Source: Candidatus Bathyarchaeota archaeon
Lineage (GTDB): Archaea > Thermoproteota > Bathyarchaeia > 40CM-2-53-6
Assembly: GCA_005888735.1 (NCBI GenBank)
Contig: VBBN01000030.1
Span: 92,302 to 156,301, forward strand
DNA length: 64,000 nucleotides
Reading direction: 5' to 3'
In this document: positions 1 through 64,000 of the stretch, in pieces
Position numbering within the stretch: the stretch's first letter is position 1
How the letters are laid out: each line of letters opens with the position of its first letter
The notes under the pieces: generated by a model
What the model was told of the DNA's origin: nothing
The model's database searches: none
Seen by the model: the letters and a program-made list of their open reading frames with translations, nothing else
Program-made: the position numbers and the translations under genes

Positions 1-320
1 TGGCCAGCTCTCCTGTATACGTGAAAGCGCTTCCACTACAGGAGCTTGACGACGTCGAAAAGATAAAGCTGGAAGTTAGGGCGGGAAGCATTCTGATCGT
101 GCGAATTACTCCTCTTGCACGGAGGAGCGTGGACGAAACCAAATTGGCGATAACCGAGCTTACGGACCATGTCAAGGCCATTGGTGGCGACATAGCGAGA
201 CTCGGGGAAGAACGAATCGTCATCACCCCACCGGGAGTGCGTATTTGGCGAAAGGAAACCGCTGCCACTGAGGCTCCTCTAGAGGCTTCGATTGCCCGAG
301 AAAGTGCTCGTCAAAACTAG
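1..320 (+). CDS. sepF: SepF-like cell division protein (DUF552), 5' end outside window
   Basis: Reading frame continues upstream of the listed GTG (ASSPVYVKALPLQ...); 'AGSILIVRITPLARRSVDETKLAITELTDHVKAIGGDIARLGEERIVITPPGVRIWR' resembles archaeal SepF. Confidence 0.8.
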   Translation, partial: ASSPVYVKALPLQELDDVEKIKLEVRAGSILIVRITPLARRSVDETKLAITELTDHVKAIGGDIARLGEERIVITPPGVRIWRKETAATEAPLEASIARESARQN

Positions 321-324
321 CGGA

Positions 325-2244
325 TTACCGCAGTCTTAGAGATTCCATTACGTCCGGGACTATCGTTTTGATTCCAAAGATCCGGTTCACGTTCTGTGCG
401 AACAGGTCCGATTTTCTTCGCTCTCCGTGATTGACGATAATTTTCGTGGGCTTCGGGGACATTCGTTTGATGAACCCTAGAAGTTGGTTTCGGTCGGAGT
501 GGCCCGAGAACCCCTCGATTGATTCCACCCTCATGTTGACCTTCACCATTTCCATTTTTCCATCGTGCGCGTAGAGAGACACCTCCTTGAGGCCATTCTT
601 GATTCTATTTCCAAGTGTCCCTTCGACCTGGTAGCTTACGTACGCAAGTGTGTTTCTGGCGTCTGGGGCTAGATGACGGAAGTAGTCTATGGCGGGTCCG
701 CCCTCTAACATTCCTGAAGTGGCGATTATCACGCATGGACCCCCCGCAACAATTTCCTCTCTGTCCCCTGGATGCGTGACAGGGTGGAAGTACTCCGACT
801 GGAAAGGATTAACGTCCTTGTGAAGGATCTGATCCTTGATGTCTCGGACCAGGTACTCTGGGAAGGCTGTGTGGATCGCCGTCGCCTCGTTGACCATTCC
901 TTCGATATAGACCGGAAGCTCACGCAATGCGCCATTTCTCATGTACGCGTCTAAGACGAGCATGATTTCCTGTGCGCGGCCGACAGCCGGAACGGGAATT
1001 AGGACCTTGCCGCCTTTCTCCACTGTTTCGTTGACGATACTGACCAGTCTGCCTTCTACTCCTTCTCGGTCGGGCATAATGTCGTCGGGGCCGCCATAGG
1101 TGCTCTCGATAATCAGAGTCTCTGCCCGGGGGAATAGTGCCATTGCAGGGTCAAGCATCATCGTTCTTCCGAACTTGAAGTCAGCGCTGTAGACCACATT
1201 GTGCAGGCCTTCTCCAATGTGAAGGTGAACGATAGAGCTGCCAAGAATGTGTCCCGCGTTGTGGAGGGTAAGTTTGATGTCGGGAGCCACATCGGTGACG
1301 ACATTGTATCTGAGGGGGATGGTATGCGTAACAACTTCCCGAACATCCTTCTGGTCGAAGGGGGAGTGCTCGCCTTCCCGGCTGTGAACATCGAGATAGT
1401 CGAGCTGGTGGAGCGTCATAAGCACCTGCGTTGGTTCTGAGCAGTAAATTGGCCCGTCATAACCATACTTGAAGAGGAACGGGAGAATTCCGCAGTGGTC
1501 GAGGTGGGCGTGGGAGATGATCACCGCGTCTAGCTTCTCAAGGTCGAACTCTGAGCTGTCGAATCTCGGATAGGCTTGAGAGGGATCCTGCGCTCCGGGA
1601 TTGATTCCGCAATCCATCAATACATTGCTCTCGCCGGCCTGTATCAGCATTGCCGCCCTACCAACTTCGTGAAATGCTCCGAGCGTTATCAGACGAACAT
1701 AGCCGGCCTTGCTAAAGGTAGGCCGGAAAATCCTCTCGCCTACGTCGCGGAGAATGCGGCTTCTCTCTTCGCTCTCGGTGTGGAGGATGTGTCGGGTGCT
1801 CGAGATGATTTTGGAGTGGAGGGGAGGAGCCCTGAGTATACGGGGTCGCCACCTGGTTTCCTTTATCACCTGTTGTAGGACAGCGGCTTCCTTTCCTATT
1901 GCCACTCCCGGCTTTTTGGCTTCTATTACGACCTCGCCGAGACTCGGGTCGAAGTTGACTGAGGTGACCTCAGCCTCAGCCGGCATCAGCTTCCGAATGT
2001 AGACGTCCGCCTCTCTCTCGGGCAGTCTTATGGACTGGTCTGACCTGATAACTATTCGCTTGTGCAGAAGGTTGACGATTTCTGTGACAACGTAGCTCTG
2101 TTCAGCGAGCAGATTCACGTTCTTGACGTAGATGGCGAGACGCGGACCTTCAAATTCGATCCTTGTAATCTCAGCGTCTTTGGGCATGTGCTCTGCTATC
2201 GTCTCTCGAATCTTTGCGTGTACGTCGTTGTATGTTCTAGGCAT
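325..2244 (-). CDS. fttA: KH-domain beta-CASP ribonuclease aCPSF1 / FttA transcription termination factor
   Basis: 639 aa; N-terminal KH region, metallo-beta-lactamase motif SHAHLDHCG, beta-CASP tail FSGHSDRNQL. Confidence 0.93.
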   Translation of the reverse strand: MPRTYNDVHAKIRETIAEHMPKDAEITRIEFEGPRLAIYVKNVNLLAEQSYVVTEIVNLLHKRIVIRSDQSIRLPEREADVYIRKLMPAEAEVTSVNFDPSLGEVVIEAKKPGVAIGKEAAVLQQVIKETRWRPRILRAPPLHSKIISSTRHILHTESEERSRILRDVGERIFRPTFSKAGYVRLITLGAFHEVGRAAMLIQAGESNVLMDCGINPGAQDPSQAYPRFDSSEFDLEKLDAVIISHAHLDHCGILPFLFKYGYDGPIYCSEPTQVLMTLHQLDYLDVHSREGEHSPFDQKDVREVVTHTIPLRYNVVTDVAPDIKLTLHNAGHILGSSIVHLHIGEGLHNVVYSADFKFGRTMMLDPAMALFPRAETLIIESTYGGPDDIMPDREGVEGRLVSIVNETVEKGGKVLIPVPAVGRAQEIMLVLDAYMRNGALRELPVYIEGMVNEATAIHTAFPEYLVRDIKDQILHKDVNPFQSEYFHPVTHPGDREEIVAGGPCVIIATSGMLEGGPAIDYFRHLAPDARNTLAYVSYQVEGTLGNRIKNGLKEVSLYAHDGKMEMVKVNMRVESIEGFSGHSDRNQLLGFIKRMSPKPTKIIVNHGERRKSDLFAQNVNRIFGIKTIVPDVMESLRLR

Positions 2245-2304
2245 CGCTAATTCTCTATTGCGACTATGAAGGCCTCTGAGTGTGTATTCGTCGAGAGTTG
2301 CCGT

Positions 2305-2904
2305 CTACGCGTGGAGTATGTGCTTCTTCTCGTCCTCTGTAAGCTCTCTATAGCCCTCTTTTGTGATGACCGCAACGTCGAAGCTATCGCCACTTGCAGA
2401 ATCTCGTTTCATTGCGGAGTTTACGGCCCTAACTAAGACCGGGGTCGAATCTTTGACAGTCATATCCTCCTTCCACTCAGACTCTAGAACTCCGTACGCC
2501 ACTGGTGAACCGGAACCCGTGGCGACGAACCGTTCTTCCATCGTGCTTCCGAGTGGGTCAAGTGCGAAGATATGACCACCAGTATCATCAACTCCTCCGA
2601 TCAAGGCTTGAACACCCAGGGGATAGTATCTGGCTGAGAAGAGTATGTTCGAGGCCATTCTGGCCGCAGACGCGACGGGGATCGGCCGGGCCATATCCAG
2701 CTTGTATAGGGCAGCGTTGGCCTTTAGCATTTCCACAATGGCTTGTGCGTCGCCGACCACACCAGCGATTGTCATTCCAAGATGATGATCGATTTGGTAG
2801 ACTTTCTTGGCGTGCTTATGGGCGACGAACGACCCCATGGTTGCCCTCGTATCAGTTGTCATGAGGACTCCATCTTTGCATACTACTCCCATTGTTGTTG
2901 TCAT
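2305..2904 (-). CDS. psmB: Proteasome beta subunit
   Basis: MTTTMGVVCKDGVLMTTDTRATMGSF...AKKV; short propeptide and Thr nucleophile context. Confidence 0.93.
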   Translation of the reverse strand: MTTTMGVVCKDGVLMTTDTRATMGSFVAHKHAKKVYQIDHHLGMTIAGVVGDAQAIVEMLKANAALYKLDMARPIPVASAARMASNILFSARYYPLGVQALIGGVDDTGGHIFALDPLGSTMEERFVATGSGSPVAYGVLESEWKEDMTVKDSTPVLVRAVNSAMKRDSASGDSFDVAVITKEGYRELTEDEKKHILHA

Positions 2905-3060
2905 TCGTTTCTGTCTCTTTCTAGTTACTTGTTTCTTTGCAACTTGACGTATCGTTCAAGGATCGCGAAACAGTTCGCACTCCTTTCCTCCAAAAGAGGG
3001 AAAGGCTGAGGTGCGCTCGCCTGAACGGCTTAAAAAACGTTTCCAAGCAGATCGTATTGC

Positions 3061-3951
3061 CTAGCGCTGGCTCTCCGATCCGGCCATGGTGCGTCTCCGC
3101 GATGCCGTAGCTGGTGCCTTTCGACGTTGGGTAGTCGCCCGCTGTTTTCGCGGGCTTTTAGGTTCGGGTATTTCCGGGATTTCTTTTGCAGGCTTTGCCT
3201 CCTCCTTCAAGGGTGGCTGAACTACGTCTTCCTTGGTGGGCTCAAGTGGGGCACCGGGTTCGGAGAAGGCTTTCTTGAACGTCTCCAGAAAAGATATGCT
3301 GCTGATTTGCGGGAGGTACTTCTGAAGGTCTGATGCGATAGCTTTTTTCGCTACTTGAATCCCGCTCAAATACAATGCCTCCTCAGGCACTTCGATAGTT
3401 AAGTCACGGTCGTGTTGACCGAGTACGAATTTCTCGCTTGGAACTTCGGGAACTCGTCTTGAAATTATTCCAAGGATCTTGTCAGCGTCGTCCTCAAACA
3501 CTTTTTCAATCGAAAGATCGTAGACAAGGGTTCTGCCGGCGAGCGGGTGGTTATAATCGACTTGGACTCTTCCAGCACCAACTGCCCGGACCACCGCGGC
3601 CCTACCATCCAGCTCAACCTGGCCCCCTGGGATTGGGTCTATTCCTTTTTCTCTGAACCGTCTAAGGGGAACTAGACGCATCTTGCCAGGGTCTCTGGCA
3701 CCATATCCCTTGTCCGGGGTAAGTTCGACGGTGGTCTGCTTTCCCGTTTCCAGTCCTACAAGGGAGTCCTCGAGCCCTTTGGGCATCCATCCCTCTCCAA
3801 GTATGATAAACTTGGGGCGATAGACAGTATCCTCGCTGTGAATGTGGGCGTTCTTAGCCACCGTGTCATATGTCGTGTCCACGGTCTCCCCGCTCTCCTT
3901 GACTTTGAGGGTATAGTTGAGCAGAAGAAAGTCTCCTTGTCTAGCTGCCAT
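3061..3951 (-). CDS. FKBP-type peptidyl-prolyl cis-trans isomerase (SlyD-like) with basic C-terminal tail
   Basis: GDFLLLNYTLKVKESGETVDTT...LGEGWMPKGLEDSLVGLETGK...VDYNHPLAGRTLVYDL. Confidence 0.88.
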   Translation of the reverse strand: MAARQGDFLLLNYTLKVKESGETVDTTYDTVAKNAHIHSEDTVYRPKFIILGEGWMPKGLEDSLVGLETGKQTTVELTPDKGYGARDPGKMRLVPLRRFREKGIDPIPGGQVELDGRAAVVRAVGAGRVQVDYNHPLAGRTLVYDLSIEKVFEDDADKILGIISRRVPEVPSEKFVLGQHDRDLTIEVPEEALYLSGIQVAKKAIASDLQKYLPQISSISFLETFKKAFSEPGAPLEPTKEDVVQPPLKEEAKPAKEIPEIPEPKSPRKQRATTQRRKAPATASRRRTMAGSESQR

Positions 3952-3955
3952 TGGC

Positions 3956-5137
3956 TCAGTTCACTCTTCCCGGCAATCGTGCGAGGGTTAGGCGTGCTGC
4001 TTCAAGGCCGTCAGAAATCCTTACTTTGAAACCCAGTTCTGCCGTGGCTGAGCCGATTGCGCTTATTGTTGTCATTATCTCGGGCGATCCAACGTTTCCC
4101 ATAACGCCTACTCGAAAGACCTTTCCCTTTGCCTCTCCAAGGCTGCCTCCTAGACTGATTCCGTATTTCGTTCTTACCAGTTCTCGCACTTTTCCTTCAT
4201 CGATGCCTGGAGGGCTCTCTATGGTTGCGACTGTGTAAGACCGCGACTCTTTCTCCGCGTAGATTCCAAGCCCCATGGCTTCAGTCGAATCGTAAACTGC
4301 TTGGGCGCAGACCTTGTGTCGTTCGAAACGTCTTGGGAGTCCTTCTTCTAGAATCATGTCACAGGCTTCGTTTAACGCGTAGAAAAGGGGCACGGAGGGA
4401 GTGAAGGGAGTGAACCCTTCCTCTCTGTACTTCTTCCACATGGGGAGGTCAAAGTAATATGACCTACGTGTTTTCTTCTTCTGGATTTTGTCCCAAGCTT
4501 TTGAGCTGACGGACACAAAGGCAAGGCCCGGGGGGCACATGAGGCATTTCTGGCTCGCGGTTACGCACACGTCAACGTTCCATCTATCAACGGGTAATTC
4601 GTCACCTCCGAGGATGGAGATCGCATCGACCATCAGAAGGAGGTCCTGACGAGCGCACAGTTCGCCCAGCTCCTTTAAGCATCTGATCGTGGCCCCCGTG
4701 GATGTTTCATTGTAGACCACCGCAAGTACTTTCGTGTCAGGATTGTCTTTCAAGATTTTCTTGAAGTCGTCGATCTTCGGTGTCCGTCCCCAGGGTGCTC
4801 TAAGAACGATAGGCGATCCTCCGTATGCTCTGATAGCTTCTGTGAGTCTCTCGCTGAAGAATCCGTTTTCCGTAACAACAACCTTGTCTCCGTCATCTAC
4901 GGTGTTCTGCAAAGCGCATTCGGTCGCCCCGGTTCCTGACGAGGTTAGAATGAACACGTCTCCCTTGGTCTCAAAGACTCGTTTTGTCTTCTCCAAAACA
5001 TCGCTGTGAAGTTGTTTAAACTCGGGGCCTCTATGTCCAATTAGGGGCTTGAGCATGGCCCTCGAGACGCGTGGGGGGACGTTGGTGGGACCCGGAAGCA
5101 TCAGTAGTTTCTGGGTCTCACTCACATCGTAGCCCAA
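3956..5137 (-). CDS. Class V aminotransferase (alanine-glyoxylate/serine-pyruvate type)
   Basis: LLMLPGPTNVPPRVSRAMLKPLIGHRGPEF; PLP lysine region TASQKCLMCPPGLAF. Confidence 0.9.
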   Translation of the reverse strand: MGYDVSETQKLLMLPGPTNVPPRVSRAMLKPLIGHRGPEFKQLHSDVLEKTKRVFETKGDVFILTSSGTGATECALQNTVDDGDKVVVTENGFFSERLTEAIRAYGGSPIVLRAPWGRTPKIDDFKKILKDNPDTKVLAVVYNETSTGATIRCLKELGELCARQDLLLMVDAISILGGDELPVDRWNVDVCVTASQKCLMCPPGLAFVSVSSKAWDKIQKKKTRRSYYFDLPMWKKYREEGFTPFTPSVPLFYALNEACDMILEEGLPRRFERHKVCAQAVYDSTEAMGLGIYAEKESRSYTVATIESPPGIDEGKVRELVRTKYGISLGGSLGEAKGKVFRVGVMGNVGSPEIMTTISAIGSATAELGFKVRISDGLEAARLTLARLPGRVN

Positions 5138-5205
5138 CCAGTCGAATGTTTTGGCGAACGCAAAAATGGTTCTTTTAAGGGTTAGCCCGTTTTGCCACGT
5201 TTCAA

Positions 5206-6003
5206 ATGCGAGTCGTAACGATGCTCACTGATTTTGGTCTCAGCGACTCTTATGTCGCTCAGATGAAAGGAGTCATCACCGACCTCTGTCCGACCGCGAG
5301 GATATTCGATATTAGTCACATGGTAAGGCGACACGACATACTTTCGGGCGCTTTTCTCTTAGAAACAGCCGTTCCTTTCTTTCCAAACAACTCCATCCAT
5401 CTCGGAGTAGTTGACCCTGGGGTAGGAGCCGATAGGCTCCCGATAGTGGTCAAAGCGAAGACTGCGACTCTGATCGGTCCCGATAATGGTCTGCTTGAGC
5501 GAGCAGCTCGAAGGCTGGGAGTGATTGCTGTCTACAAGATCGATGTCGCTGAGCTAGAGCTCGGAGAGGTCTCCAGCACGTTCCATGGGCGTGATGTTTT
5601 TGCAAAAACAACAGGAATGCTGGCCTCTGGACTGAGAGCGGAAGATGTTGGCCCGCCGGTTAAGGGTTTAGCAAAACTTCAGCTTCAAGAGGCCGAGGTG
5701 AAGGGAGGGATATTGGAGTGCAGGATCCTTCACATCGATACATTCGGAAACCTGATAACGAATGCTCACAATGCCATGCTGAGAAGACTGACTTCACAAG
5801 GCCTCGTCCCTCAGACGGTTAAGAGCTCTTCGCGGAGCCGACGGGTGCGGATTGCAAAAACCTATTCAGATGCTAGATTGCGAAAACTGGTCGTCTTGGA
5901 GGGTAGTCAGGGTTATGTTGAGGTTGCAGCGAGGGAAGCGGATGCGGACAACATGCTCCACGTTCGAGCCAGGGAGAAGTTGAGGATTCTCTTCTCTAGG
6001 TAG
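5206..6003 (+). CDS. SAM hydrolase/SAM-dependent halogenase family (DUF62)
   Basis: MLTDFGLSDSYVAQMKGVI...VVDPGVG...GPDNGLL. Confidence 0.9.
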   Translation: MRVVTMLTDFGLSDSYVAQMKGVITDLCPTARIFDISHMVRRHDILSGAFLLETAVPFFPNNSIHLGVVDPGVGADRLPIVVKAKTATLIGPDNGLLERAARRLGVIAVYKIDVAELELGEVSSTFHGRDVFAKTTGMLASGLRAEDVGPPVKGLAKLQLQEAEVKGGILECRILHIDTFGNLITNAHNAMLRRLTSQGLVPQTVKSSSRSRRVRIAKTYSDARLRKLVVLEGSQGYVEVAAREADADNMLHVRAREKLRILFSR

Positions 6004-6523
6004 GCGTTTTGTCGCTCAGCGATATCTCTCTTATTCTCTCGACGCCTTCAATACTCTTCAAATATTCTGCGACGGCATGAGGTAGAAGACTCTCCCAGTC
6101 CTCAGAGCTCAGCATCCGCCTCCGCACCTCGGTCGCCGTGAAAAATTCTCTTTGGAAGAACGGAATCCTTTCGACGTGAACTCCTGCCTCCTTCAAGAGA
6201 CGAGCAGTCAATGGTTCGTTTGTAAAGGCGACTTGGAAGGCGGGGGTTTGGGACAGTAGGTGAGCAACCCAGACCACGTGAAATTCAGCATCAGGAAGAG
6301 GTGTCACAACGTATTTCGAAGGCTCAATTTTTGCATCCTTCAAAGCCATCCTGATCATGGTCGTTCTCTCCCCGGCCGTGAACGGGTTCTCGACTGTGTG
6401 ACTGTTCTGAGCGCTCCCAACAACTATGATTAGCTCATCAACCTGCTTGAGTATGTGATTCACTGCTTCGAGGTGGCCTAGGTGAAAGGGTTGGAATCGG
6501 CCGATGTAGAGCCCGGTTTTCAA
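5996..6523 (-). CDS. nadM: Nicotinamide-nucleotide adenylyltransferase
   Basis: GLYIGRFQPFHLGHLEAV...NPFTAGERTTMI nucleotidyltransferase motifs. Confidence 0.9.
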   Translation of the reverse strand: MKTGLYIGRFQPFHLGHLEAVNHILKQVDELIIVVGSAQNSHTVENPFTAGERTTMIRMALKDAKIEPSKYVVTPLPDAEFHVVWVAHLLSQTPAFQVAFTNEPLTARLLKEAGVHVERIPFFQREFFTATEVRRRMLSSEDWESLLPHAVAEYLKSIEGVERIREISLSDKTPT

Positions 6524-7096
6524 TTAGGGTCCTCTAGGCTGCCAGATTGAAGGTGGGACGACCTGATTGTCTACGAACTTTACGCCTTCTCGTTCTAGAA
6601 TCCCTCGCTTCACGAGTGAGCTCGCACTTGAGGGAGCTCCGTTCATGGAGTAGCTTCCAGCGAGTCTACTTGAAGGGACAACGCGGTGGCATGGAACAAA
6701 CAGAGGCCACGGGTTCGCCCCGACCGCATTACCTACTGCACGTGGTCCGGACCCTAGGAATCTTGCAATATGTCCATAAGTCGTCACTCTTCCTACGGGA
6801 ATCGTCATGAGAACTCCGTGGACTTTTTCTTGGAAAGGGGTCAGAGGGCCTATCTCGAATGTGAATCTGCCCTGTGACTTTTTCCCATCGAAGAGTTTCG
6901 TAAGCTCGTAAACCAGGGAACTGTTTCCCACTTCTGGGTCCCTCCTCGATATTCTCCGAGAATACTCCAAGAGATGGCTTTTGAGTTGAGGTTTTCGTCT
7001 GGAGAAACCTGAGGCTACAAGATGCTTCTCTTTTGACACTAGCACTCCAAACCACAGGCCCTTGTTGTGCGAAAGGGTGAGTTCTAGAAGGTCCAT
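6524..7096 (-). CDS. ogt: Methylated-DNA--[protein]-cysteine S-methyltransferase
   Basis: PVGRVTTYGHIARFLG...VPCHRVVPSSRLAGSYSMNG. Confidence 0.9.
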   Translation of the reverse strand: MDLLELTLSHNKGLWFGVLVSKEKHLVASGFSRRKPQLKSHLLEYSRRISRRDPEVGNSSLVYELTKLFDGKKSQGRFTFEIGPLTPFQEKVHGVLMTIPVGRVTTYGHIARFLGSGPRAVGNAVGANPWPLFVPCHRVVPSSRLAGSYSMNGAPSSASSLVKRGILEREGVKFVDNQVVPPSIWQPRGP

Positions 7097-7154
7097 GACG
7101 CCGTGTGGATAGCCGGGTTCTCTTTAAGGCAGTGCTGGAGGGAGAGAGTCCGCG

Positions 7155-8249
7155 ATGATCGATATAGACGGAAGTCTGGGCGAGGGCGGCGGTCAGATCC
7201 TTAGAACAAGCATTGCTTTGGCGGCGGTGCTGGGGAGGGATGTTCGAATTCGGAAGATAAGGATGGGACGGCCAGAGCCCGGGCTTAAGGCCCAGCATCT
7301 GGCAGGGGTTAGGGCGGCAGCCTTGATGTGCGACGCCAAGGTGGAGGGTGTGGAAGTTGGCTCCGGCGAGCTGGTTTTCAGGCCTGGCCGGTTAAGAGGA
7401 GGGAGTTTTCGTTTTGACGTTGGAACTGCAGGGAGTATCGGTCTAGTTCTCCAGACTCTGATGCCTCTCAGCGCGTTTCTGCCCGAGAGTCTTGATCTTG
7501 AAGTCACTGGGGGAACTGATGTTAAGTGGAGTCCACCAGTCGATTATCTTCGAATGGTGACCCTGCCCGTGTTGAGATCGATGAAGTATGATGCAGAGGT
7601 GGAGCTCCGAAGGAGGGGGCACTATCCGAGGGGCGGTGGCTTGGCTAAGTTTACTTCGAATCCCTTGGCCTGTCTTGCTCCAATCAACGGTCGAGTGCCC
7701 GGAGCCGTGGGGGTTGTCAATGGTGTTAGTCATGCAGTGGACCTTCCTCGGCATGTTGCTGAGAGACAGGCCGAGTCAGCGAGACGGGTCCTAGCCGCCA
7801 AAGGATTACCTGTCGGTCAGATTATTCTTGACGATTCAAACGGTTCACTTAGCCCTGGGAGTGGGATAGTTCTCTCGATCCGTACGGCAAATGGGGCTGT
7901 TATCGGGGCAGATTGCTTGGGTGAGAGGGGCAAGCCTGCGGAGAGAATTGGTGAAGAAGCAGCACTGCGCCTGGTTGAAGAGGTCGAGTGGAAAGGTTTC
8001 CTTGACAGTCATATGGGAGACATGGTCATTCCGTTCATGGCTCTAGCGAAGGGGGTGTCTGAGGTTACGGTCTCTCGACTCACACATCACTGTCTCACCA
8101 ACGCTCGAATCGCAGAGCAAGTCGTTGGGGTCAAGTTCGACGTTAAGGGGGAACTCGGGAAGCCGGGTCTGCTGAGGACAAATGGTCTGGGGCTTGAAGC
8201 CGTCCGGGCTCCCTCTTCCTCCAGCGCACGCCTCCTCTTCCATCCGTGA
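7155..8249 (+). CDS. rtcA: RNA 3'-terminal phosphate cyclase
   Basis: IDGSLGEGGGQILRTSIALAAVLGRDVRI; RRGHYPRGGG; HMGDMVIPFMALA. Confidence 0.93.
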   Translation: MIDIDGSLGEGGGQILRTSIALAAVLGRDVRIRKIRMGRPEPGLKAQHLAGVRAAALMCDAKVEGVEVGSGELVFRPGRLRGGSFRFDVGTAGSIGLVLQTLMPLSAFLPESLDLEVTGGTDVKWSPPVDYLRMVTLPVLRSMKYDAEVELRRRGHYPRGGGLAKFTSNPLACLAPINGRVPGAVGVVNGVSHAVDLPRHVAERQAESARRVLAAKGLPVGQIILDDSNGSLSPGSGIVLSIRTANGAVIGADCLGERGKPAERIGEEAALRLVEEVEWKGFLDSHMGDMVIPFMALAKGVSEVTVSRLTHHCLTNARIAEQVVGVKFDVKGELGKPGLLRTNGLGLEAVRAPSSSSARLLFHP

Positions 8250-8544
8250 CTTGTAGCACTCGATGAAATGGGATTTGTGTTTCTCCATCCTTTAGAAGAA
8301 GAGATCCTCTCTGTATTTTGGAGATTTCCGATAGAGCCAATTCTAGCTCGTCTGCCGGAGCGCCCCGATGTCTGTAGGTGAGACTCCAGCCAGACGGGTC
8401 TTTTGCCTGGGCCCTTGATAGTAATTGTCTGAGAGGGTGCTCTCCCATCTTCGCCACGAGAAATCCCGGGAGGACGATATCAAGTCGCTTCTCCGCGACG
8501 GTAGATTTATAGCGACACACGTTGGGGCCCGCTCAGTGTTTAGC

Positions 8545-9150
8545 ATGAGCGAGGAGACCTATATGCCGGGAGCGACTACAGTGGGTGTCGTTTGCAAGGA
8601 CGGAGTGGTTCTTGCTTCCGAGCGACGCTATGCGTACGGCTCATTTGTAATGAGCAAGGTAGCGAAGAAAGTGTTCAAAATAACCGACAATATTGGAGTT
8701 GCGTGCGCGGGAATCATAGGGGACATGCAGGTTCTTTCACGCGAGGCGTTAGCTTACATGAGCATCTACCGGTATGAGAGAGGAAGACAGGCGACTGTCA
8801 AGAACGCCGCCAAAGTCATGGTGAACATTCTCTCATCCCGGAGGATGTTTCCCTATCTTGCCCAGACTATTATCGCTGGTGTGGATGAGGGAAAGCCGGA
8901 CCTCTACGTCCTCGACCCGATTGGCTCTGTTCTCGGAGACAAGTTTGCTGCTGTAGGGACAGGCGCCGAGGTAGCGATGGGTGTCTTGGAGTCGGAATAC
9001 CGTGAGGGTCTGTCCGTGGAAGAGGCAACGCCGATAATCCTCAGAGCGGTCAAATCCGCCATTGCGAGAGACATCTCAAGCGGAGATGGGGTGGATTTGA
9101 TGATCATAACGAGCGAAGGGATTCGCGAAGAAGCATCGAAGTTCGCCTGA
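8545..9150 (+). CDS. psmB: Proteasome beta subunit (second paralogue); ORF can extend to 8425 but ATG 8545 fits better
   Basis: MSEETYMPGATTVGVVCKDGVVLASERRYAYGSFVMSKVAKKVFKI. Confidence 0.9.
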   Translation: MSEETYMPGATTVGVVCKDGVVLASERRYAYGSFVMSKVAKKVFKITDNIGVACAGIIGDMQVLSREALAYMSIYRYERGRQATVKNAAKVMVNILSSRRMFPYLAQTIIAGVDEGKPDLYVLDPIGSVLGDKFAAVGTGAEVAMGVLESEYREGLSVEEATPIILRAVKSAIARDISSGDGVDLMIITSEGIREEASKFA

Positions 9151-9220
9151 CAATTTCGGGCTCGTTGCGATTCATCTCGTTATAAGGCGGCAATGCCACC
9201 TTTCGAACGGGACGACGCGC

Positions 9221-9859
9221 ATGCTCTCGAGAAAAGACTTGGCCGCGATTCAGTCGGAGCTTTCGAGCTTTGACCAGGTACGTGAGGCTTCTCTTGGGCT
9301 ATCAAGAGAGGCGACTCGGCTCTCCGGGTCCTCGATACTGGAAGTCCACCGCGGAGAGTTGAAGCGAGCTGGCGTTACGATTGAAAAGGTCAAGAGCTCG
9401 CTTGGGAGAATCGATGAATTGTCGCGTGATTTTCCCGAGTTGAGGTCAGCGGCGAGTGTCCTTGTGGCTCACCAGGAATTCGTTGAGGCCTCTACCCTGT
9501 TATCTTTTGTCGAGAGGGGAAAGGTTCCTTCGTTGAAGGATTTGGGTGTCGATTCCAAGCCGTACGTGCTGGGACTCTTGGACGTTATCGGGGAGTTTCG
9601 CAGGATGGTCCTCAACTTTTTGCGAAAGGGAGAGGTGAAGAAGGCTGAGTCTGTTCTGACGGTTATGGAGTCTCTGTATGAGGATCTTCAGGGTCTTAAC
9701 CATACTTCAATTGTTCCGACTTTCAGGGTGAAGATGGACGCAGCTAGGCGCATTGTTGAAACAACGAGGGGTGATGTGGTTACGGAGGCGAGGCGTTTCT
9801 CTCTTGAGCAGGCGCTCACAGGGCTGGAGAAAAGGCTTGCAAGCCGCTCTAAGTCCTGA
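9221..9859 (+). CDS. Translin family protein
   Basis: SREATRLSGSSILEVHRGE...GLLDVIGEFRRMVLNFLRKGEVKKAESVLTVMESLYEDL resembles archaeal translin homologues. Confidence 0.75.
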   Translation: MLSRKDLAAIQSELSSFDQVREASLGLSREATRLSGSSILEVHRGELKRAGVTIEKVKSSLGRIDELSRDFPELRSAASVLVAHQEFVEASTLLSFVERGKVPSLKDLGVDSKPYVLGLLDVIGEFRRMVLNFLRKGEVKKAESVLTVMESLYEDLQGLNHTSIVPTFRVKMDAARRIVETTRGDVVTEARRFSLEQALTGLEKRLASRSKS

Positions 9860-9869
9860 CTGTGCCGAA

Positions 9870-10501
9870 TTGTTTCGGTTCGCTGACGCCGCCTCCGCCG
9901 CCGACCTTCAGGTGAAACTTGCTTCCCGTGTTAGCGACGAGACGCCGCTCGGATTCCATCTACGGTTCATTTGCGGTCTCGATGCTTCATATTCAAACGG
10001 GGACGGGGATGGGTGTTGCGGCGGTTTGGGACCTTGAAAAGACAGAGGTTGTAGAGGTTCGAAGCGTTGAGAGAGAGGTGGATGTGGAATATTTTTCCAG
10101 GGCTATTCGGTTTTCGGGAAGGCCCGCTGGTCTTGGCTGCTATGAGAAATTTGACTGTTGAGCCGGATGTGTCCCTTGTGGATGGGCATGGGAGATCTCA
10201 CCCGAGAAGGTTTGGACTTGCATGTCACGTCGGCTTGACTCTAGGAAAGCCCACGATCGGCATGGCAAAGAGCACCTTCTTTGGACGGAGGAACGGAGCT
10301 GAGCTGCTTGGCCCCGATGGGTCTGTCCTTGCCAGGATTCTTGAAAATGGGAAGAGATCGCGTTACGTTAGCGTTGGACATCTGATCCGACTCGAGGATG
10401 CCTTTGCACTAGTTGAGGTCTGTGTCAAAGGCGGGCGCATTGTGCCTCTTGGACTAGCTCACGATGAGTCGGTGCGGCTGGCGAAGGAGGACTACCGCTG
10501 A
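9870..10501 (+). pseudogene. nfi: Endonuclease V, broken by two single-base frameshifts
   Basis: Three consecutive frames carry contiguous EndoV homology: FICGLDASYSNGDG / GVAAVWDLEKTEVVEVRSVEREVDVEYF / PGLFGFREGPLVLAAMRNLTVEPDVSLVDGHGRSHPRRFGLACHVG. Confidence 0.8.
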
Positions 10502-11187
10502 AGCCCTCGCATCTTCTGTTCCTGTACAAGCTAGCGGAGCTTGGTGCACACGAGAAAGAGATTCCTCTCACAACAGGGGATGTGGCCGGGGCTGTTGGCT
10601 CGTCACAGCAAACTGCTTCTAGACGGTTGATCGAGATGGAGTCTGACGGTTTGGTTGTGAGAACCAAAGTTGGAAGGAACCAGAGGATTCAGATTACCAC
10701 TGCAGGCTTGGGGCAATTGACCTTCATGCACCACGTCTTGAGACGAGTTTTCGAGTCTCCGAAAGACAACCTGATTATTCACGGCATTGTCTTCACAGGA
10801 CTCTCGGAGGGCTCGTACTACGTGGGTCTGGAGGGCTACAGGAAACAGTTCAGGGCGAAGCTAGGCTTCGACCCCTATCCTGGTACCCTTAACCTTCGGG
10901 TAAAGAGGGAAGACTTGAACGAGCGAAGGATGTTGGAGAGCTTTCCTTCCGTTTATATTGAGGGTTTTGCTAATGAGAAGCGAACCTACGGGCCCGCGAA
11001 ATGCTTCAGAGCTATTGTGAATAACAAAGTGAGTTCGGCGATTATTGTTCCGATAAGAGCGCATTACGGTGAAGACGTGATTGAGCTGATATCACCACAC
11101 CATTTGCGGAAGCAGCTCAAACTGAAAGACGGAGACGTCGTAACGGTCAAAGTACTTCTCCAGGCTCGGGGTCCATCATCGCAATAG
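10498..11187 (+). CDS. ribK: CTP-dependent riboflavin kinase with N-terminal winged-helix domain; apparent CTG start
   Basis: GIVFTGLSEGSYYVGLEGYRKQFRAKLGFDPYPGTLNLRV (DUF120); in-frame wHTH sequence upstream of the GTG at 10582. Confidence 0.85.
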   Translation: MKPSHLLFLYKLAELGAHEKEIPLTTGDVAGAVGSSQQTASRRLIEMESDGLVVRTKVGRNQRIQITTAGLGQLTFMHHVLRRVFESPKDNLIIHGIVFTGLSEGSYYVGLEGYRKQFRAKLGFDPYPGTLNLRVKREDLNERRMLESFPSVYIEGFANEKRTYGPAKCFRAIVNNKVSSAIIVPIRAHYGEDVIELISPHHLRKQLKLKDGDVVTVKVLLQARGPSSQ

Positions 11188-11501
11188 GGATTCTCGAACA
11201 ATTCTACGTTCTGTCCCTCTGGCCTGGAATTACCAATTTCACCTCTCAAATGGCCGCGTCCGTACCCGGTCGTGTTTCCAGGGCTCGTTTTTCAGTCTGG
11301 TGTGGAGAATGGGCGATTTCTCGCTGACAGGGGGTAAAATGGGCGACTGTTCAGTCTTCATTATCATGCGTTCGTATGCAAATCGAACGGGGGCCTGTTG
11401 TGCTCGTTCATGGTCGTTGACAGATCGCGAATCAGGGCTTGTTTTGGGCTATCAGACGCATGAAATTTTCCTTGGGCAATTTCACTTGCTAGCTGCAGAT
11501 C

Positions 11502-11963
11502 TCATGACCCTCCAGTCAATCTCGATGCTTTTCTAATCACCCGGCATTTCAACCTGGTACTACTGTCAAGGCCTACGGGACCGAAGTGGGCAATTTGAAC
11601 GACTCGAATGGGTAGCTCTTCTTTCTTCACGATACGCTCGACAGTCTTCTTGATATCATTCTGGTCGTAGCCGACACACACGATGTCCGGTTTGATTTCG
11701 CGGAGGATGCCGAAATAGTCTGCCTCTTCCCGGCCGAGGATTGCCTTGTCAACTGGCTTCAACGCTGCTACCAGTTCCCGGCGACTCTTCTCAGGAAGCA
11801 CAGGCCTCTTTCCCTTCCTCTTCATAACCGTCTTGTCCCGGGCTATCACGACTATCAGTCTGGCGTTTGGTCCCCCTTGCCGCCTAGACTCTTGTAAGAA
11901 CTTGACATGGCCTGGGTGAAGAATATCGAATACTCCCGTGGCTAGTACTGTTCGCCCTGCCAA
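11502..11963 (-). CDS. ribL: FAD synthase (archaeal cytidylyltransferase-like)
   Basis: VLATGVFDILHPGHVKFLQESR...PDIVCVGYDQND. Confidence 0.88.
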   Translation of the reverse strand: MAGRTVLATGVFDILHPGHVKFLQESRRQGGPNARLIVVIARDKTVMKRKGKRPVLPEKSRRELVAALKPVDKAILGREEADYFGILREIKPDIVCVGYDQNDIKKTVERIVKKEELPIRVVQIAHFGPVGLDSSTRLKCRVIRKASRLTGGS

Positions 11964-12025
11964 GCCCGGTCTTGAGAGACGCCGTTCTCATGCGATTAGA
12001 TATGAATGCTTTCGAGGGGACAGGA

Positions 12026-12592
12026 CTAGACCGTGAGGCCTTTCTTAGGGTCGCCTTTCGGCTCATACTTCAATGTGATAGCTGCTGAACGATTTTCAAG
12101 CTGGACCCCTTTCTTCTTCGGTGTAACCGCAACAGGCGTATACCCGCTGATTATCGCATAGGAAGTCGTCTCGTGTCCATTTTCCGTGCAGCGGAGTTGC
12201 AGCTTGAACAGTGGCTCTCCATGTGTAAAAACCATGTGCGTTTGCTCGGTGCCGACCACTATAGCGGGGCCTGAACACGTTGTGCAGGCGAGTTCTCCGT
12301 GCTTTGCAATTTTGAGGCCGCAGTCAGGACACCAGACGTCCTCTTCGGGGCGTTCTACGAAAATGGACTGCCATACGCCGAGGTGTTTTCTCGACCCGCA
12401 TTCCTGCCACTCCTTCTCAGTTAGCCGCGTAGGCTTGTATGTCCAAGAGGCTTCTTCCTTCCAACGGGTGAAGTGTTCTGTTCCTTCTTCGCAGTCCTTG
12501 TGGTAGAAGATTCGGGCCCTATCGGTTGTGAAGACAGCTGAAGCGAGTTCCTCCCTGTGAATGCTTTTTCCGCACCTAGCGCAGGTCTCCAT
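12026..12592 (-). CDS. Hypothetical zinc-ribbon protein
   Basis: 188 aa with paired Cys motifs METCARCGK, WCPDCGLK and CTTCSGP. Confidence 0.65.
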   Translation of the reverse strand: METCARCGKSIHREELASAVFTTDRARIFYHKDCEEGTEHFTRWKEEASWTYKPTRLTEKEWQECGSRKHLGVWQSIFVERPEEDVWCPDCGLKIAKHGELACTTCSGPAIVVGTEQTHMVFTHGEPLFKLQLRCTENGHETTSYAIISGYTPVAVTPKKKGVQLENRSAAITLKYEPKGDPKKGLTV

Positions 12593-12657
12593 TTTCTTCC
12601 AAACAGTTCCACTCTTAAATTGTTAGATTTCAGGGAGTTGTAACTCTGGAGACGAGC

Positions 12658-12912
12658 CTATGGCTCTATGAGCTCTAAGAATTTGAGAGCGTCGAGTAAG
12701 CCTTCTGCGTAGGTTACGCAGGCCAGAGCGGTAACCGATTGCTGCTTGCCTGCATAGTATTTGGCGTCGTTAGTGTACCGGGCGGCCACTTCAATGGTCT
12801 TGTCCACCTTCTCCTTGGAGATTTGCAGGGGAGTCCGAGGCTTCAGATGAGCCAACGTCACTGTCATAGTTTCAATGTAGGTCGTGGCTCGCTCTGCGGC
12901 ATCCTCTGTCAT
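12658..12912 (-). CDS. DUF357 family protein
   Basis: 84 aa; YTNDAKYYAGKQQSVTALACVTYAEGLLDALKFL; stop/start overlap with the dphB-like gene. Confidence 0.75.
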   Translation of the reverse strand: MTEDAAERATTYIETMTVTLAHLKPRTPLQISKEKVDKTIEVAARYTNDAKYYAGKQQSVTALACVTYAEGLLDALKFLELIEP

Positions 12913-13688
12913 CGGTAGTCCTCCAGATCCGTGTCCGATGCCCCCGAGAAGACTTTGAGCGCCTCCGCCTCCATGAAATGGAGTCTGCTTGGAATGACTA
13001 TTGTGTGGGGAGTATCGCCGAACGCGACCGCTTTGAGTTCTCTTCCCCGCGCTGCCCGCACTTTTTCGTCTGGCGATCCGATTCGTGCGGCGCCGACAAC
13101 TAACCAGTCGTCAAGCTCAGACAGGACTGTTCCGAGAAGGAGCAGGGCGTTGCCGATGGACAAGGAACTCCCTTTGCCTCGGTCAGTATCCAAGAGCAGA
13201 AGTGTGTGAAGACCTCGATCCTTGTTATTCAAAACGGTATCGATAATGGAGGATGGGACGAGGGTTGAGTTGGGCAGGGTCGTGGACTTTCCGAACTTAT
13301 GATTCTGGAGACCCGTCGCCCCGCAAACCGCTGTCACTATTGAAGCCGCGTGAATTATTCGTGAGTTGATTCCCCGCTCCGCTAGTGAGAGTCGTACTGA
13401 GACGTGTGTCGTGGAAACTAGCGGGTCGCCGGGGACGAGCAACACGGAGTCTTTCTTCTCAGCCGCTAGAATGATTTCTCGGCCATTTTCGTCTTCGAGT
13501 TGCTCTCTGCTGAGAATTGTTACTTTCTTACCCAAGAGGGTCTCTAGCTCTTGTAGGTTGAGGTTGGGCATTGGATTAGTGTAAAATTCCGCGAACACAC
13601 TGGAGGCGCGCCTAGCCTCTTGAAGACCTTCGAGAGACAGCCCCTTCTCGCTATCAAGGCCGAGCCCAATGAACGTCACCCGAGCCAT
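12909..13688 (-). CDS. dphB: Diphthine synthase
   Basis: FIGLGLDSEKGLSLEGLQEA...VLLVPGDPLVSTTHV...LLLDTDRGKGSSL. Confidence 0.92.
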   Translation of the reverse strand: MARVTFIGLGLDSEKGLSLEGLQEARRASSVFAEFYTNPMPNLNLQELETLLGKKVTILSREQLEDENGREIILAAEKKDSVLLVPGDPLVSTTHVSVRLSLAERGINSRIIHAASIVTAVCGATGLQNHKFGKSTTLPNSTLVPSSIIDTVLNNKDRGLHTLLLLDTDRGKGSSLSIGNALLLLGTVLSELDDWLVVGAARIGSPDEKVRAARGRELKAVAFGDTPHTIVIPSRLHFMEAEALKVFSGASDTDLEDYR

Positions 13689-13755
13689 GGTCGTCCCTCA
13701 TCCACGCTCCTCTAAAAGGCGCGGTCTGGATTGGTTTCGCGATCATGAGATGGGG

Positions 13756-16278
13756 CTAGGCACTCGAAGGTGTTGGGGTTTTGCTGTCGGTCTCATCGGA
13801 GCTAGGAGGAGTGGAACTGGAAGATTGTGGCTCCGTCGTCTCAGGAGTTTTGACACCTGAGGCGTCTTTGGGCTTGATTTTAGTCTGACTCTTGGCACGG
13901 TCCCTCTCGCTCTCGGACCTGCCTGGGCTGGATGCTGGTTGTTTTCTTGGCAATTCAGATGTCTGAGGAGGTGAGTCTCTTGAATTGGTCATGGGCACCG
14001 AAGAAGACTGCGGCTGAGTTGTGTTCCGTTCTGGTTGTTCGAGACGGGGAACAGTCGGTTTCTCCTGCCTTGTTGATCGTTCAGGATGAACGGGTTGGAT
14101 AGCGCCAGGAGGTCGGTCCTTAGATGGCTCTGGAGGCACTCCCCACAGTTTATCGGTTGCCGCCTTTAAACGGTGAAATATTCCCGGAGTTGTCGACTTT
14201 CGTTCACCAGATTGTGAGAACTCCGCTTGAGCCGCCGGAGCTTCTCGATGGCCCCATGGAGGCAATGCATCCAGGGGTTGCTTCGAATCTTGAAATCGAG
14301 GAGTGGTTGGGGGCCTTTGAGCTTTGTCGAGCGTGGGTTGTTTTGGCCGGCCGTCAGCTTTCTGAAATGATCCGTGTTCGAGGGCCTGTTCGGCTGCGTG
14401 AATTCTTTGGAAGGTACTCTTGACCCTAGAAACGTGGAAGACAAGCCCTCTTCTTCGGTCTATTTCAAAGGCTATCGTCTCTGCCGAAATCTTTCTTCGC
14501 TCCATTTTCAAGATGGAGAGGAAGCGGACCGTCTTGTGATGATTTCTAACAAGCGTCAGTTCGATGACCCCGTCAGTAACGCTCTTTATTTTCGCAAGCG
14601 CTTCTGCGGCGACGGCCCCGGTGGAACCCGTCGCGAAGAATACTCCTCCGGTCTTCTTGACTTTGGCCCCGACTGTCTGGAGAAAAGCAATCGCCTGTTT
14701 ACTTTCGACGCCGTTGAAAATCGGCGTGAGAGAGTCGAGGACCAGGGTCACCGGTTTGCCTTTGGCGTGGCCTATGATTGATGTGACACGTATGTTGAGT
14801 TCAGTTAGGTCGGACGGATCTTTTAGGGATCCCTCACCTTCTCCCGAGAGTCCAGAGTAGCAATCCACTATCCTCAACCGTCCTTTTCGGAGGTGGCTGG
14901 TGATGTCCCATCCGAATTCCATCATACGCGCCTGCACGTCTTCGGGAAAAGCGTCGTATGAAAGAACCGCGCAGAACATTCCGTTCTCCAGCTCGTCGTA
15001 CAAGAACTCGTAAGAGAGAATCGTCTTCCCGCTTCCAGGATCGCCGAGGATGAGTATGTTTGAGCCGCGAGGCATTGGACCACCCATCATTTGCTCTAAT
15101 TGCTCAAACCCCTTGGATGACTTGTCATATCTCTTAAGCAGAAACACTCCGGACAGTAAGGCCACAACTCCTCCGATGGCGAAGGGGAGAAAGCTCCATG
15201 GAGAAGTCCCGGTGGTGACTTGGATTTTGACACTGGTTGGGTAGGATGGTCCAACGTTGCCGAAGCCATCATCCACGCTCCCGGCGTCAACAACGATCGC
15301 CCAGGACCCAACCGGGTCGGACTGGGAGAAGAGGTACCCAGTAGTAGTGTAGAATCCGAACCGGCTAGCGTCGTAGACACCGGTGAGATTCGCGATCTTC
15401 CGTCCGGATGGGTTTTCAATCGCAGCCCGAAATTGGCCGCTTGTAAGTGGGTCGCCGGTAGAATATTTGAGCCGAAAGAATGGGTAGATAGTGTCCCCGG
15501 GCGAAAAATCCACAGTAGGTACTCCTTTGGAATTGTAAGCTGTCAGCGAGTCCACGACTAGGTCGCCCTTAGTTATTGTGATGGTTGAACTGCCGGACGA
15601 GCCTGAGTTCCCGCTTGAGTCCGAGGCTGAAACTTTTATGCTCCATTGCCCTAACGGGTCGTACACGAGGATTGTGTAGACTGCGGAGTAAATTCCGTTA
15701 CTAATTTGTTGTAGGTAGATTCTTCCGTTCCCAGGGGCATTGGCCGAGACTGCGGCAGTGGTGACTGGACCACCCAGGTCCGAAACGCTAGCTGTAACGG
15801 TTAGTTTCTGCCCTCTCTGTACATATACCCCAGGGGCGGGCTGCGAGAGTACGACTGTAAGCTGGGCAATTACTGTGAACTGGGCGCTCGCAACTCCTGC
15901 TTGGAAGGAGGGGCTCGTCTGGTTCACCTGAACCGTGTAGACTCCTCCGACATCAGTTGCGACCGTGCCGTTAAGAGATGTGAATGATGGATCCGGATAG
16001 TCCAGGGTTGTCCCGCCGACTCCTCGATTGTCCGTGGAAAACGTCCGTAGCACGTTTGCCTGGCCGGTCCCATTGGGCTTCGTAACTCCAATCAGAACGT
16101 TGTAAGCGGAGTTTCTAGTGCCACCTGCCAGGCTTAGGGTCAATGTCATCGTTGTCCCCCGAGTTACCGGATAGCTGGGGTTTACGGTCAAGGTGTAAGA
16201 CGGAGCGGCACTCGCAGGCTCAACAATAGCCAAGGCAGCTGCTAGAAATGTAATCAACAGTGCGGGATGTAGCCTCAT
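13756..16278 (-). CDS. Membrane protein: signal peptide, Ig-like ectodomain, TM helix, cytoplasmic KaiC/RecA-like ATPase domain, Pro/Ser-rich tail
   Basis: 840 aa; PFAIGGVVALLSGVFLLKRY TM; ILILGDPGSGKTILSYEFLYDEL Walker A; VTLVLDSLTPIFNG Walker B-like. Confidence 0.82.
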   Translation of the reverse strand: MRLHPALLITFLAAALAIVEPASAAPSYTLTVNPSYPVTRGTTMTLTLSLAGGTRNSAYNVLIGVTKPNGTGQANVLRTFSTDNRGVGGTTLDYPDPSFTSLNGTVATDVGGVYTVQVNQTSPSFQAGVASAQFTVIAQLTVVLSQPAPGVYVQRGQKLTVTASVSDLGGPVTTAAVSANAPGNGRIYLQQISNGIYSAVYTILVYDPLGQWSIKVSASDSSGNSGSSGSSTITITKGDLVVDSLTAYNSKGVPTVDFSPGDTIYPFFRLKYSTGDPLTSGQFRAAIENPSGRKIANLTGVYDASRFGFYTTTGYLFSQSDPVGSWAIVVDAGSVDDGFGNVGPSYPTSVKIQVTTGTSPWSFLPFAIGGVVALLSGVFLLKRYDKSSKGFEQLEQMMGGPMPRGSNILILGDPGSGKTILSYEFLYDELENGMFCAVLSYDAFPEDVQARMMEFGWDITSHLRKGRLRIVDCYSGLSGEGEGSLKDPSDLTELNIRVTSIIGHAKGKPVTLVLDSLTPIFNGVESKQAIAFLQTVGAKVKKTGGVFFATGSTGAVAAEALAKIKSVTDGVIELTLVRNHHKTVRFLSILKMERRKISAETIAFEIDRRRGLVFHVSRVKSTFQRIHAAEQALEHGSFQKADGRPKQPTLDKAQRPPTTPRFQDSKQPLDALPPWGHREAPAAQAEFSQSGERKSTTPGIFHRLKAATDKLWGVPPEPSKDRPPGAIQPVHPERSTRQEKPTVPRLEQPERNTTQPQSSSVPMTNSRDSPPQTSELPRKQPASSPGRSESERDRAKSQTKIKPKDASGVKTPETTEPQSSSSTPPSSDETDSKTPTPSSA

Positions 16279-16535
16279 CTGTACACCGGCCAGGCATGCC
16301 TCGCGTGGTATCGCTGTCGTGTTGTTTTTGACAGGTGGGAAGTGTTATGTTACCGAGAAAGAGAGGAACTAGAGACAGGCAGACCTGCATTCTCTCGCTC
16401 TTTGGGCTCCAGTCAGCGGGTCCGAAAGAGGTTGCGCCAATCCACCAATCTAGCTATTACGATTGATTGAGAAGCTCGCCTGACGAAAATGCTTATTAGA
16501 ATTGCTCCGGGCGACCGGTTTTGGCGGGTCTGAGT

Positions 16536-16684
16536 GGGCCCGTAAACCAGACGACTAGTTCTGGTCGGGTTGCTCAGCCAGGTAGAGCAGCAGGCTCAAA
16601 GGCTGAAGCTCTTAACCTGAAGAACGAAGCTCGGAAGACTCGTTCGGGGAACGGTCGAGGGTTCAAATCCCTCCGGGCCCGCCA
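16536..16684 (+). tRNA. tRNA-Lys(CTT), split by three predicted introns (about 16545-16571, 16594-16607, 16621-16651); CCA encoded
   Basis: GGGCCCG (16536-16542) pairs with CGGGCCC (16674-16680); D-arm GCTCAGCCAGGTAGAGC; anticodon loop CTCTTAA (16609-16615); T-arm GAGGGTTCAAATCCCTC; G+CCA end. Confidence 0.88.
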
Positions 16685-16708
16685 CAAACACGGACTTCTA
16701 TAAAGCCG

Positions 16709-19700
16709 CTAATCTTCGGCCTTTGATTCCCAGCCCTCTTCGTCCACGAAAACCCTCTCACTCTTCGGCTCCTCCCTCGCGGGAGACCGTCGACGCTGCC
16801 TAACAACGTAGATTCCGAAAATTGCGACTCCAGACGCAACAACTAGAAAGGCAAAGGACGCAAGAGGATTTCCACAATTCGCAATTATGTTCTCGTGACA
16901 GTCATAGTGTCCAGAGAGAGCCATTCCAAGTCCTAAGTTGCCGCGAAGTGATTCTCTGTATGTTGGGCCCAGCCCAAACTGCGGATTGACATCCCATGAA
17001 CCGATCACAGAGAAGGATTCACTCAGAGACTTCAAGATCGAGACCCGTACCAACGGACTTGAGGCTGAATCAAGCGAAGTGCTCAGAGACATTGCAAAGC
17101 CTATGGTTTGTAGAGTCGCAATATCAAACGATTCTGTCAGGGACCTAAAGAATGAAGACTGTTCATTGGAGTCTGTTGCTGAGCCGATTGTTACGCTCAG
17201 ATAAACTACTCGGCCGTTGAAGAAGAAGCCTGCAGGGTTCAAGGAAGAGCTAAACGACCTAAAGAGTGAACGTCTTTCCGCCAGACCCGAGACCGAGCCT
17301 AGCGTGCTAGTGAACGATTTGGCAACGCCTTTGGTCTCTGAAGCCACCACTGTCAACGAGCCCGCAAGGGTCCTGAAGATAGAGGCGTGGCCGGCAAGGC
17401 CTGACCCCAATCCTATCGAGCCCTCGAGAGACTCGACAAAGCCCTTAGTCTCCACGGTGATGAGGGAGAGCGAGCTGGTCAACGACCTGAACAGGGACTT
17501 GTGCTCCGCTAGAGTCGGGTTGGTAGTCCACGAGCCGCCCAGAGACCGTGAGAAGCCAAATTTCTCGGCAAAAGCTAAGACTGAGGACAGCGACCCAGAG
17601 AATACCCTGAGAATCGAAGTCTTTTCGGAGAAGCTTGACCCAGAGCCGATGGAGACGGACAGGTAAATTGTTCGCCCGTTGAAAAAGAGGCTTCCAAGAC
17701 CTGACGAATCACTCAAAGTTCTGAAGTAGTTCGCTTTCCTCGCGAGGCCCGAATCCAGAGTCCAGCTTCCGGTCAAGGACCTGAAGAAGGACATCTTGTC
17801 AGTCGAACTCGAGACTGGCGAGAGTGAACCGGTCAACGACCTGAACAGCCAGAGCTTCTCAACGAAGCCGGAAGTGGAGGTCAAAGTATCGATAAGAGAC
17901 CGGAAGAAGGAATTGTGATCAGTGACTCCCGAGGTCGAACCGACCGAAGCACTCAGGTTTACCGATCGTCCTCTGAAGAAGGAGGTCAGCAGACCGAACG
18001 AGTCAGTCATGAGCCTGAAGAATGAGCTCTTCTCCGCCATGCCCGAAGCAGAACCAATTGAGACAGTCAGATCTATTTCCCGACCGTTGAACAGTGAACT
18101 TGAGAGACCCACAGAACCAGTCAAGGTCCTGAACCATCCAATTTGCTCAGCAAAGCTCGAAGACGAACCAAAAGATTCGGCTAGGCTCACTGATAGGCCC
18201 TTAATCTGAGAACCGGCGATCCCCACTGTGATAGTCAAAGTCCTGTACAAGGACTTTCCCTGTGTCATACTCGAGGCTGAAGAGAATGAGCTGGTCAGAG
18301 ATCTGAAGTAGTAGGTCTTCTCGACAAATCCAGAAGGCAAAGACATGGATCCGCTCAGAGACCTGAACAGGGAAAGCCTTTCGGAGGTCCCGGACGCGGA
18401 CCTCATAGAGCCAGTCAGAGACCGGAAGAACGAGAACTTCGAACCGAGGCCAGAGGCCGAGAATATTGATGCGGTCAGGCCCCTGAAGATAGATAGTCTC
18501 TCACCAAACCCGGATGCGGACGATAGTGAACCGTTAAATGTTCTGAAGAGAGAAGACTTGGCAGCGAGACTTGACCCTGCTCCCACGGAAGCGATCAGGC
18601 CCACTGCGCGACCTCTGATGTAGGAACTGGCAGAGGTCAGAGAACTCGTTAGAGTTCTGAATAGCGACGTCTGCCTGGCTAGTGTCGAGGCGGATCCGAG
18701 CGAAGCGCTGAGGCCGATGATGCGTCCTCTAATTATGGAACCGGCAAGACCCAGGGAGCCTCCTAGGGACCGTACGAATCCAGACCTCACAGCAGATGTT
18801 GAGGCCGAGCCGAGCGAGCTGGTGAAGGACTGGGCTATGCCTTTCGTTACTGAACCGGCCAGAGACAGTGAGCCACTCACGGTTCGGAAGAAAGAATTGT
18901 GGTTTGCAGCATTCGAAGTCGAGCCCAAAGAGCCGGTAAACGATCTCACAAATCCCTTGAACTGATTCCCCGCGAGGCCCAAAGATGTGGTGAGGGACCT
19001 GAAGATGGAGGTCTTTTCAGCAAAACCCGTGGTCAAGGAAAACAAACCCGTCATAGACCTGAAAAAGGACGATTTCGGGGAAAGATTCGAAGCCAAGCCG
19101 ACATAACCATTAAGAATCTTGGCGATGTCCTTCAACTGCGACCCAGTCCGAGACATCGAGCCAGTCAGCGACCGGAAGTACGAGGTTTTCTCGGTCAGTG
19201 TTGAGGCAGGACTCAATGAACCGCCGAGCGACCTGAGGTAGGATAATTTCTCGGTGACACCGGTAGCTGAAGAGAGTGAACCAGTCAGCGACCTGCCGTA
19301 AGAGAAACTCTTCACCAAGTTCGAGACCGAGTTTATAGTGCTAGACAGCGATCTGAAGAATGAGGTATGTGCAGTAGGAGTCGGGGCCAAGCCGATTGAA
19401 ACTCCTAAGTTTACAGTTCTGCCGTTGAAAAAGGAACCCACTAGGTTCAACGATCCGGTCAAGGTCCTAAGGTATGCAAATTTACTCGCGAGAGAAGACG
19501 CGGCACCTAGGGAGACAGTCAAAGTCCTCGGGAAACACTTACCGACTGAAGCCGTGACGGTCATGGAGCCGGATAGGAACCTAAACAGGGCGGAGTTCTC
19601 ACCAAGTCCCGACCCTGGACCTAACGAGGCAGTGGGTGACCTGAACATAGATAGCTTCTCAGCAAGGCCCATGCCCGAAGAGAGTGAACCGCCAAAAGAC

Positions 19701-22075
19701 CTAAAAAACGAGGATTTCTCGGCAAAACCCGAATTCATGTTCAAAGAACCGCTCAGCGACAGGAATAGTGACGTCTGTCTGGCCAAGGTCGTTGTGAGTG
19801 TCCACGCGGAACTCAAGGATCTGAAAAGCGAAGATTGTTTGGCAACAGCTGAGGATGCGCTTAGAGAGGTGATCAGAGACTCGTAGAGACCCTTGGTCTG
19901 CGAGGCTGCCAGGGCCATGGAGCTGGTCAAAGACCTGAAGAGCGAGGTTTGTCTGGCAAGGTTTGAGGCCGAGGCGACTGAACCGGTAAACGATCGAAGT
20001 AGAGAATTCTTCTCAGCTAAACTCGAAGCGATCGAGAATGAACCAGTCAGAGACCTGAAGAGTGAATTCCTTTCCAGCAGGCTTGAGGCTGAATTTACCG
20101 CTCCAGCAAGAGACCTGAATAATGAGACCTTTTCTGCCAAGGTTGAGGATGGATTCAATGAAGCGAGTAGGCCTTTGCCGACTCCCTTTGCGGTAGAACC
20201 AGCAAGGGTCAGAGCATCGCTTAGAGACCTGAGGAAGAAAGACTCCTTTGTCAAGCTCGAAGCCATGTTCATGTTTGTGGTCACAGTGGTGGAACAGGAA
20301 CGAGGACTCGAGTTACAGATCAGTTTTCCGGAATTGACATTGGCGACAATGTTGCCTATGGTAGACGTAATGGAGTCGCTGAGAGTTCTGAAGATGGAGT
20401 TCTTCTCTGCGAGGCTTGATGCCAGACTTAGGAAGGCGCTGAGGGACCTGAAGAAAGAGGATTTCTCCGCGAGGTTTGAGGCCTGGCCGAGAGAGGCAAT
20501 CAAAGACCCATGATAGGAGGTGTGCTCGACAAGATTCGAAGCGGCAGTTAGTGTGCTACTCAGAGACCTGAAGAGTGAAGTCTGTCTGGCAAGGGTTGAG
20601 GCTCGAGTCAGAGAGCTGCTAAGTGATTCAAAGAACCGCGTGTTCTCTTTTGAAGTTAAGGTCAGAGAGCTGATCAGCGACTTGAAAAAGGACGTCTTCT
20701 CACTGGAGGCAAGAGTTACAGAGACACTCGGACTCTGGGCATAGTCCCATCCAGGAGTGATAATGTCTGAGGCAGTCGAGACGGTCGTTTCCGTCATCGT
20801 CCGGGTACTTGTTGACCCGGTGTATTGGAGGACTACAAAGTATTCGAAAGCTAGGTACTTGCTGCTCCAGCCGCTTATCTGACCGATGCTTGCAGTCGTG
20901 TAGGTATTCTTGGTTGTTGTCGTTGTGCCCATGATGTTGATCGAAGTATCCCAATTCTTCCAAATGTTGACGCAAGACCCGAGACTGCCGGTACCACATT
21001 GCCACGCCGTCACAAAGAGAAAGCCCTTCGGAGAGCCTGTTGTAGAACTCCAGCCTGTAGTCATATCGACTTGCCAAGTGCCCGCTTGAATATCGTTCAG
21101 GCTGGACGCAATGCCTGCCGTATTGTAGACCCATGCATAACCACTTGGCGTCGTAGTGCTCGGCGTGGCTCTTGTTGTGGTTCCACCAACATCTGGGTCA
21201 ACCACGTAATATCTTGGGGCAGACTGGAAAGCGTCACAAATGACGACCCATCTGGTTGTAGTAGATCCGAAATCACAGACTTCTGATTGAAGAGAATTAT
21301 CAGTCTGATGCTCCACAGCAATAGATGCCGCAGAAGAAACCGTCAATTCGAGACTGAAGCCGTTGCCGGCAGTTTCCGTTATCGAGTTGGAAGATCCGAA
21401 CATTGCGACAATCAGGTCATTCGAGTTCAGAGCGGTTACACCTGCCGAGAGTTGTGGCGTTGTAGCCGTATTACCGTTGGTCAGTGAAGCAGTTCCAGGG
21501 TATCCCGCGGCCTTGTCCCATACAGTGAATGTTCCACTTGGATCTTCCGCGCCGTTAATGGCGATGGCTTCACCACTTGCCGCAGTGGGAGTGCCAGACA
21601 GGGCTACCGTGATAGTAACGGAGGACAGAGTGTTTGAAGCAATTCCATGCCATTCCTCAATTGATACGGAGCCTGCACCGGGATCGAATGCTCGTCGTGC
21701 GAAAGAGTCAAACGTGATGCCCGTAGCCGATAGGCTTGAAACTGTTATAGAGCGGGGGTTTTCAACTATCACTATCAGAATCGAATCAGGGCTTGAAGAG
21801 GTCGAGAGTCCAGTGATTGTGAAGGTGCTGCCAGAACTCCAGGTTCCAGTTCGCTTCGCATTACCGTTCGCGTCGATGGCCGGGGCACTGCCGATCACTA
21901 TACTCTGACTGGTCGCAGTGTCCGCTGAGCCAGACGAAGTCGACAATTGTTCACATTTGCCGCTGCAACCAGCTTGGGAGGCGCTTCCAAGGTAGAACGT
22001 GTGAATGTTGTTAGCCGCATGACCGACAGGCAGGCTGACCGCTACAGCAATTGCAAGAGCCACCATCGCAGTCAA
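16709..22075 (-). CDS. Giant secreted, C-terminally TM-anchored surface protein with about 60 short tandem repeats
   Basis: 1788 aa; N-terminal signal peptide, unique N-terminal region, long 20/18-aa repeat array, C-terminal FAFLVVASGVAIFGIYVVRQRRR. Confidence 0.9.
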   Translation of the reverse strand: MTAMVALAIAVAVSLPVGHAANNIHTFYLGSASQAGCSGKCEQLSTSSGSADTATSQSIVIGSAPAIDANGNAKRTGTWSSGSTFTITGLSTSSSPDSILIVIVENPRSITVSSLSATGITFDSFARRAFDPGAGSVSIEEWHGIASNTLSSVTITVALSGTPTAASGEAIAINGAEDPSGTFTVWDKAAGYPGTASLTNGNTATTPQLSAGVTALNSNDLIVAMFGSSNSITETAGNGFSLELTVSSAASIAVEHQTDNSLQSEVCDFGSTTTRWVVICDAFQSAPRYYVVDPDVGGTTTRATPSTTTPSGYAWVYNTAGIASSLNDIQAGTWQVDMTTGWSSTTGSPKGFLFVTAWQCGTGSLGSCVNIWKNWDTSINIMGTTTTTKNTYTTASIGQISGWSSKYLAFEYFVVLQYTGSTSTRTMTETTVSTASDIITPGWDYAQSPSVSVTLASSEKTSFFKSLISSLTLTSKENTRFFESLSSSLTRASTLARQTSLFRSLSSTLTAASNLVEHTSYHGSLIASLGQASNLAEKSSFFRSLSAFLSLASSLAEKNSIFRTLSDSITSTIGNIVANVNSGKLICNSSPRSCSTTVTTNMNMASSLTKESFFLRSLSDALTLAGSTAKGVGKGLLASLNPSSTLAEKVSLFRSLAGAVNSASSLLERNSLFRSLTGSFSIASSLAEKNSLLRSFTGSVASASNLARQTSLFRSLTSSMALAASQTKGLYESLITSLSASSAVAKQSSLFRSLSSAWTLTTTLARQTSLFLSLSGSLNMNSGFAEKSSFFRSFGGSLSSGMGLAEKLSMFRSPTASLGPGSGLGENSALFRFLSGSMTVTASVGKCFPRTLTVSLGAASSLASKFAYLRTLTGSLNLVGSFFNGRTVNLGVSIGLAPTPTAHTSFFRSLSSTINSVSNLVKSFSYGRSLTGSLSSATGVTEKLSYLRSLGGSLSPASTLTEKTSYFRSLTGSMSRTGSQLKDIAKILNGYVGLASNLSPKSSFFRSMTGLFSLTTGFAEKTSIFRSLTTSLGLAGNQFKGFVRSFTGSLGSTSNAANHNSFFRTVSGSLSLAGSVTKGIAQSFTSSLGSASTSAVRSGFVRSLGGSLGLAGSIIRGRIIGLSASLGSASTLARQTSLFRTLTSSLTSASSYIRGRAVGLIASVGAGSSLAAKSSLFRTFNGSLSSASGFGERLSIFRGLTASIFSASGLGSKFSFFRSLTGSMRSASGTSERLSLFRSLSGSMSLPSGFVEKTYYFRSLTSSFSSASSMTQGKSLYRTLTITVGIAGSQIKGLSVSLAESFGSSSSFAEQIGWFRTLTGSVGLSSSLFNGREIDLTVSIGSASGMAEKSSFFRLMTDSFGLLTSFFRGRSVNLSASVGSTSGVTDHNSFFRSLIDTLTSTSGFVEKLWLFRSLTGSLSPVSSSTDKMSFFRSLTGSWTLDSGLARKANYFRTLSDSSGLGSLFFNGRTIYLSVSIGSGSSFSEKTSILRVFSGSLSSVLAFAEKFGFSRSLGGSWTTNPTLAEHKSLFRSLTSSLSLITVETKGFVESLEGSIGLGSGLAGHASIFRTLAGSLTVVASETKGVAKSFTSTLGSVSGLAERRSLFRSFSSSLNPAGFFFNGRVVYLSVTIGSATDSNEQSSFFRSLTESFDIATLQTIGFAMSLSTSLDSASSPLVRVSILKSLSESFSVIGSWDVNPQFGLGPTYRESLRGNLGLGMALSGHYDCHENIIANCGNPLASFAFLVVASGVAIFGIYVVRQRRRSPAREEPKSERVFVDEEGWESKAED
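17005..20725 (-). repeat. Degenerate tandem repeat array (54/60-bp units) within the giant surface protein
   Basis: Units like ASxLAEKxSLFRSLTGSLSS (20 aa) interspersed with AGSxxKGxxxSLxxSLGS (18 aa). Confidence 0.88.
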
Positions 22076-22313
22076 TGAAACTCTTCGCGCTTCGACTTTC
22101 CTCCACGAAAACGGTTGAAGGCCACCTAAGGCCTACGCTTGGCATATAGTCCGCCTCTAGCGGCAAATACACGTGTGTTGTAACAGGCGATGTTTAGCTC
22201 CGGAAACCGAAAGACATTGCAACTGCTTAGTTTTACAAAAATTGTCGAATTGTGAGGATTACTCGGAGATTGAAACATCCGAGTTCTTGGTTTGCTCATC
22301 TGGTCGACTCGTC

Positions 22314-23027
22314 TTAGCTCCAGGTCCAAGTAATGGTCCACGTGATCTGTATCGTGTCTCCAACTTGGAGTGTGATGGCGCTGAAGGTTGCGGCTGCGAG
22401 GGTGACTCTGTTGGCGGAGTCGCTTCCTGTCTGGATGACTAAACAACTCTGGGCAACGGTAGTCGCCGCGGTAGCGTCAGTGAACGTGTTCACGACTGTC
22501 GAGCTCTTTGGTGAGCTACCCGAAATGTCTGTCACTGTACCCCCGGTAGCCGCGAATCCGTTCGTCGTAAGCTCTGACCCGTTCTGACCAGCAGTACCGC
22601 CTGCGTTACCGCAGTCTCCACTAGACGATGCGCCGTTCACTCCTGTCGACGACTGACCGGCTGTAGGAGCGGCAGTGTTGCTTGACATGGCGATGAAGTG
22701 GAAGCTACAAGATGCCGATACTGCGCAGAATCCCTCGTTGTTGGAAGTGACCAGTTTCTCGACGTATTGAGCGCCGGTGTCGAACATTACGTTGTGGCTT
22801 GATTGGCACTCGGGAGTGCCGCCTGCAGGCGTGTAGCATTCCCGGAAGTTTGCGTTCAAGACTTGGTAGTAGTGTCTGTTACCCCATGGATTCCAATTTC
22901 CCGTGGCAATGTAACCGCCAAGCATGAAACTAGATACAACGAGAGAGGTCGCAAGGAGAGCAATGGCTCCTTTCTTCTTTGTCCATTCTATCTTGAGAAA
23001 ATTCATTCTTATTCTCTCACCTCCCAT
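22314..23027 (-). CDS. Secreted/membrane-anchored hypothetical protein, possibly fibre-like
   Basis: N-terminal TM (GAIALLATSLVVSSFMLGGYIATG), Cys/Ser/Gly-rich body, C-terminal LQVGDTIQITWTITWTWS. Confidence 0.6.
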   Translation of the reverse strand: MGGERIRMNFLKIEWTKKKGAIALLATSLVVSSFMLGGYIATGNWNPWGNRHYYQVLNANFRECYTPAGGTPECQSSHNVMFDTGAQYVEKLVTSNNEGFCAVSASCSFHFIAMSSNTAAPTAGQSSTGVNGASSSGDCGNAGGTAGQNGSELTTNGFAATGGTVTDISGSSPKSSTVVNTFTDATAATTVAQSCLVIQTGSDSANRVTLAAATFSAITLQVGDTIQITWTITWTWS

Positions 23028-23140
23028 CGCACTCTTCTCCGAGAAGCAGAGGCCCGCATGGGGGCCCTCTCATCTAGGCTCTGTTACCCACTGGGGCCGA
23101 ACACGGTACTACAGCAATGACGCTGACAGCTTAGGCAGTT

Positions 23141-23548
23141 CTACTGTTCGCTGGCAAATCCCTCATCGTTCGCCTTGCTCGGAGCCTCCTCCCATTCCTC
23201 CTCTCCTGAGGCCAAGGACTCGGGAGCCTTCGGCGATGATTCTCGTCCGCCTGAAGCTTTGCTGACGCGCTTGTACGCTTCACGTAGGAACCCAAATAGT
23301 CCGAGGCCGGAGATCAACGCTAATACTGCCAGAATATACACTGTTGAAAGAGCTGATCCTGCCGTCCCGGTCGGGCCCGACCCTGTGGTGACCCCGCCTG
23401 TGCTGTATACTTCGAGCGCTTTTTCATAGGTTATTCCGGCGTAGACGAGTGCACTCGCGCTGAAGATGATTAGTGTTGAGACTAGTAAGAGGCCCCATCT
23501 GAGAGATTTCTTGGCCTTGAAATCCAAGAGTCCTCTATTGTCTTTCAT
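23141..23548 (-). CDS. Small two-TM membrane protein
   Basis: LRWGLLLVSTLIIFSASALVYAGI and LSTVYILAVLALISGLGLFGFL, charged C-terminal tail. Confidence 0.6.
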   Translation of the reverse strand: MKDNRGLLDFKAKKSLRWGLLLVSTLIIFSASALVYAGITYEKALEVYSTGGVTTGSGPTGTAGSALSTVYILAVLALISGLGLFGFLREAYKRVSKASGGRESSPKAPESLASGEEEWEEAPSKANDEGFASEQ

Positions 23549-23968
23549 CTTCTATTCCCGAGGCCTCGAAGGTGGATGCGGTTGCAGACCAATTCTCGGC
23601 GCCCTTGCAGACGAGGACACCGGACTAGTGTCAGCCGAATTGGTTTGTTCAACTTACTGAGCCTTGAGTTCGTGCCAGGTGCTCCCGCGGCGATAATCCG
23701 GACGTAACTTCAAGGTCACGGCTGAAGTGACGGATTTTGAGAAGACCCAGATTTTGTCGATTATCTTGGGGGCTTCTTGCGCAAACCTTGGATATGCGCT
23801 TAACGATCGCACTACTCTGACGGCATACCCCGGCCGCAAGCGGTCGGACTCCTGCTTGCTGATTCCCGAGGTCTGTCTGGCCGGCTGACATTTTCCATGG
23901 GTACGTTCTACTACGACGCTACCGTTAGTTATCCGGTGGAGTAGAGGGGAGGAACAGACGCGACTATT

Positions 23969-24862
23969 GTGGAGTGGTTGTTGGACTCCGACCCCTCGAT
24001 ACGTTGGCAAGTGATGCGTGACCTGAAGGATGGGCCTGGCGATGTCGTCGCCGCCGAGCGCTCGAAGGTTGTCTCGAAGGAAAGGGGGCACGCCTGCTCG
24101 CTCTCCAGAGCTCGAGGCCAGCGGGGCGATAGCACGTACACGCGGGCGTGGACCTCCACACCTTGACATTGTCGCTCCTGCGTGAGATGGGCCTGGATCC
24201 CGAGAGTGAGCCGATTTCGCCGCGCGGTGACCCGGGTCCGCGAGAATAGCAGGTGGGAGCACGACCACGAGCCGTTCTTCTCGCGAGGTCGAGCCCTGCT
24301 CAAACGGCTTGGCTGTGGCGTTGGGCTCCTACTTCGGCCAGGACGTGCAGGCGGTTGTCGACAGACTGCTCACTGAGCAGCTCAGCCACGGCGGCTGGAA
24401 CTGCGAGGTGGAGCGCGGCTCAACACGGTCCTCATTCAACACGACGATCGCTGTGCTGGAGGGCCTGCTCGAGCACGAACGGGCCACGGTGGCACAGCCG
24501 AGGCGAAGGCCGCCCGCCACAAGGCGCAAGAATACCTCCTGAAGCGCCGAGTGTTCCGTCGACTCTCGACGAGTGAGGTCGTGGAGGAATGTCTGGACGC
24601 TCTTCTCTTACCCCACCTATTACTACTACGACGTACTCAGGGGGCTCGAGTACCTGTGCGCTGCCGGCGTCACACCGGACGAGCGGGTTGCAGAGGCAGT
24701 CGGCTTGGTCGAGAAGCGCCGCGGCAAGGACGGCCGATGGCCATTGCAGAACCCCATCCGGGCCAGTTGCACTTCGCCATGGACGAGGGCGAGGGAAAGC
24801 CCGGCCGTTGGAGCACCTTCCGCGTCATGCGGATGCTGCGCTGGTACGAGCAGGCTCATTGA
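23969..24862 (+). pseudogene. Decayed bacterial-type gene related to squalene-cyclase-like/prenyltransferase-repeat proteins
   Basis: Homology-like segments in different frames: WLLDSDPSIRWQVMRDL; LREMGLDPES; ALGSYFGQDVQAVVDRLLTEQLSHGGWNCEVERGSTRSSFNTTIAVLEGLLEHERAT; YYYDVLRGLEYLCAAGVTPDERVAEAVGLVEKRRGKDGRWPL. Confidence 0.75.
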
Positions 24863-24937
24863 TGAGCGGTGTCTTCGCGTTCTTGCTTGAGGCTAGGAAA
24901 AGGCGTAATTAAGCCGAAGCGGATACTTCTGGGGAAA

Positions 24938-25843
24938 ATGTCGGCCTCAGTTTATGCTCGAATCGCAACACTGTTCTTCGTCTTGACAGGGTTGCTAATG
25001 CTTCTTGGCTATGCGGTTGGGATATATTTTGGAGACCCAATAAGCTTCATGCTCATCGGCTTGATAATTGCGGGACTGCTGAACTTCGCCAGCTACTTTT
25101 GGAGCGACAAGATTGTCGTCAAGATGGCCCGGGCTCGAATAGTCAGTGAGAATGAGAACCCGACCCTCTACGGAATAGTCCGCAAGGTCTCCCAAGAGGC
25201 AGGTATACCGATGCCCAAGGTCGGAGTAGTCAACCAGTCTCAGCCCAACGCGTTCGCCACTGGCCGAGGACCCGGAAAGGCTGTGGTGGTAGCAACCACC
25301 GGTATTCTAGACACTCTAACGCCTAGCGAGTTGGAGGCCGTCATCGGACACGAGATTGGCCATGTAGTCCATCGTGACATTCTCATCTCTAGTATCGCTG
25401 CTACTATCGCAGGAGTTGTGGCATACCTTGGAAACATGGCTCTATGGTCCATGTGGGGCGGCGGGAGGGGCGGCCGACAGAACAATGGTGGATTTGTCAC
25501 ACTTATTCTCGCCTCAATCTTGATTCCGCTGGGAGCAACTTTCGTCCGACTTGGAACTTCCCGCAGCTTCGAGCTGAACGCTGATGAATACGGGGCCAGA
25601 CTAACCAGAAACCCTGGCGCTCTCATCACCGCGCTCGACAAAATCTCTGTACGAGCAAATGCTCGCACATCAAATACGATGCCTGGCCGATCCTCGACGT
25701 CCGCTTCTACTGCTTCTCTCTGGATAGTGAACCCTTTCAGTGGGCACTCGCTTGTCGAGCTATTCTCGACACACCCTCCAATTCAGAAGCGAGTAAGAAG
25801 GCTAAGGCAGATAGCCGAAGAAATCGGCGTCTACGTTCCCTGA
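24938..25843 (+). CDS. htpX: M48 family metalloprotease (HtpX-like)
   Basis: VIGHEIGHVVHRD zinc motif; multiple TM helices; FSTHPPIQKRVRRL. Confidence 0.93.
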   Translation: MSASVYARIATLFFVLTGLLMLLGYAVGIYFGDPISFMLIGLIIAGLLNFASYFWSDKIVVKMARARIVSENENPTLYGIVRKVSQEAGIPMPKVGVVNQSQPNAFATGRGPGKAVVVATTGILDTLTPSELEAVIGHEIGHVVHRDILISSIAATIAGVVAYLGNMALWSMWGGGRGGRQNNGGFVTLILASILIPLGATFVRLGTSRSFELNADEYGARLTRNPGALITALDKISVRANARTSNTMPGRSSTSASTASLWIVNPFSGHSLVELFSTHPPIQKRVRRLRQIAEEIGVYVP

Positions 25844-25864
25844 AACCGAAGAGTCCCGTAGCTG

Positions 25865-26035
25865 ATGGTTAGAATAGGTCGCATCCAACTGCGCGTTCCC
25901 AGAACTGCAATGCGAAGGAGCAGAGGCCCGAGCTGTTCAAAGCATGGACCGTATGAGGGTCCGTACTGCCCCAAGTGCTTTGAGCAGGTCATGACAGCCG
26001 ACGAAGCACGGCCCGGGGATCGAACAGCAGTTTAA
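25865..26035 (+). CDS. Small zinc-ribbon-like protein (56 aa)
   Basis: Manually read ORF MVRIGRIQLRVPRTAMRRSRGPSCSKHGPYEGPYCPKCFEQVMTADEARPGDRTAV*. Confidence 0.5.
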   Translation: MVRIGRIQLRVPRTAMRRSRGPSCSKHGPYEGPYCPKCFEQVMTADEARPGDRTAV

Positions 26036-26089
26036 TGTAGGACACGGTCTGCCGTCGATTTCGGAAGGTCTCAACCGGAAGCAGTAGCG

Positions 26090-26608
26090 TTGAAGACAGC
26101 AGTCGATAAGCTGGTCCAACGGAAACTCCCGGATCACACCGATGATTTCCGGACGCTCGAAAAAATGGAATGGGCATTTTCCAAAAGGGACATATCCACA
26201 TTTCAAAGTGTGTTGGAAGCTCCGTCGAGCATAGTGCTACGGATTCACGCCGTGTGCATGCTAGCTGATATCAAGAACGAACAAGCTGTCCCATCTCTCT
26301 GTCGACCACTCCAGAAAGATCCAAGCCCCTTGGTCCGGCACGAGGCGGCTTTTGCCCTAGGCCAGCTGGGCTTCAAGTCGGCGGTACCAGCTTTGCTAGA
26401 AGCCATGAAGAATGATGAGAGCGTGCTTGTCCGTCATGAATGCGCCGTCGCGCTCGGGTCAATAGGCGACGAAAGGTCCCGAAACGGACTTGTCGAAGCC
26501 CTCGATGACCCGAACGAGGACGTTCGCCTGTCCGCTGAATGCGCCCTGGCCGACCTTGATTTTCTAAAAAGCCTAAGGTCGAGAACGGAGGCCAAGGCCC
26601 CCTCCTAG
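26090..26608 (+). CDS. HEAT-repeat (PBS-lyase-like) protein
   Basis: LVRHEAAFALGQLGFKSAVPALLEAMKNDESVLVRHECAVALGSIGDERS repeats. Confidence 0.85.
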   Translation: MKTAVDKLVQRKLPDHTDDFRTLEKMEWAFSKRDISTFQSVLEAPSSIVLRIHAVCMLADIKNEQAVPSLCRPLQKDPSPLVRHEAAFALGQLGFKSAVPALLEAMKNDESVLVRHECAVALGSIGDERSRNGLVEALDDPNEDVRLSAECALADLDFLKSLRSRTEAKAPS

Positions 26609-27730
26609 TTGAAACTGAATAAAAGAGCTAATGATAGCACTCGGCAATTGGGGCTACAGGTCAACAAGAAGGAAGGCGAGATGGCCCTTCGCCTCCTAAG
26701 AGACATCGGCCTCCTTGAACGAAAGCTTCGCATCCAATCCAGCGGAAATAGGCTGGTCATTCCTCTTAGTCGCCGCCCTCTGCCCACCCAACAAAAAGCA
26801 TTGAGCGAGAAACTGCACGATTTTTCTCTATCCGAGAGCGATTTTCAGTCTAGACCAACCTCTCGTCAAACCCTTGCGGAAGAACTCGCCGGGAAACTTC
26901 CAGAGGGACTCCTCGAAATCCTTCCCGAGTCCCTTGACATTATTGGGGATATCGTGGTAGTCGAGTCGCCCGAGGAGTTCAAGGATCATGAGAAGACCCT
27001 TGCAGCAGGCATCCTAACTGTGAACAGAAACGCTCGAGTTGTCCTTGCCAAGACCGGAGCGGTCTCCGGAAGGGAACGTATCCGTCCCGTGCGATTTCTG
27101 GCCGGAGAGGAGAGGACTACTTCTATCCATCGTGAGTCCGGCTGCCGATTCAAGGTTGATCTGGCGAAGGCCTACTTTTCCCCTCGTCTCTCGCACGAGC
27201 ACCAGCGAATCGTCAAGTTGGTTGAGAGTGGAGAACGCATCGTTGACATGTTTGCGGGGGTGGGGCCTTTCTCTATCATGATAGCAAAGAAACTCTCTGA
27301 CGTCGAAGTGGACGCGATTGATGTCAACCTCGAAGCGGTCAAGCTCATGAAGGAGAACATAGAGCTGAACAAACCTCGTGGTGTTTTACGGGTGTGGCAT
27401 GGCGACGCCAAAGACGTTGTGAGAAAGCATTTGTCCGGGATAGCTACACGAGTCATCATGAACCACCCATCGGACTCTACCGAATTCATACCGGCGGCAT
27501 GCGGGGCACTGGTGCCAGAAGGTGGAATCGTACATTACTACGCTTTTGCTGAAGGACCTGATTGCGAGGTAATAGCCACCAACGAGTTAGTCCAAGGCTT
27601 GGCCAATTGCGGTTGGAAGCTTGAGCAATTACTAGGCACAAGGAAGGTACGGGAGGTAGCTCCGATGAGGTGGCAGGTGGTAGTAGACGTTAAGATTGCG
27701 CTTGAAGGGACGCATGAATCTCGATGCTGA
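26609..27730 (+). CDS. trm5: tRNA (guanine-N1)-methyltransferase Trm5
   Basis: IVDMFAGVGPFSIMIAKK; RVIMNHPSDSTEFIPAA; TTG start. Confidence 0.85.
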   Translation: MKLNKRANDSTRQLGLQVNKKEGEMALRLLRDIGLLERKLRIQSSGNRLVIPLSRRPLPTQQKALSEKLHDFSLSESDFQSRPTSRQTLAEELAGKLPEGLLEILPESLDIIGDIVVVESPEEFKDHEKTLAAGILTVNRNARVVLAKTGAVSGRERIRPVRFLAGEERTTSIHRESGCRFKVDLAKAYFSPRLSHEHQRIVKLVESGERIVDMFAGVGPFSIMIAKKLSDVEVDAIDVNLEAVKLMKENIELNKPRGVLRVWHGDAKDVVRKHLSGIATRVIMNHPSDSTEFIPAACGALVPEGGIVHYYAFAEGPDCEVIATNELVQGLANCGWKLEQLLGTRKVREVAPMRWQVVVDVKIALEGTHESRC

Positions 27731-28121
27731 TCTCCTCCTCGGGGTTCTGTAGAAGCTTCACCATTGCCCTAGGAATGTCGGCGGCGGCCTTGTCCGAATG
27801 AACCATCAGGGTACGCTCCGAAATGAACCCGCTCCTTCTTACGACAATATCCCTGGGATGAGAGAGGGTAAGCGCTTGGGACCCCCGAGCATGGACAGTA
27901 AAGGCGTGGTCTCCGACCTTGAGAATTAGAATTCCGCGGCCAAGATTACTTGACAATATTCTCTTAACTTCAGAAGGAAGATCGGCCAGCCCGTGAGAAC
28001 TTTCAACCGCAACAACGCAGTCCGCCCTGGTCGTTAGACTGCGGTCGGTCGTTATCTCAAGAGTCGTAGGGTGAGTGGAGAGCACTGCGCGGTGCCCCCG
28101 AGCAGTGATGACAAATGACAA
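27690..28121 (-). CDS. DUF371 family protein
   Basis: FVITARGHRAVLSTHPTTLEITTD...LTLSHPRDIVVRRSGF. Confidence 0.75.
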   Translation of the reverse strand: MSFVITARGHRAVLSTHPTTLEITTDRSLTTRADCVVAVESSHGLADLPSEVKRILSSNLGRGILILKVGDHAFTVHARGSQALTLSHPRDIVVRRSGFISERTLMVHSDKAAADIPRAMVKLLQNPEEEISIEIHASLQAQS

Positions 28122-28223
28122 TTTGGAGGTTTCCTGACCGCGACCCTAATATTCCTAACAGACGAGACCTTTCCCCTGGGGGGATGAAACAGGCTCAAAG
28201 ACTCTGCCAGGCAGCGGGAACGT

Positions 28224-28877
28224 ATGGTCAACAGTCTAGTCGTGGAAGGTCTTCTTCGCAAACCGAGCGTGATAGAAGCGATGAGGAAGGTGCCTAGGGA
28301 ATTCTTTGTTCCCGCAGACCTCCGCGCCGAATCTTACGGCGACTCTCCCCTCCCCATAGGCCATGGGCAGACGATCAGCGCGCCTCACGGCTGACCAGCC
28401 GGGCGTAACATGGTCGCAATAATGGACGAGGCCTTGGAGCTGGAGGAGGGAATGAGCGTGATGGAGATAGGGGCGGGTAGCGGGTACCACGCCGCGACCA
28501 TTGCAGAGCTAGTGGGGCCAAGAGGCCACGTTTTCACGATTGAAAGGCTAGAGAGCCTTGTCCAATTGGCCCGTCGAAACCTTGACCTGGCGGGCTATTC
28601 CGAACGGGTGACGTTGGTCCTTGGTGACGGGACCGTCGGCTACCCAGATCGAGCTCCCTACGAGAGGATTCTCGTGACCGCCGCAGCCCCCGACATTCCT
28701 CGTCCACTAGTTGACCAGCTGGCGTTGGAGGGGCTCATGCTCATCCCTGTAGGCGACCGCTTCTTCCCACAGGAACTGGTGCGTGTTAGGAAGACTAGAG
28801 ATGGGGTGGTGGATCGTCGGAATCTGGGGGGTGTAGCGTTTGTCCCGCTTGTCGGCCAGCATGGTTTCAGGAACTAG
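28224..28877 (+). CDS. pcm: Protein-L-isoaspartate O-methyltransferase, interrupted by a predicted 21-nt BHB intron (28387-28407)
   Basis: Exon 1 MVNSLVVEGLLRKPSVIEAMRKVPREFFVPADLRAESYGDSPLPIGHGQTISAPH; exon 2 MVAIMDEALELEEGMSVMEIGAGSGYHAA... Confidence 0.85.
28387..28407 (+). other. Predicted BHB (archaeal tRNA-type) intron in pcm mRNA
   Basis: CGCC-TC|A-CGGCT-GACC-AGCCG-GGCG-TA|A: 4-bp central helix CGCC/GGCG, two 3-nt bulges, 5-bp inner helix; contains in-frame TGA; excision restores SAPHMVAIM. Confidence 0.75.
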
Positions 28878-29908
28878 CCGAAAAATGATTCGAGAGTTTT
28901 CTTCTCACTCTCCACAGCGAACCCTGCTTTCGCCTTTGTAACAGCGTTGCGGACCCTTTCTTCGCTGAAGTCGCGGTCGCCGCAGAGAAATTTCACCAGT
29001 CCTTCGATATCTGGTTCTTTCCAGCGAAGGCTATAGTTTGTTGTGACGTCTGGATTGAGAAATATTTCCCTAATTCTGCGGAGCTCTGGTGGGGGGCGAA
29101 AGTCGGGACTTGCCTGAGCAATGCTGTCAATGCTTCCTCGTTCGCGGATTAGCTTAAGGGCGGTTTTGGGTCCAATACCTTTGAAACCGTCGGGGTTGAA
29201 ATCGGTGCCTATCAATATTCCAAGGTCCACGAGCTGCTCTCTCGAGAGTTGGAGTTCACGAAGCGCGGTTTGAAGGTCTACGGTCTCCGGGTCGACCTGA
29301 ACATATGCCTGTTGCATTGGTAGTTTTCGTCGGCCGCTTATCGCTAGATTTCTCACCAATCGATTGGCTCCAAACAGAATGGAATCGAAGTCTTGGCTCA
29401 CAGCAGCCCATACGTCCCCTCGTGCCGCCATTATTGCCGCTTGAGCTTCTCCCTCGGACGGGGCTTGCACGTGTGGAACGCCAAGTAGGTCCAAGACTCT
29501 AATCGAGTCTTCTACCATCATGTCCTTCAAGCTCGACGTCGCCTGCGCGTACCTCTTCGCCTCCTCGACCCGCCCTGAGGTCACAGCAGCCTCGTACTTG
29601 ACGATAGCTTCCTCCTTCACAGCCCTCCGCCGCTTTATCTCAACCTCTTTCAATGCTGGGGGCCTTCCGTCGAAAACATAGACGAGCTTGATGCCCCTCT
29701 CCGCTAGATTCGTAGTACGGTAAAGGAGGCCGCTGAGATGACTGGTTACTCTGCCCTTCCTGTCCATCAAGGGGGTTCCGGTCGGCCCCCTGATGATTGC
29801 TAGAAACTGGTAGAGGGCATTGTAAGCGTCGACTGCAAAGGTCTTTCCAGACAGATCATCCAGGGAGACTTTCACTCGTGGGATGAGGTCGGCTAGGTCT
29901 ACGCCCAA
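28874..29908 (-). CDS. fen: Flap endonuclease 1
   Basis: FAVDAYNALYQFLA...YVFDGRPPALK...EGEAQAA; C-terminal PIP-like KKTLESFFG. Confidence 0.94.
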   Translation of the reverse strand: MGVDLADLIPRVKVSLDDLSGKTFAVDAYNALYQFLAIIRGPTGTPLMDRKGRVTSHLSGLLYRTTNLAERGIKLVYVFDGRPPALKEVEIKRRRAVKEEAIVKYEAAVTSGRVEEAKRYAQATSSLKDMMVEDSIRVLDLLGVPHVQAPSEGEAQAAIMAARGDVWAAVSQDFDSILFGANRLVRNLAISGRRKLPMQQAYVQVDPETVDLQTALRELQLSREQLVDLGILIGTDFNPDGFKGIGPKTALKLIRERGSIDSIAQASPDFRPPPELRRIREIFLNPDVTTNYSLRWKEPDIEGLVKFLCGDRDFSEERVRNAVTKAKAGFAVESEKKTLESFFG

Positions 29909-29913
29909 ATTTC

Positions 29914-30696
29914 TCAGGACTCCCTAGTGTCGCTTCTCGATGCCCGGACCTGTCCGACCCGGTTTGCAATCATTGCGGCCACCGCACCGGCTCCAACGCC
30001 GCCGTCAATATTCACAACAGACATTCCTAGGGAGCACGACTGGAGCATTGCTGCGAGTGCGGCGAGTCCTTTGTCTCCAAACCCGTAACTTCGAGAGGTC
30101 GGCACCCCCACAACCGGAACGTCGACAATCCCGGCGACGACAGTTGGAAGCGCTCCTTCTCGACCCGCGACAACGAGAATGACGTCGGCATCCCAGCGAA
30201 GAAGATCCTTTAGCGGCTCGAACAGTCTGTGGAGGCCAGCAACCCCAACATCGTTGAAGGACTTCGTCTTACATCCCATCTCCTCGGCAATTATCCTCGC
30301 CTCCTCTGCAACCGGAATGTCGGATGTGCCTGCGGTGAGAATGCCAACACGACCACCGCCTCGGTTGGTGCGATACGACTTGGACCTCACCACTATCATC
30401 CGGGACCGTGGGTCATACTCGACCTCCAAGCCGGATCCACTACGGAGCTTAACAGCACGAAGGTGTTTCTGACTGGCCCGGCTGACGATCGCTCTCCCAG
30501 TATGGACGACCACTTTCCCCACGATTCTAGCGACGTCATCGGGCTCTTTCCCTTCTGCAAGAATAACCTCGGGGACTCCTTTCCGGACCTCACGGCCAAC
30601 ATCGAGCTTTGCGAGTTTGCCAAGCTCACTGACAGCTAACAGTCGGCTCTTCTTCTGAAGTCTCCGTATACTTTGCTGAAACTTGGAGACTGACAT
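29914..30696 (-). CDS. larB: Nickel pincer cofactor biosynthesis protein LarB
   Basis: VGILTAGTSDIPVAEEARIIAEEMGC...VVAGREGALPTVVAGIVDVPVVGVPTSRSYG. Confidence 0.9.
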   Translation of the reverse strand: MSVSKFQQSIRRLQKKSRLLAVSELGKLAKLDVGREVRKGVPEVILAEGKEPDDVARIVGKVVVHTGRAIVSRASQKHLRAVKLRSGSGLEVEYDPRSRMIVVRSKSYRTNRGGGRVGILTAGTSDIPVAEEARIIAEEMGCKTKSFNDVGVAGLHRLFEPLKDLLRWDADVILVVAGREGALPTVVAGIVDVPVVGVPTSRSYGFGDKGLAALAAMLQSCSLGMSVVNIDGGVGAGAVAAMIANRVGQVRASRSDTRES

Positions 30697-30761
30697 CAGA
30701 CTAGTCGACTACATGATTCTGAAATGAACCCTTTAAATTAGAACACCCTACCGTTGTTCAT

Positions 30762-31628
30762 TTGAGCATGCTACGCGGAATAGAATCGCCTGAACTAAGC
30801 TCGAAGACTGAGAAGGCCGTCGAGATAATCAGGCGATCGAAAGGTGTAGTTGTCGCGCTGTCGGCCGGAGTCGACAGTTCGCTAGTCGCGTTCATAGCTC
30901 ACGCGACACTGGGAGACAGGTCAATCGCGGCTACCGCAGCCTCCGAATCCCTTTCCCCTGGAGAGTTAGAGACTGCAAAGAGGATAGCCGATGAAATTGG
31001 CATAGGACACGTCATAGTTCGAACGCATGAGCTTGAGGACCCTAACTACTCTGCCAACGGCTCCAACAGATGCTTCTACTGCAAAGAAACCCTCTACAAA
31101 GAGCTGAGGCTCATTGCGGACAAGCATGGAATGATGGCCATTCTTGACGGGACCCAGCTAGACGACCTCTCAGATGACCGCCCTGGACTTCAGGCCGCCC
31201 TCCAAGCAGGCGTGATAAGCCCGCTCCTGCTCGCCGGCTTTCGCAAGAGAGATGTCCGAGAAGCGGCGAGAGCCTTGGGACTGTCCGTCTGGGACAAACC
31301 GGCCATGCCGTGTCTCTCTTCGAGAATCGCGCATGGGGAAACGGTGACGGAGCAGAAACTGTCGATGGTCGGAGAAGCGGAAGACTTCATAAGGTCGCTC
31401 ACCGGAGTCAGCGAGCTTAGAGTCCGCTACCATACCGGTCTGGCCCGGATCGAGGTTGGGCCAGACGAGCGCAACTTGTTCTTCAACGAGGCGGTGATGG
31501 ACACTATTAGCCAGAAGCTGCTGTCTCTCGGCTTTTCCTCGGTCACTCTGGATTTGCGAGGGTACCGTTCGAAAGCCGAGCCCGCCACAGCCGAGAACAG
31601 GTTTGCCCTCCCTATCGTCAACTCTTGA
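30762..31628 (+). CDS. larE: ATP-dependent sacrificial sulfur transferase LarE
   Basis: VVALSAGVDSSLVAFIA PP-loop; NRCFYCKETLYKEL; MPCLSSRIAHGE. Confidence 0.92.
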   Translation: MSMLRGIESPELSSKTEKAVEIIRRSKGVVVALSAGVDSSLVAFIAHATLGDRSIAATAASESLSPGELETAKRIADEIGIGHVIVRTHELEDPNYSANGSNRCFYCKETLYKELRLIADKHGMMAILDGTQLDDLSDDRPGLQAALQAGVISPLLLAGFRKRDVREAARALGLSVWDKPAMPCLSSRIAHGETVTEQKLSMVGEAEDFIRSLTGVSELRVRYHTGLARIEVGPDERNLFFNEAVMDTISQKLLSLGFSSVTLDLRGYRSKAEPATAENRFALPIVNS

Positions 31629-31641
31629 GTCTGGCGGAAAC

Positions 31642-31764
31642 TTGCAACGCTTGCAAATCCACAAGACCCGTCTTGAAGCACAGTGCCCGAATTGTCAAAC
31701 CGAGCTCGACCAGAGAGGGGTCTGTAGAAATTGTGGCTTCTGCTCGAGCTGCAGTATGGACTGA
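31642..31764 (+). CDS. Small zinc-ribbon-like ORF (40 aa)
   Basis: LQRLQIHKTRLEAQCPNCQTELDQRGVCRNCGFCSSCSMD*; TTG start assumed. Confidence 0.4.
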   Translation: MQRLQIHKTRLEAQCPNCQTELDQRGVCRNCGFCSSCSMD

Positions 31765-31804
31765 AATACGCAAAGACTTTCTCGAGTCAAGCTCAAGGTA
31801 CTCT

Positions 31805-32117
31805 ATGCGGAAGGTCCGTGTTACACTTTCTATTTACCGGTTCCCTGGAAATCGGTATCAGCTGAATCTGATTGCCCCGTCGGAGAGAGCGTCTCGCTGT
31901 CGACCCACCGGAGCCCGAACAGCTCGAGAAGGTCGCTGTTGCACGTCACGACCCTGCTGAAATCAGGTTCTACATCAAACAGCTGAAAAAGGCTATTCGG
32001 TATTTGCCGTTGGGCAGCCGTGCCTACTATGCAGTTTCGGGTGAACTTCTCCGCGCGACCCGGGAACTAAACGGTATAGTGCCGTCTGGGTCTCCACCTA
32101 AAGGACCAACCCAGTGA
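31805..32117 (+). pseudogene. Hypothetical small gene apparently broken by one frameshift
   Basis: MRKVRVTLSIYRFPGNRYQLNLIAPSER (frame of 31625 ORF) followed by RLAVDPPEPEQLEKVAVARHDPAEIRFYIKQLKKAIRYLPLGSRAYYAV (31872 ORF). Confidence 0.4.
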
Positions 32118-32225
32118 TGTAGTGGCTGGTTAACGTGTGTCCCAGTCTCGACTTTGACTCGGCTAGCTAAGTCGCTATCCAGATTAGAGTAAAATAGTAG
32201 AATCGGGTCTCCTCCCTTATGCGAT

Positions 32226-32663
32226 TTGCCGCACAAAGACAGCCCTGATCTCTCTGTAATCGCCGACCGAGTAGGTGCCCAAACTTGGTCCGTCTTCCAA
32301 ACCCTGCGTACTCGGATGAGGCAGTTGAAAGGAGTTACGATGAAGGTCCAGTACGAGGAGCATAGTCGAGAGCCTGTTCCGGCATTCTTCTACGAGGGCA
32401 GGCAGCTGTTCCACCTCCATGCGAGGGGAAGTGAGATTAACGCGACTATTCACGCCGACTACAAGTCTAGGTCCAAGCTCGTCGATAACCCGGCTATCGA
32501 CTGGCGCTTGAGGGAACAGGTACGGAAGAGGACGTGGGCTGGGCTCACGATTCAAAACTCCAAGGACATCGCCCAGCTGATGGATCTCGTGAAGGCAAAG
32601 TACCAGTTGATAAACGAGGAAATCACGGGAAAGCACGTCGAAGATCGCCCTGTCGCCTTCTAG
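32226..32663 (+). CDS. Hypothetical protein
   Basis: 145-aa intact ORF; opposite-strand ORF looks non-coding. Confidence 0.55.
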   Translation: MPHKDSPDLSVIADRVGAQTWSVFQTLRTRMRQLKGVTMKVQYEEHSREPVPAFFYEGRQLFHLHARGSEINATIHADYKSRSKLVDNPAIDWRLREQVRKRTWAGLTIQNSKDIAQLMDLVKAKYQLINEEITGKHVEDRPVAF

Positions 32664-32742
32664 GAAGAGGTTGACAGAACCTGTCGTTCATAGCTATCCA
32701 AGCTAGGAAGCTCTGGTTAGACTGAACAGATCCTCCGCTGAT

Positions 32743-33246
32743 GTGAAGGTCGAGGCAACGGTGGCAGTAATGCTCTCTGAATCGGGCGGAGCGCTCGAAG
32801 TGCTCCTCATTCAGAGAACCGAGCGGCACGACGACCCTTGGTCTGGTCAAATAGGGCTGCCTGGAGGTAAGGTGAAAGGCTTGGACGGGTCGACTGTGTC
32901 TGCTTTGGAACGGGAGGTGTCTGAAGAGGTTGGGGTCAAGCTCCAAGAGGAGGGCGTTAGGCTCGGCCCGTTGAGCCTTGGTCATCCGATGAGGCAGACG
33001 GAGATGAGGGTGCAGCCATGGGTCTATGGTTTGAGGAGGAAGCCTTTGGTCAGGGTGGGATCTGAAGTGGCGGACGCGTTCTGGGTTTCGTTCCGAGACT
33101 TGAAGCCTAACCTATCGACAAGTGAGGTGTCGGTCCGAGGTCGGACGTGGAAGGTGGAATCGTTCGTCTTGAATGGACGCGTCGTCTGGGGCTTCACCTA
33201 CCGCGTCCTTACGGAACTCCTGCAGATTCCAGGGGTAATCCTATAA
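32743..33246 (+). CDS. NUDIX hydrolase
   Basis: GQIGLPGGKVKGLDGSTVSALEREVSEEVGV Nudix box. Confidence 0.9.
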   Translation: MKVEATVAVMLSESGGALEVLLIQRTERHDDPWSGQIGLPGGKVKGLDGSTVSALEREVSEEVGVKLQEEGVRLGPLSLGHPMRQTEMRVQPWVYGLRRKPLVRVGSEVADAFWVSFRDLKPNLSTSEVSVRGRTWKVESFVLNGRVVWGFTYRVLTELLQIPGVIL

Positions 33247-33441
33247 GTCTACGGGGAAGTGGACATGGACGCTCAAAGAGGAACAGACTGAGCCCATTCG
33301 CAGTTCTTGTTTGGGTTCAGCATTGGCCTTTTTCCTCGACACGGCGGGAAAAAGTGGATCTGGGGAGCGACTCAAAGGAATACATTGATTTCTATTCAGT
33401 TCACGTGGTTCCTATTCTCGACGAGAAGGACAAAAAGAAAA

Positions 33442-34203
33442 TTATTCACAGATCAGTTTCACGATGGTGCCGGAGCCGAACTTGATGAGGCTGTTCGGCT
33501 TGACCTCAACACTCTCGTTGACCTGCTGGAACTCCTTTCCATCGTAAAGATATGTTCCGTTCGTGCTCTGTTGATCCTTCAACACAACTTCGCCCCCGTC
33601 CCGGCTAAGTTCGGCGTGGAGTCTCGAAACATTCTGGTCCGGAATCACCACGACATTCTCCGGGTCTCTGCCAATTGTAATAGTAGGGAACGTGTCGAAG
33701 TCTATCTGAACCTTAGTTTTGACGAGCGACTGGGCGGGGGCGTTGACGAAGACCAAGTAATACTGACCCTCTCCCGGAGCAGATGATTGAGTGTACGGGG
33801 ACGGAGTCGGTGGTTGGAAGTGGGAGGGGATTCCTGTCTCGGACGACTTGTCCTCTCTAGCATCCGGCTCTGACCCTCTCACTCCTTCAATGACGTAGAA
33901 GGGTTTAGCTTCTTCAGGCTCGCTGATGCTCTCACGGGCCGACGGTTCCGCTAATGGTGCATACGCGGGTGATAGCTTAGGAGTAGGAATGGGACTATTA
34001 CTGGGCAGGACGCTACGCTCTTCAGTCTTGTCAGTCTCGAGTTTTGGCTTCTTTGGCGTTTTCTGTTTGGACTGTTTGCCTCTGGTCCCCTTGTCTTTGC
34101 GCTTTCTCGGCTTCGCCGCTTTACGTTGCGCCAGTCCCGGCGTACCTAGGTCATCGGGCTCCGTGATCACTTCACTCGTCCCAGAACGAGTCTTCAGCCG
34201 CAA
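33442..34203 (-). CDS. FHA-domain protein with Lys/Pro-rich N-terminal region
   Basis: ITIGRDPENVVVIPDQNVSRLHAELSRDGGEVVLKDQQSTNGTYLYDGKEF. Confidence 0.88.
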   Translation of the reverse strand: MRLKTRSGTSEVITEPDDLGTPGLAQRKAAKPRKRKDKGTRGKQSKQKTPKKPKLETDKTEERSVLPSNSPIPTPKLSPAYAPLAEPSARESISEPEEAKPFYVIEGVRGSEPDAREDKSSETGIPSHFQPPTPSPYTQSSAPGEGQYYLVFVNAPAQSLVKTKVQIDFDTFPTITIGRDPENVVVIPDQNVSRLHAELSRDGGEVVLKDQQSTNGTYLYDGKEFQQVNESVEVKPNSLIKFGSGTIVKLICE

Positions 34204-34488
34204 CGTCTGTAACCTCGACTGGATTCTACTTGCCTTGGAAAATGTAAACGCCCTGATACGATGACGACTCCGCTTTGGGTTACACTCTTTCCTATGGCCG
34301 GTGCCGAAGAGAGGCCCGCTCAGGGCCTCTGACCTCGTGTTTGACTTCTCTAATGGGAGTTTGAACCGATTTCTTCGCGTCTATCCGTGCTTACCGTGGG
34401 TTGTTGCGATGTTCTCTGGCCTGCCGCTTAGGTGGCCAGGCGTCACCGAGCAAAAACCCCAACGTTTCGCGGGACGAAGTCGTTGAGA

Positions 34489-35448
34489 CTAGAGCAGGGT
34501 TGGCCGAGGGTTTTCAAGCATCGTTCCCCGAGCTCCAACCATCCGGCAAGCTTCGCACAGTTCAGAAGATGCTGGTTCTCCACAGTTGCTGCATGGGACG
34601 AGCGTCGACGAGGGAACTCCGGGTTCGGCGAGACCCCTAAGCCTTAGCATCGCCCGGTATGATGAGTATAGCACCCCTGGATGAGCGATTTCCAGCTTAT
34701 TGACCGCAGAACGCAGCTCGTTTCTCAAGGCCTCCGTCATGTACGGACAGGAGACTGACTGGAAAACCAAGCCTTCAGAATATCCGTAGAGCGCGATCTC
34801 CCTCTCGGGGACCTCGCACAACGGTTTCACCCGGGTCAGAAACATGCCGCGCGAGTCCCGAAGCACTGGGCTTGACCGCACGAACCGGTCAACATCACCT
34901 TGAAACAGGTTCAACAAGTAAGTCTGCACGACATCATCCAAGTTATGGGCCGTGGCGATTTTTGTCGCTCCAACCTTCCGTGCCGCCAAGTTGATCGCTT
35001 TACGGCGGAAGACACCGCAGTAGGAGCATGCTGTCAACCGTTCACTTCTTTCCCGTAAGAAATCGTCTAGTCCATACCCGAAGATGTCTGCGAACGATAC
35101 TATTTCGTGGGCCACGTCAAGCTTCTTAGTATAATTCTGCGCGAGCTCAACTGCCTCCTCACGGTAACCAGCGATGCCTTCGTCCACTGTAACAGCTGTC
35201 AGCTTCGTACGTGGGAAACGAGAAGCCAGTTTCTTGAGAATCATGAGCATCGTCAAGCTGTCCTTTCCGCCGGAGACTGCCACGGCGATGTGATCGTTCG
35301 GTTCGAACATCTTCCACCGACCAATGGTTCGTTTGACTCTGCGTTCAATGGACGTCTTGAAGCAAGCTTTGCAGAGTGCAACGCCCTCGTATTCTCGCCG
35401 GTAGAATGCTGGATGGTTCCCACAGGTGCCACATATCATGGGATCCAT
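34489..35448 (-). CDS. tRNA 2-thiolation ATPase (TtuA/NcsA/Ctu1 family)
   Basis: VAVSGGKDSLTMLMIL PP-loop; CSYCGVFRRKAIN; flanking CxxC zinc ribbons. Confidence 0.9.
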   Translation of the reverse strand: MDPMICGTCGNHPAFYRREYEGVALCKACFKTSIERRVKRTIGRWKMFEPNDHIAVAVSGGKDSLTMLMILKKLASRFPRTKLTAVTVDEGIAGYREEAVELAQNYTKKLDVAHEIVSFADIFGYGLDDFLRERSERLTACSYCGVFRRKAINLAARKVGATKIATAHNLDDVVQTYLLNLFQGDVDRFVRSSPVLRDSRGMFLTRVKPLCEVPEREIALYGYSEGLVFQSVSCPYMTEALRNELRSAVNKLEIAHPGVLYSSYRAMLRLRGLAEPGVPSSTLVPCSNCGEPASSELCEACRMVGARGTMLENPRPTLL

Positions 35449-35454
35449 ATCCGG

Positions 35455-36633
35455 CTACCTCGGGAACACGGTTCCGAACATAATGTAGGAGAGAACAAGG
35501 TTTCCCCCTAAGAGGCTCAGAGATATGATGCTAGCAAGGGTCCTAGCTTTCCTAGTATCTTTCAGGCCCAGTCTACCAAGGATAGTATCGAAGTAGCGAT
35601 CACCATCAAAGGGGTACATGGGAAGCATGTTCACTATGCCCACCCCGAGCAGGATGATGGCCAGCCATTGGAAGGTGCTGAACAGTTGAAAGGGAAAAGC
35701 CACCGAAAGGAACCCGGCCCTTGGGGCATAATAGTCAAAGGGCTGTATGCCAATCAAGGCACGGCTCGCATTGTCAGACGCCGGCTTAGTCAGTACTGGA
35801 ATTTTTCTCGCATCGTTGAGCCCGATCACTACGGTAGCGTTAGGACGGACTCTGGCAAGATAGTTGGCTAGGTCGCCGACCCGGTTGACAGTAGTATTGT
35901 CAAGCGAAGTGATTACTGACCATGGCTGTATTCCCGCGGTCTGAGCTGGTCCGCCGTCAGAGAGTCTTGTAACGAGGACCCCAGAAGGAGATGCGTTGTA
36001 AAGCGGACTGATTGTTAGGGCAAAGTTCGAGAGGAGCAGGACGACAAGGAGCCAGCTGATCACGTTTGTTGACGAACCTGCCGCGAACACCCTTAGTTTG
36101 GTCTTGGATGCCCGTTTTGCAAGGTCTTCCTCGTCGATTTCGACAAAGCCGCCAGGTAGGAAAACTGCCATGAACACTCCTGAGGACTTGATTGGTACTT
36201 TGTCGAGGACGCTGGCGATGCCATGCGCTGCTTCGTGGGGAATCAACAGAATGGCAATTGAGATAAGAACGTAAGGAAAGACGTCCCAGCCAATGGTCAA
36301 CCCCGGAAGTGGGACGATTAAGAGTGTCGGACCCGCCGAGGGGGCGCGGGTCAGGAGGCCGACTGCGTTTTGGAGGAAGATTGTGATCGCAAAAACGAGC
36401 AGTCCTAGGCCCATCGCCGCTCCGATGTCGAAGTAGACTAACCAGATCCTTCGGAACCTGTTCCCGATTCGTTCCAGCCAGCTGTTGAAGACTACTGTCT
36501 TCAACATGAAGTAGTAGGGTTTGAGGATGATTCCGTGCTTCTCTGCTTTCAGCAAGTATCCAAGGAGGACAAGGACGCCCCATACTGCTAGGTATGCTAG
36601 GATGGGCAGGTATGGGTCTAAGAAGAAACTCAT
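35455..36633 (-). CDS. Site-2 protease family (M50) membrane metalloprotease with PDZ domain
   Basis: IPHEAAHGIASVLDKVPIKSSGVF; NMLPMYPFDGDRYF. Confidence 0.9.
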   Translation of the reverse strand: MSFFLDPYLPILAYLAVWGVLVLLGYLLKAEKHGIILKPYYFMLKTVVFNSWLERIGNRFRRIWLVYFDIGAAMGLGLLVFAITIFLQNAVGLLTRAPSAGPTLLIVPLPGLTIGWDVFPYVLISIAILLIPHEAAHGIASVLDKVPIKSSGVFMAVFLPGGFVEIDEEDLAKRASKTKLRVFAAGSSTNVISWLLVVLLLSNFALTISPLYNASPSGVLVTRLSDGGPAQTAGIQPWSVITSLDNTTVNRVGDLANYLARVRPNATVVIGLNDARKIPVLTKPASDNASRALIGIQPFDYYAPRAGFLSVAFPFQLFSTFQWLAIILLGVGIVNMLPMYPFDGDRYFDTILGRLGLKDTRKARTLASIISLSLLGGNLVLSYIMFGTVFPR

Positions 36634-36731
36634 GCGACTCGTTTCCCGATGGGTTTCCGATTCGCCGTTGTTTCGATGAATATTACCTTTTCAACGGTAG
36701 AGATAACGTAGAAACCGCGTCGACGGTAGGT

Positions 36732-37472
36732 TCATCTACCCCTCTGCCGGATTCTCAGCGTTCTTCTTAGAGCGGGGTTTGTCTTCGCCTCCTCGCCCAA
36801 GACTTCTTCGAACGTGACGACCTCTGGAACCTTCAGCTTGAGGAATGTTCCAGTCCGGCCATAACGATCCCTACGCGTGAGGACTCGTACACGTTCCCTT
36901 ACGATTTCAACACTGACTCCTACCTTTCTTGCCACCCCTGGTTCATGCTCGACAACCGGCGATTCGAGGTGACCGTCTATCGTGGGTTCTACGAGTGTAA
37001 GTCTCTTCGTGCATCCTGGCACACGCAAGTTGTTTCGAAGGTCTTGGAGGGTTGCAGCTCCTCCGAACTTGTAAAACTCGGTTTCTAGCTTGCGCAACTG
37101 GAGTAATGGGATTGTAACTACTACTCGTTGCTCAGGGTCGAGGTACAGGTGCGCCTTAGGGGAGTGTGCCGGAGTGGCTTGAGAAATTTCTCTCGTGACG
37201 ACGGTAAATCCTGAGCTCTCAAGGTTTGTCTCCACCAGCTGGGTAGCGGTTTCGGTGGGAATGACTATGTCGATGTCGCTCTCTTCATCAACATCGCCTC
37301 TTGCAACGCTTCCGTGAATAATGCTCGATTCTCTCCATGTTCCTAGCGCTTCAAAAACTGTGATGGCTCTGTCTCGAAACCCTTTCAGTAGTGACCACTG
37401 CGCTTGGTCATAGACGACTTTGTGCGATTCTTGGGTTCGGGCGGGTTTAGCAGCTGAGCCTCGTCGTTTCAA
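36732..37472 (-). CDS. Nucleotidyltransferase-domain protein
   Basis: SSIIHGSVARGDVDEESDIDIVI Pol-beta-type motif. Confidence 0.85.
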   Translation of the reverse strand: MKRRGSAAKPARTQESHKVVYDQAQWSLLKGFRDRAITVFEALGTWRESSIIHGSVARGDVDEESDIDIVIPTETATQLVETNLESSGFTVVTREISQATPAHSPKAHLYLDPEQRVVVTIPLLQLRKLETEFYKFGGAATLQDLRNNLRVPGCTKRLTLVEPTIDGHLESPVVEHEPGVARKVGVSVEIVRERVRVLTRRDRYGRTGTFLKLKVPEVVTFEEVLGEEAKTNPALRRTLRIRQRGR

Positions 37473-38260
37473 AGTGTCCCCTTAAAGAGGTCCTGTCCGA
37501 CGGCAACAACGAGCTCCGAGCTTCGAGCTCGTTCCTTGAACTCGACTCGTCCAACTCCTCTGATAATCGCTACAGGCGTGGCCTCAGTCCCCTGACCCAT
37601 TACAAGCTCCGCCGCCGCAGCCAGTTCGTCTGCTACAGCCACATTCTTGAACCGGAGCTGGTATCCGAACAGGTCATGCTTTCCTCTGTAATCTGCCATT
37701 GGATCTAATCCTGCAAGCCCGATAGTCTCTTCCACTTGGCCCAACCTAAAGGGTCGGCTATGAGTGTCAGTGATTAAGAGACCTACCTGACGGTTGGTCA
37801 GTCGCTGGATTCGTGCCCTGATTTTTCGCGCTGACATGTCCGGGTCGACTGGAAGAAGGGCGTACATTCTCTCCCCCTCAACATTGGATTTGTCAACCCC
37901 TCCGTTCAAGCACGTAAAACCTTGTTTGGTTGTCACTATGAGTACTTGTTTTGAAGCCTTGGCCACCTTCTTCGCATCTCGGAGAACAAGCTCGACGAAC
38001 CCCGCTTTCCTCCTAACTCTCCTGGCAAGGTCAAGCGCTCTCTTTGAAGCTCTGACCTTGGAAACGTCGACCACTCGACCCTCAGACTTTGAAACCACTT
38101 TCTGTCCTATGACAATGATGTCTCCGTTCTTGATACTCAACCCTTTCATTCGGACTTGTTTCACAATCATACCTGCAAGGTCGTCACCGGGGTTGATCAG
38201 CGGTAGGCCTGTCAAGGGGAAAATTTCGACTCGTGATGGCATTGTGACTTGCCCCTGCAA
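37469..38260 (-). CDS. cofE: Coenzyme F420-0:L-glutamate ligase
   Basis: GDIIVIGQKVVSKSEGRVV; LLITDTHSRPFRLGQVEETIGLAGLDPMADYRGKHDLFGY. Confidence 0.92.
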   Translation of the reverse strand: MQGQVTMPSRVEIFPLTGLPLINPGDDLAGMIVKQVRMKGLSIKNGDIIVIGQKVVSKSEGRVVDVSKVRASKRALDLARRVRRKAGFVELVLRDAKKVAKASKQVLIVTTKQGFTCLNGGVDKSNVEGERMYALLPVDPDMSARKIRARIQRLTNRQVGLLITDTHSRPFRLGQVEETIGLAGLDPMADYRGKHDLFGYQLRFKNVAVADELAAAAELVMGQGTEATPVAIIRGVGRVEFKERARSSELVVAVGQDLFKGTL

Positions 38261-38329
38261 TCGACTTCGGCTATTGAGCCTAACGATTCTAGGCTGTTCC
38301 GATGAACGGTGGTCGTCACGGAAAGTAGG

Positions 38330-38339
38330 TTTATATTTT
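38330..38339 (+). promoter_or_regulatory. Candidate TATA box upstream of TRAM-domain gene
   Basis: tttatatttt; implies a roughly 100-nt 5' UTR before ATG 38470. Confidence 0.5.
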
Positions 38340-38469
38340 GCAGGTCCTCAACGTTTCCTGCCGAAGGTTGACTTGCCGGAGAACGTCCGGTAGCCGTTGA
38401 CGAGACGACTGCTGCTTTCTCCCGAGGAAACCGGAACGAACGAGAAGAACGTATGAACGGAGGTGGAAG

Positions 38470-38709
38470 ATGCAGATGAGTTATGAGAGGAGAGGCTATG
38501 GTGGAGGAGGTAACCGATTCGGTCCGAAACCTGTCGAGGAAGGCAAAGAATACGACGTTGACATCAAGGAGATCAGCAGACGCGGAGAAGGAATAGCTCG
38601 TGTTGAAGGCCTAGTGGTCTTCATTCCGAACACAAAGCCAGGAGACCACGTAAAGATCAAGATTACCCGAGTTGCCCCACGATTCGCCTCAGGCGAGGTC
38701 GTGCAGTAA
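38470..38709 (+). CDS. Small TRAM-domain RNA-binding protein
   Basis: 79 aa: GKEYDVDIKEISRRGEGIARVEGLVVFIPNTKPGDHVKIKITRV. Confidence 0.92.
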   Translation: MQMSYERRGYGGGGNRFGPKPVEEGKEYDVDIKEISRRGEGIARVEGLVVFIPNTKPGDHVKIKITRVAPRFASGEVVQ

Positions 38710-38717
38710 CCGGTAAT

Positions 38718-38751
38718 GGGAGAGCTCAAGTTCTCCCCGTCCTCATTTTTT
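38718..38751 (+). terminator. Hairpin plus T-tract terminator between convergent genes
   Basis: GGGAGA-gctcaagt-TCTCCC stem followed downstream by T6. Confidence 0.55.
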
Positions 38752-38777
38752 GACTTCACTTGTTGTCTGAAACAGAA

Positions 38778-39104
38778 TCAAAGGTCGGGGTTTCCGACAA
38801 AAATGGCAAGGTAGCGAACCGGTTCTGAGCCCTCCTTTATCGAACTATGAACTGTACCCGGAGGGATGACAAGCATCGTCCCTGGGCGGATGCTAACTTC
38901 TCTATCCCCCACTCTAGCAACGCCTTTACCTTCAATGTAGTAGATAGTCTCCTCGACGTAGTGCGTGTGAGGAGCAACGATACCGTTTAGCTCCACGTAT
39001 CTCACGGAGAGCTCGTGGCCAGGCTCGGCTCGCGAGAGATACCAACGCTTGAAGTCGCCCACTCTCTCTGGGACGATGTCATTCAAACGCTTCACGATCA
39101 ACAA
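38778..39104 (-). CDS. Cupin-domain protein
   Basis: VAPHTHYVEETIYYIEGKGVARVGDREVSIRPGTMLVIPPGTVHSS. Confidence 0.9.
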   Translation of the reverse strand: MLIVKRLNDIVPERVGDFKRWYLSRAEPGHELSVRYVELNGIVAPHTHYVEETIYYIEGKGVARVGDREVSIRPGTMLVIPPGTVHSSIKEGSEPVRYLAIFVGNPDL

Positions 39105-39220
39105 TCCTCTACGAAAGGCCCAAAAGTTCCCAGTTTAAGGTTTGCAAAATGCCTCACCGCAGAGACTTGTAGAGCACTTGCATCTAAGCAGTAGCAAACG
39201 CTAAAGCCCCAGACCCTCCA

Positions 39221-39844
39221 TTGGGCATGAAGCCCCGTATGAAATTGGAGAGGCCAACCAAACTCGGCTATCTCGAACTCCGGGCCCTCATGGAACGGCG
39301 CCCGTTTTCGATACTGTCTTGGTCGTCCGGACTGCTCGCGCTTACCTTCGTCCTTTACTATGGGTTGACCGCCACAACTAACCCTCAACTGGGCTTTCAG
39401 TTTGTCCAGTCCGAGTGGCCGCCCCCTGGACTTTCCCCGTATTTCTATGCAAAACCCATAACATGGTTCGCCTACTTCAGCTTCCTGTATTGGACGTTCG
39501 GATTGGAAGCAAAGAGGGCCAGGTTTCTTACCCTCTCACCCGAGGTCCGAAGGTTCCTTTTCATCGGCACTGCAGTCGTCGCTTTCGGTGCGTTCTATGA
39601 GATCTTCTTCAACTTTGCAATCTGGTCAGCCCTTATCGCGGTCACGAGTGCCAACTGCACTCCTCTGCCTTGCAACCCTGATGTTCTCGCCAATCCGTAC
39701 CCAAACACAAGGACGACGCTTAACTTAGTTTTCGCAACAAAGGTGGTAATCACTGTTTTCGCTCTCTCAATCTATTCCCTTTGGTTCCTTAACAGAGTGG
39801 AGAAGGACCTAGACAGGAAGGAAGCCGCGTCCCGCTCACGGTAA
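39221..39844 (+). CDS. Multi-pass membrane protein, unknown function
   Basis: 207 aa with several hydrophobic helices. Confidence 0.6.
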   Translation: MGMKPRMKLERPTKLGYLELRALMERRPFSILSWSSGLLALTFVLYYGLTATTNPQLGFQFVQSEWPPPGLSPYFYAKPITWFAYFSFLYWTFGLEAKRARFLTLSPEVRRFLFIGTAVVAFGAFYEIFFNFAIWSALIAVTSANCTPLPCNPDVLANPYPNTRTTLNLVFATKVVITVFALSIYSLWFLNRVEKDLDRKEAASRSR

Positions 39845-39894
39845 GAGAATGATTAAACGGGAGCCTGGAAAATTCCTGGCCGCTGTCTACCTGG

Positions 39895-41067
39895 GTGTTG
39901 CTCTTGGAGTCTTGTGATGTTACTGTAATCGGAGCTGGGCCAGCGGGGGTTATGGCAGCGTGGAAGGCAGCATCTTCTGGAGCTAGCACAATTCTCCTTG
40001 AGCGAGAGACTGACCCTGGTCGCAAAGTGTGCGCGGAGGGAGTATTGGGAGGGGTTCTATCGGACGCGGAAATCGAGCCCTCATCTGAGTTTGTCGCCAA
40101 CAAGATTTCGGGTGCCGTCCTATACGCCCCGAATGAGAAGAAGCGAGTAAACGTTGCTGGAGAGGGGCTCATTCTCGACAAGCCCTCATTCCTAGGTGTA
40201 CTGGCCAAGAGAGCGAGCGGTTGTGGGGCTGCTGTCCGGTACGGAAACCTGATCGAGGAAATCGGCCGAGACGACGGTCATGTCATACTCAAAGGTCGAA
40301 AAAGCGGAGAAACCTTCACCCTTAGAACCAAAGTCGTAATTGGATGCGACGGCGTCGGTTCGCTGTTAGCCCGGAGGTTCTTCGCGAGAAACAAATATGT
40401 CGCCATCACCGCCCTACAATACTACATGACGGACTGCACTATAGAGGATGAAACGAAGCTCGAAATTTACGTGGGACATGAGAAAGCACCGTCAGGGTAC
40501 ATTTGGGTTTTCCCGAAGGGCGACGGAGACGCAAACGTGGGAATCGGCCTAAAAGGCGGAAACGCGAGACAACTCCTTGACCGTTTCATCGCGCAACACC
40601 CCAAGGCCTTCTCTAAAGCAAAAATCGGGAAGACGCTCGCAGCCCCCGTTCCTGTCGGAGGGGAAGTTGCTGAATTCGTTATCGATAATATGATGCTTTG
40701 CGGAGACGCGGCTGGGCAAGTCATCCCTCTGACGGGAGCTGGGATCCACACCAGTCTTGTCGCGGGAAAAGTCGCGGGAGAGGTCGCTGGAGAATCGGTG
40801 CAAGTCGGAGACGCGTCAGCTTCACAGCTCTATAGATACGTAGAACGGTTTGACCGACTCTTTGGGGAGAGAATCGAAAACAGTCTCAAGGCACTGGAGT
40901 CCTTCGAACGTTTCTCAGACCATGACCTTAACATCATAACAGAACTTCTTGAAGGCCAAGACCTCATGGACATGGCCAACGGCCTAAAGCCCAACAGAGC
41001 CGTTGGGCTTCTAGTTAGGCATCCTATCTTAGCGATGAAGGTGGCATATCAGCTTCTAACCAGTTAG
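39895..41067 (+). CDS. Geranylgeranyl reductase family FAD-dependent oxidoreductase
   Basis: CDVTVIGAGPAGVMAAWKAASSGASTILLERE; LCGDAAGQVIPLTGAGIHTS. Confidence 0.92.
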   Translation: MLLLESCDVTVIGAGPAGVMAAWKAASSGASTILLERETDPGRKVCAEGVLGGVLSDAEIEPSSEFVANKISGAVLYAPNEKKRVNVAGEGLILDKPSFLGVLAKRASGCGAAVRYGNLIEEIGRDDGHVILKGRKSGETFTLRTKVVIGCDGVGSLLARRFFARNKYVAITALQYYMTDCTIEDETKLEIYVGHEKAPSGYIWVFPKGDGDANVGIGLKGGNARQLLDRFIAQHPKAFSKAKIGKTLAAPVPVGGEVAEFVIDNMMLCGDAAGQVIPLTGAGIHTSLVAGKVAGEVAGESVQVGDASASQLYRYVERFDRLFGERIENSLKALESFERFSDHDLNIITELLEGQDLMDMANGLKPNRAVGLLVRHPILAMKVAYQLLTS

Positions 41068-41069
41068 AG

Positions 41070-41819
41070 TTGGCGAAAACGGGACCCACGGAAAAGACCC
41101 TCCTGAGATCCATACAGCGAAACGGCTGCATTCACCTTGCCCTCATAGATCCTGAGAAGCCACTCGAGTCACTCCCGGAGACAGTCGGGGAGCTGCAGAA
41201 GTTTGGAACAACTGCAATCATGGTAGGCGGCTCCACTGTGACCTCTTCAAGCGAGATCGACGCCACCGTCAAGACGATAAAGGCAAACTCTTCACTCCCA
41301 GTGATACTATTCCCGAATGGTCTACAAGGAATTAGCCGCTTTGCTGACGCCATCTTTTTTATGTCAATGCTCAACTCCTCGAAGCCCCAGTACATTACCG
41401 GCACCCAGGCCATGGGTGCCCCCATAGTGAAACGGTTCAGTCTCGAAGCAATTCCCCTCGGGTACATATTGGTCGGAGAAACCAACACGGCTGTGAGCAA
41501 AATTAGTGGGGCGGAAAAGGTACCTTACTCGAGACCGGATTTGGCCCAGGCCTACGCCCTTGCGGCGCAATACCTCGGGATGCGATGGGTCTACCTGGAG
41601 GCCGGGAGTGGCGCCGAGACACCCGTAACTGCGGAAATGGTTAGGAAAGTAGTATCGTCGGTCGAAATCCCAGTAATCGTCGGAGGTGGAATCAGAGAGC
41701 CCAAGCAGGCCGAAGAACTCGCCAAATCCGGGGCGAAAGCACTGGTCACCGGGACAGTTCTCGAAATAGAGGGGACGAGTCAGGTGAGTAGGATCATTGC
41801 TGCTCTAGGCCGGGAGTAG
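41070..41819 (+). CDS. Geranylgeranylglyceryl phosphate synthase
   Basis: HLALIDPEKP; YLEAGSGAETPVTAEMV; VIVGGGIREPKQAEEL; TTG start. Confidence 0.93.
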   Translation: MAKTGPTEKTLLRSIQRNGCIHLALIDPEKPLESLPETVGELQKFGTTAIMVGGSTVTSSSEIDATVKTIKANSSLPVILFPNGLQGISRFADAIFFMSMLNSSKPQYITGTQAMGAPIVKRFSLEAIPLGYILVGETNTAVSKISGAEKVPYSRPDLAQAYALAAQYLGMRWVYLEAGSGAETPVTAEMVRKVVSSVEIPVIVGGGIREPKQAEELAKSGAKALVTGTVLEIEGTSQVSRIIAALGRE

Positions 41820-41822
41820 CCA

Positions 41823-43658
41823 ATGGTCGAAGGCTACCGGCCGGGGGGAGGGATAGCAGGAACTGTTCACGCTTTCAACTTCATCCGAAGAATAAGTTTC
41901 CCAACAACCGCACAGTTAGTGTCCATGTTTTGTACCGAGGTATTTCTCCCTGCGGCCCTCGCTCTACCTCTCTCAGGGCTTGAACTTGCCACATCATTCA
42001 TCATTCCGGCCACAGTAATTATTCTCCCGTCACTAGTTGGCGAATTGCTAAACGCGAAGGTTTTCCTGCGAAGTGACGCGGTCCTCGATTTTCGACGACT
42101 GATGGGAGTCGAGCTGCTCTGTTGGGCGCCACTTCTCGTTTTGTTGCCGCTGGCCTCTGCGGCCACGTCGATTTTCAAATCTAGCGTGCTCTGGACCGAC
42201 GGCCTTCTGATGACCGTCACAATTTCCTTGCCCGTCAGATTTCTCACAATGTTTTCAATGCCGATTGCAGCTCAATGGAAGAGATTCACCGCAGCCACGC
42301 TCGTCCCAGCTCTGTCAATTCTCGCATATTTCTACGGGTTGTCCTTTCATCATATTCTGACAAGTTCAGCACTGTCTCAAACGAGCGTCCTATTCCTGTC
42401 AAGCGTTGCACTGTCAACGGTGGGCGTAATAGGAATACTTAGGGGGGTTGACAAGTCCGGCTCGCACCGAATCGGTGATGCTCCCCTGGCCCTCTTCCGC
42501 GCGTTTCTAGAGCATTGGCTGGAAGGTGAGAGTAAACCCCTAGAGTCTCGCCTCGCCCTAATCGGATCTCAGGCTAATGTTGAGACCTCTATTCTGGCGT
42601 TCGAGGGGAATCAAACTCAAAGCAGAGGGTGTATTGTCCTCTCCAGGTTCCACCCCGGCCCCTACAGAAACCTAGGCAGCGGAGGCCTCCCATCTAGGCT
42701 GAAGGCCGCCATTGCATCCTACAATGGCGCTATCGCCTTAATCCCCCACAGCATCTCAAATCACGAGCACAACATCATTGCTCAGGAAGATATCGCTCAA
42801 CTCATAGAAGGAACTGAGAAAGCGTACCCGACTGCAGTTGATGTCACAACAGCATCCCGCATGGTTCGGGAGAGGGTCGGTGATGGGCAAGCCAGTGCCC
42901 AGTGTTTTGGGAAGACGGCTTTGATCACGTTGACACTTGCTCCAAGAAGCATGGAAGACCTCCCACTCGAAGTAGCTCAATCCGTTGAAGCTACTGCACT
43001 TGGGAAGGGAGCGAAAACTCTTGTCATCGACGCCCACAATTCACTTGCTGGACCGACGAAAATTTCCCAAGAACAGGCAGCAGTTCTAACAGAGGTAGCC
43101 ACAAAGGACTTAGGAGTATGTATGAGCCTCCCACAGGAGACCTTCAAGATGGGAGTTGCTAGCGATCCTCTCAGGGAGTTCTCGCTCGAAGATGGGATAG
43201 GACCGGGAGGCCTTTCCATTCTAATACTCCAAGTGGGTGATCAACTAGCCGCTTATGTGACAGTCGACGGCAACAATATGCAAACCGGGTTCAGGGAGAA
43301 GGTTCTGAATGCACTCAAAGCACTTGGGATTGATGACGGTGAGGTCATGACAACAGACACCCACCTGGTCACGGGGCTCGTAAGGTCGCCGCTCGGGTAT
43401 CATCCTGTTGGCGAACAGATGCGGCAGGAGTTGTTTGTCGAGAGGTTAGTGGCCACGGCGAGAAGAGCAATCAATGAAATGGAGCCAGCTTCAGTGGGAT
43501 ATTCCAGTTTCAGCCTGAACCTTCGAATTTTGGGTTCAGAAACGTTCCAATCAATTACCTCGTTCGTCGGAGGCACGGCCCGAAGAATTGGCCGGTCATT
43601 CCTCTGGCTTGAAATAGTGGTGTTCCTAGCCGGCCTCGTCATCCTAGGCTTTCTGTGA
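41823..43658 (+). CDS. DUF2070 family membrane protein
   Basis: 611 aa; N-terminal multi-TM region, soluble part with SRFHPGPYRNLGSGGLPSRL and VIDAHNSLAG, C-terminal TM. Confidence 0.85.
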   Translation: MVEGYRPGGGIAGTVHAFNFIRRISFPTTAQLVSMFCTEVFLPAALALPLSGLELATSFIIPATVIILPSLVGELLNAKVFLRSDAVLDFRRLMGVELLCWAPLLVLLPLASAATSIFKSSVLWTDGLLMTVTISLPVRFLTMFSMPIAAQWKRFTAATLVPALSILAYFYGLSFHHILTSSALSQTSVLFLSSVALSTVGVIGILRGVDKSGSHRIGDAPLALFRAFLEHWLEGESKPLESRLALIGSQANVETSILAFEGNQTQSRGCIVLSRFHPGPYRNLGSGGLPSRLKAAIASYNGAIALIPHSISNHEHNIIAQEDIAQLIEGTEKAYPTAVDVTTASRMVRERVGDGQASAQCFGKTALITLTLAPRSMEDLPLEVAQSVEATALGKGAKTLVIDAHNSLAGPTKISQEQAAVLTEVATKDLGVCMSLPQETFKMGVASDPLREFSLEDGIGPGGLSILILQVGDQLAAYVTVDGNNMQTGFREKVLNALKALGIDDGEVMTTDTHLVTGLVRSPLGYHPVGEQMRQELFVERLVATARRAINEMEPASVGYSSFSLNLRILGSETFQSITSFVGGTARRIGRSFLWLEIVVFLAGLVILGFL

Positions 43659-43664
43659 ACACTC

Positions 43665-44729
43665 ATGGAATCAGACGAATCCCAGCACTACACGCAGCTT
43701 CCGAGAGAGGTCATCGTTGGCAAGGATGTCATAAGCCACGTAGGAGATGTTTGCCACAGACTTGGCTTCCGGGGTAATGCACTAGTAGTCTCTGGTCCCA
43801 TCACATATCCGCTAGCTGGAGAGAGGGTTGCCAAGTCTGTCGCGAAAGCAGGGCTCAGGGTCGACCATGTCATAGTCAAAGAAGCGTCAGAATCAATCCT
43901 TGAAGAGGTCATCACAAAGGTCAGACAGTCAGAAGTGAACCTTGTTCTCGGAGTGGGCGGAGGTAAAGACATTGACCTGGCAAAGCTATCTTCCGCGAGA
44001 GCCGCCGTTCAGTTCATGAGCATTCCCACGGCCGCAAGTCACGACGGAATTGCCAGCCCGTATGCTTCTATCAAAGGAAGCTCGAAACCCTATTCCATCC
44101 GAGGCCAAGCACCGATCGCCATCCTCGCCGACATTGGAATCCTAGCCCAATCTCCATACCAGCTTCTCGCCGCCGGATGCGGCGACATCGTTGCAAAATA
44201 CACTGCGGTGAAGGACTGGCAGCTAGCCCACAAGCTGAAGAACGAATACTACGGCGACTACGCCGCAGAGCTAGCCCTCATGAGTGCAGAGCTCGTCTCG
44301 AAAAACTCACGGGACATAACCCAGCGGAAGCTCGAGGGAGTCAGAACGGTGGTCGAGGCCCTGATCAGCTGCGGGGTCGCGATGAGCATCGCCGGTAGCT
44401 CACGGCCCTGCAGCGGAGCTGAGCATCTCTTCAGCCACGCTCTCGACATTGTTGCAGGAGAGACAAGTCTTCACGGCGAGAGAACGGGGGTCGGCGCCAT
44501 CCTGTGCGCCTACCTGCAGGGTTCCAATTGGGAATCCATACGGGACTTCCTACGCGAAATCGGAGCTCCATCTTCCGCGAAAGAACTGAAGGTGTCTCCT
44601 TCACAAATAGTGAAGGCTCTAACGATGGCGCACTCCCTCAGGCCAGAGCGTTACACGATACTCGGCGAAACTGGGGTCGCGGGGCCGGCCGCGGAACGCG
44701 TAGCAAAGGCTACGGGCGTGATAGAGTAG
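43665..44729 (+). CDS. egsA: sn-glycerol-1-phosphate dehydrogenase
   Basis: LVLGVGGGKDIDLAKLSS; SIPTAASHDGIASPYAS; SGAEHLFSHALD. Confidence 0.94.
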   Translation: MESDESQHYTQLPREVIVGKDVISHVGDVCHRLGFRGNALVVSGPITYPLAGERVAKSVAKAGLRVDHVIVKEASESILEEVITKVRQSEVNLVLGVGGGKDIDLAKLSSARAAVQFMSIPTAASHDGIASPYASIKGSSKPYSIRGQAPIAILADIGILAQSPYQLLAAGCGDIVAKYTAVKDWQLAHKLKNEYYGDYAAELALMSAELVSKNSRDITQRKLEGVRTVVEALISCGVAMSIAGSSRPCSGAEHLFSHALDIVAGETSLHGERTGVGAILCAYLQGSNWESIRDFLREIGAPSSAKELKVSPSQIVKALTMAHSLRPERYTILGETGVAGPAAERVAKATGVIE

Positions 44730-44737
44730 TCCAGACC

Positions 44738-45703
44738 TTGAAGGCAACAGCCCGAGCCTTCGCCATTCAAGGCCTTGTAAAATACCATGGTCTCCGAGAC
44801 CCTAGGCTTCGGCTCCCCTATCACGACAGCATATCAGTCTGCATGAGGGCGCTACCGACAATTACAACAGTGGAGATGGACGCTTACTATGCAAGAGACG
44901 AAGTAAACATTAACGGACGAATCCCGTCGCGAAGAGAACTCGATAGGGTCGAAGTCGTCCTAGACACACTTCGCCATATGGCAGCCAAGAGGGTCTACGG
45001 GCGCGTAGTATCACGCAACCCTGAGGTCGATGGCAAAGGCCTAGGCTTCTCCGCGTCAGGGTTTGCCGCACTAGGTCTGGCAGCTGCAACCGCGCTCGGC
45101 CTAGACCCCGGAACAAAGCGTTTGTCAGAGATAGTCCGGCTGGGAGCCGGGTCCGCCTCGAGAAGTCTAGTCGGGGGCTTCTCCATCTGGTACGCGAGCA
45201 GAAAACGTCACTCATATGCCGAACAAGTGGCGAAGCCCGATTCTGTCAAGCTTAGAACTATCATTGCACCAGTCAAGTCAGCCCTGAAAACGGACACAGC
45301 ACACAAAGACTCTGTCAGTTCACCTATGTTCAAGGCTCGCCTCCGTTACGTTTCCGCCCAGGTCTCAAAGATGAAACGAGCAATCGCCAAAGGCGATGTT
45401 CCTCGGATTGGAGCGATTGCGGAAGAGGACACACTGAACCTTCATGCTGTCACAATGACAGGGCCCGCTGGAATAATACTCATCACTCCGGTCTCCCTCG
45501 CGATACTACACGAAGTCCGGCGACTTCGCGAGGAGGACGACGTGCCGGCATGGTTCTCGTTAGATACAGGGCCTTCGGTATTCATCAATACACTTCCCGG
45601 CTCGGTGGAAAAGGTCAAAAGAGCCGTTGGGAAGCTCACTAAGGAACTCATCCTCTCGGCACCCGGGGGAGCGGCCGAAATCCTGGACGAGCATCTTTTC
45701 TAA
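44738..45703 (+). CDS. Mevalonate (di)phosphate decarboxylase family (GHMP)
   Basis: AIQGLVKYHGLRDPRLRLPYHDSISVCM; GLGFSASGFAALGLAAATALGL; GSASRSLVGGFSIW; TTG 44738 start assumed. Confidence 0.85.
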   Translation: MKATARAFAIQGLVKYHGLRDPRLRLPYHDSISVCMRALPTITTVEMDAYYARDEVNINGRIPSRRELDRVEVVLDTLRHMAAKRVYGRVVSRNPEVDGKGLGFSASGFAALGLAAATALGLDPGTKRLSEIVRLGAGSASRSLVGGFSIWYASRKRHSYAEQVAKPDSVKLRTIIAPVKSALKTDTAHKDSVSSPMFKARLRYVSAQVSKMKRAIAKGDVPRIGAIAEEDTLNLHAVTMTGPAGIILITPVSLAILHEVRRLREEDDVPAWFSLDTGPSVFINTLPGSVEKVKRAVGKLTKELILSAPGGAAEILDEHLF

Positions 45704-45743
45704 CCCGGGCCTTACACCTGGAATACTCAAGCGGAATACCCGA

Positions 45744-47264
45744 ATGTTTGCCAATAGGTTGAATGGTGAAGAGGGCAGGTTTGGCGACCTCCCACCGCTC
45801 AAGAACAAAGACCTCTCGGGGGAGGTTGTAACACGCTTCGCTCCGAACCCCGATTTCGTACTGCACCTTGGGAGTATAAGGGCAGCAATCCTGTCACATG
45901 ATTATGCGAGAAAGTATGATGGAAGATTTCTGCTCCGGTTCGAGGACACAGACCCTAGGTTGAAGAAATCAGCCCTTGAATACTACGAGGCAATCAGAGA
46001 CGACCTCAAATGGCTTGAATGCCCGTGGGACCAAGAGTGGATTCAGAGCGACAGGCTCTCACTCTACTATGAGCATGCCGTGAAGTTGCTGGACCAAGGG
46101 TCCGCGTACGTCTGCACCTGTGAGCGAGAGGCCTTCAGCGCCCGCATCAGCCGAGGGGAGCCCTGCCCCTGCAGACTCAAAGACCCCGCAACCAATCTGG
46201 ACGACTGGAGGAAGATGCTACACGGCGGCTATAGTGAAGGCGAGGCGGTGGTGAGAATCAAGACCGATATCACTCATCCCAATCCGGCTGTGAGGGATTG
46301 GCCTGCCTTTCGAGTAATCGACCCGGAAAAATACCCCCATCCTCGCGTCGGTACCAAGTACCGAGTCTGGCCCCTTTACAACATTGCCAGCGCGATCGAC
46401 GATCACCTCCTTGGAGTAACCCACATTTTTCGCGGAAAGGAGCACCTGACAAACGCCTTCCGTCAAGGCTACGTGTACAAGTACTTGGAATGGAAATACC
46501 CTGAAGCCATTCACTATGGACGGTTGAAAGCAGTAGGGTTTACGCTGAGCAAATCAGTAATGGTCAAACAGCTTGAGACAGGCCAGGTGAAGGATTACTC
46601 TGACCCGCGACTGCCCACCTTAGCTGCTCTTCGTCGAAGAGGATATTCACCAAACACTTTGAGAAAGATAGTCCACGAAATGGGTCCACGCCCCGTTGAC
46701 GCCACCCTGAGCTGGGACAACATCAACGCCGCCGACAGGAAGGAAGTAGACCGCATAGCCCACAGATACAACTTCCTTGTCGACCCGGTTCCATTGGATG
46801 TCACGGGAGTTCCCGGCAACTTTGAAGCACATCTTCCCCTCCACCCCGGGCAGCCAGAACTCGGAGCTAGAACTCTCAAAGTAAACGCTGAAGGGAACAA
46901 AGCACGGGTCTGGCTCTCAGGTGCCGACAAAGGTTTGCTCGCAACCTCCAATGTCTTGCGCTTGATGGAGCTGTTCAACGTTGAGGTTGAGAACGCTGAC
47001 GCGTCGCCGGCTAGCGCTCGTTTTCACAGCCAGGACTACATGACCGCGCGCAAACTAGGAGCACCACTGATACAGTGGCTCCCTGAGGGACAGCGAATCC
47101 AGTTCCAATCCGTGATGCCTGATGCTACCCTGGCCACCGGGCAGGCTGAGGAGAACGTGCTAGCAGAACCTGTCGGGAGCATTATCCAGATGGTCAGATT
47201 CGGCTTCGCGCGCATCGATTTCAAGGACAAGAGCCAGGTCGAAGTATACTATTCGCATCGCTGA
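45744..47264 (+). CDS. gltX: Glutamyl-tRNA synthetase (archaeal type)
   Basis: VVTRFAPNPDFVLHLGSIRAAILSHDYARKYDGRFLLRFEDTDPR. Confidence 0.92.
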   Translation: MFANRLNGEEGRFGDLPPLKNKDLSGEVVTRFAPNPDFVLHLGSIRAAILSHDYARKYDGRFLLRFEDTDPRLKKSALEYYEAIRDDLKWLECPWDQEWIQSDRLSLYYEHAVKLLDQGSAYVCTCEREAFSARISRGEPCPCRLKDPATNLDDWRKMLHGGYSEGEAVVRIKTDITHPNPAVRDWPAFRVIDPEKYPHPRVGTKYRVWPLYNIASAIDDHLLGVTHIFRGKEHLTNAFRQGYVYKYLEWKYPEAIHYGRLKAVGFTLSKSVMVKQLETGQVKDYSDPRLPTLAALRRRGYSPNTLRKIVHEMGPRPVDATLSWDNINAADRKEVDRIAHRYNFLVDPVPLDVTGVPGNFEAHLPLHPGQPELGARTLKVNAEGNKARVWLSGADKGLLATSNVLRLMELFNVEVENADASPASARFHSQDYMTARKLGAPLIQWLPEGQRIQFQSVMPDATLATGQAEENVLAEPVGSIIQMVRFGFARIDFKDKSQVEVYYSHR

Positions 47265-47333
47265 GCCACCCTGGCAAGTTACCTCAATCGACTCCATTCA
47301 ATAACAGTGCTGCTCATAATAATCGACTTGGGG

Positions 47334-48572
47334 TCAGTCCTTGAGCCTTGCTTGTGAAGGAATGTCTTCCCTAACTACAACTCCTGGCCCGATCCAGGAG
47401 CCGCCTCCGATCTTCACGCCAGGGAGGATGGAAACATTGATTCCTGTTCTGACGCTGTCGCCTATGATTGCACCAAGTTTCTTGCGCCCTGTATTCAACG
47501 CCTTCCTCTTGACGCTGGACATGATATTCGCCTCGTCAAAGCGCAAGTTAGCCGTAGTGGTTCCTGCTCCGAGTGAGGTGTCGTGTCCTATGATGCTGTC
47601 GCCAATGTAGGAAAGGTGCGGGACCTTCGCTCCATCCATCAGCACGCTGTTCTTTACTTCGCACGCCGCGCCAACTTTTGTATTCTTCCCAAGTGATGTG
47701 CCCCTCCGTAAGTATGCATTCGGCCCGACTACCGCCCCCTCTCCAAGGAAGACTGAGCCCTCCAGGCATGATCCTGATTTCACCACGGCCCCTTTGGACA
47801 GAATCGCTTTCCCTGTCACTCTGACATTATCTTCGACTGTCCCCTGGTTAGATGGCTCATTTGCTTCAACAGCGAGACTATTGGCCTCCAAAAGGTCCCA
47901 GGGATAGCTTACGCCGGCCCACTCGCCCGCCTCGAGTGGAAAGACTCTTACCTCTTCGCCTCGCCGGATGAGAATTCTCGTCGAGTCCGTCAGCTCAAGT
48001 TCACCCCGCGTAGACCGCTTCGTCTTCTCAACTGCCAAGATAGCTCTCGCAGGAAGGCAATACATACCTGCGTTCACTAACCCCGGACCCTTCCTCGATG
48101 CCTTTTCCCTAATCTCACTGATCAGACCGTCTTTCGCCTCTATAGTCCCAAATCTCGAAGGGTCGTCCACCGATGCGGCTGCTAGCATCGTCCCTCCTCG
48201 AGTTGCAGCCTGGGCAAATCTCCCGATAGCCGACGAGGCGTAATAGTCGTCGCCGTAGAGCACGAGAAAGTGGTCCTCACCTTTCAGCTCGTCCTTTGCA
48301 GTGGCAATAGCGTCAGCGGTTCCTCCTATGCGCTTCTGGGAGACGAACTTGATTCTACAGTTGAAGCGGCCCCCTCCGCCAAGGTGTGCTCTTATCATCT
48401 CCGCCCTGTAGTTCACCACAAGGACAAGGTCCCTGATCCCTGCGTTTGCTAGAGCACTGACCGTTCTCTCGAGGATGGCTCGGCCTCCGGCGGGGAGAAG
48501 ATGCTTTGGCATGTGCTCTGTCAGGGGCCAGAGTCTCACGCCTCGGCCTGCGGCGAGTATGACGGCTTTCAA
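47334..48572 (-). CDS. Sugar-1-phosphate nucleotidylyltransferase with left-handed beta-helix acyltransferase domain
   Basis: MKAVILAAGRGVRLWPLTEHMPKHLLP; hexapeptide repeats; GDSVRTGINVSILPGVKIG. Confidence 0.92.
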   Translation of the reverse strand: MKAVILAAGRGVRLWPLTEHMPKHLLPAGGRAILERTVSALANAGIRDLVLVVNYRAEMIRAHLGGGGRFNCRIKFVSQKRIGGTADAIATAKDELKGEDHFLVLYGDDYYASSAIGRFAQAATRGGTMLAAASVDDPSRFGTIEAKDGLISEIREKASRKGPGLVNAGMYCLPARAILAVEKTKRSTRGELELTDSTRILIRRGEEVRVFPLEAGEWAGVSYPWDLLEANSLAVEANEPSNQGTVEDNVRVTGKAILSKGAVVKSGSCLEGSVFLGEGAVVGPNAYLRRGTSLGKNTKVGAACEVKNSVLMDGAKVPHLSYIGDSIIGHDTSLGAGTTTANLRFDEANIMSSVKRKALNTGRKKLGAIIGDSVRTGINVSILPGVKIGGGSWIGPGVVVREDIPSQARLKD

Positions 48573-49900
48573 CTGGGCTTACCTTTCAGAGCTTGTCTTA
48601 CGAGCCGAAGGGTTTCACGAATAATTCGAGCGGCTCCTGCGCGTTCCTTCGATTCTCCTGTCACTCGGATAACCGGTTCAGTCCCGCTTTCGCGTACGAG
48701 AACCCAGCTCTTGTCTGTGCTGACCCGTAATCCATACTTGTCGCTAATTGACGACCCGGCTCCTACCACTTTTCCGAGGTGGTTGGCCAGCCACTCGGCC
48801 TTGCCTGGTCGTAGCTTTCCTAATAAACTCCTTCGTATCATGTAGTATTCGGGCACGTCGTCGAGGTAAGCTGAGACAGAGTCACCGTCTTCCTCGACCG
48901 CTTTAAGAAACAATAGGCCTGATAGGATCCCGTCGGGGCAAGGATTGAAGTTCGTATGGATCCAGGCTCCTGAGGGTTCTCCTGCAAAACTGGCTTTCCA
49001 ACGCTTCACCTCACGCAAGAGCTTCGCGTCGCCAACCGGACCTCTGATAATTCTTCCTCCATGTTTTTCAACGACCTCGTCTATTGCCATTGACGCGTCG
49101 AGCGGTATGAGAAACGGGCCCTTCGATCTCAGGGCTAGGGATCGAATGTACGCTCCGAGGACTCGGTCTTGCAGGGGGCAGTCACCCTTCTCATCAACGA
49201 GGACCATTCGGTCAGCATCCCCGTCAAACGCTACCCCCGCCATTGCGCCCGTCTTTGTAACTATCTCCTGTAGCATCCGAGTGCTTTGCCGAGTCGGTTC
49301 AGACCCCCGTGCGCTAAACTCACCGTCAGGCATCGAATTGATTGAAGTAGCCGAGTCCAACAGGTTGCCGTAAATTTCTGGCGCCAGTTCGGACGCAGCT
49401 CCATTGCCAGGGTCTACAACGACCTTCCATTTCCTGTCGAAACTGATCGTGGCCAATCTGGACTTGTACCCAGTGGGCCGGGCCGACTCGTATTTCCAGA
49501 CGCCATTCTTTCCTCGGTCAGCCGAGCGAGGACTGCTTCGAAGTTCCGTCACATCGTCGACGGCTTCACCCTTTGCGTTGAAGACTTTGAATCCATTGTA
49601 TTGGGGTGGGTTATGACTCGCCGTTATCATGACCCCCCAGCGGTTCCCCCTGGCTCTCGTCTCGAACGAGAGAGCAGGAGTCGGAACAAGATCATAGTCC
49701 AGAATGTGAGCTTCTGCCTCCAAGGCAGCGGAGGAGAATGAAGCCTTCAAAACAGGTCCAGAGAATCGTGGGTCTCTGCCTAGGGAAACCTCTGTTCCGG
49801 GATTTCGGCAGAGTGCACGTGCAAGTTCGGACGCCACCGAGGGGCCGACCTCGGTAGGATACCGGCCCCTTATTCCAGAGCTTCTGAACTGAAGGGGCAA
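48569..49900 (-). CDS. glmM: Phosphoglucosamine mutase/phosphohexomutase
   Basis: FRSSGIRGRYP; MITASHNPPQYNGFK; AFDGDADRMVLVDEKG. Confidence 0.92.
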   Translation of the reverse strand: MPLQFRSSGIRGRYPTEVGPSVASELARALCRNPGTEVSLGRDPRFSGPVLKASFSSAALEAEAHILDYDLVPTPALSFETRARGNRWGVMITASHNPPQYNGFKVFNAKGEAVDDVTELRSSPRSADRGKNGVWKYESARPTGYKSRLATISFDRKWKVVVDPGNGAASELAPEIYGNLLDSATSINSMPDGEFSARGSEPTRQSTRMLQEIVTKTGAMAGVAFDGDADRMVLVDEKGDCPLQDRVLGAYIRSLALRSKGPFLIPLDASMAIDEVVEKHGGRIIRGPVGDAKLLREVKRWKASFAGEPSGAWIHTNFNPCPDGILSGLLFLKAVEEDGDSVSAYLDDVPEYYMIRRSLLGKLRPGKAEWLANHLGKVVGAGSSISDKYGLRVSTDKSWVLVRESGTEPVIRVTGESKERAGAARIIRETLRLVRQALKGKPS

Positions 49901-49915
49901 GACTGCGCGATGCGA

Positions 49916-50569
49916 TTACGATGCTTCTGGAATCGGAGCCATCGGCTCCCGGGCTTGTGACGGGCCTGGCTCAGAGCTCGGCGTCTCCAGGGGCATTGAG
50001 AGAAGTTTCGACTTTCTCACTCCCACGTGTCTCAGTGGACAGACTTTCTTCGCTTCATTGTATACATCTGATCCCATCTTGCCAAGCACCATCTCATGAC
50101 AAAGTTGAGAATAGGTCAGCTTTGCGGCCTTTTCCGCTACAACCTTCCCCATGACTTGGCGTACCGCATGCTCTTGGGACCCTTGGATTCTACCGTGGCT
50201 GAAAGATATGACGTAAACCCGCGTCAGATACTTGTCACTCGTACTGGCAGTGAAGATTCCGTCAATCCTGGTGCTGCCTCTTCGAACCAGACTTCTCAAA
50301 TAGTCGGTAGAATACTCGTGACTCTTCAGGATCGTTTCGCAACGGTCCCCGTTGACCAAAACTACTAGAAAGTAGAGCTTGGTAGATTGATGAGAAAAAT
50401 CCCCGCTGATATCATATAAGGTGGTCTCGACGACTCTACCTATGAGTTTCTTCGGATCCTCTGAAGGGATAACCGCGACATTCTGCTCCCCAAAGTATGA
50501 CGGGGTGAATACTGAGTACCATTCCTTGGCCCTCCACTTGTCCCTAACTTTCTTAGCTGCTTTCGACAA
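49916..50569 (-). CDS. rps3ae: Ribosomal protein S3Ae
   Basis: KVRDKWRAKEWYSVFTPSYFGEQNVAVIPSEDPKKLIGRVVE. Confidence 0.94.
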   Translation of the reverse strand: MSKAAKKVRDKWRAKEWYSVFTPSYFGEQNVAVIPSEDPKKLIGRVVETTLYDISGDFSHQSTKLYFLVVLVNGDRCETILKSHEYSTDYLRSLVRRGSTRIDGIFTASTSDKYLTRVYVISFSHGRIQGSQEHAVRQVMGKVVAEKAAKLTYSQLCHEMVLGKMGSDVYNEAKKVCPLRHVGVRKSKLLSMPLETPSSEPGPSQAREPMAPIPEAS

Positions 50570-50574
50570 ATTGT

Positions 50575-50826
50575 TTACCTCCTGTGTTCCTCGGACACGC
50601 TATTCAGAGTTCCTTCTGCCGCTTGAAGACACTGAATGAGGTCGTCTAGGGTGGATATGAATGTTTCAATCTTTCCATCAAAAGAGATCTTGAAAGTGAC
50701 CTCTCTGCCGAGAGCCCAGCCATTTATGTTCAGTCCGGGCATCTCGTTATCAGGCTCTACCGCGCGCACCAACGACTCGGATGCTTTAGTGCTGCGTGTC
50801 CTAAGTCGTAACCTAGCTCTAATCAA
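50575..50826 (-). CDS. pcc1: KEOPS complex subunit Pcc1
   Basis: 83 aa Pcc1-like between S3Ae and DHH genes: ARLRLRTRSTKASESLVRAVEPDNE. Confidence 0.78.
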   Translation of the reverse strand: MIRARLRLRTRSTKASESLVRAVEPDNEMPGLNINGWALGREVTFKISFDGKIETFISTLDDLIQCLQAAEGTLNSVSEEHRR

Positions 50827-52274
50827 TGTAATAGCACAGAGTCTATGGTCCTCTCAAACGTAGCTAGAAATCCATCGAGTTTGTCTTTGTCGACCGTTGC
50901 TCCTGCCGCTATCGCATGACCGCCTCCACTCCCTCCGTAGTCCGCGGTCAGTGTCTGAAGTATTTTGCCGAGGTTTACTCCCATGGATACGAGATTGTCC
51001 GTCGCCCTTGCGGAGATCTTTACTGCGCCGTCTTTTCTTGTTGTGATAACGAGCGTGACCTTACCAGTTCCGAATAGGTTCGACGAGGAGACAATGGAGG
51101 AAACGGCCCCCGTCATGTTCTCGTCGATCACGCCTTCTCCTCTCACTATTACTAAGTTCTCCTCCCGTATCAGAGCGCCGGGACTAGTTGTCAGCCAGTT
51201 CATGTACGTCGCTAGCGACTTCTTGTATTCTGAGTAGACTAGTTCGGCCTCCTTGAATGCTGCTCCTCTCTCGCCCAGTCCTAGTGCTAGGCCAAGTGAC
51301 GCTCTTCCCATCCTGCCGCACGAGTTGAGGAGCGTCGCAAACTCTCTCCCATCTCTGAGTGGCGTCCAGGGGTCTTCCTTAACGAGAGTGTAGACGGACC
51401 CGATAAGCTCCAAGGCTTTCTCACCGCTGAGCTTCAGTGCCATCATGTGCTGAATAATCCCGTCAACTAGTCGTTGCTTCTCGTCCGTCGAGAGGTCGGA
51501 GATTGTTCTCCATTTCTCGTCTATTTTCGTCGGTACGTGTGCCTTGTCGAGCAGGGCGAGACACCTGTCTTCCTCTCCACTAAGCCCCGGAAGGAATGGA
51601 GAGGTAGTCGATGCGATTGCTCTGTGGATTGGTCTTGTTTGTCTGCCGAACAGGATTAGGTCCTGCGTTTCTTCGACGAGATTGAGTTCGATCGCGTCTC
51701 TGAGAATGTCAGCATTTAGGCCTCTCAACTTCCGTTGTGGGCCCTTGTCTTGTTGGTCTCCGAGACACCCGACTAGGGCCATTGGTGACAGGTCCTTATT
51801 TCTCTCGTCGATAGCCTTTGCAAGCAGGTAGGCTGTTCCGGCACCGCTTATCACCGTGGATCCGTCGTAACCAACGGTGTGGGGGTTGAAATGGTGAGTG
51901 TTCTTCGCCGGCTCTCCTAGGGATTGATGATGGTCAGCGACGACGACCTCTTTCTCCCGGAATCCTTTTTCTAGAAGGGCAAGCTGACCACTTCCCATAT
52001 CGGTGAGAACAATGAGTTCGGAATCTATCTGCCCAAGGTCTTCGACTACATCTTCAGATAGGCTTTCGACGACTCGTTGGTGCAATGAGGCACCAAGTCT
52101 CCTCACAGCGGTCAGGGTAATGCTACCAGCGCTCAACCCGTCGGCATCGAAATGTGTCACAAGCAGGATTGGCGATCGTCTTTCTGCGGCCCTTACTATT
52201 ACGTCGGCAGATTTCCTGGCGAGCTCGTCAAGTTCCGCGCGACGGTCAGAAGTACTAGTGGAGGGAGGCTGCAA
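50823..52274 (-). CDS. DHH-family phosphoesterase/archaeal RecJ-like
   Basis: ILLVTHFDADGLSAGSI; VVADHHQSLG; GSGGGHAIAAGA. Confidence 0.92.
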   Translation of the reverse strand: MQPPSTSTSDRRAELDELARKSADVIVRAAERRSPILLVTHFDADGLSAGSITLTAVRRLGASLHQRVVESLSEDVVEDLGQIDSELIVLTDMGSGQLALLEKGFREKEVVVADHHQSLGEPAKNTHHFNPHTVGYDGSTVISGAGTAYLLAKAIDERNKDLSPMALVGCLGDQQDKGPQRKLRGLNADILRDAIELNLVEETQDLILFGRQTRPIHRAIASTTSPFLPGLSGEEDRCLALLDKAHVPTKIDEKWRTISDLSTDEKQRLVDGIIQHMMALKLSGEKALELIGSVYTLVKEDPWTPLRDGREFATLLNSCGRMGRASLGLALGLGERGAAFKEAELVYSEYKKSLATYMNWLTTSPGALIREENLVIVRGEGVIDENMTGAVSSIVSSSNLFGTGKVTLVITTRKDGAVKISARATDNLVSMGVNLGKILQTLTADYGGSGGGHAIAAGATVDKDKLDGFLATFERTIDSVLLH

Positions 52275-52701
52275 CCGGCTTGTAGTCCCACTCTTTGGGC
52301 AGTCGACCCGCGCTTCGATAGTAACTTGAGAGTCTATGAATTTTCGACTCGATTAGCGCGAGGTCTCGCTTGTTGGGATAGTCTTTTCTGTTCTTTTCCA
52401 GATGCCGGGCTGTCCTTGTAGCCTTTTTGACAAGATTTTCGAGATCTTCGGGAATCCTAGGCCTTGCCTCAGGAGGGAGTAATCGTTCCAGTCGCTTCTG
52501 GGTGACTTGGGAGACCAAGGGAATACCATACCGGTCGCGCAGCAGCTGTCCGACGATACTGGGGGAGTTTCCTCCTTTCGAGAGCTTGCTGACGAGAGCC
52601 TCAACTTCCTCAGGCTCGTACTTGAACCAAGAGGGTGGGCGACGACTAACGGGCCTTGTCGAGCCGGAGCTTCCTCTTTTCCCGGAGTACAGTCGCGCCA
52701 A
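52255..52701 (-). CDS. rps15: 30S ribosomal protein S15
   Basis: MARLYSGKRGSSGSTRP...DKRDLALIESKIHRLSSYYRSAGRLPKEWDY-type sequence. Confidence 0.94.
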   Translation of the reverse strand: MARLYSGKRGSSGSTRPVSRRPPSWFKYEPEEVEALVSKLSKGGNSPSIVGQLLRDRYGIPLVSQVTQKRLERLLPPEARPRIPEDLENLVKKATRTARHLEKNRKDYPNKRDLALIESKIHRLSSYYRSAGRLPKEWDYKPVAASLH

Positions 52702-52737
52702 GTTGAGTCCTAGCTCGGCCGCGGAAGCCTCTGTTAT

Positions 52738-53205
52738 TTAAAGAGGACGAAAACGGCTTCCTCGAAAAACGGTCAACTTAGAATGCGATCTTGGTGAGAT
52801 CACAGTCAACCCATTGAGCCCGAGTAGCCTTCGAAGGTCAGAGTCGACTGTAGCGATGGCCGTCTCCCTCCTTGTCCCCAGGGCAAAAGTCAGAAGTGAC
52901 GTGTCAGTGTCCGGAACTCCCAGCGGCGTGTCAACTAACTCAATCGCTCCCCGAGCTACGATGTCAAGAGCAATTCTGGCCAGAGAGCTAGTGTTCCACT
53001 TCCCGACGCGGGCAAGACGCTGGAGTTCGAGCATGACACCGTCAATTATCGCTACACTTACGCGTGTATGCAGCAGTTCCTGAAGAGCTGGCTCGTAATC
53101 GAGCCGTTGTCTGAGGCACGTCAACACGAAGCTGGTGTCGAGGAGAACGAGTAACCCGGTGGAGCTGGTTCTTACCTCAGTGTTCCGAATCCTATGAGTC
53201 GCCAA
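52738..53205 (-). CDS. PIN-domain protein; TTG 53205 start assumed, ORF opens at 53256
   Basis: LVLLDTSFVLTCLRQRLDYE...VPDTDTSLLTFALGTRRETAIATVDSDLRRLL. Confidence 0.82.
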   Translation of the reverse strand: MATHRIRNTEVRTSSTGLLVLLDTSFVLTCLRQRLDYEPALQELLHTRVSVAIIDGVMLELQRLARVGKWNTSSLARIALDIVARGAIELVDTPLGVPDTDTSLLTFALGTRRETAIATVDSDLRRLLGLNGLTVISPRSHSKLTVFRGSRFRPL

Positions 53206-54407
53206 CTCTCCCCTATCCGACGGCTTAGAGCTACTTTGGAACCCGGCTCGGAACAAATCGGCTTCCTTAGCGCTACGTCCGCGATATTTTCACGAGCAGA
53301 AACGACAACCCCGGAAGTAACCGCTGTCCCCGCATTCAGAACTAGTGGCTCATTCATTCGAATCTTCTGGACGGGAACGAGTTGTTCCGTACCGACCGCT
53401 TTCTCGAATAGATCAACGTCAAGGCTGACTTTTTCAAGTGTGGGAGGGAGAGTTCCAGCTTTTCCCACGACATTACCGACTAGGCCGTCAGACTTTGTGA
53501 CGGATGGATCTAGGTCGGTTCCCATCGCAATGAGTCCTCCAGGAGCTGCCTCCTTGACTTCTCCGCCTCCAGCTTCTAGGCGGGCGACTCTTGCTAACAG
53601 AGGGTCGTACTTGGCCCTGTTGCTGTCCTCTGTCTTGATTCCGGGGCGAATCTCGACCTCTTCGCCATTCTGAAAGACGCCTTGGACAACTGATCCTCCG
53701 ACTACGCCGCCTGTAAGGTCTTCTACCAGTGTCCCAGGTTTGTTCACGTCAAACGAGCGGAGAACTGACATTCGTGGAGCCAGCTGGTGGTTGCGTTCTG
53801 GCGTGGGGATTTTCTCTTGAATGGCACATATCAGTGCATCCATGTTCAACTTGTGCTGCGCTGAGACAGGAATCACCGGTGCCCTTTCGGCCACAGTGTT
53901 CTTTGTGAAGTTCAGAATCTCCTCATAGTTTTGCCGTGCCCTTGCTTGGTCAACAACATCGATTTTGTTTTGGACCATTACAAGCCTTTGGAGTCCTACC
54001 ATCTCGGCTGCGAGCAAGTGCTCTCTATCTTGGGCTTGGGGGCACTTTACGTTCGAGGAGATCACGAACAAGGCTCCGTCCATGAGAGCAGCACCTGAAA
54101 GCATCGTGACCATCAGGCTGTGGTGGCCGGGGCAATCGACGAAGCTTACCCTCCGTAGGAGCTTTGTCTTGCTTCCACAATTCGGGCAAACAGGCGACGT
54201 CGAGTAATTCGAAGGGGGCTCGCACGACGGGCACTCGTAGAACGACGCATCGGCATAGCCTATTCTAATGGTAATGCCTCTTCGTAATTCTTCCGAGTGT
54301 CTCGCAGTCCACATTCCCGTTAGCGATTGGACAATGGTGCTTTTCCCGTTGTCTACGTGGCCCAGCGTCCCGATGTTGATTTCAGGCTGCAGCCTAATGT
54401 CACCTAT
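53172..54407 (-). CDS. Translation initiation factor 2 subunit gamma; no ATG/GTG/TTG start, possible ATA 54405-54407
   Basis: In-frame upstream extension of the listed ORF: IGDIRLQPEINIGTLGHVDNGKSTIVQSLTGMWTARHSEELRRGITIRIGYADA; zinc knuckle CPSC...CPNCG. Confidence 0.9.
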   Translation of the reverse strand: MGDIRLQPEINIGTLGHVDNGKSTIVQSLTGMWTARHSEELRRGITIRIGYADASFYECPSCEPPSNYSTSPVCPNCGSKTKLLRRVSFVDCPGHHSLMVTMLSGAALMDGALFVISSNVKCPQAQDREHLLAAEMVGLQRLVMVQNKIDVVDQARARQNYEEILNFTKNTVAERAPVIPVSAQHKLNMDALICAIQEKIPTPERNHQLAPRMSVLRSFDVNKPGTLVEDLTGGVVGGSVVQGVFQNGEEVEIRPGIKTEDSNRAKYDPLLARVARLEAGGGEVKEAAPGGLIAMGTDLDPSVTKSDGLVGNVVGKAGTLPPTLEKVSLDVDLFEKAVGTEQLVPVQKIRMNEPLVLNAGTAVTSGVVVSARENIADVALRKPICSEPGSKVALSRRIGESWRLIGFGTLR

Positions 54408-54446
54408 TAATAGAAGGTCCTCCAGAGGAAAATACGGGCGTGTTTC

Positions 54447-55814
54447 GTGGAAACCGTCACGGCTGAGCGGTTTGATGCCGAGGGACTGGATATTAACGCT
54501 CTCCTAGACCCGAAGACGGAGCGCGGACGAGCGGAACACGGGTGGTTTCCCAAAGGTCCGCGGAGCTTCGACTGGCTGCTCAAGTACAGGTGCGTCAGGG
54601 ACTACATAGACAACTACACTGCCAAGTCGACACGCAACCAGCGACTGTACGTTCTGGAGAAGGTCTTGAAGGCAGGACGGTTAACGGATCCGGAACAGCT
54701 TCTGAAACTCTCAGAGTCACAGGCGAAGACTCTGATCAAGAGGGTCTGGCAGTTCTACATCCAACACGGAAAACACTCTTACGCCCGAACTGTCTCGATA
54801 ACGATGCGAGGCTTCTTCGAAGCCCATGACCGAGAGCTACGCTTCAAGCGGTCGGAGAAGGTTCGCAGCGCCCGCCTAGTGAAGATCAACATCGAACACA
54901 TCCCCAACAAGGCCGAAGTTTACCGGATGGCGGACGTCGCAGGCTCTCTCAGAAACAGGGCGATCGTTCTCTGCCTCTATCAGAGCGGCGTTCGGCCCGG
55001 TTGTCTCTGCAACTGGAACTACGGACTCGTCAGCCAACAACTATACCCGGAGATAAACAGTCCAGTCCAGCTAAAGATCACTCCAAATCTAGATAACAAG
55101 CTGAACCTCTACGGACTCCCCTACTACATCACCTTCCTGGCGGAGGAAAGCGCCAGGGCTCTCAGAGACCACATCGACGAGAGAAAGAAAAGAGAAGGGT
55201 GGAACCCCCAACCCAGCGACCGAATCTTCGTCACAGCAAGCAGCGCCAGCCGTGGAGAACCCATCGACCCGTCCGGCATATGGAGCGTGGTCAAGGTCGC
55301 GGCAGCACAAGCCAATCTCGACCCGAAGAGCGTTTGGCCCAAGGTCCTCCGCAAATCCTTCAGAAAAACATTGAATGCCACAGACAGCCTCGATGAAGAC
55401 ACGAAGGAGGCGCTGATGGGCCACCGACTTCCAGGGAGCCGAGGAAACTATTTCGACTACCACGACCTCGACGAGGTACGCGAGAAGTATCTGGCAGTCG
55501 ACTGGAGCCGGGACGGAGGAAACGTCACTAGGATGAAGGAGCTAGACAAGGCGAATAAAGACCTGGAAGAACGCGTCTCCTCTCTGGAAAACAGAAACAA
55601 AGTACTCATGGTTCACTTGCTTGCCGGTGAGGCGGGGATAATTCCAATGGCCTCGCCAGGGGAGCTTCGCCGGATCCCAACTGAAGAACTGGAGAGAGCT
55701 CTCGAACAGCACGTAGCTCGTGCGGGCCGAGAAGCGATGCGGAACGGCGCAAACGAAACATCGCCCATGTACAAGCTGGGCAGCAGGGTTGGCCGAAAAT
55801 TGAGGTCGAAATAG
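54447..55814 (+). CDS. Tyrosine recombinase/integrase
   Basis: RNRAIVLCLYQSGVRPGCL; VWPKVLRKSFRKTLNATDSLDEDTKEALMGHRLPGSRGNYFDY; C-terminal coiled coil. Confidence 0.85.
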   Translation: METVTAERFDAEGLDINALLDPKTERGRAEHGWFPKGPRSFDWLLKYRCVRDYIDNYTAKSTRNQRLYVLEKVLKAGRLTDPEQLLKLSESQAKTLIKRVWQFYIQHGKHSYARTVSITMRGFFEAHDRELRFKRSEKVRSARLVKINIEHIPNKAEVYRMADVAGSLRNRAIVLCLYQSGVRPGCLCNWNYGLVSQQLYPEINSPVQLKITPNLDNKLNLYGLPYYITFLAEESARALRDHIDERKKREGWNPQPSDRIFVTASSASRGEPIDPSGIWSVVKVAAAQANLDPKSVWPKVLRKSFRKTLNATDSLDEDTKEALMGHRLPGSRGNYFDYHDLDEVREKYLAVDWSRDGGNVTRMKELDKANKDLEERVSSLENRNKVLMVHLLAGEAGIIPMASPGELRRIPTEELERALEQHVARAGREAMRNGANETSPMYKLGSRVGRKLRSK

Positions 55815-56616
55815 ATTCCTTCTTCTCTCAAGCAGGTTGCTGATTCGTGGATATTGGAAAGCTTTCCTCGGAGGGACTCAACAGAAAGGGCATGAGTTTC
55901 TTTCTTCAGTCCTCAGGTCCTCTGCAAGGCCCCTTTACGCATGACTCAGCAGTTCTTGCCTCGCCGTGGTCACGGCGGCTCGAAGGCTCCGCATCCATCG
56001 CACTTGTTGAGCATGGTCGGCTTGAAGGTTTAAGCACTGCTGAAGGATTAAACACTGCGATTCTTTCTCGCAGCATACTTCCCATGCTTTGAGAGTCGCT
56101 GGGGCCATAGGCCGTGAGGTGGACGTTTTTCCCGCCGTGTAGGCAACTCGTCTCGGAAGCCTCTTCTGGTAGACTTGGGTTTCTATTTCAATGACTTGAC
56201 GTAATTCTCGGTCTGTCTGGTTTCCGTTGTTGCCTCTCCCAGTGCCAATGCATTCTTTACAAGACTGTCTATCAGAGGTTTCCTATCTCTCTTCATGAGC
56301 TATGCTTCGACAGAAATGAACAGGGAACTGGTAAATAATTTCTGACCATTATTCTTGTTCACACCCCGTTGGGAACGCGCCCATCTAATACACCGCGACG
56401 CGACAACTCACGGGCTTTCTCTGGAACAGCATGCCCGTATTCGTTCCAAGGATACAGCTGTCCTTCAAAGAACATGTGCAGATGGGTTCTGAGAGATTCA
56501 TGCGAATGGACTCGGGCTTGAATTCCCGGGCTAAGGACTCTCGCACATATCTTCGCCTTTATTTTCGGCTTCCCCTTCTACTATTCACCTGGGTGAAGCT
56601 ATGCTTTGTTGCTATG

Positions 56617-56782
56617 CTGCAGCTTGGAGAGTCTCTTTGGTGTCGTTCTTGCGATAAGCTGACGGTTCACGAGGTCAGATACATGTCCGAGCCTCCGTTT
56701 CGTCGGGAAACTACTGGTGTGTAGAAACTGCGGTGAAACTATTGAGCAACCGCTAGGAGGTCCAGGGTGCCCCGACTGCTAG
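56617..56782 (+). pseudogene. Small two-zinc-ribbon protein, apparently frameshifted
   Basis: LQLGESLWCRSCDKLTVHEVRYMSEPPFRRETT then, one base later, LVCRNCGETIEQPLGGPGCPDC*. Confidence 0.4.
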
Positions 56783-56898
56783 ACATTGAACAAGCCGGAG
56801 ACATGTGGTGGAGCCTGGGTGAAAGACCTAGCCTGGATGTGGCTGATGGACATTCGCTTGGAACCCGACGACGGCTCGTACTCGATAGAAGGCGGTGA

Positions 56899-57165
56899 TT
56901 GTTGCGGAGACAGGGGCGCAGGAGTCAGGTTTCGGTGTGGGATCCAGCGCAGGAACGAATTGCACGATGGTTCGCCCGACAAGAAGTTGGAAACCAGTCC
57001 GATGCAGCGCTGTCAACCTGGTGCTCTAGGTGTGGCAAAGCGACGGAACACAAGTACATACAGAACCCGGACGGGAAAATGTGCAAGGATTGCGGCGAGA
57101 GGATTTACGACACGGAAATAGGCCGCATACGAGTCTGGAGCGCTGACGTGTCCTGGTATCGCTAA
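56899..57165 (+). CDS. Small zinc-ribbon protein (88-aa ORF, start uncertain)
   Basis: WCSRCGKATEHKYIQNPDGKMCKDCGERIYD. Confidence 0.45.
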   Translation: MLRRQGRRSQVSVWDPAQERIARWFARQEVGNQSDAALSTWCSRCGKATEHKYIQNPDGKMCKDCGERIYDTEIGRIRVWSADVSWYR

Positions 57166-57228
57166 GTACGGGCAAACGTCGTCGAGTGTCTTCGGCCGGT
57201 CATGGGGCAGTTGTCGAATAACCTGTTA

Positions 57229-57496
57229 GCATTTTCGACCGCTCCCCTCTGGATCCTCTTCCCGAGCCTGTCGACGTTCCTCTAGAAAATTCCTGATGTT
57301 CTGGTTCTTTATTCCCTCGCTCATCCCAAGCACCGCTAGTGAGGCGAGGACTGGGGGCAACGATGACGGCGAATGGGGTACCAGCCAGAATGATATTCGC
57401 CATGAAACCTAAGACCAAGACCAAACCGAGGAAAGCGGTGATCACCATGAGAAACTGTGCTCCGCCTAGCGACCCGAATTTGCCGTCGAGCTCCAT
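57229..57496 (-). pseudogene. Small membrane protein, apparently frameshifted at a C5 run
   Basis: FLMVITAFLGLVLVLGFMANIILAGTPFAVIVA then one base on PVLASLAVLGMSEGIKNQNIRNFLEERRQAREEDPEGSGRKC*. Confidence 0.4.
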
Positions 57497-57696
57497 CTTG
57501 AGCTTTGCAGGATCACGTATAGTAGGTTAGAAAGACCGTGAGCCAGGAAAGCCTGGCACACGAGGTATCTTTTGAAGAGCCACCACCCCAGAGAGTCGCG
57601 TTCAAGGTTCAGGTACCCAAACGCTGAGCTACGAACCGAAAAAGGAAGCCCACTAGGTCGTCGAAGTGGGCAGATCGTTAACTTCAGGAAAAATTG

Positions 57697-59433
57697 TTAG
57701 CTATAACAATAGTCCTGAGTGTTGTTTTGGAAAATATTGTTGGCGAAAGTATTCTGGTCCAGTGTGGCCTGAGAAGCGGACACTCCGCAACTGTTCGAAG
57801 CAATATTATTCCCGATGAACTGATTGCCCGTAGAGTCCGGGGTCAACAATAAACCAACCGAAGCGAATGTGATGCTATTGTTCTGTACCACGACGTTGTC
57901 AGCCCCAACTAGCATAATGTCGTGTCCGCTGGGGCTGTTCCAATCTCCGCACGACCAAAGGTTCGGGCATTGCCCAGGGAAATCGTTCTGTGAAACGGTA
58001 ACATTGTTGCAGTTGCCGATATAGAGGCTGTCAGCGTGACGGCCCATGCTGTTGCTCTCGATGTTCACTGTGTCGCACCCGCTAATCTGCAATCCTCCAG
58101 AACTCTGCGCAAGCTGGTTGGCCGATAGTTCAGCTCCGGAGAAGTCTGAGAACTCCATTGCTTGCTCTCCAGCGACAGTGTTTCCTGCAACAGTGAGATT
58201 GCTGAAGGAGTCGGCTTTGAGACCATTGGTGTTGCCTATGATGAGATTGTCGACAATCGTTATCGAATCTGAAGAACTGATCATTACTCCGTTATTCAGA
58301 GAGTTGAGATTGTTTCCACTCAGGACGACGTCAGAAGAGAGTGATATCCAAACTGCTGCTGTCGGACTGCCGCTTGTGCCGTAATCAACTTGGACCTGGG
58401 ATTTTTCCAGATCTGCGTGCGCGTTACCTGCGAAGACGACACCGTTGCCGTTAGTACTCTGGCTGCCTTGGACGGAAACTTCTCTGATCGTAAAGTACGC
58501 ACCAGTGTTCTCTATCACGATCCCTGGCGTCGAGACCGGAGTAATTGTCCAGCCATCGATAACGTAGGGATCATCAAATTTCCCGCTTCCTCCAGTCACG
58601 CCGTTGGCTGCGGTAAAGTCACTGTCCCCACTAATCGATATTGGGGCGTGGGCCGAGGCTGAGATAGCATCCAGCGTGATCGCCATCGCGTCAGTACCAT
58701 TACAGTTGAAGACGACCGTTGTTTGTGGACTATTCGTCACCATATAATCGACCTCGAAAATGCTTGAGAAGGTGTGAGTGGCGAGATTGGTGAATCCCTC
58801 TGGGGGTTGGCTATTCGCCGAGCCACAGTCACCCGCATCATTTATCGCTACGGTGGCCACAACGAAGTCTATTGTGGAGGTCTGAATCGAGGTAGAGCAT
58901 GTGCCGGGGTTCGCAGGATCATCCTCGCAGGTACCGAATCCGTTGCTGGGACACGTGACGGCTGCTGGTATAGACGGGTTCGCATCGAATATTCCAAGAA
59001 TGTTGGCGCCACTGACAGCGAAGACCAGCATACCGCCAAAGGGCAAGCAATCGCATACCACAGTTATGTTATCTGACTCTAACGGCGTGTTGGCAACTGC
59101 GTAATACTCGTAGAGACTTGCAGAGCCAGTATCGCTGGGATAGATAGAGCGCTGCGTGAAAGTCAGACCACTACTATCCTCTACGGCAGTTATTTGGCCG
59201 GGCGATGCCAGATGTGATTCTACGATTAGGATAATCACATCGTTCGGCTGAGTCGTGGTTAGAAGCTGTGAGCGATATCCTTGATGTGATCCCCAGTCAC
59301 TAGCGTCGATGCCTTTACCATCCAGCCCGAACGTGGGTGCTGTCGCTGCCTGTGCATTGTGGGTTATTCGAGGCGAACTGAACAGAGCTGTCAAACACAG
59401 CAATACAACTGCGAGCGACCATGACAATCTCAA
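57697..59433 (-). CDS. Secreted protein with C-terminal right-handed beta-helix (NosD/PbH1-like) region
   Basis: Signal peptide; VVLSGNNLNSLNNGVMISSSDSITIVDNLIIGNTNGL-type repeats. Confidence 0.85.
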   Translation of the reverse strand: MRLSWSLAVVLLCLTALFSSPRITHNAQAATAPTFGLDGKGIDASDWGSHQGYRSQLLTTTQPNDVIILIVESHLASPGQITAVEDSSGLTFTQRSIYPSDTGSASLYEYYAVANTPLESDNITVVCDCLPFGGMLVFAVSGANILGIFDANPSIPAAVTCPSNGFGTCEDDPANPGTCSTSIQTSTIDFVVATVAINDAGDCGSANSQPPEGFTNLATHTFSSIFEVDYMVTNSPQTTVVFNCNGTDAMAITLDAISASAHAPISISGDSDFTAANGVTGGSGKFDDPYVIDGWTITPVSTPGIVIENTGAYFTIREVSVQGSQSTNGNGVVFAGNAHADLEKSQVQVDYGTSGSPTAAVWISLSSDVVLSGNNLNSLNNGVMISSSDSITIVDNLIIGNTNGLKADSFSNLTVAGNTVAGEQAMEFSDFSGAELSANQLAQSSGGLQISGCDTVNIESNSMGRHADSLYIGNCNNVTVSQNDFPGQCPNLWSCGDWNSPSGHDIMLVGADNVVVQNNSITFASVGLLLTPDSTGNQFIGNNIASNSCGVSASQATLDQNTFANNIFQNNTQDYCYS

Positions 59434-59656
59434 AAATTTGTGGCCTAAAAAGCTCTATTTCAGCTCCGAAATATTAACGGTCGGTGTACAATTGACTACA
59501 ACAGATTACTTTGTGTTCGCAGAAGCAATCGCAGGCTTTACAGAGATATCTTGCGAACACGTTTTAGTGGGACCTTTCAACCTCCGCTTCTTTCGTTTTC
59601 CGCGGATTCACAGTCTGCTGTCAGATCTGGTATAGAAAAAAAGAGGGGGGAGAGTT

Positions 59657-62443
59657 CTAGTGGATTTGGATGTTGCCGGCTTGTAGGGTGCCGGCTTTTG
59701 AGTAGCCGGTTCCGAGTGTTATGGCGAAGGTGTCTTTTCCAGCGCCTGGTTCTGCTTTGTCTTGGATGGTGATTGTGAAGCTGGTCGCGATGTTGTCGTT
59801 GGTTCCTGTTCCTTTGAAGGTGACTGTTTTGCCGTTGAAGGTTGCTGAGGTTATGAGGCTGGTTGTGAAGTCTACGCCTCCAGCCGGGTCTTGGTAGGCT
59901 GCTTTTCCGTGTATTTGACCCGTGGTGTCGACTTTCACTTCTATGCTGAAGCTTCCCTTGTCTTGTTGTGCGTCGACGAAGATGTAGCCTCCTCCCGTGA
60001 CCATGCACGTCTTTCCGAGCGGGCAGTTGCTAGGCAGCGCAGTATTGCCGAGGACGTAGTCGAACGCTCGCGTAGCGTCTCCGTCTGTCAAGACGGGATT
60101 GGTGTTGGTGACCGCGAAGGTGAGTGCTGTAACGCTAAACAGCGTGTCGCCAGTAATCGGGCTTCCGAGATCGCTCAGTGGGACGGTTATCGTAATCGTG
60201 CCGGTAGACGTGTTAATTGTTCCCGTCTCCGGGAGCTCTGATGGGTATTTGATGACCTTGCAGTTCTGTGGGGTGGTGGTGACGCAGCCGTTGCCTGGAG
60301 GTATTCCACTGCCAGGAGCAGAAGAGGTTCCTGTGCCTGCGAAGAAGACAGGATTTTGGCCGGCTGTGCTGTTTGCTCCGAGATAGAAGATTCGGTAGCT
60401 TTCTTCACCTGCGTCGCCTGTGGAGAGGAACTGCCATCTTACGAGCCATAGTAGACCTGTCGAACCTCCGGGTGGGATAAGGTTGGTGAGGCTTTGGAGT
60501 TTGAGTGTTGCTCTGAGGTGTGAACGGTCGGGCTGAGAGATCTTCAAGGAAGTCAGGTCTAGCGCTAGCTGGTTCGCGCCAGCGCCTCCTGGGAAGTAGT
60601 GTGGTACCTGAGCGTCGCCCATTGGGTCTGCCACTCCCGTGGCTGTGTTGGGGGAGGGTGGCATGAGTGTTGTGCCGATGGCGCTGGGTCCTGCGACTTG
60701 TCTCAGCTCGAAGAGTGCTGCTCCATGATGCTGGTTTGTTAGATCATTGAGGACGATTCTGGCTGCGCCGTTGGTATCGAGAGCGACGCTGAAGAAGTCT
60801 GCGAGGGTCCGGTCGCCACCTGAGGTTGTGCAACCTAGCCCTCCTGTGCAGATCTGGCCGTAGTCTGTGGGATGCTCGCTAGCCTTAACTTGGTAGATTG
60901 TAGGTGTGGCGGTAGTTGCTGCTTGGACTCGGGTGAAGTAGACGAACCATTTGACGCTGGTGTCCGCAACACGGTTGTTGTACCATGAAGGGAAGTTGTT
61001 GGGATCGCCGCGTGCGTCTGTGCCATAGAAAACCACATCAACTGTCCCTGCTGCGCCCGCGATAGCCCAAGGCATCACATTCGTGTTAGCTGGGTCGCCG
61101 TTAACTTGCAGTGGCGTTGACCAGCTTGTGCCCGCGTTGGTGGAGACGGTGAGGTAGACGTTGTTGTTTGCTGTGTCAACCCAGGCGACGTAGACGTTGC
61201 CGGCATGGTCTGTGGTTAGGGAGGCGAAGAGATTTCCGACTGAGCCTCCGGGGCTGGCGGGGGTGTTGGTAGAACTGAAAGCGAGATTGTTCCTCTGCGC
61301 AGGGTTGACGTGGGCTTTCGAAACGTGGACGTGGTTTCCTTGTACGCATGGCAGGTAGAGGTTGCGTAGTACTGGGTCGAAGATTAGCCGGCCGCACGGT
61401 GCGCCCGCGCCGACGAACGTGGTTGTAGCGGCATTAATGTAGGCGAAACCTCCGACAATGTCTGTTGACCCTGTGGAACCGGGGGACGAGAGAACCTGGC
61501 TTCCTCCTGGTACTTGACGGTAGGTGAGAAAAACAGTGTTGTCCAAGACGCCGGTGCTTGGACCGTTGTCAATAGCAAGCCATTGGCGGTCGTCTACCGG
61601 AGACATGGCGGCAACGAAGTTTTCCCTCCAGCTGTTGCCTTGGTCGTTAGAGACCGCGACCCCTATGTGGGCTAGGCCTTCTAGATCAGCAAAGTAGGCG
61701 TTACCCTGGTCATCAGTAATAATGTCAGTATCGCCGCCCCCTGCCGGTGCCGGGTTAGGCCTAAGGCCTGCTGGCGATACAATGTGGAAGCTATCGCCGT
61801 TGTCAGTTGACCTTGCGACGAAACCTTGAGCGGTGGAGAAGCCCCAGGGCCCGGTCTCCCAGATGTTTCCGGCCTGATCAACGTGGACTAGTGGTTCGCC
61901 TTCGGTTCGTTGTGGATCGACGATCGTGTGCGCACCGAAAGATATCCCGCCGGTTGGAAAACTGGGGTTGGGTGTCGGACCACCGGTCGTGAAGGCGAGG
62001 AGGGCTGAGCCGGTGTAACCGGACGCGACGACGAGGAAGGGTACTGTTCGTACTTCGTACACTCCTGGCATCGGGCTCTGGAGGGCGACTTGTTCGCTTG
62101 TAGTTCCGCCTGAGGCTGAGGAGCCTACTTGTTGCCCGTCGCTCTGTCGGTAGATGTAGAGGTCGAAGTCGTTGTCGTTGCTGGCCCATTGGATGGTGAT
62201 TGCGACTGAGCCTGTGTGGGTCTGCCAGAAGGTGTTGGGTAGATTGATGTTGAGGTAGAAGTGGTCGCAGACAAGATTCAGCGTGTCAAGGGAACCCGGG
62301 CACTGGGCGGGGTCCGCTGTGAAGGCGAGAGTGTAGAACTGTCCTTGCCATGAGGTGCTTGGCTGAGCGTCTGTGATCATGTTTCCTGAGGGTGTTGCTG
62401 CTCTCGCGGTCGGTCCCAGGAATGCGGCTGGGCCCAGAAGCAT
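59657..62443 (-). CDS. Large secreted sialidase/BNR-like beta-propeller protein
   Basis: 928 aa; signal peptide; VARSTDNGDSFHIV, VSNDQGNSWRENFV and VSTNAGTSWSTPLQV BNR-like motifs. Confidence 0.8.
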   Translation of the reverse strand: MLLGPAAFLGPTARAATPSGNMITDAQPSTSWQGQFYTLAFTADPAQCPGSLDTLNLVCDHFYLNINLPNTFWQTHTGSVAITIQWASNDNDFDLYIYRQSDGQQVGSSASGGTTSEQVALQSPMPGVYEVRTVPFLVVASGYTGSALLAFTTGGPTPNPSFPTGGISFGAHTIVDPQRTEGEPLVHVDQAGNIWETGPWGFSTAQGFVARSTDNGDSFHIVSPAGLRPNPAPAGGGDTDIITDDQGNAYFADLEGLAHIGVAVSNDQGNSWRENFVAAMSPVDDRQWLAIDNGPSTGVLDNTVFLTYRQVPGGSQVLSSPGSTGSTDIVGGFAYINAATTTFVGAGAPCGRLIFDPVLRNLYLPCVQGNHVHVSKAHVNPAQRNNLAFSSTNTPASPGGSVGNLFASLTTDHAGNVYVAWVDTANNNVYLTVSTNAGTSWSTPLQVNGDPANTNVMPWAIAGAAGTVDVVFYGTDARGDPNNFPSWYNNRVADTSVKWFVYFTRVQAATTATPTIYQVKASEHPTDYGQICTGGLGCTTSGGDRTLADFFSVALDTNGAARIVLNDLTNQHHGAALFELRQVAGPSAIGTTLMPPSPNTATGVADPMGDAQVPHYFPGGAGANQLALDLTSLKISQPDRSHLRATLKLQSLTNLIPPGGSTGLLWLVRWQFLSTGDAGEESYRIFYLGANSTAGQNPVFFAGTGTSSAPGSGIPPGNGCVTTTPQNCKVIKYPSELPETGTINTSTGTITITVPLSDLGSPITGDTLFSVTALTFAVTNTNPVLTDGDATRAFDYVLGNTALPSNCPLGKTCMVTGGGYIFVDAQQDKGSFSIEVKVDTTGQIHGKAAYQDPAGGVDFTTSLITSATFNGKTVTFKGTGTNDNIATSFTITIQDKAEPGAGKDTFAITLGTGYSKAGTLQAGNIQIH

Positions 62444-62704
62444 CGTGGCTAGGATCAGTGTGATTTTGAGGACCGTTCGTGTTGAGATAACTTGTCGAGA
62501 CAGTGATAATCACTGGGCAGGGAGCTAGTGTGTCACGAGTTATATGAAATGTTCAGCTAGGGAATATTATCGAGATTCGATAATATCTGATTCTGATATA
62601 TCGCCGTCTAACACCTAGGAACTTCTCAGACGCGTATGTTGTCAGAAACCTGGAGCTGTTTTCGACCCCATGGTCGAAACAATCCTGGTTCTACCTTGCT
62701 ATAG

Positions 62705-62812
62705 TCAGGCACGAGAGGAGACCAAGCCAAGTTTCGTCCCGCAGTTCTTACATAATAGAGCGTCAGCGGGATTGGCTGTCTTACAGTTTTCACAGATCTT
62801 AGGCCCTTGCAT
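62705..62812 (-). CDS. Small zinc-ribbon protein
   Basis: MQGPKICENCKTANPADALLCKNCGTKLGLVSSRA. Confidence 0.55.
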   Translation of the reverse strand: MQGPKICENCKTANPADALLCKNCGTKLGLVSSRA

Positions 62813-62874
62813 GGTTCCGGTTCGGGGAATGGCGTCTGGCCATGGCAGAACAGGATTCTCGAGTGGGTTAGTTT

Positions 62875-63096
62875 CTAAACGGAACCATAGCCTCCGAGGA
62901 ATCCCCATATTGGAACTGTAATGATCAGGAAGAGAACCTGTTCGCCGGCTGCTGTGGTGCCGAGTCGGAGTCCGTTTAGGATGGCGTATACGAGTCCTAT
63001 GATTACTCCGACGACTGCTCCGTTCTCCATTGAGCGGCCAGCGGATGCGAATCCGGCGATAGCCCCTGCGAGAGCGGGGACCGAGAAGAAGATCAC
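62875..63096 (-). CDS. Small multi-TM protein; true N-terminus probably upstream
   Basis: VIFFSVPALAGAIAGFASAGRSMENGAVVGVIIGLVYAILNGLRLG; open frame with a TM segment extends to about 63240. Confidence 0.6.
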   Translation of the reverse strand: MIFFSVPALAGAIAGFASAGRSMENGAVVGVIIGLVYAILNGLRLGTTAAGEQVLFLIITVPIWGFLGGYGSV

Positions 63097-63460
63097 GAGA
63101 TCGATAGGCTGGAAGTTTGACAGTGGATCTTCTGACGCGAAAACTACTAGGAGTGTTCCTGAGAGAATTCCGACTAGGATTGCGAGGTCTCGATGCTGAA
63201 ATCTTGCGGACGATATTGGAATTGATTGCTCGATTGAGCGCGATTCAAGATCGCTGAGTTCTTATCTGTTGCTTTTGTGGAAAACCAAAATGCGAAAAGA
63301 CACAAATTTACAGAAAAAAGTATGCTGCGAGATTCAACATTTCCATTTCTCGCGCTACTTTCGACTGGGGTTTAGCTCCAAGAACAGAAATCAAACAAGT
63401 TGCCTGGGTCGTGGCTTGACTAACGTGCCGCATGGATAGCGGGACTATAGCTTGTCGGGG

Positions 63461-63634
63461 TCAGTATTCGATCCTGGATTTCTCCGACAAGGTCGCCGTG
63501 TCGAGCATTGGTGATATCCCTTTCCACTCTTCATTGGCCCTGAACTGTTCCCAGGCGTGTCGCATTGTCTTCTCATCCGGCCAGGCGAGTAGGTAGACGA
63601 ACTCTGTCCTGTCTCCCAGCCTTGTCTCCCACAT
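63461..63634 (-). pseudogene. C-terminal fragment of a NIPSNAP-like protein
   Basis: MWETRLGDRTEFVYLLAWPDEKTMRHAWEQFRANEEWKGISPMLDTATLSEKSRIEY*; no recognisable N-terminal part. Confidence 0.4.
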
Positions 63635-63891
63635 GCCGAGAATGATGCTAAAGCATCTAATGTCTACGGCAATTTCGGAGTTTGTACTGCAACGCCTAAC
63701 CCGGGGTGGGACTGTAGGGGGGACGCCCCTGCGGGAGGCACGATAACTTCCAACGTTGATAGCTATGGATCGTACGAGTCAGGCCTGACTAACGTTGGAG
63801 GAGACGGTGGAGAGGCTACTTTACCCACAGCGAAAGAGATTCTCGTGCAGCTTCCAAGACGCTGGGCTGTTGCATGTCCCTTCGTAGGATT

Positions 63892-64000
63892 CTAGGATGC
63901 CCACTTTCGCAACAACTTCTCGGCTTCACCGGCAAGTTGGTCGACAACCTTTGCCGCTGGTAGAATGCTCTTCACGGAACCAACACCCTCTCCCGCCATG
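63892..64000 (-). CDS. Nitronate monooxygenase-like, C-terminal end only (runs off window)
   Basis: MAGEGVGSVKSILPAAKVVDQLAGEAEKLLRKWAS*. Confidence 0.45.
   Translation of the reverse strand, partial: MAGEGVGSVKSILPAAKVVDQLAGEAEKLLRKWAS

Follow-up and report, generated by a model that had tools for sequence, protein, structure and literature searches.

A predicted bulge-helix-bulge intron in pcm mRNA of Bathyarchaeia, with candidate introns in three further genes of one genome

We identified a 21-nt insert in the pcm gene of a Candidatus Bathyarchaeota archaeon that is almost certainly an archaeal bulge-helix-bulge (BHB) intron, predicted to be removed from the mRNA by the tRNA-splicing machinery. 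pcm encodes protein-L-isoaspartate O-methyltransferase, a protein-repair enzyme, and lies within the 64,000-nt stretch of DNA that we analysed (hereafter, the window). An earlier note on this DNA had proposed splicing of this one mRNA by that machinery, a proposal supported here by a conserved and covarying BHB, by genes for EndA and RtcB, and by an interruption of cbf5 at the experimentally proven site. The extent that the note envisaged was too small: the pcm intron is clade-wide, and three more genes of the genome are interrupted.

The pcm locus and its insert

The pcm reading frame runs from an ATG at 28224 to a stop codon at 28875-28877 and contains a single in-frame TGA (Table 1). The frame, the TGA and the helices, bulges and loop of the insert all lie where the earlier note had placed them. 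Excision of the insert creates the junction CAC ATG and restores the motif SAPHMVAIM, as the note had claimed, within the joined sequence ...GQTISAPHMVAIM.... The joined protein matches PF01135 across residues 2-205 (6.4e-65, 219 bits), the unjoined pieces scoring 47 bits (exon 1) and 157 bits (exon 2), and its alignment with archaeal Pcm proteins of solved structure, which bear a SAPHM or SAIHM motif, extends from end to end. Full-length pcm is present in a single copy in the 2.39-Mb draft genome.

Table 1. Features of the pcm locus (window positions) and predicted BHB introns elsewhere in the genome (contig positions)
Feature	Position	Strand	Basis or remark
pcm exon 1 (predicted)	28224-28386	+	54 codons and first base of the His codon; PF01135 match
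Predicted 21-nt BHB intron of pcm	28387-28407	+	excision repairs SAPHM exactly; site common to 54 loci
pcm exon 2 (predicted)	28408-28877	+	remaining His codon bases to stop codon; PF01135 match, ORF 28410-28877
In-frame TGA within pcm intron	28392-28394	+	translation
Central helix, 5' strand CGCC (exon 1)	28381-28384	+	4/4 pairs in every intron-bearing locus
5' bulge TC/A, predicted 5' splice site after 28386	28385-28387	+	3 nt in all loci; cut between nucleotides 2 and 3 by rule
Inner (intron) helix, 5' strand CGGCT	28388-28392	+	compensatory changes at every inner pair
Intron hairpin loop GACC	28393-28396	+	fold
Inner helix, 3' strand AGCCG	28397-28401	+	fold, covariation
Central helix, 3' strand GGCG (intron end)	28402-28405	+	pairing in relatives, covariation
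3' bulge TA/A, predicted 3' splice site after 28407	28406-28408	+	3 nt in all loci
Predicted tyrS BHB intron, 21 nt with TAG	L321, C5:47992-48012		YWGFECSG^MMHIGQGL
Predicted polB paralogue BHB intron, 24 nt with TAG	L293, C51:46598-46621		LKWILVCS^FGYLGF, conserved motif B of family-B DNA polymerase
Predicted cbf5 BHB intron, 23 nt	L351, C65:121855-121877		splits catalytic Asp codon between letters 1 and 2

The insert and its flanks form a 4-bp central helix bordered by two 3-nt bulges, one per strand. Folding of the single sequence was rejected as proof of an intron, since the hairpin is unremarkable by itself (z -1.30, not significant; 19 of 200 shuffles folded as well). Beyond the BHB, the earlier note had described a weak outer helix. 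The best fold contains a 6-bp one (28372-28377 paired with 28411-28416), with an internal loop between it and the BHB; in relatives, a 5-pair version is 85% paired with zero compensatory change. This exonic helix is thus semi-conserved without covariation, and we regard it as unproven. (αβ)2 EndAs are known to cut relaxed as well as strict BHBs (PMC6379350). A search of 27900-29100 against Rfam (E ≤ 1) gave no match. Group I and group II introns are defined by a catalytic RNA core; given this result and the length of the insert, 21 nt, we rejected a reading of it as an intron of either group.

We propose that, in the pcm transcript, exon 1 would pair with the 3' end of the intron to form the central helix, both strands of which carry a 3-nt bulge, and that an (αβ)2 EndA would cut each bulge after its second nucleotide. 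RtcB would then ligate the exons to give CAC ATG (His-Met) and an enzyme of 210 aa. Translation of unspliced mRNA would end after 56 codons, ahead of the SAM-binding domain.

Conservation of the insert in relatives and alternative explanations

We surveyed relatives by a PCMT search of 121 genomes, including that under study, and by a scan of public genomes that covered Bathyarchaeota MAGs, Bathyarchaeum tardum and others; the genomes compared are draft metagenome assemblies. Inserts at exactly the codon interrupted in the window were found in nearly every member of the family and in numerous families elsewhere in the class. We located 54 insert-bearing loci by splice position alone, with no filter for pairing; some represent the same contig in two collections. 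Strikingly, all 54 have perfect central helices (4/4 pairs) and 3-nt bulges, and all 54 splice to SAPHM with both exons open. A phylum-wide covariance-model search added further loci, in which the BHB and SAPHM are likewise kept, including loci outside the class in families f32, f33 and f42. In intron-less relatives SAPHM is uninterrupted and there is no scar, as in GCCCCCCACATGG.

The pairing is maintained by covariation. RNAalifold, given 30 distinct sequences, predicted unaided the central and inner helices together with the 3-nt bulge. In the named BHB structure, 97.3% of cells are paired, as compared with 81.0% in shuffles and 26-39% in slid registers, and 52 cells carry compensatory changes, as compared with 13.3 in shuffles; the alignment rows are related, so that the shuffles overstate significance, whereas the slid-register controls retain the relatedness. 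Double-sided changes occur at 7 of the 10 pairs, and the central helix is found as CGCC/GGCG and as CACC/GGTG. A stop codon shared by relatives in which the pairing is not conserved had been named by the earlier note as evidence against an intron. We found the opposite: the pairing covaries while the length and sequence of the insert change. We conclude from the covariation that the pcm BHB structure appears to be under selection. A scan of 820 kb of the genome for BHBs that join open reading frames returned about 34 candidates; hence, structure alone would not prove the pcm intron. Chance is excluded because the conserved motif is repaired exactly and because the structure is conserved and covaries in relatives.

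The same comparison bears on other explanations of the insert. At 21 nt, a multiple of three, it could in principle be translated, with the TGA recoded or read through, to yield a Pcm with seven extra residues. However, the inserts of the 54 loci are 20-48 nt long, many of them of a length not divisible by three, and the many relatives whose inserts shift the frame (20, 22, 23, 26, 29, 31, 32, 34, 35 and 40 nt) refute this reading for the clade. Moreover, the stop codon in relatives may be TGA, TAA or TAG, some inserts have no in-frame stop at all, and the conserved SAPHM motif would be broken; we consider translation of the insert hardly credible. Programmed bypassing, in which the ribosome would skip the hairpin on an RNA that stays unspliced, accommodates inserts of any length that fold as hairpins. 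Translational bypassing requires matching take-off and landing codons, yet these match in only 1 of 38 distinct inserts, and the invariant 3-4-3 geometry of the BHB, with cuts between nucleotides 2 and 3, is a feature of the endonuclease that has no role in bypassing. Bypassing is therefore very unlikely.

An internal stop codon in a draft genome might also indicate a decaying pseudogene or an assembly error, but independently assembled genomes of many genera share a structured insert at this codon, both exons are open and conserved, and the genome has no other pcm; there is next to no likelihood that either applies. It is highly improbable, too, that the exons are expressed as two proteins. 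The ORF at 28410-28877 does open with an ATG, but this codon is the conserved Met of SAPHM and is present in intron-less relatives as well, the N-terminal part of the fold would be lost by the split, and the covarying bulged helices would be left without a role. Splicing at a BHB is thus the reading that we retain, and we infer strongly, from sequence, that the pcm RNA is transcribed, cleaved and ligated.

Splicing machinery and further predicted introns of the genome

The genome encodes a catalytic EndA α subunit (L142, C34:84456-84704; 147 bits against EndA of A. pernix, 3p1z), a separate β subunit (L143) and RtcB. The catalytic endonuclease and the ligase that an EndA-processed intron requires are thus both encoded, and the EndA is predicted to be of the heteromeric (αβ)2 type. 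Judging by the alignment and by what is generally known of EndA, we take the α subunit to retain the active-site Tyr, His and Lys. The gene for the α subunit and pcm share a contig, the former lying about 36 kb upstream.

We looked for BHB introns in 1.15 Mb of the 2.39-Mb genome, about half, and added searches of gene families, which together identified predicted introns in tyrS, a polB paralogue and cbf5 (Table 1). Of the roughly 34 candidates in 820 kb, the three that join conserved motifs are pcm, polB and tyrS. The scan undercounts BHB introns, since its filter missed cbf5. When joined, tyrS matches NF006330 with 396 bits. Its intron occurs at the identical codon in 17 of the relatives fetched, not counting the genome itself: 14 members of the family and three genomes of family f4. 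In these the length is 21-29 nt and the pairing has changed, some having one non-standard pair among the four of the central helix. The polB paralogue, by contrast with its relatives, is interrupted only here: we found no intron in any of the relatives examined, which suggests that this intron is probably a recent gain. The cbf5 intron boundary coincides with the site given for the experimentally proven crenarchaeal intron, and cbf5 is also interrupted in several other Bathyarchaeia; this intron serves as an internal positive control. In Bathyarchaeum tardum the cbf5 insert is 21 nt long and the pcm insert 30 nt. Hence, a single genome appears to have at least four mRNA BHB introns, in pcm, tyrS, the polB paralogue and cbf5.

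Two further BHB candidates in the window were rejected. A BHB-like hairpin at 41809-41845 lies at the junction of two adjacent genes, presumably a GGGP synthase-like and a DUF2070-like gene, which splicing would fuse; a candidate at 12040 on the minus strand also joins two adjacent genes. We judged both to be due to chance. ARAGORN proposed tRNA-Leu genes with introns of 38-39 nt at two loci (L211, 8950-9066; L216, 1826-1962), with uncertain boundaries. Neither proposed intron, examined as an internal control, showed a strict BHB; hence, tRNA introns lend no support.

Relation to known BHB introns and turnover of the pcm intron

The closest known system is the intron of cbf5 pre-mRNA in Desulfurococcales and Sulfolobales (Watanabe 2002; Yokobori 2009, PMC2738675). 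Like the pcm intron, it is a short BHB in a protein-coding gene (16-44 nt in the table of Yokobori 2009, PMC2738675) whose codon position is fixed and which particular lineages have lost; its splicing depends upon EndA, as is predicted for pcm. The present case differs from the crenarchaeal one in the host genes (pcm, tyrS and polB), in the clade, and in the presence of several introns per genome. It lies outside the Asp-codon site of cbf5, although the genome's own cbf5 has an intron exactly there. Splicing of cbf5 is experimentally proven in Crenarchaeota, whereas that of pcm is deduced from sequence. BHB introns of archaeal pre-tRNA and pre-rRNA share with the pcm intron the BHB geometry and, as predicted for pcm, the EndA cleavage sites and ligation by RtcB, but the host of the pcm intron is an mRNA, whose exons must restore a reading frame. 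The BHB sites of Haloferax HVO_1309 likewise involve EndA processing of an mRNA; in that case the cuts sit in the 5' UTR (PMC7714728), whereas the pcm intron is inside the coding sequence.

As of 2020, the cbf5 mRNA of Crenarchaeota stood alone among archaeal mRNAs in being reported to have an additional BHB intron (PMC7714728), and our search of the open-access literature found nothing on mRNA introns in pcm, tyrS, polB or Bathyarchaeia. The mechanism, EndA-mediated splicing of cbf5 mRNA, is already known; the host genes, the clade and the occurrence of several mRNA introns per genome are new. Our analysis suggests that archaeal mRNA splicing is commoner than the single reported gene would indicate, and adds pcm, tyrS and a polB paralogue as putative hosts of BHB introns in a widespread, mostly uncultured class. 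Gene callers will truncate or miss intron-bearing genes, including those for a tRNA synthetase and Cbf5.

The pcm intron is widespread in Bathyarchaeia and occurs in a few lineages outside the class, having been gained or lost several times at a single site. A quick tree of 131 pcm rows, 61 with the intron and 70 without, requires at least 13 changes of state, four of which are forced by well-supported branches, and family f11 alone contains both intron-bearing and intron-less pcm. We rejected a single intron clade (AU test, p about 1e-9, on the quick tree and with the group picked after viewing it). The pcm genes of L054 and L059 group with those of Methanodesulfokora and neighbours (support 96); the intron may therefore be older than the class or have moved. 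The most economical reading is that an old intron was repeatedly and precisely lost, with transfer or repeated gain at the site as alternatives. Yokobori et al. likewise found an old intron with repeated loss in cbf5 (PMC2738675).

More tentatively, Bathyarchaeia and their neighbours might keep a living system of mRNA introns that relies on the tRNA-splicing machinery, in which old introns (cbf5, pcm and tyrS) are lost precisely and new ones arise (the polB paralogue). This would imply an active route of gain, for which reverse splicing or a mobile BHB element might serve, and splicing could also have a regulatory role; we consider it a conjecture that is more likely to fail than to hold. The presence or absence of introns at fixed codons, together with one apparently recent gain, opens the gain and loss of non-spliceosomal mRNA introns to direct testing. 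Bathyarchaeum tardum, which is grown in enrichment culture, has both the pcm and the cbf5 intron.
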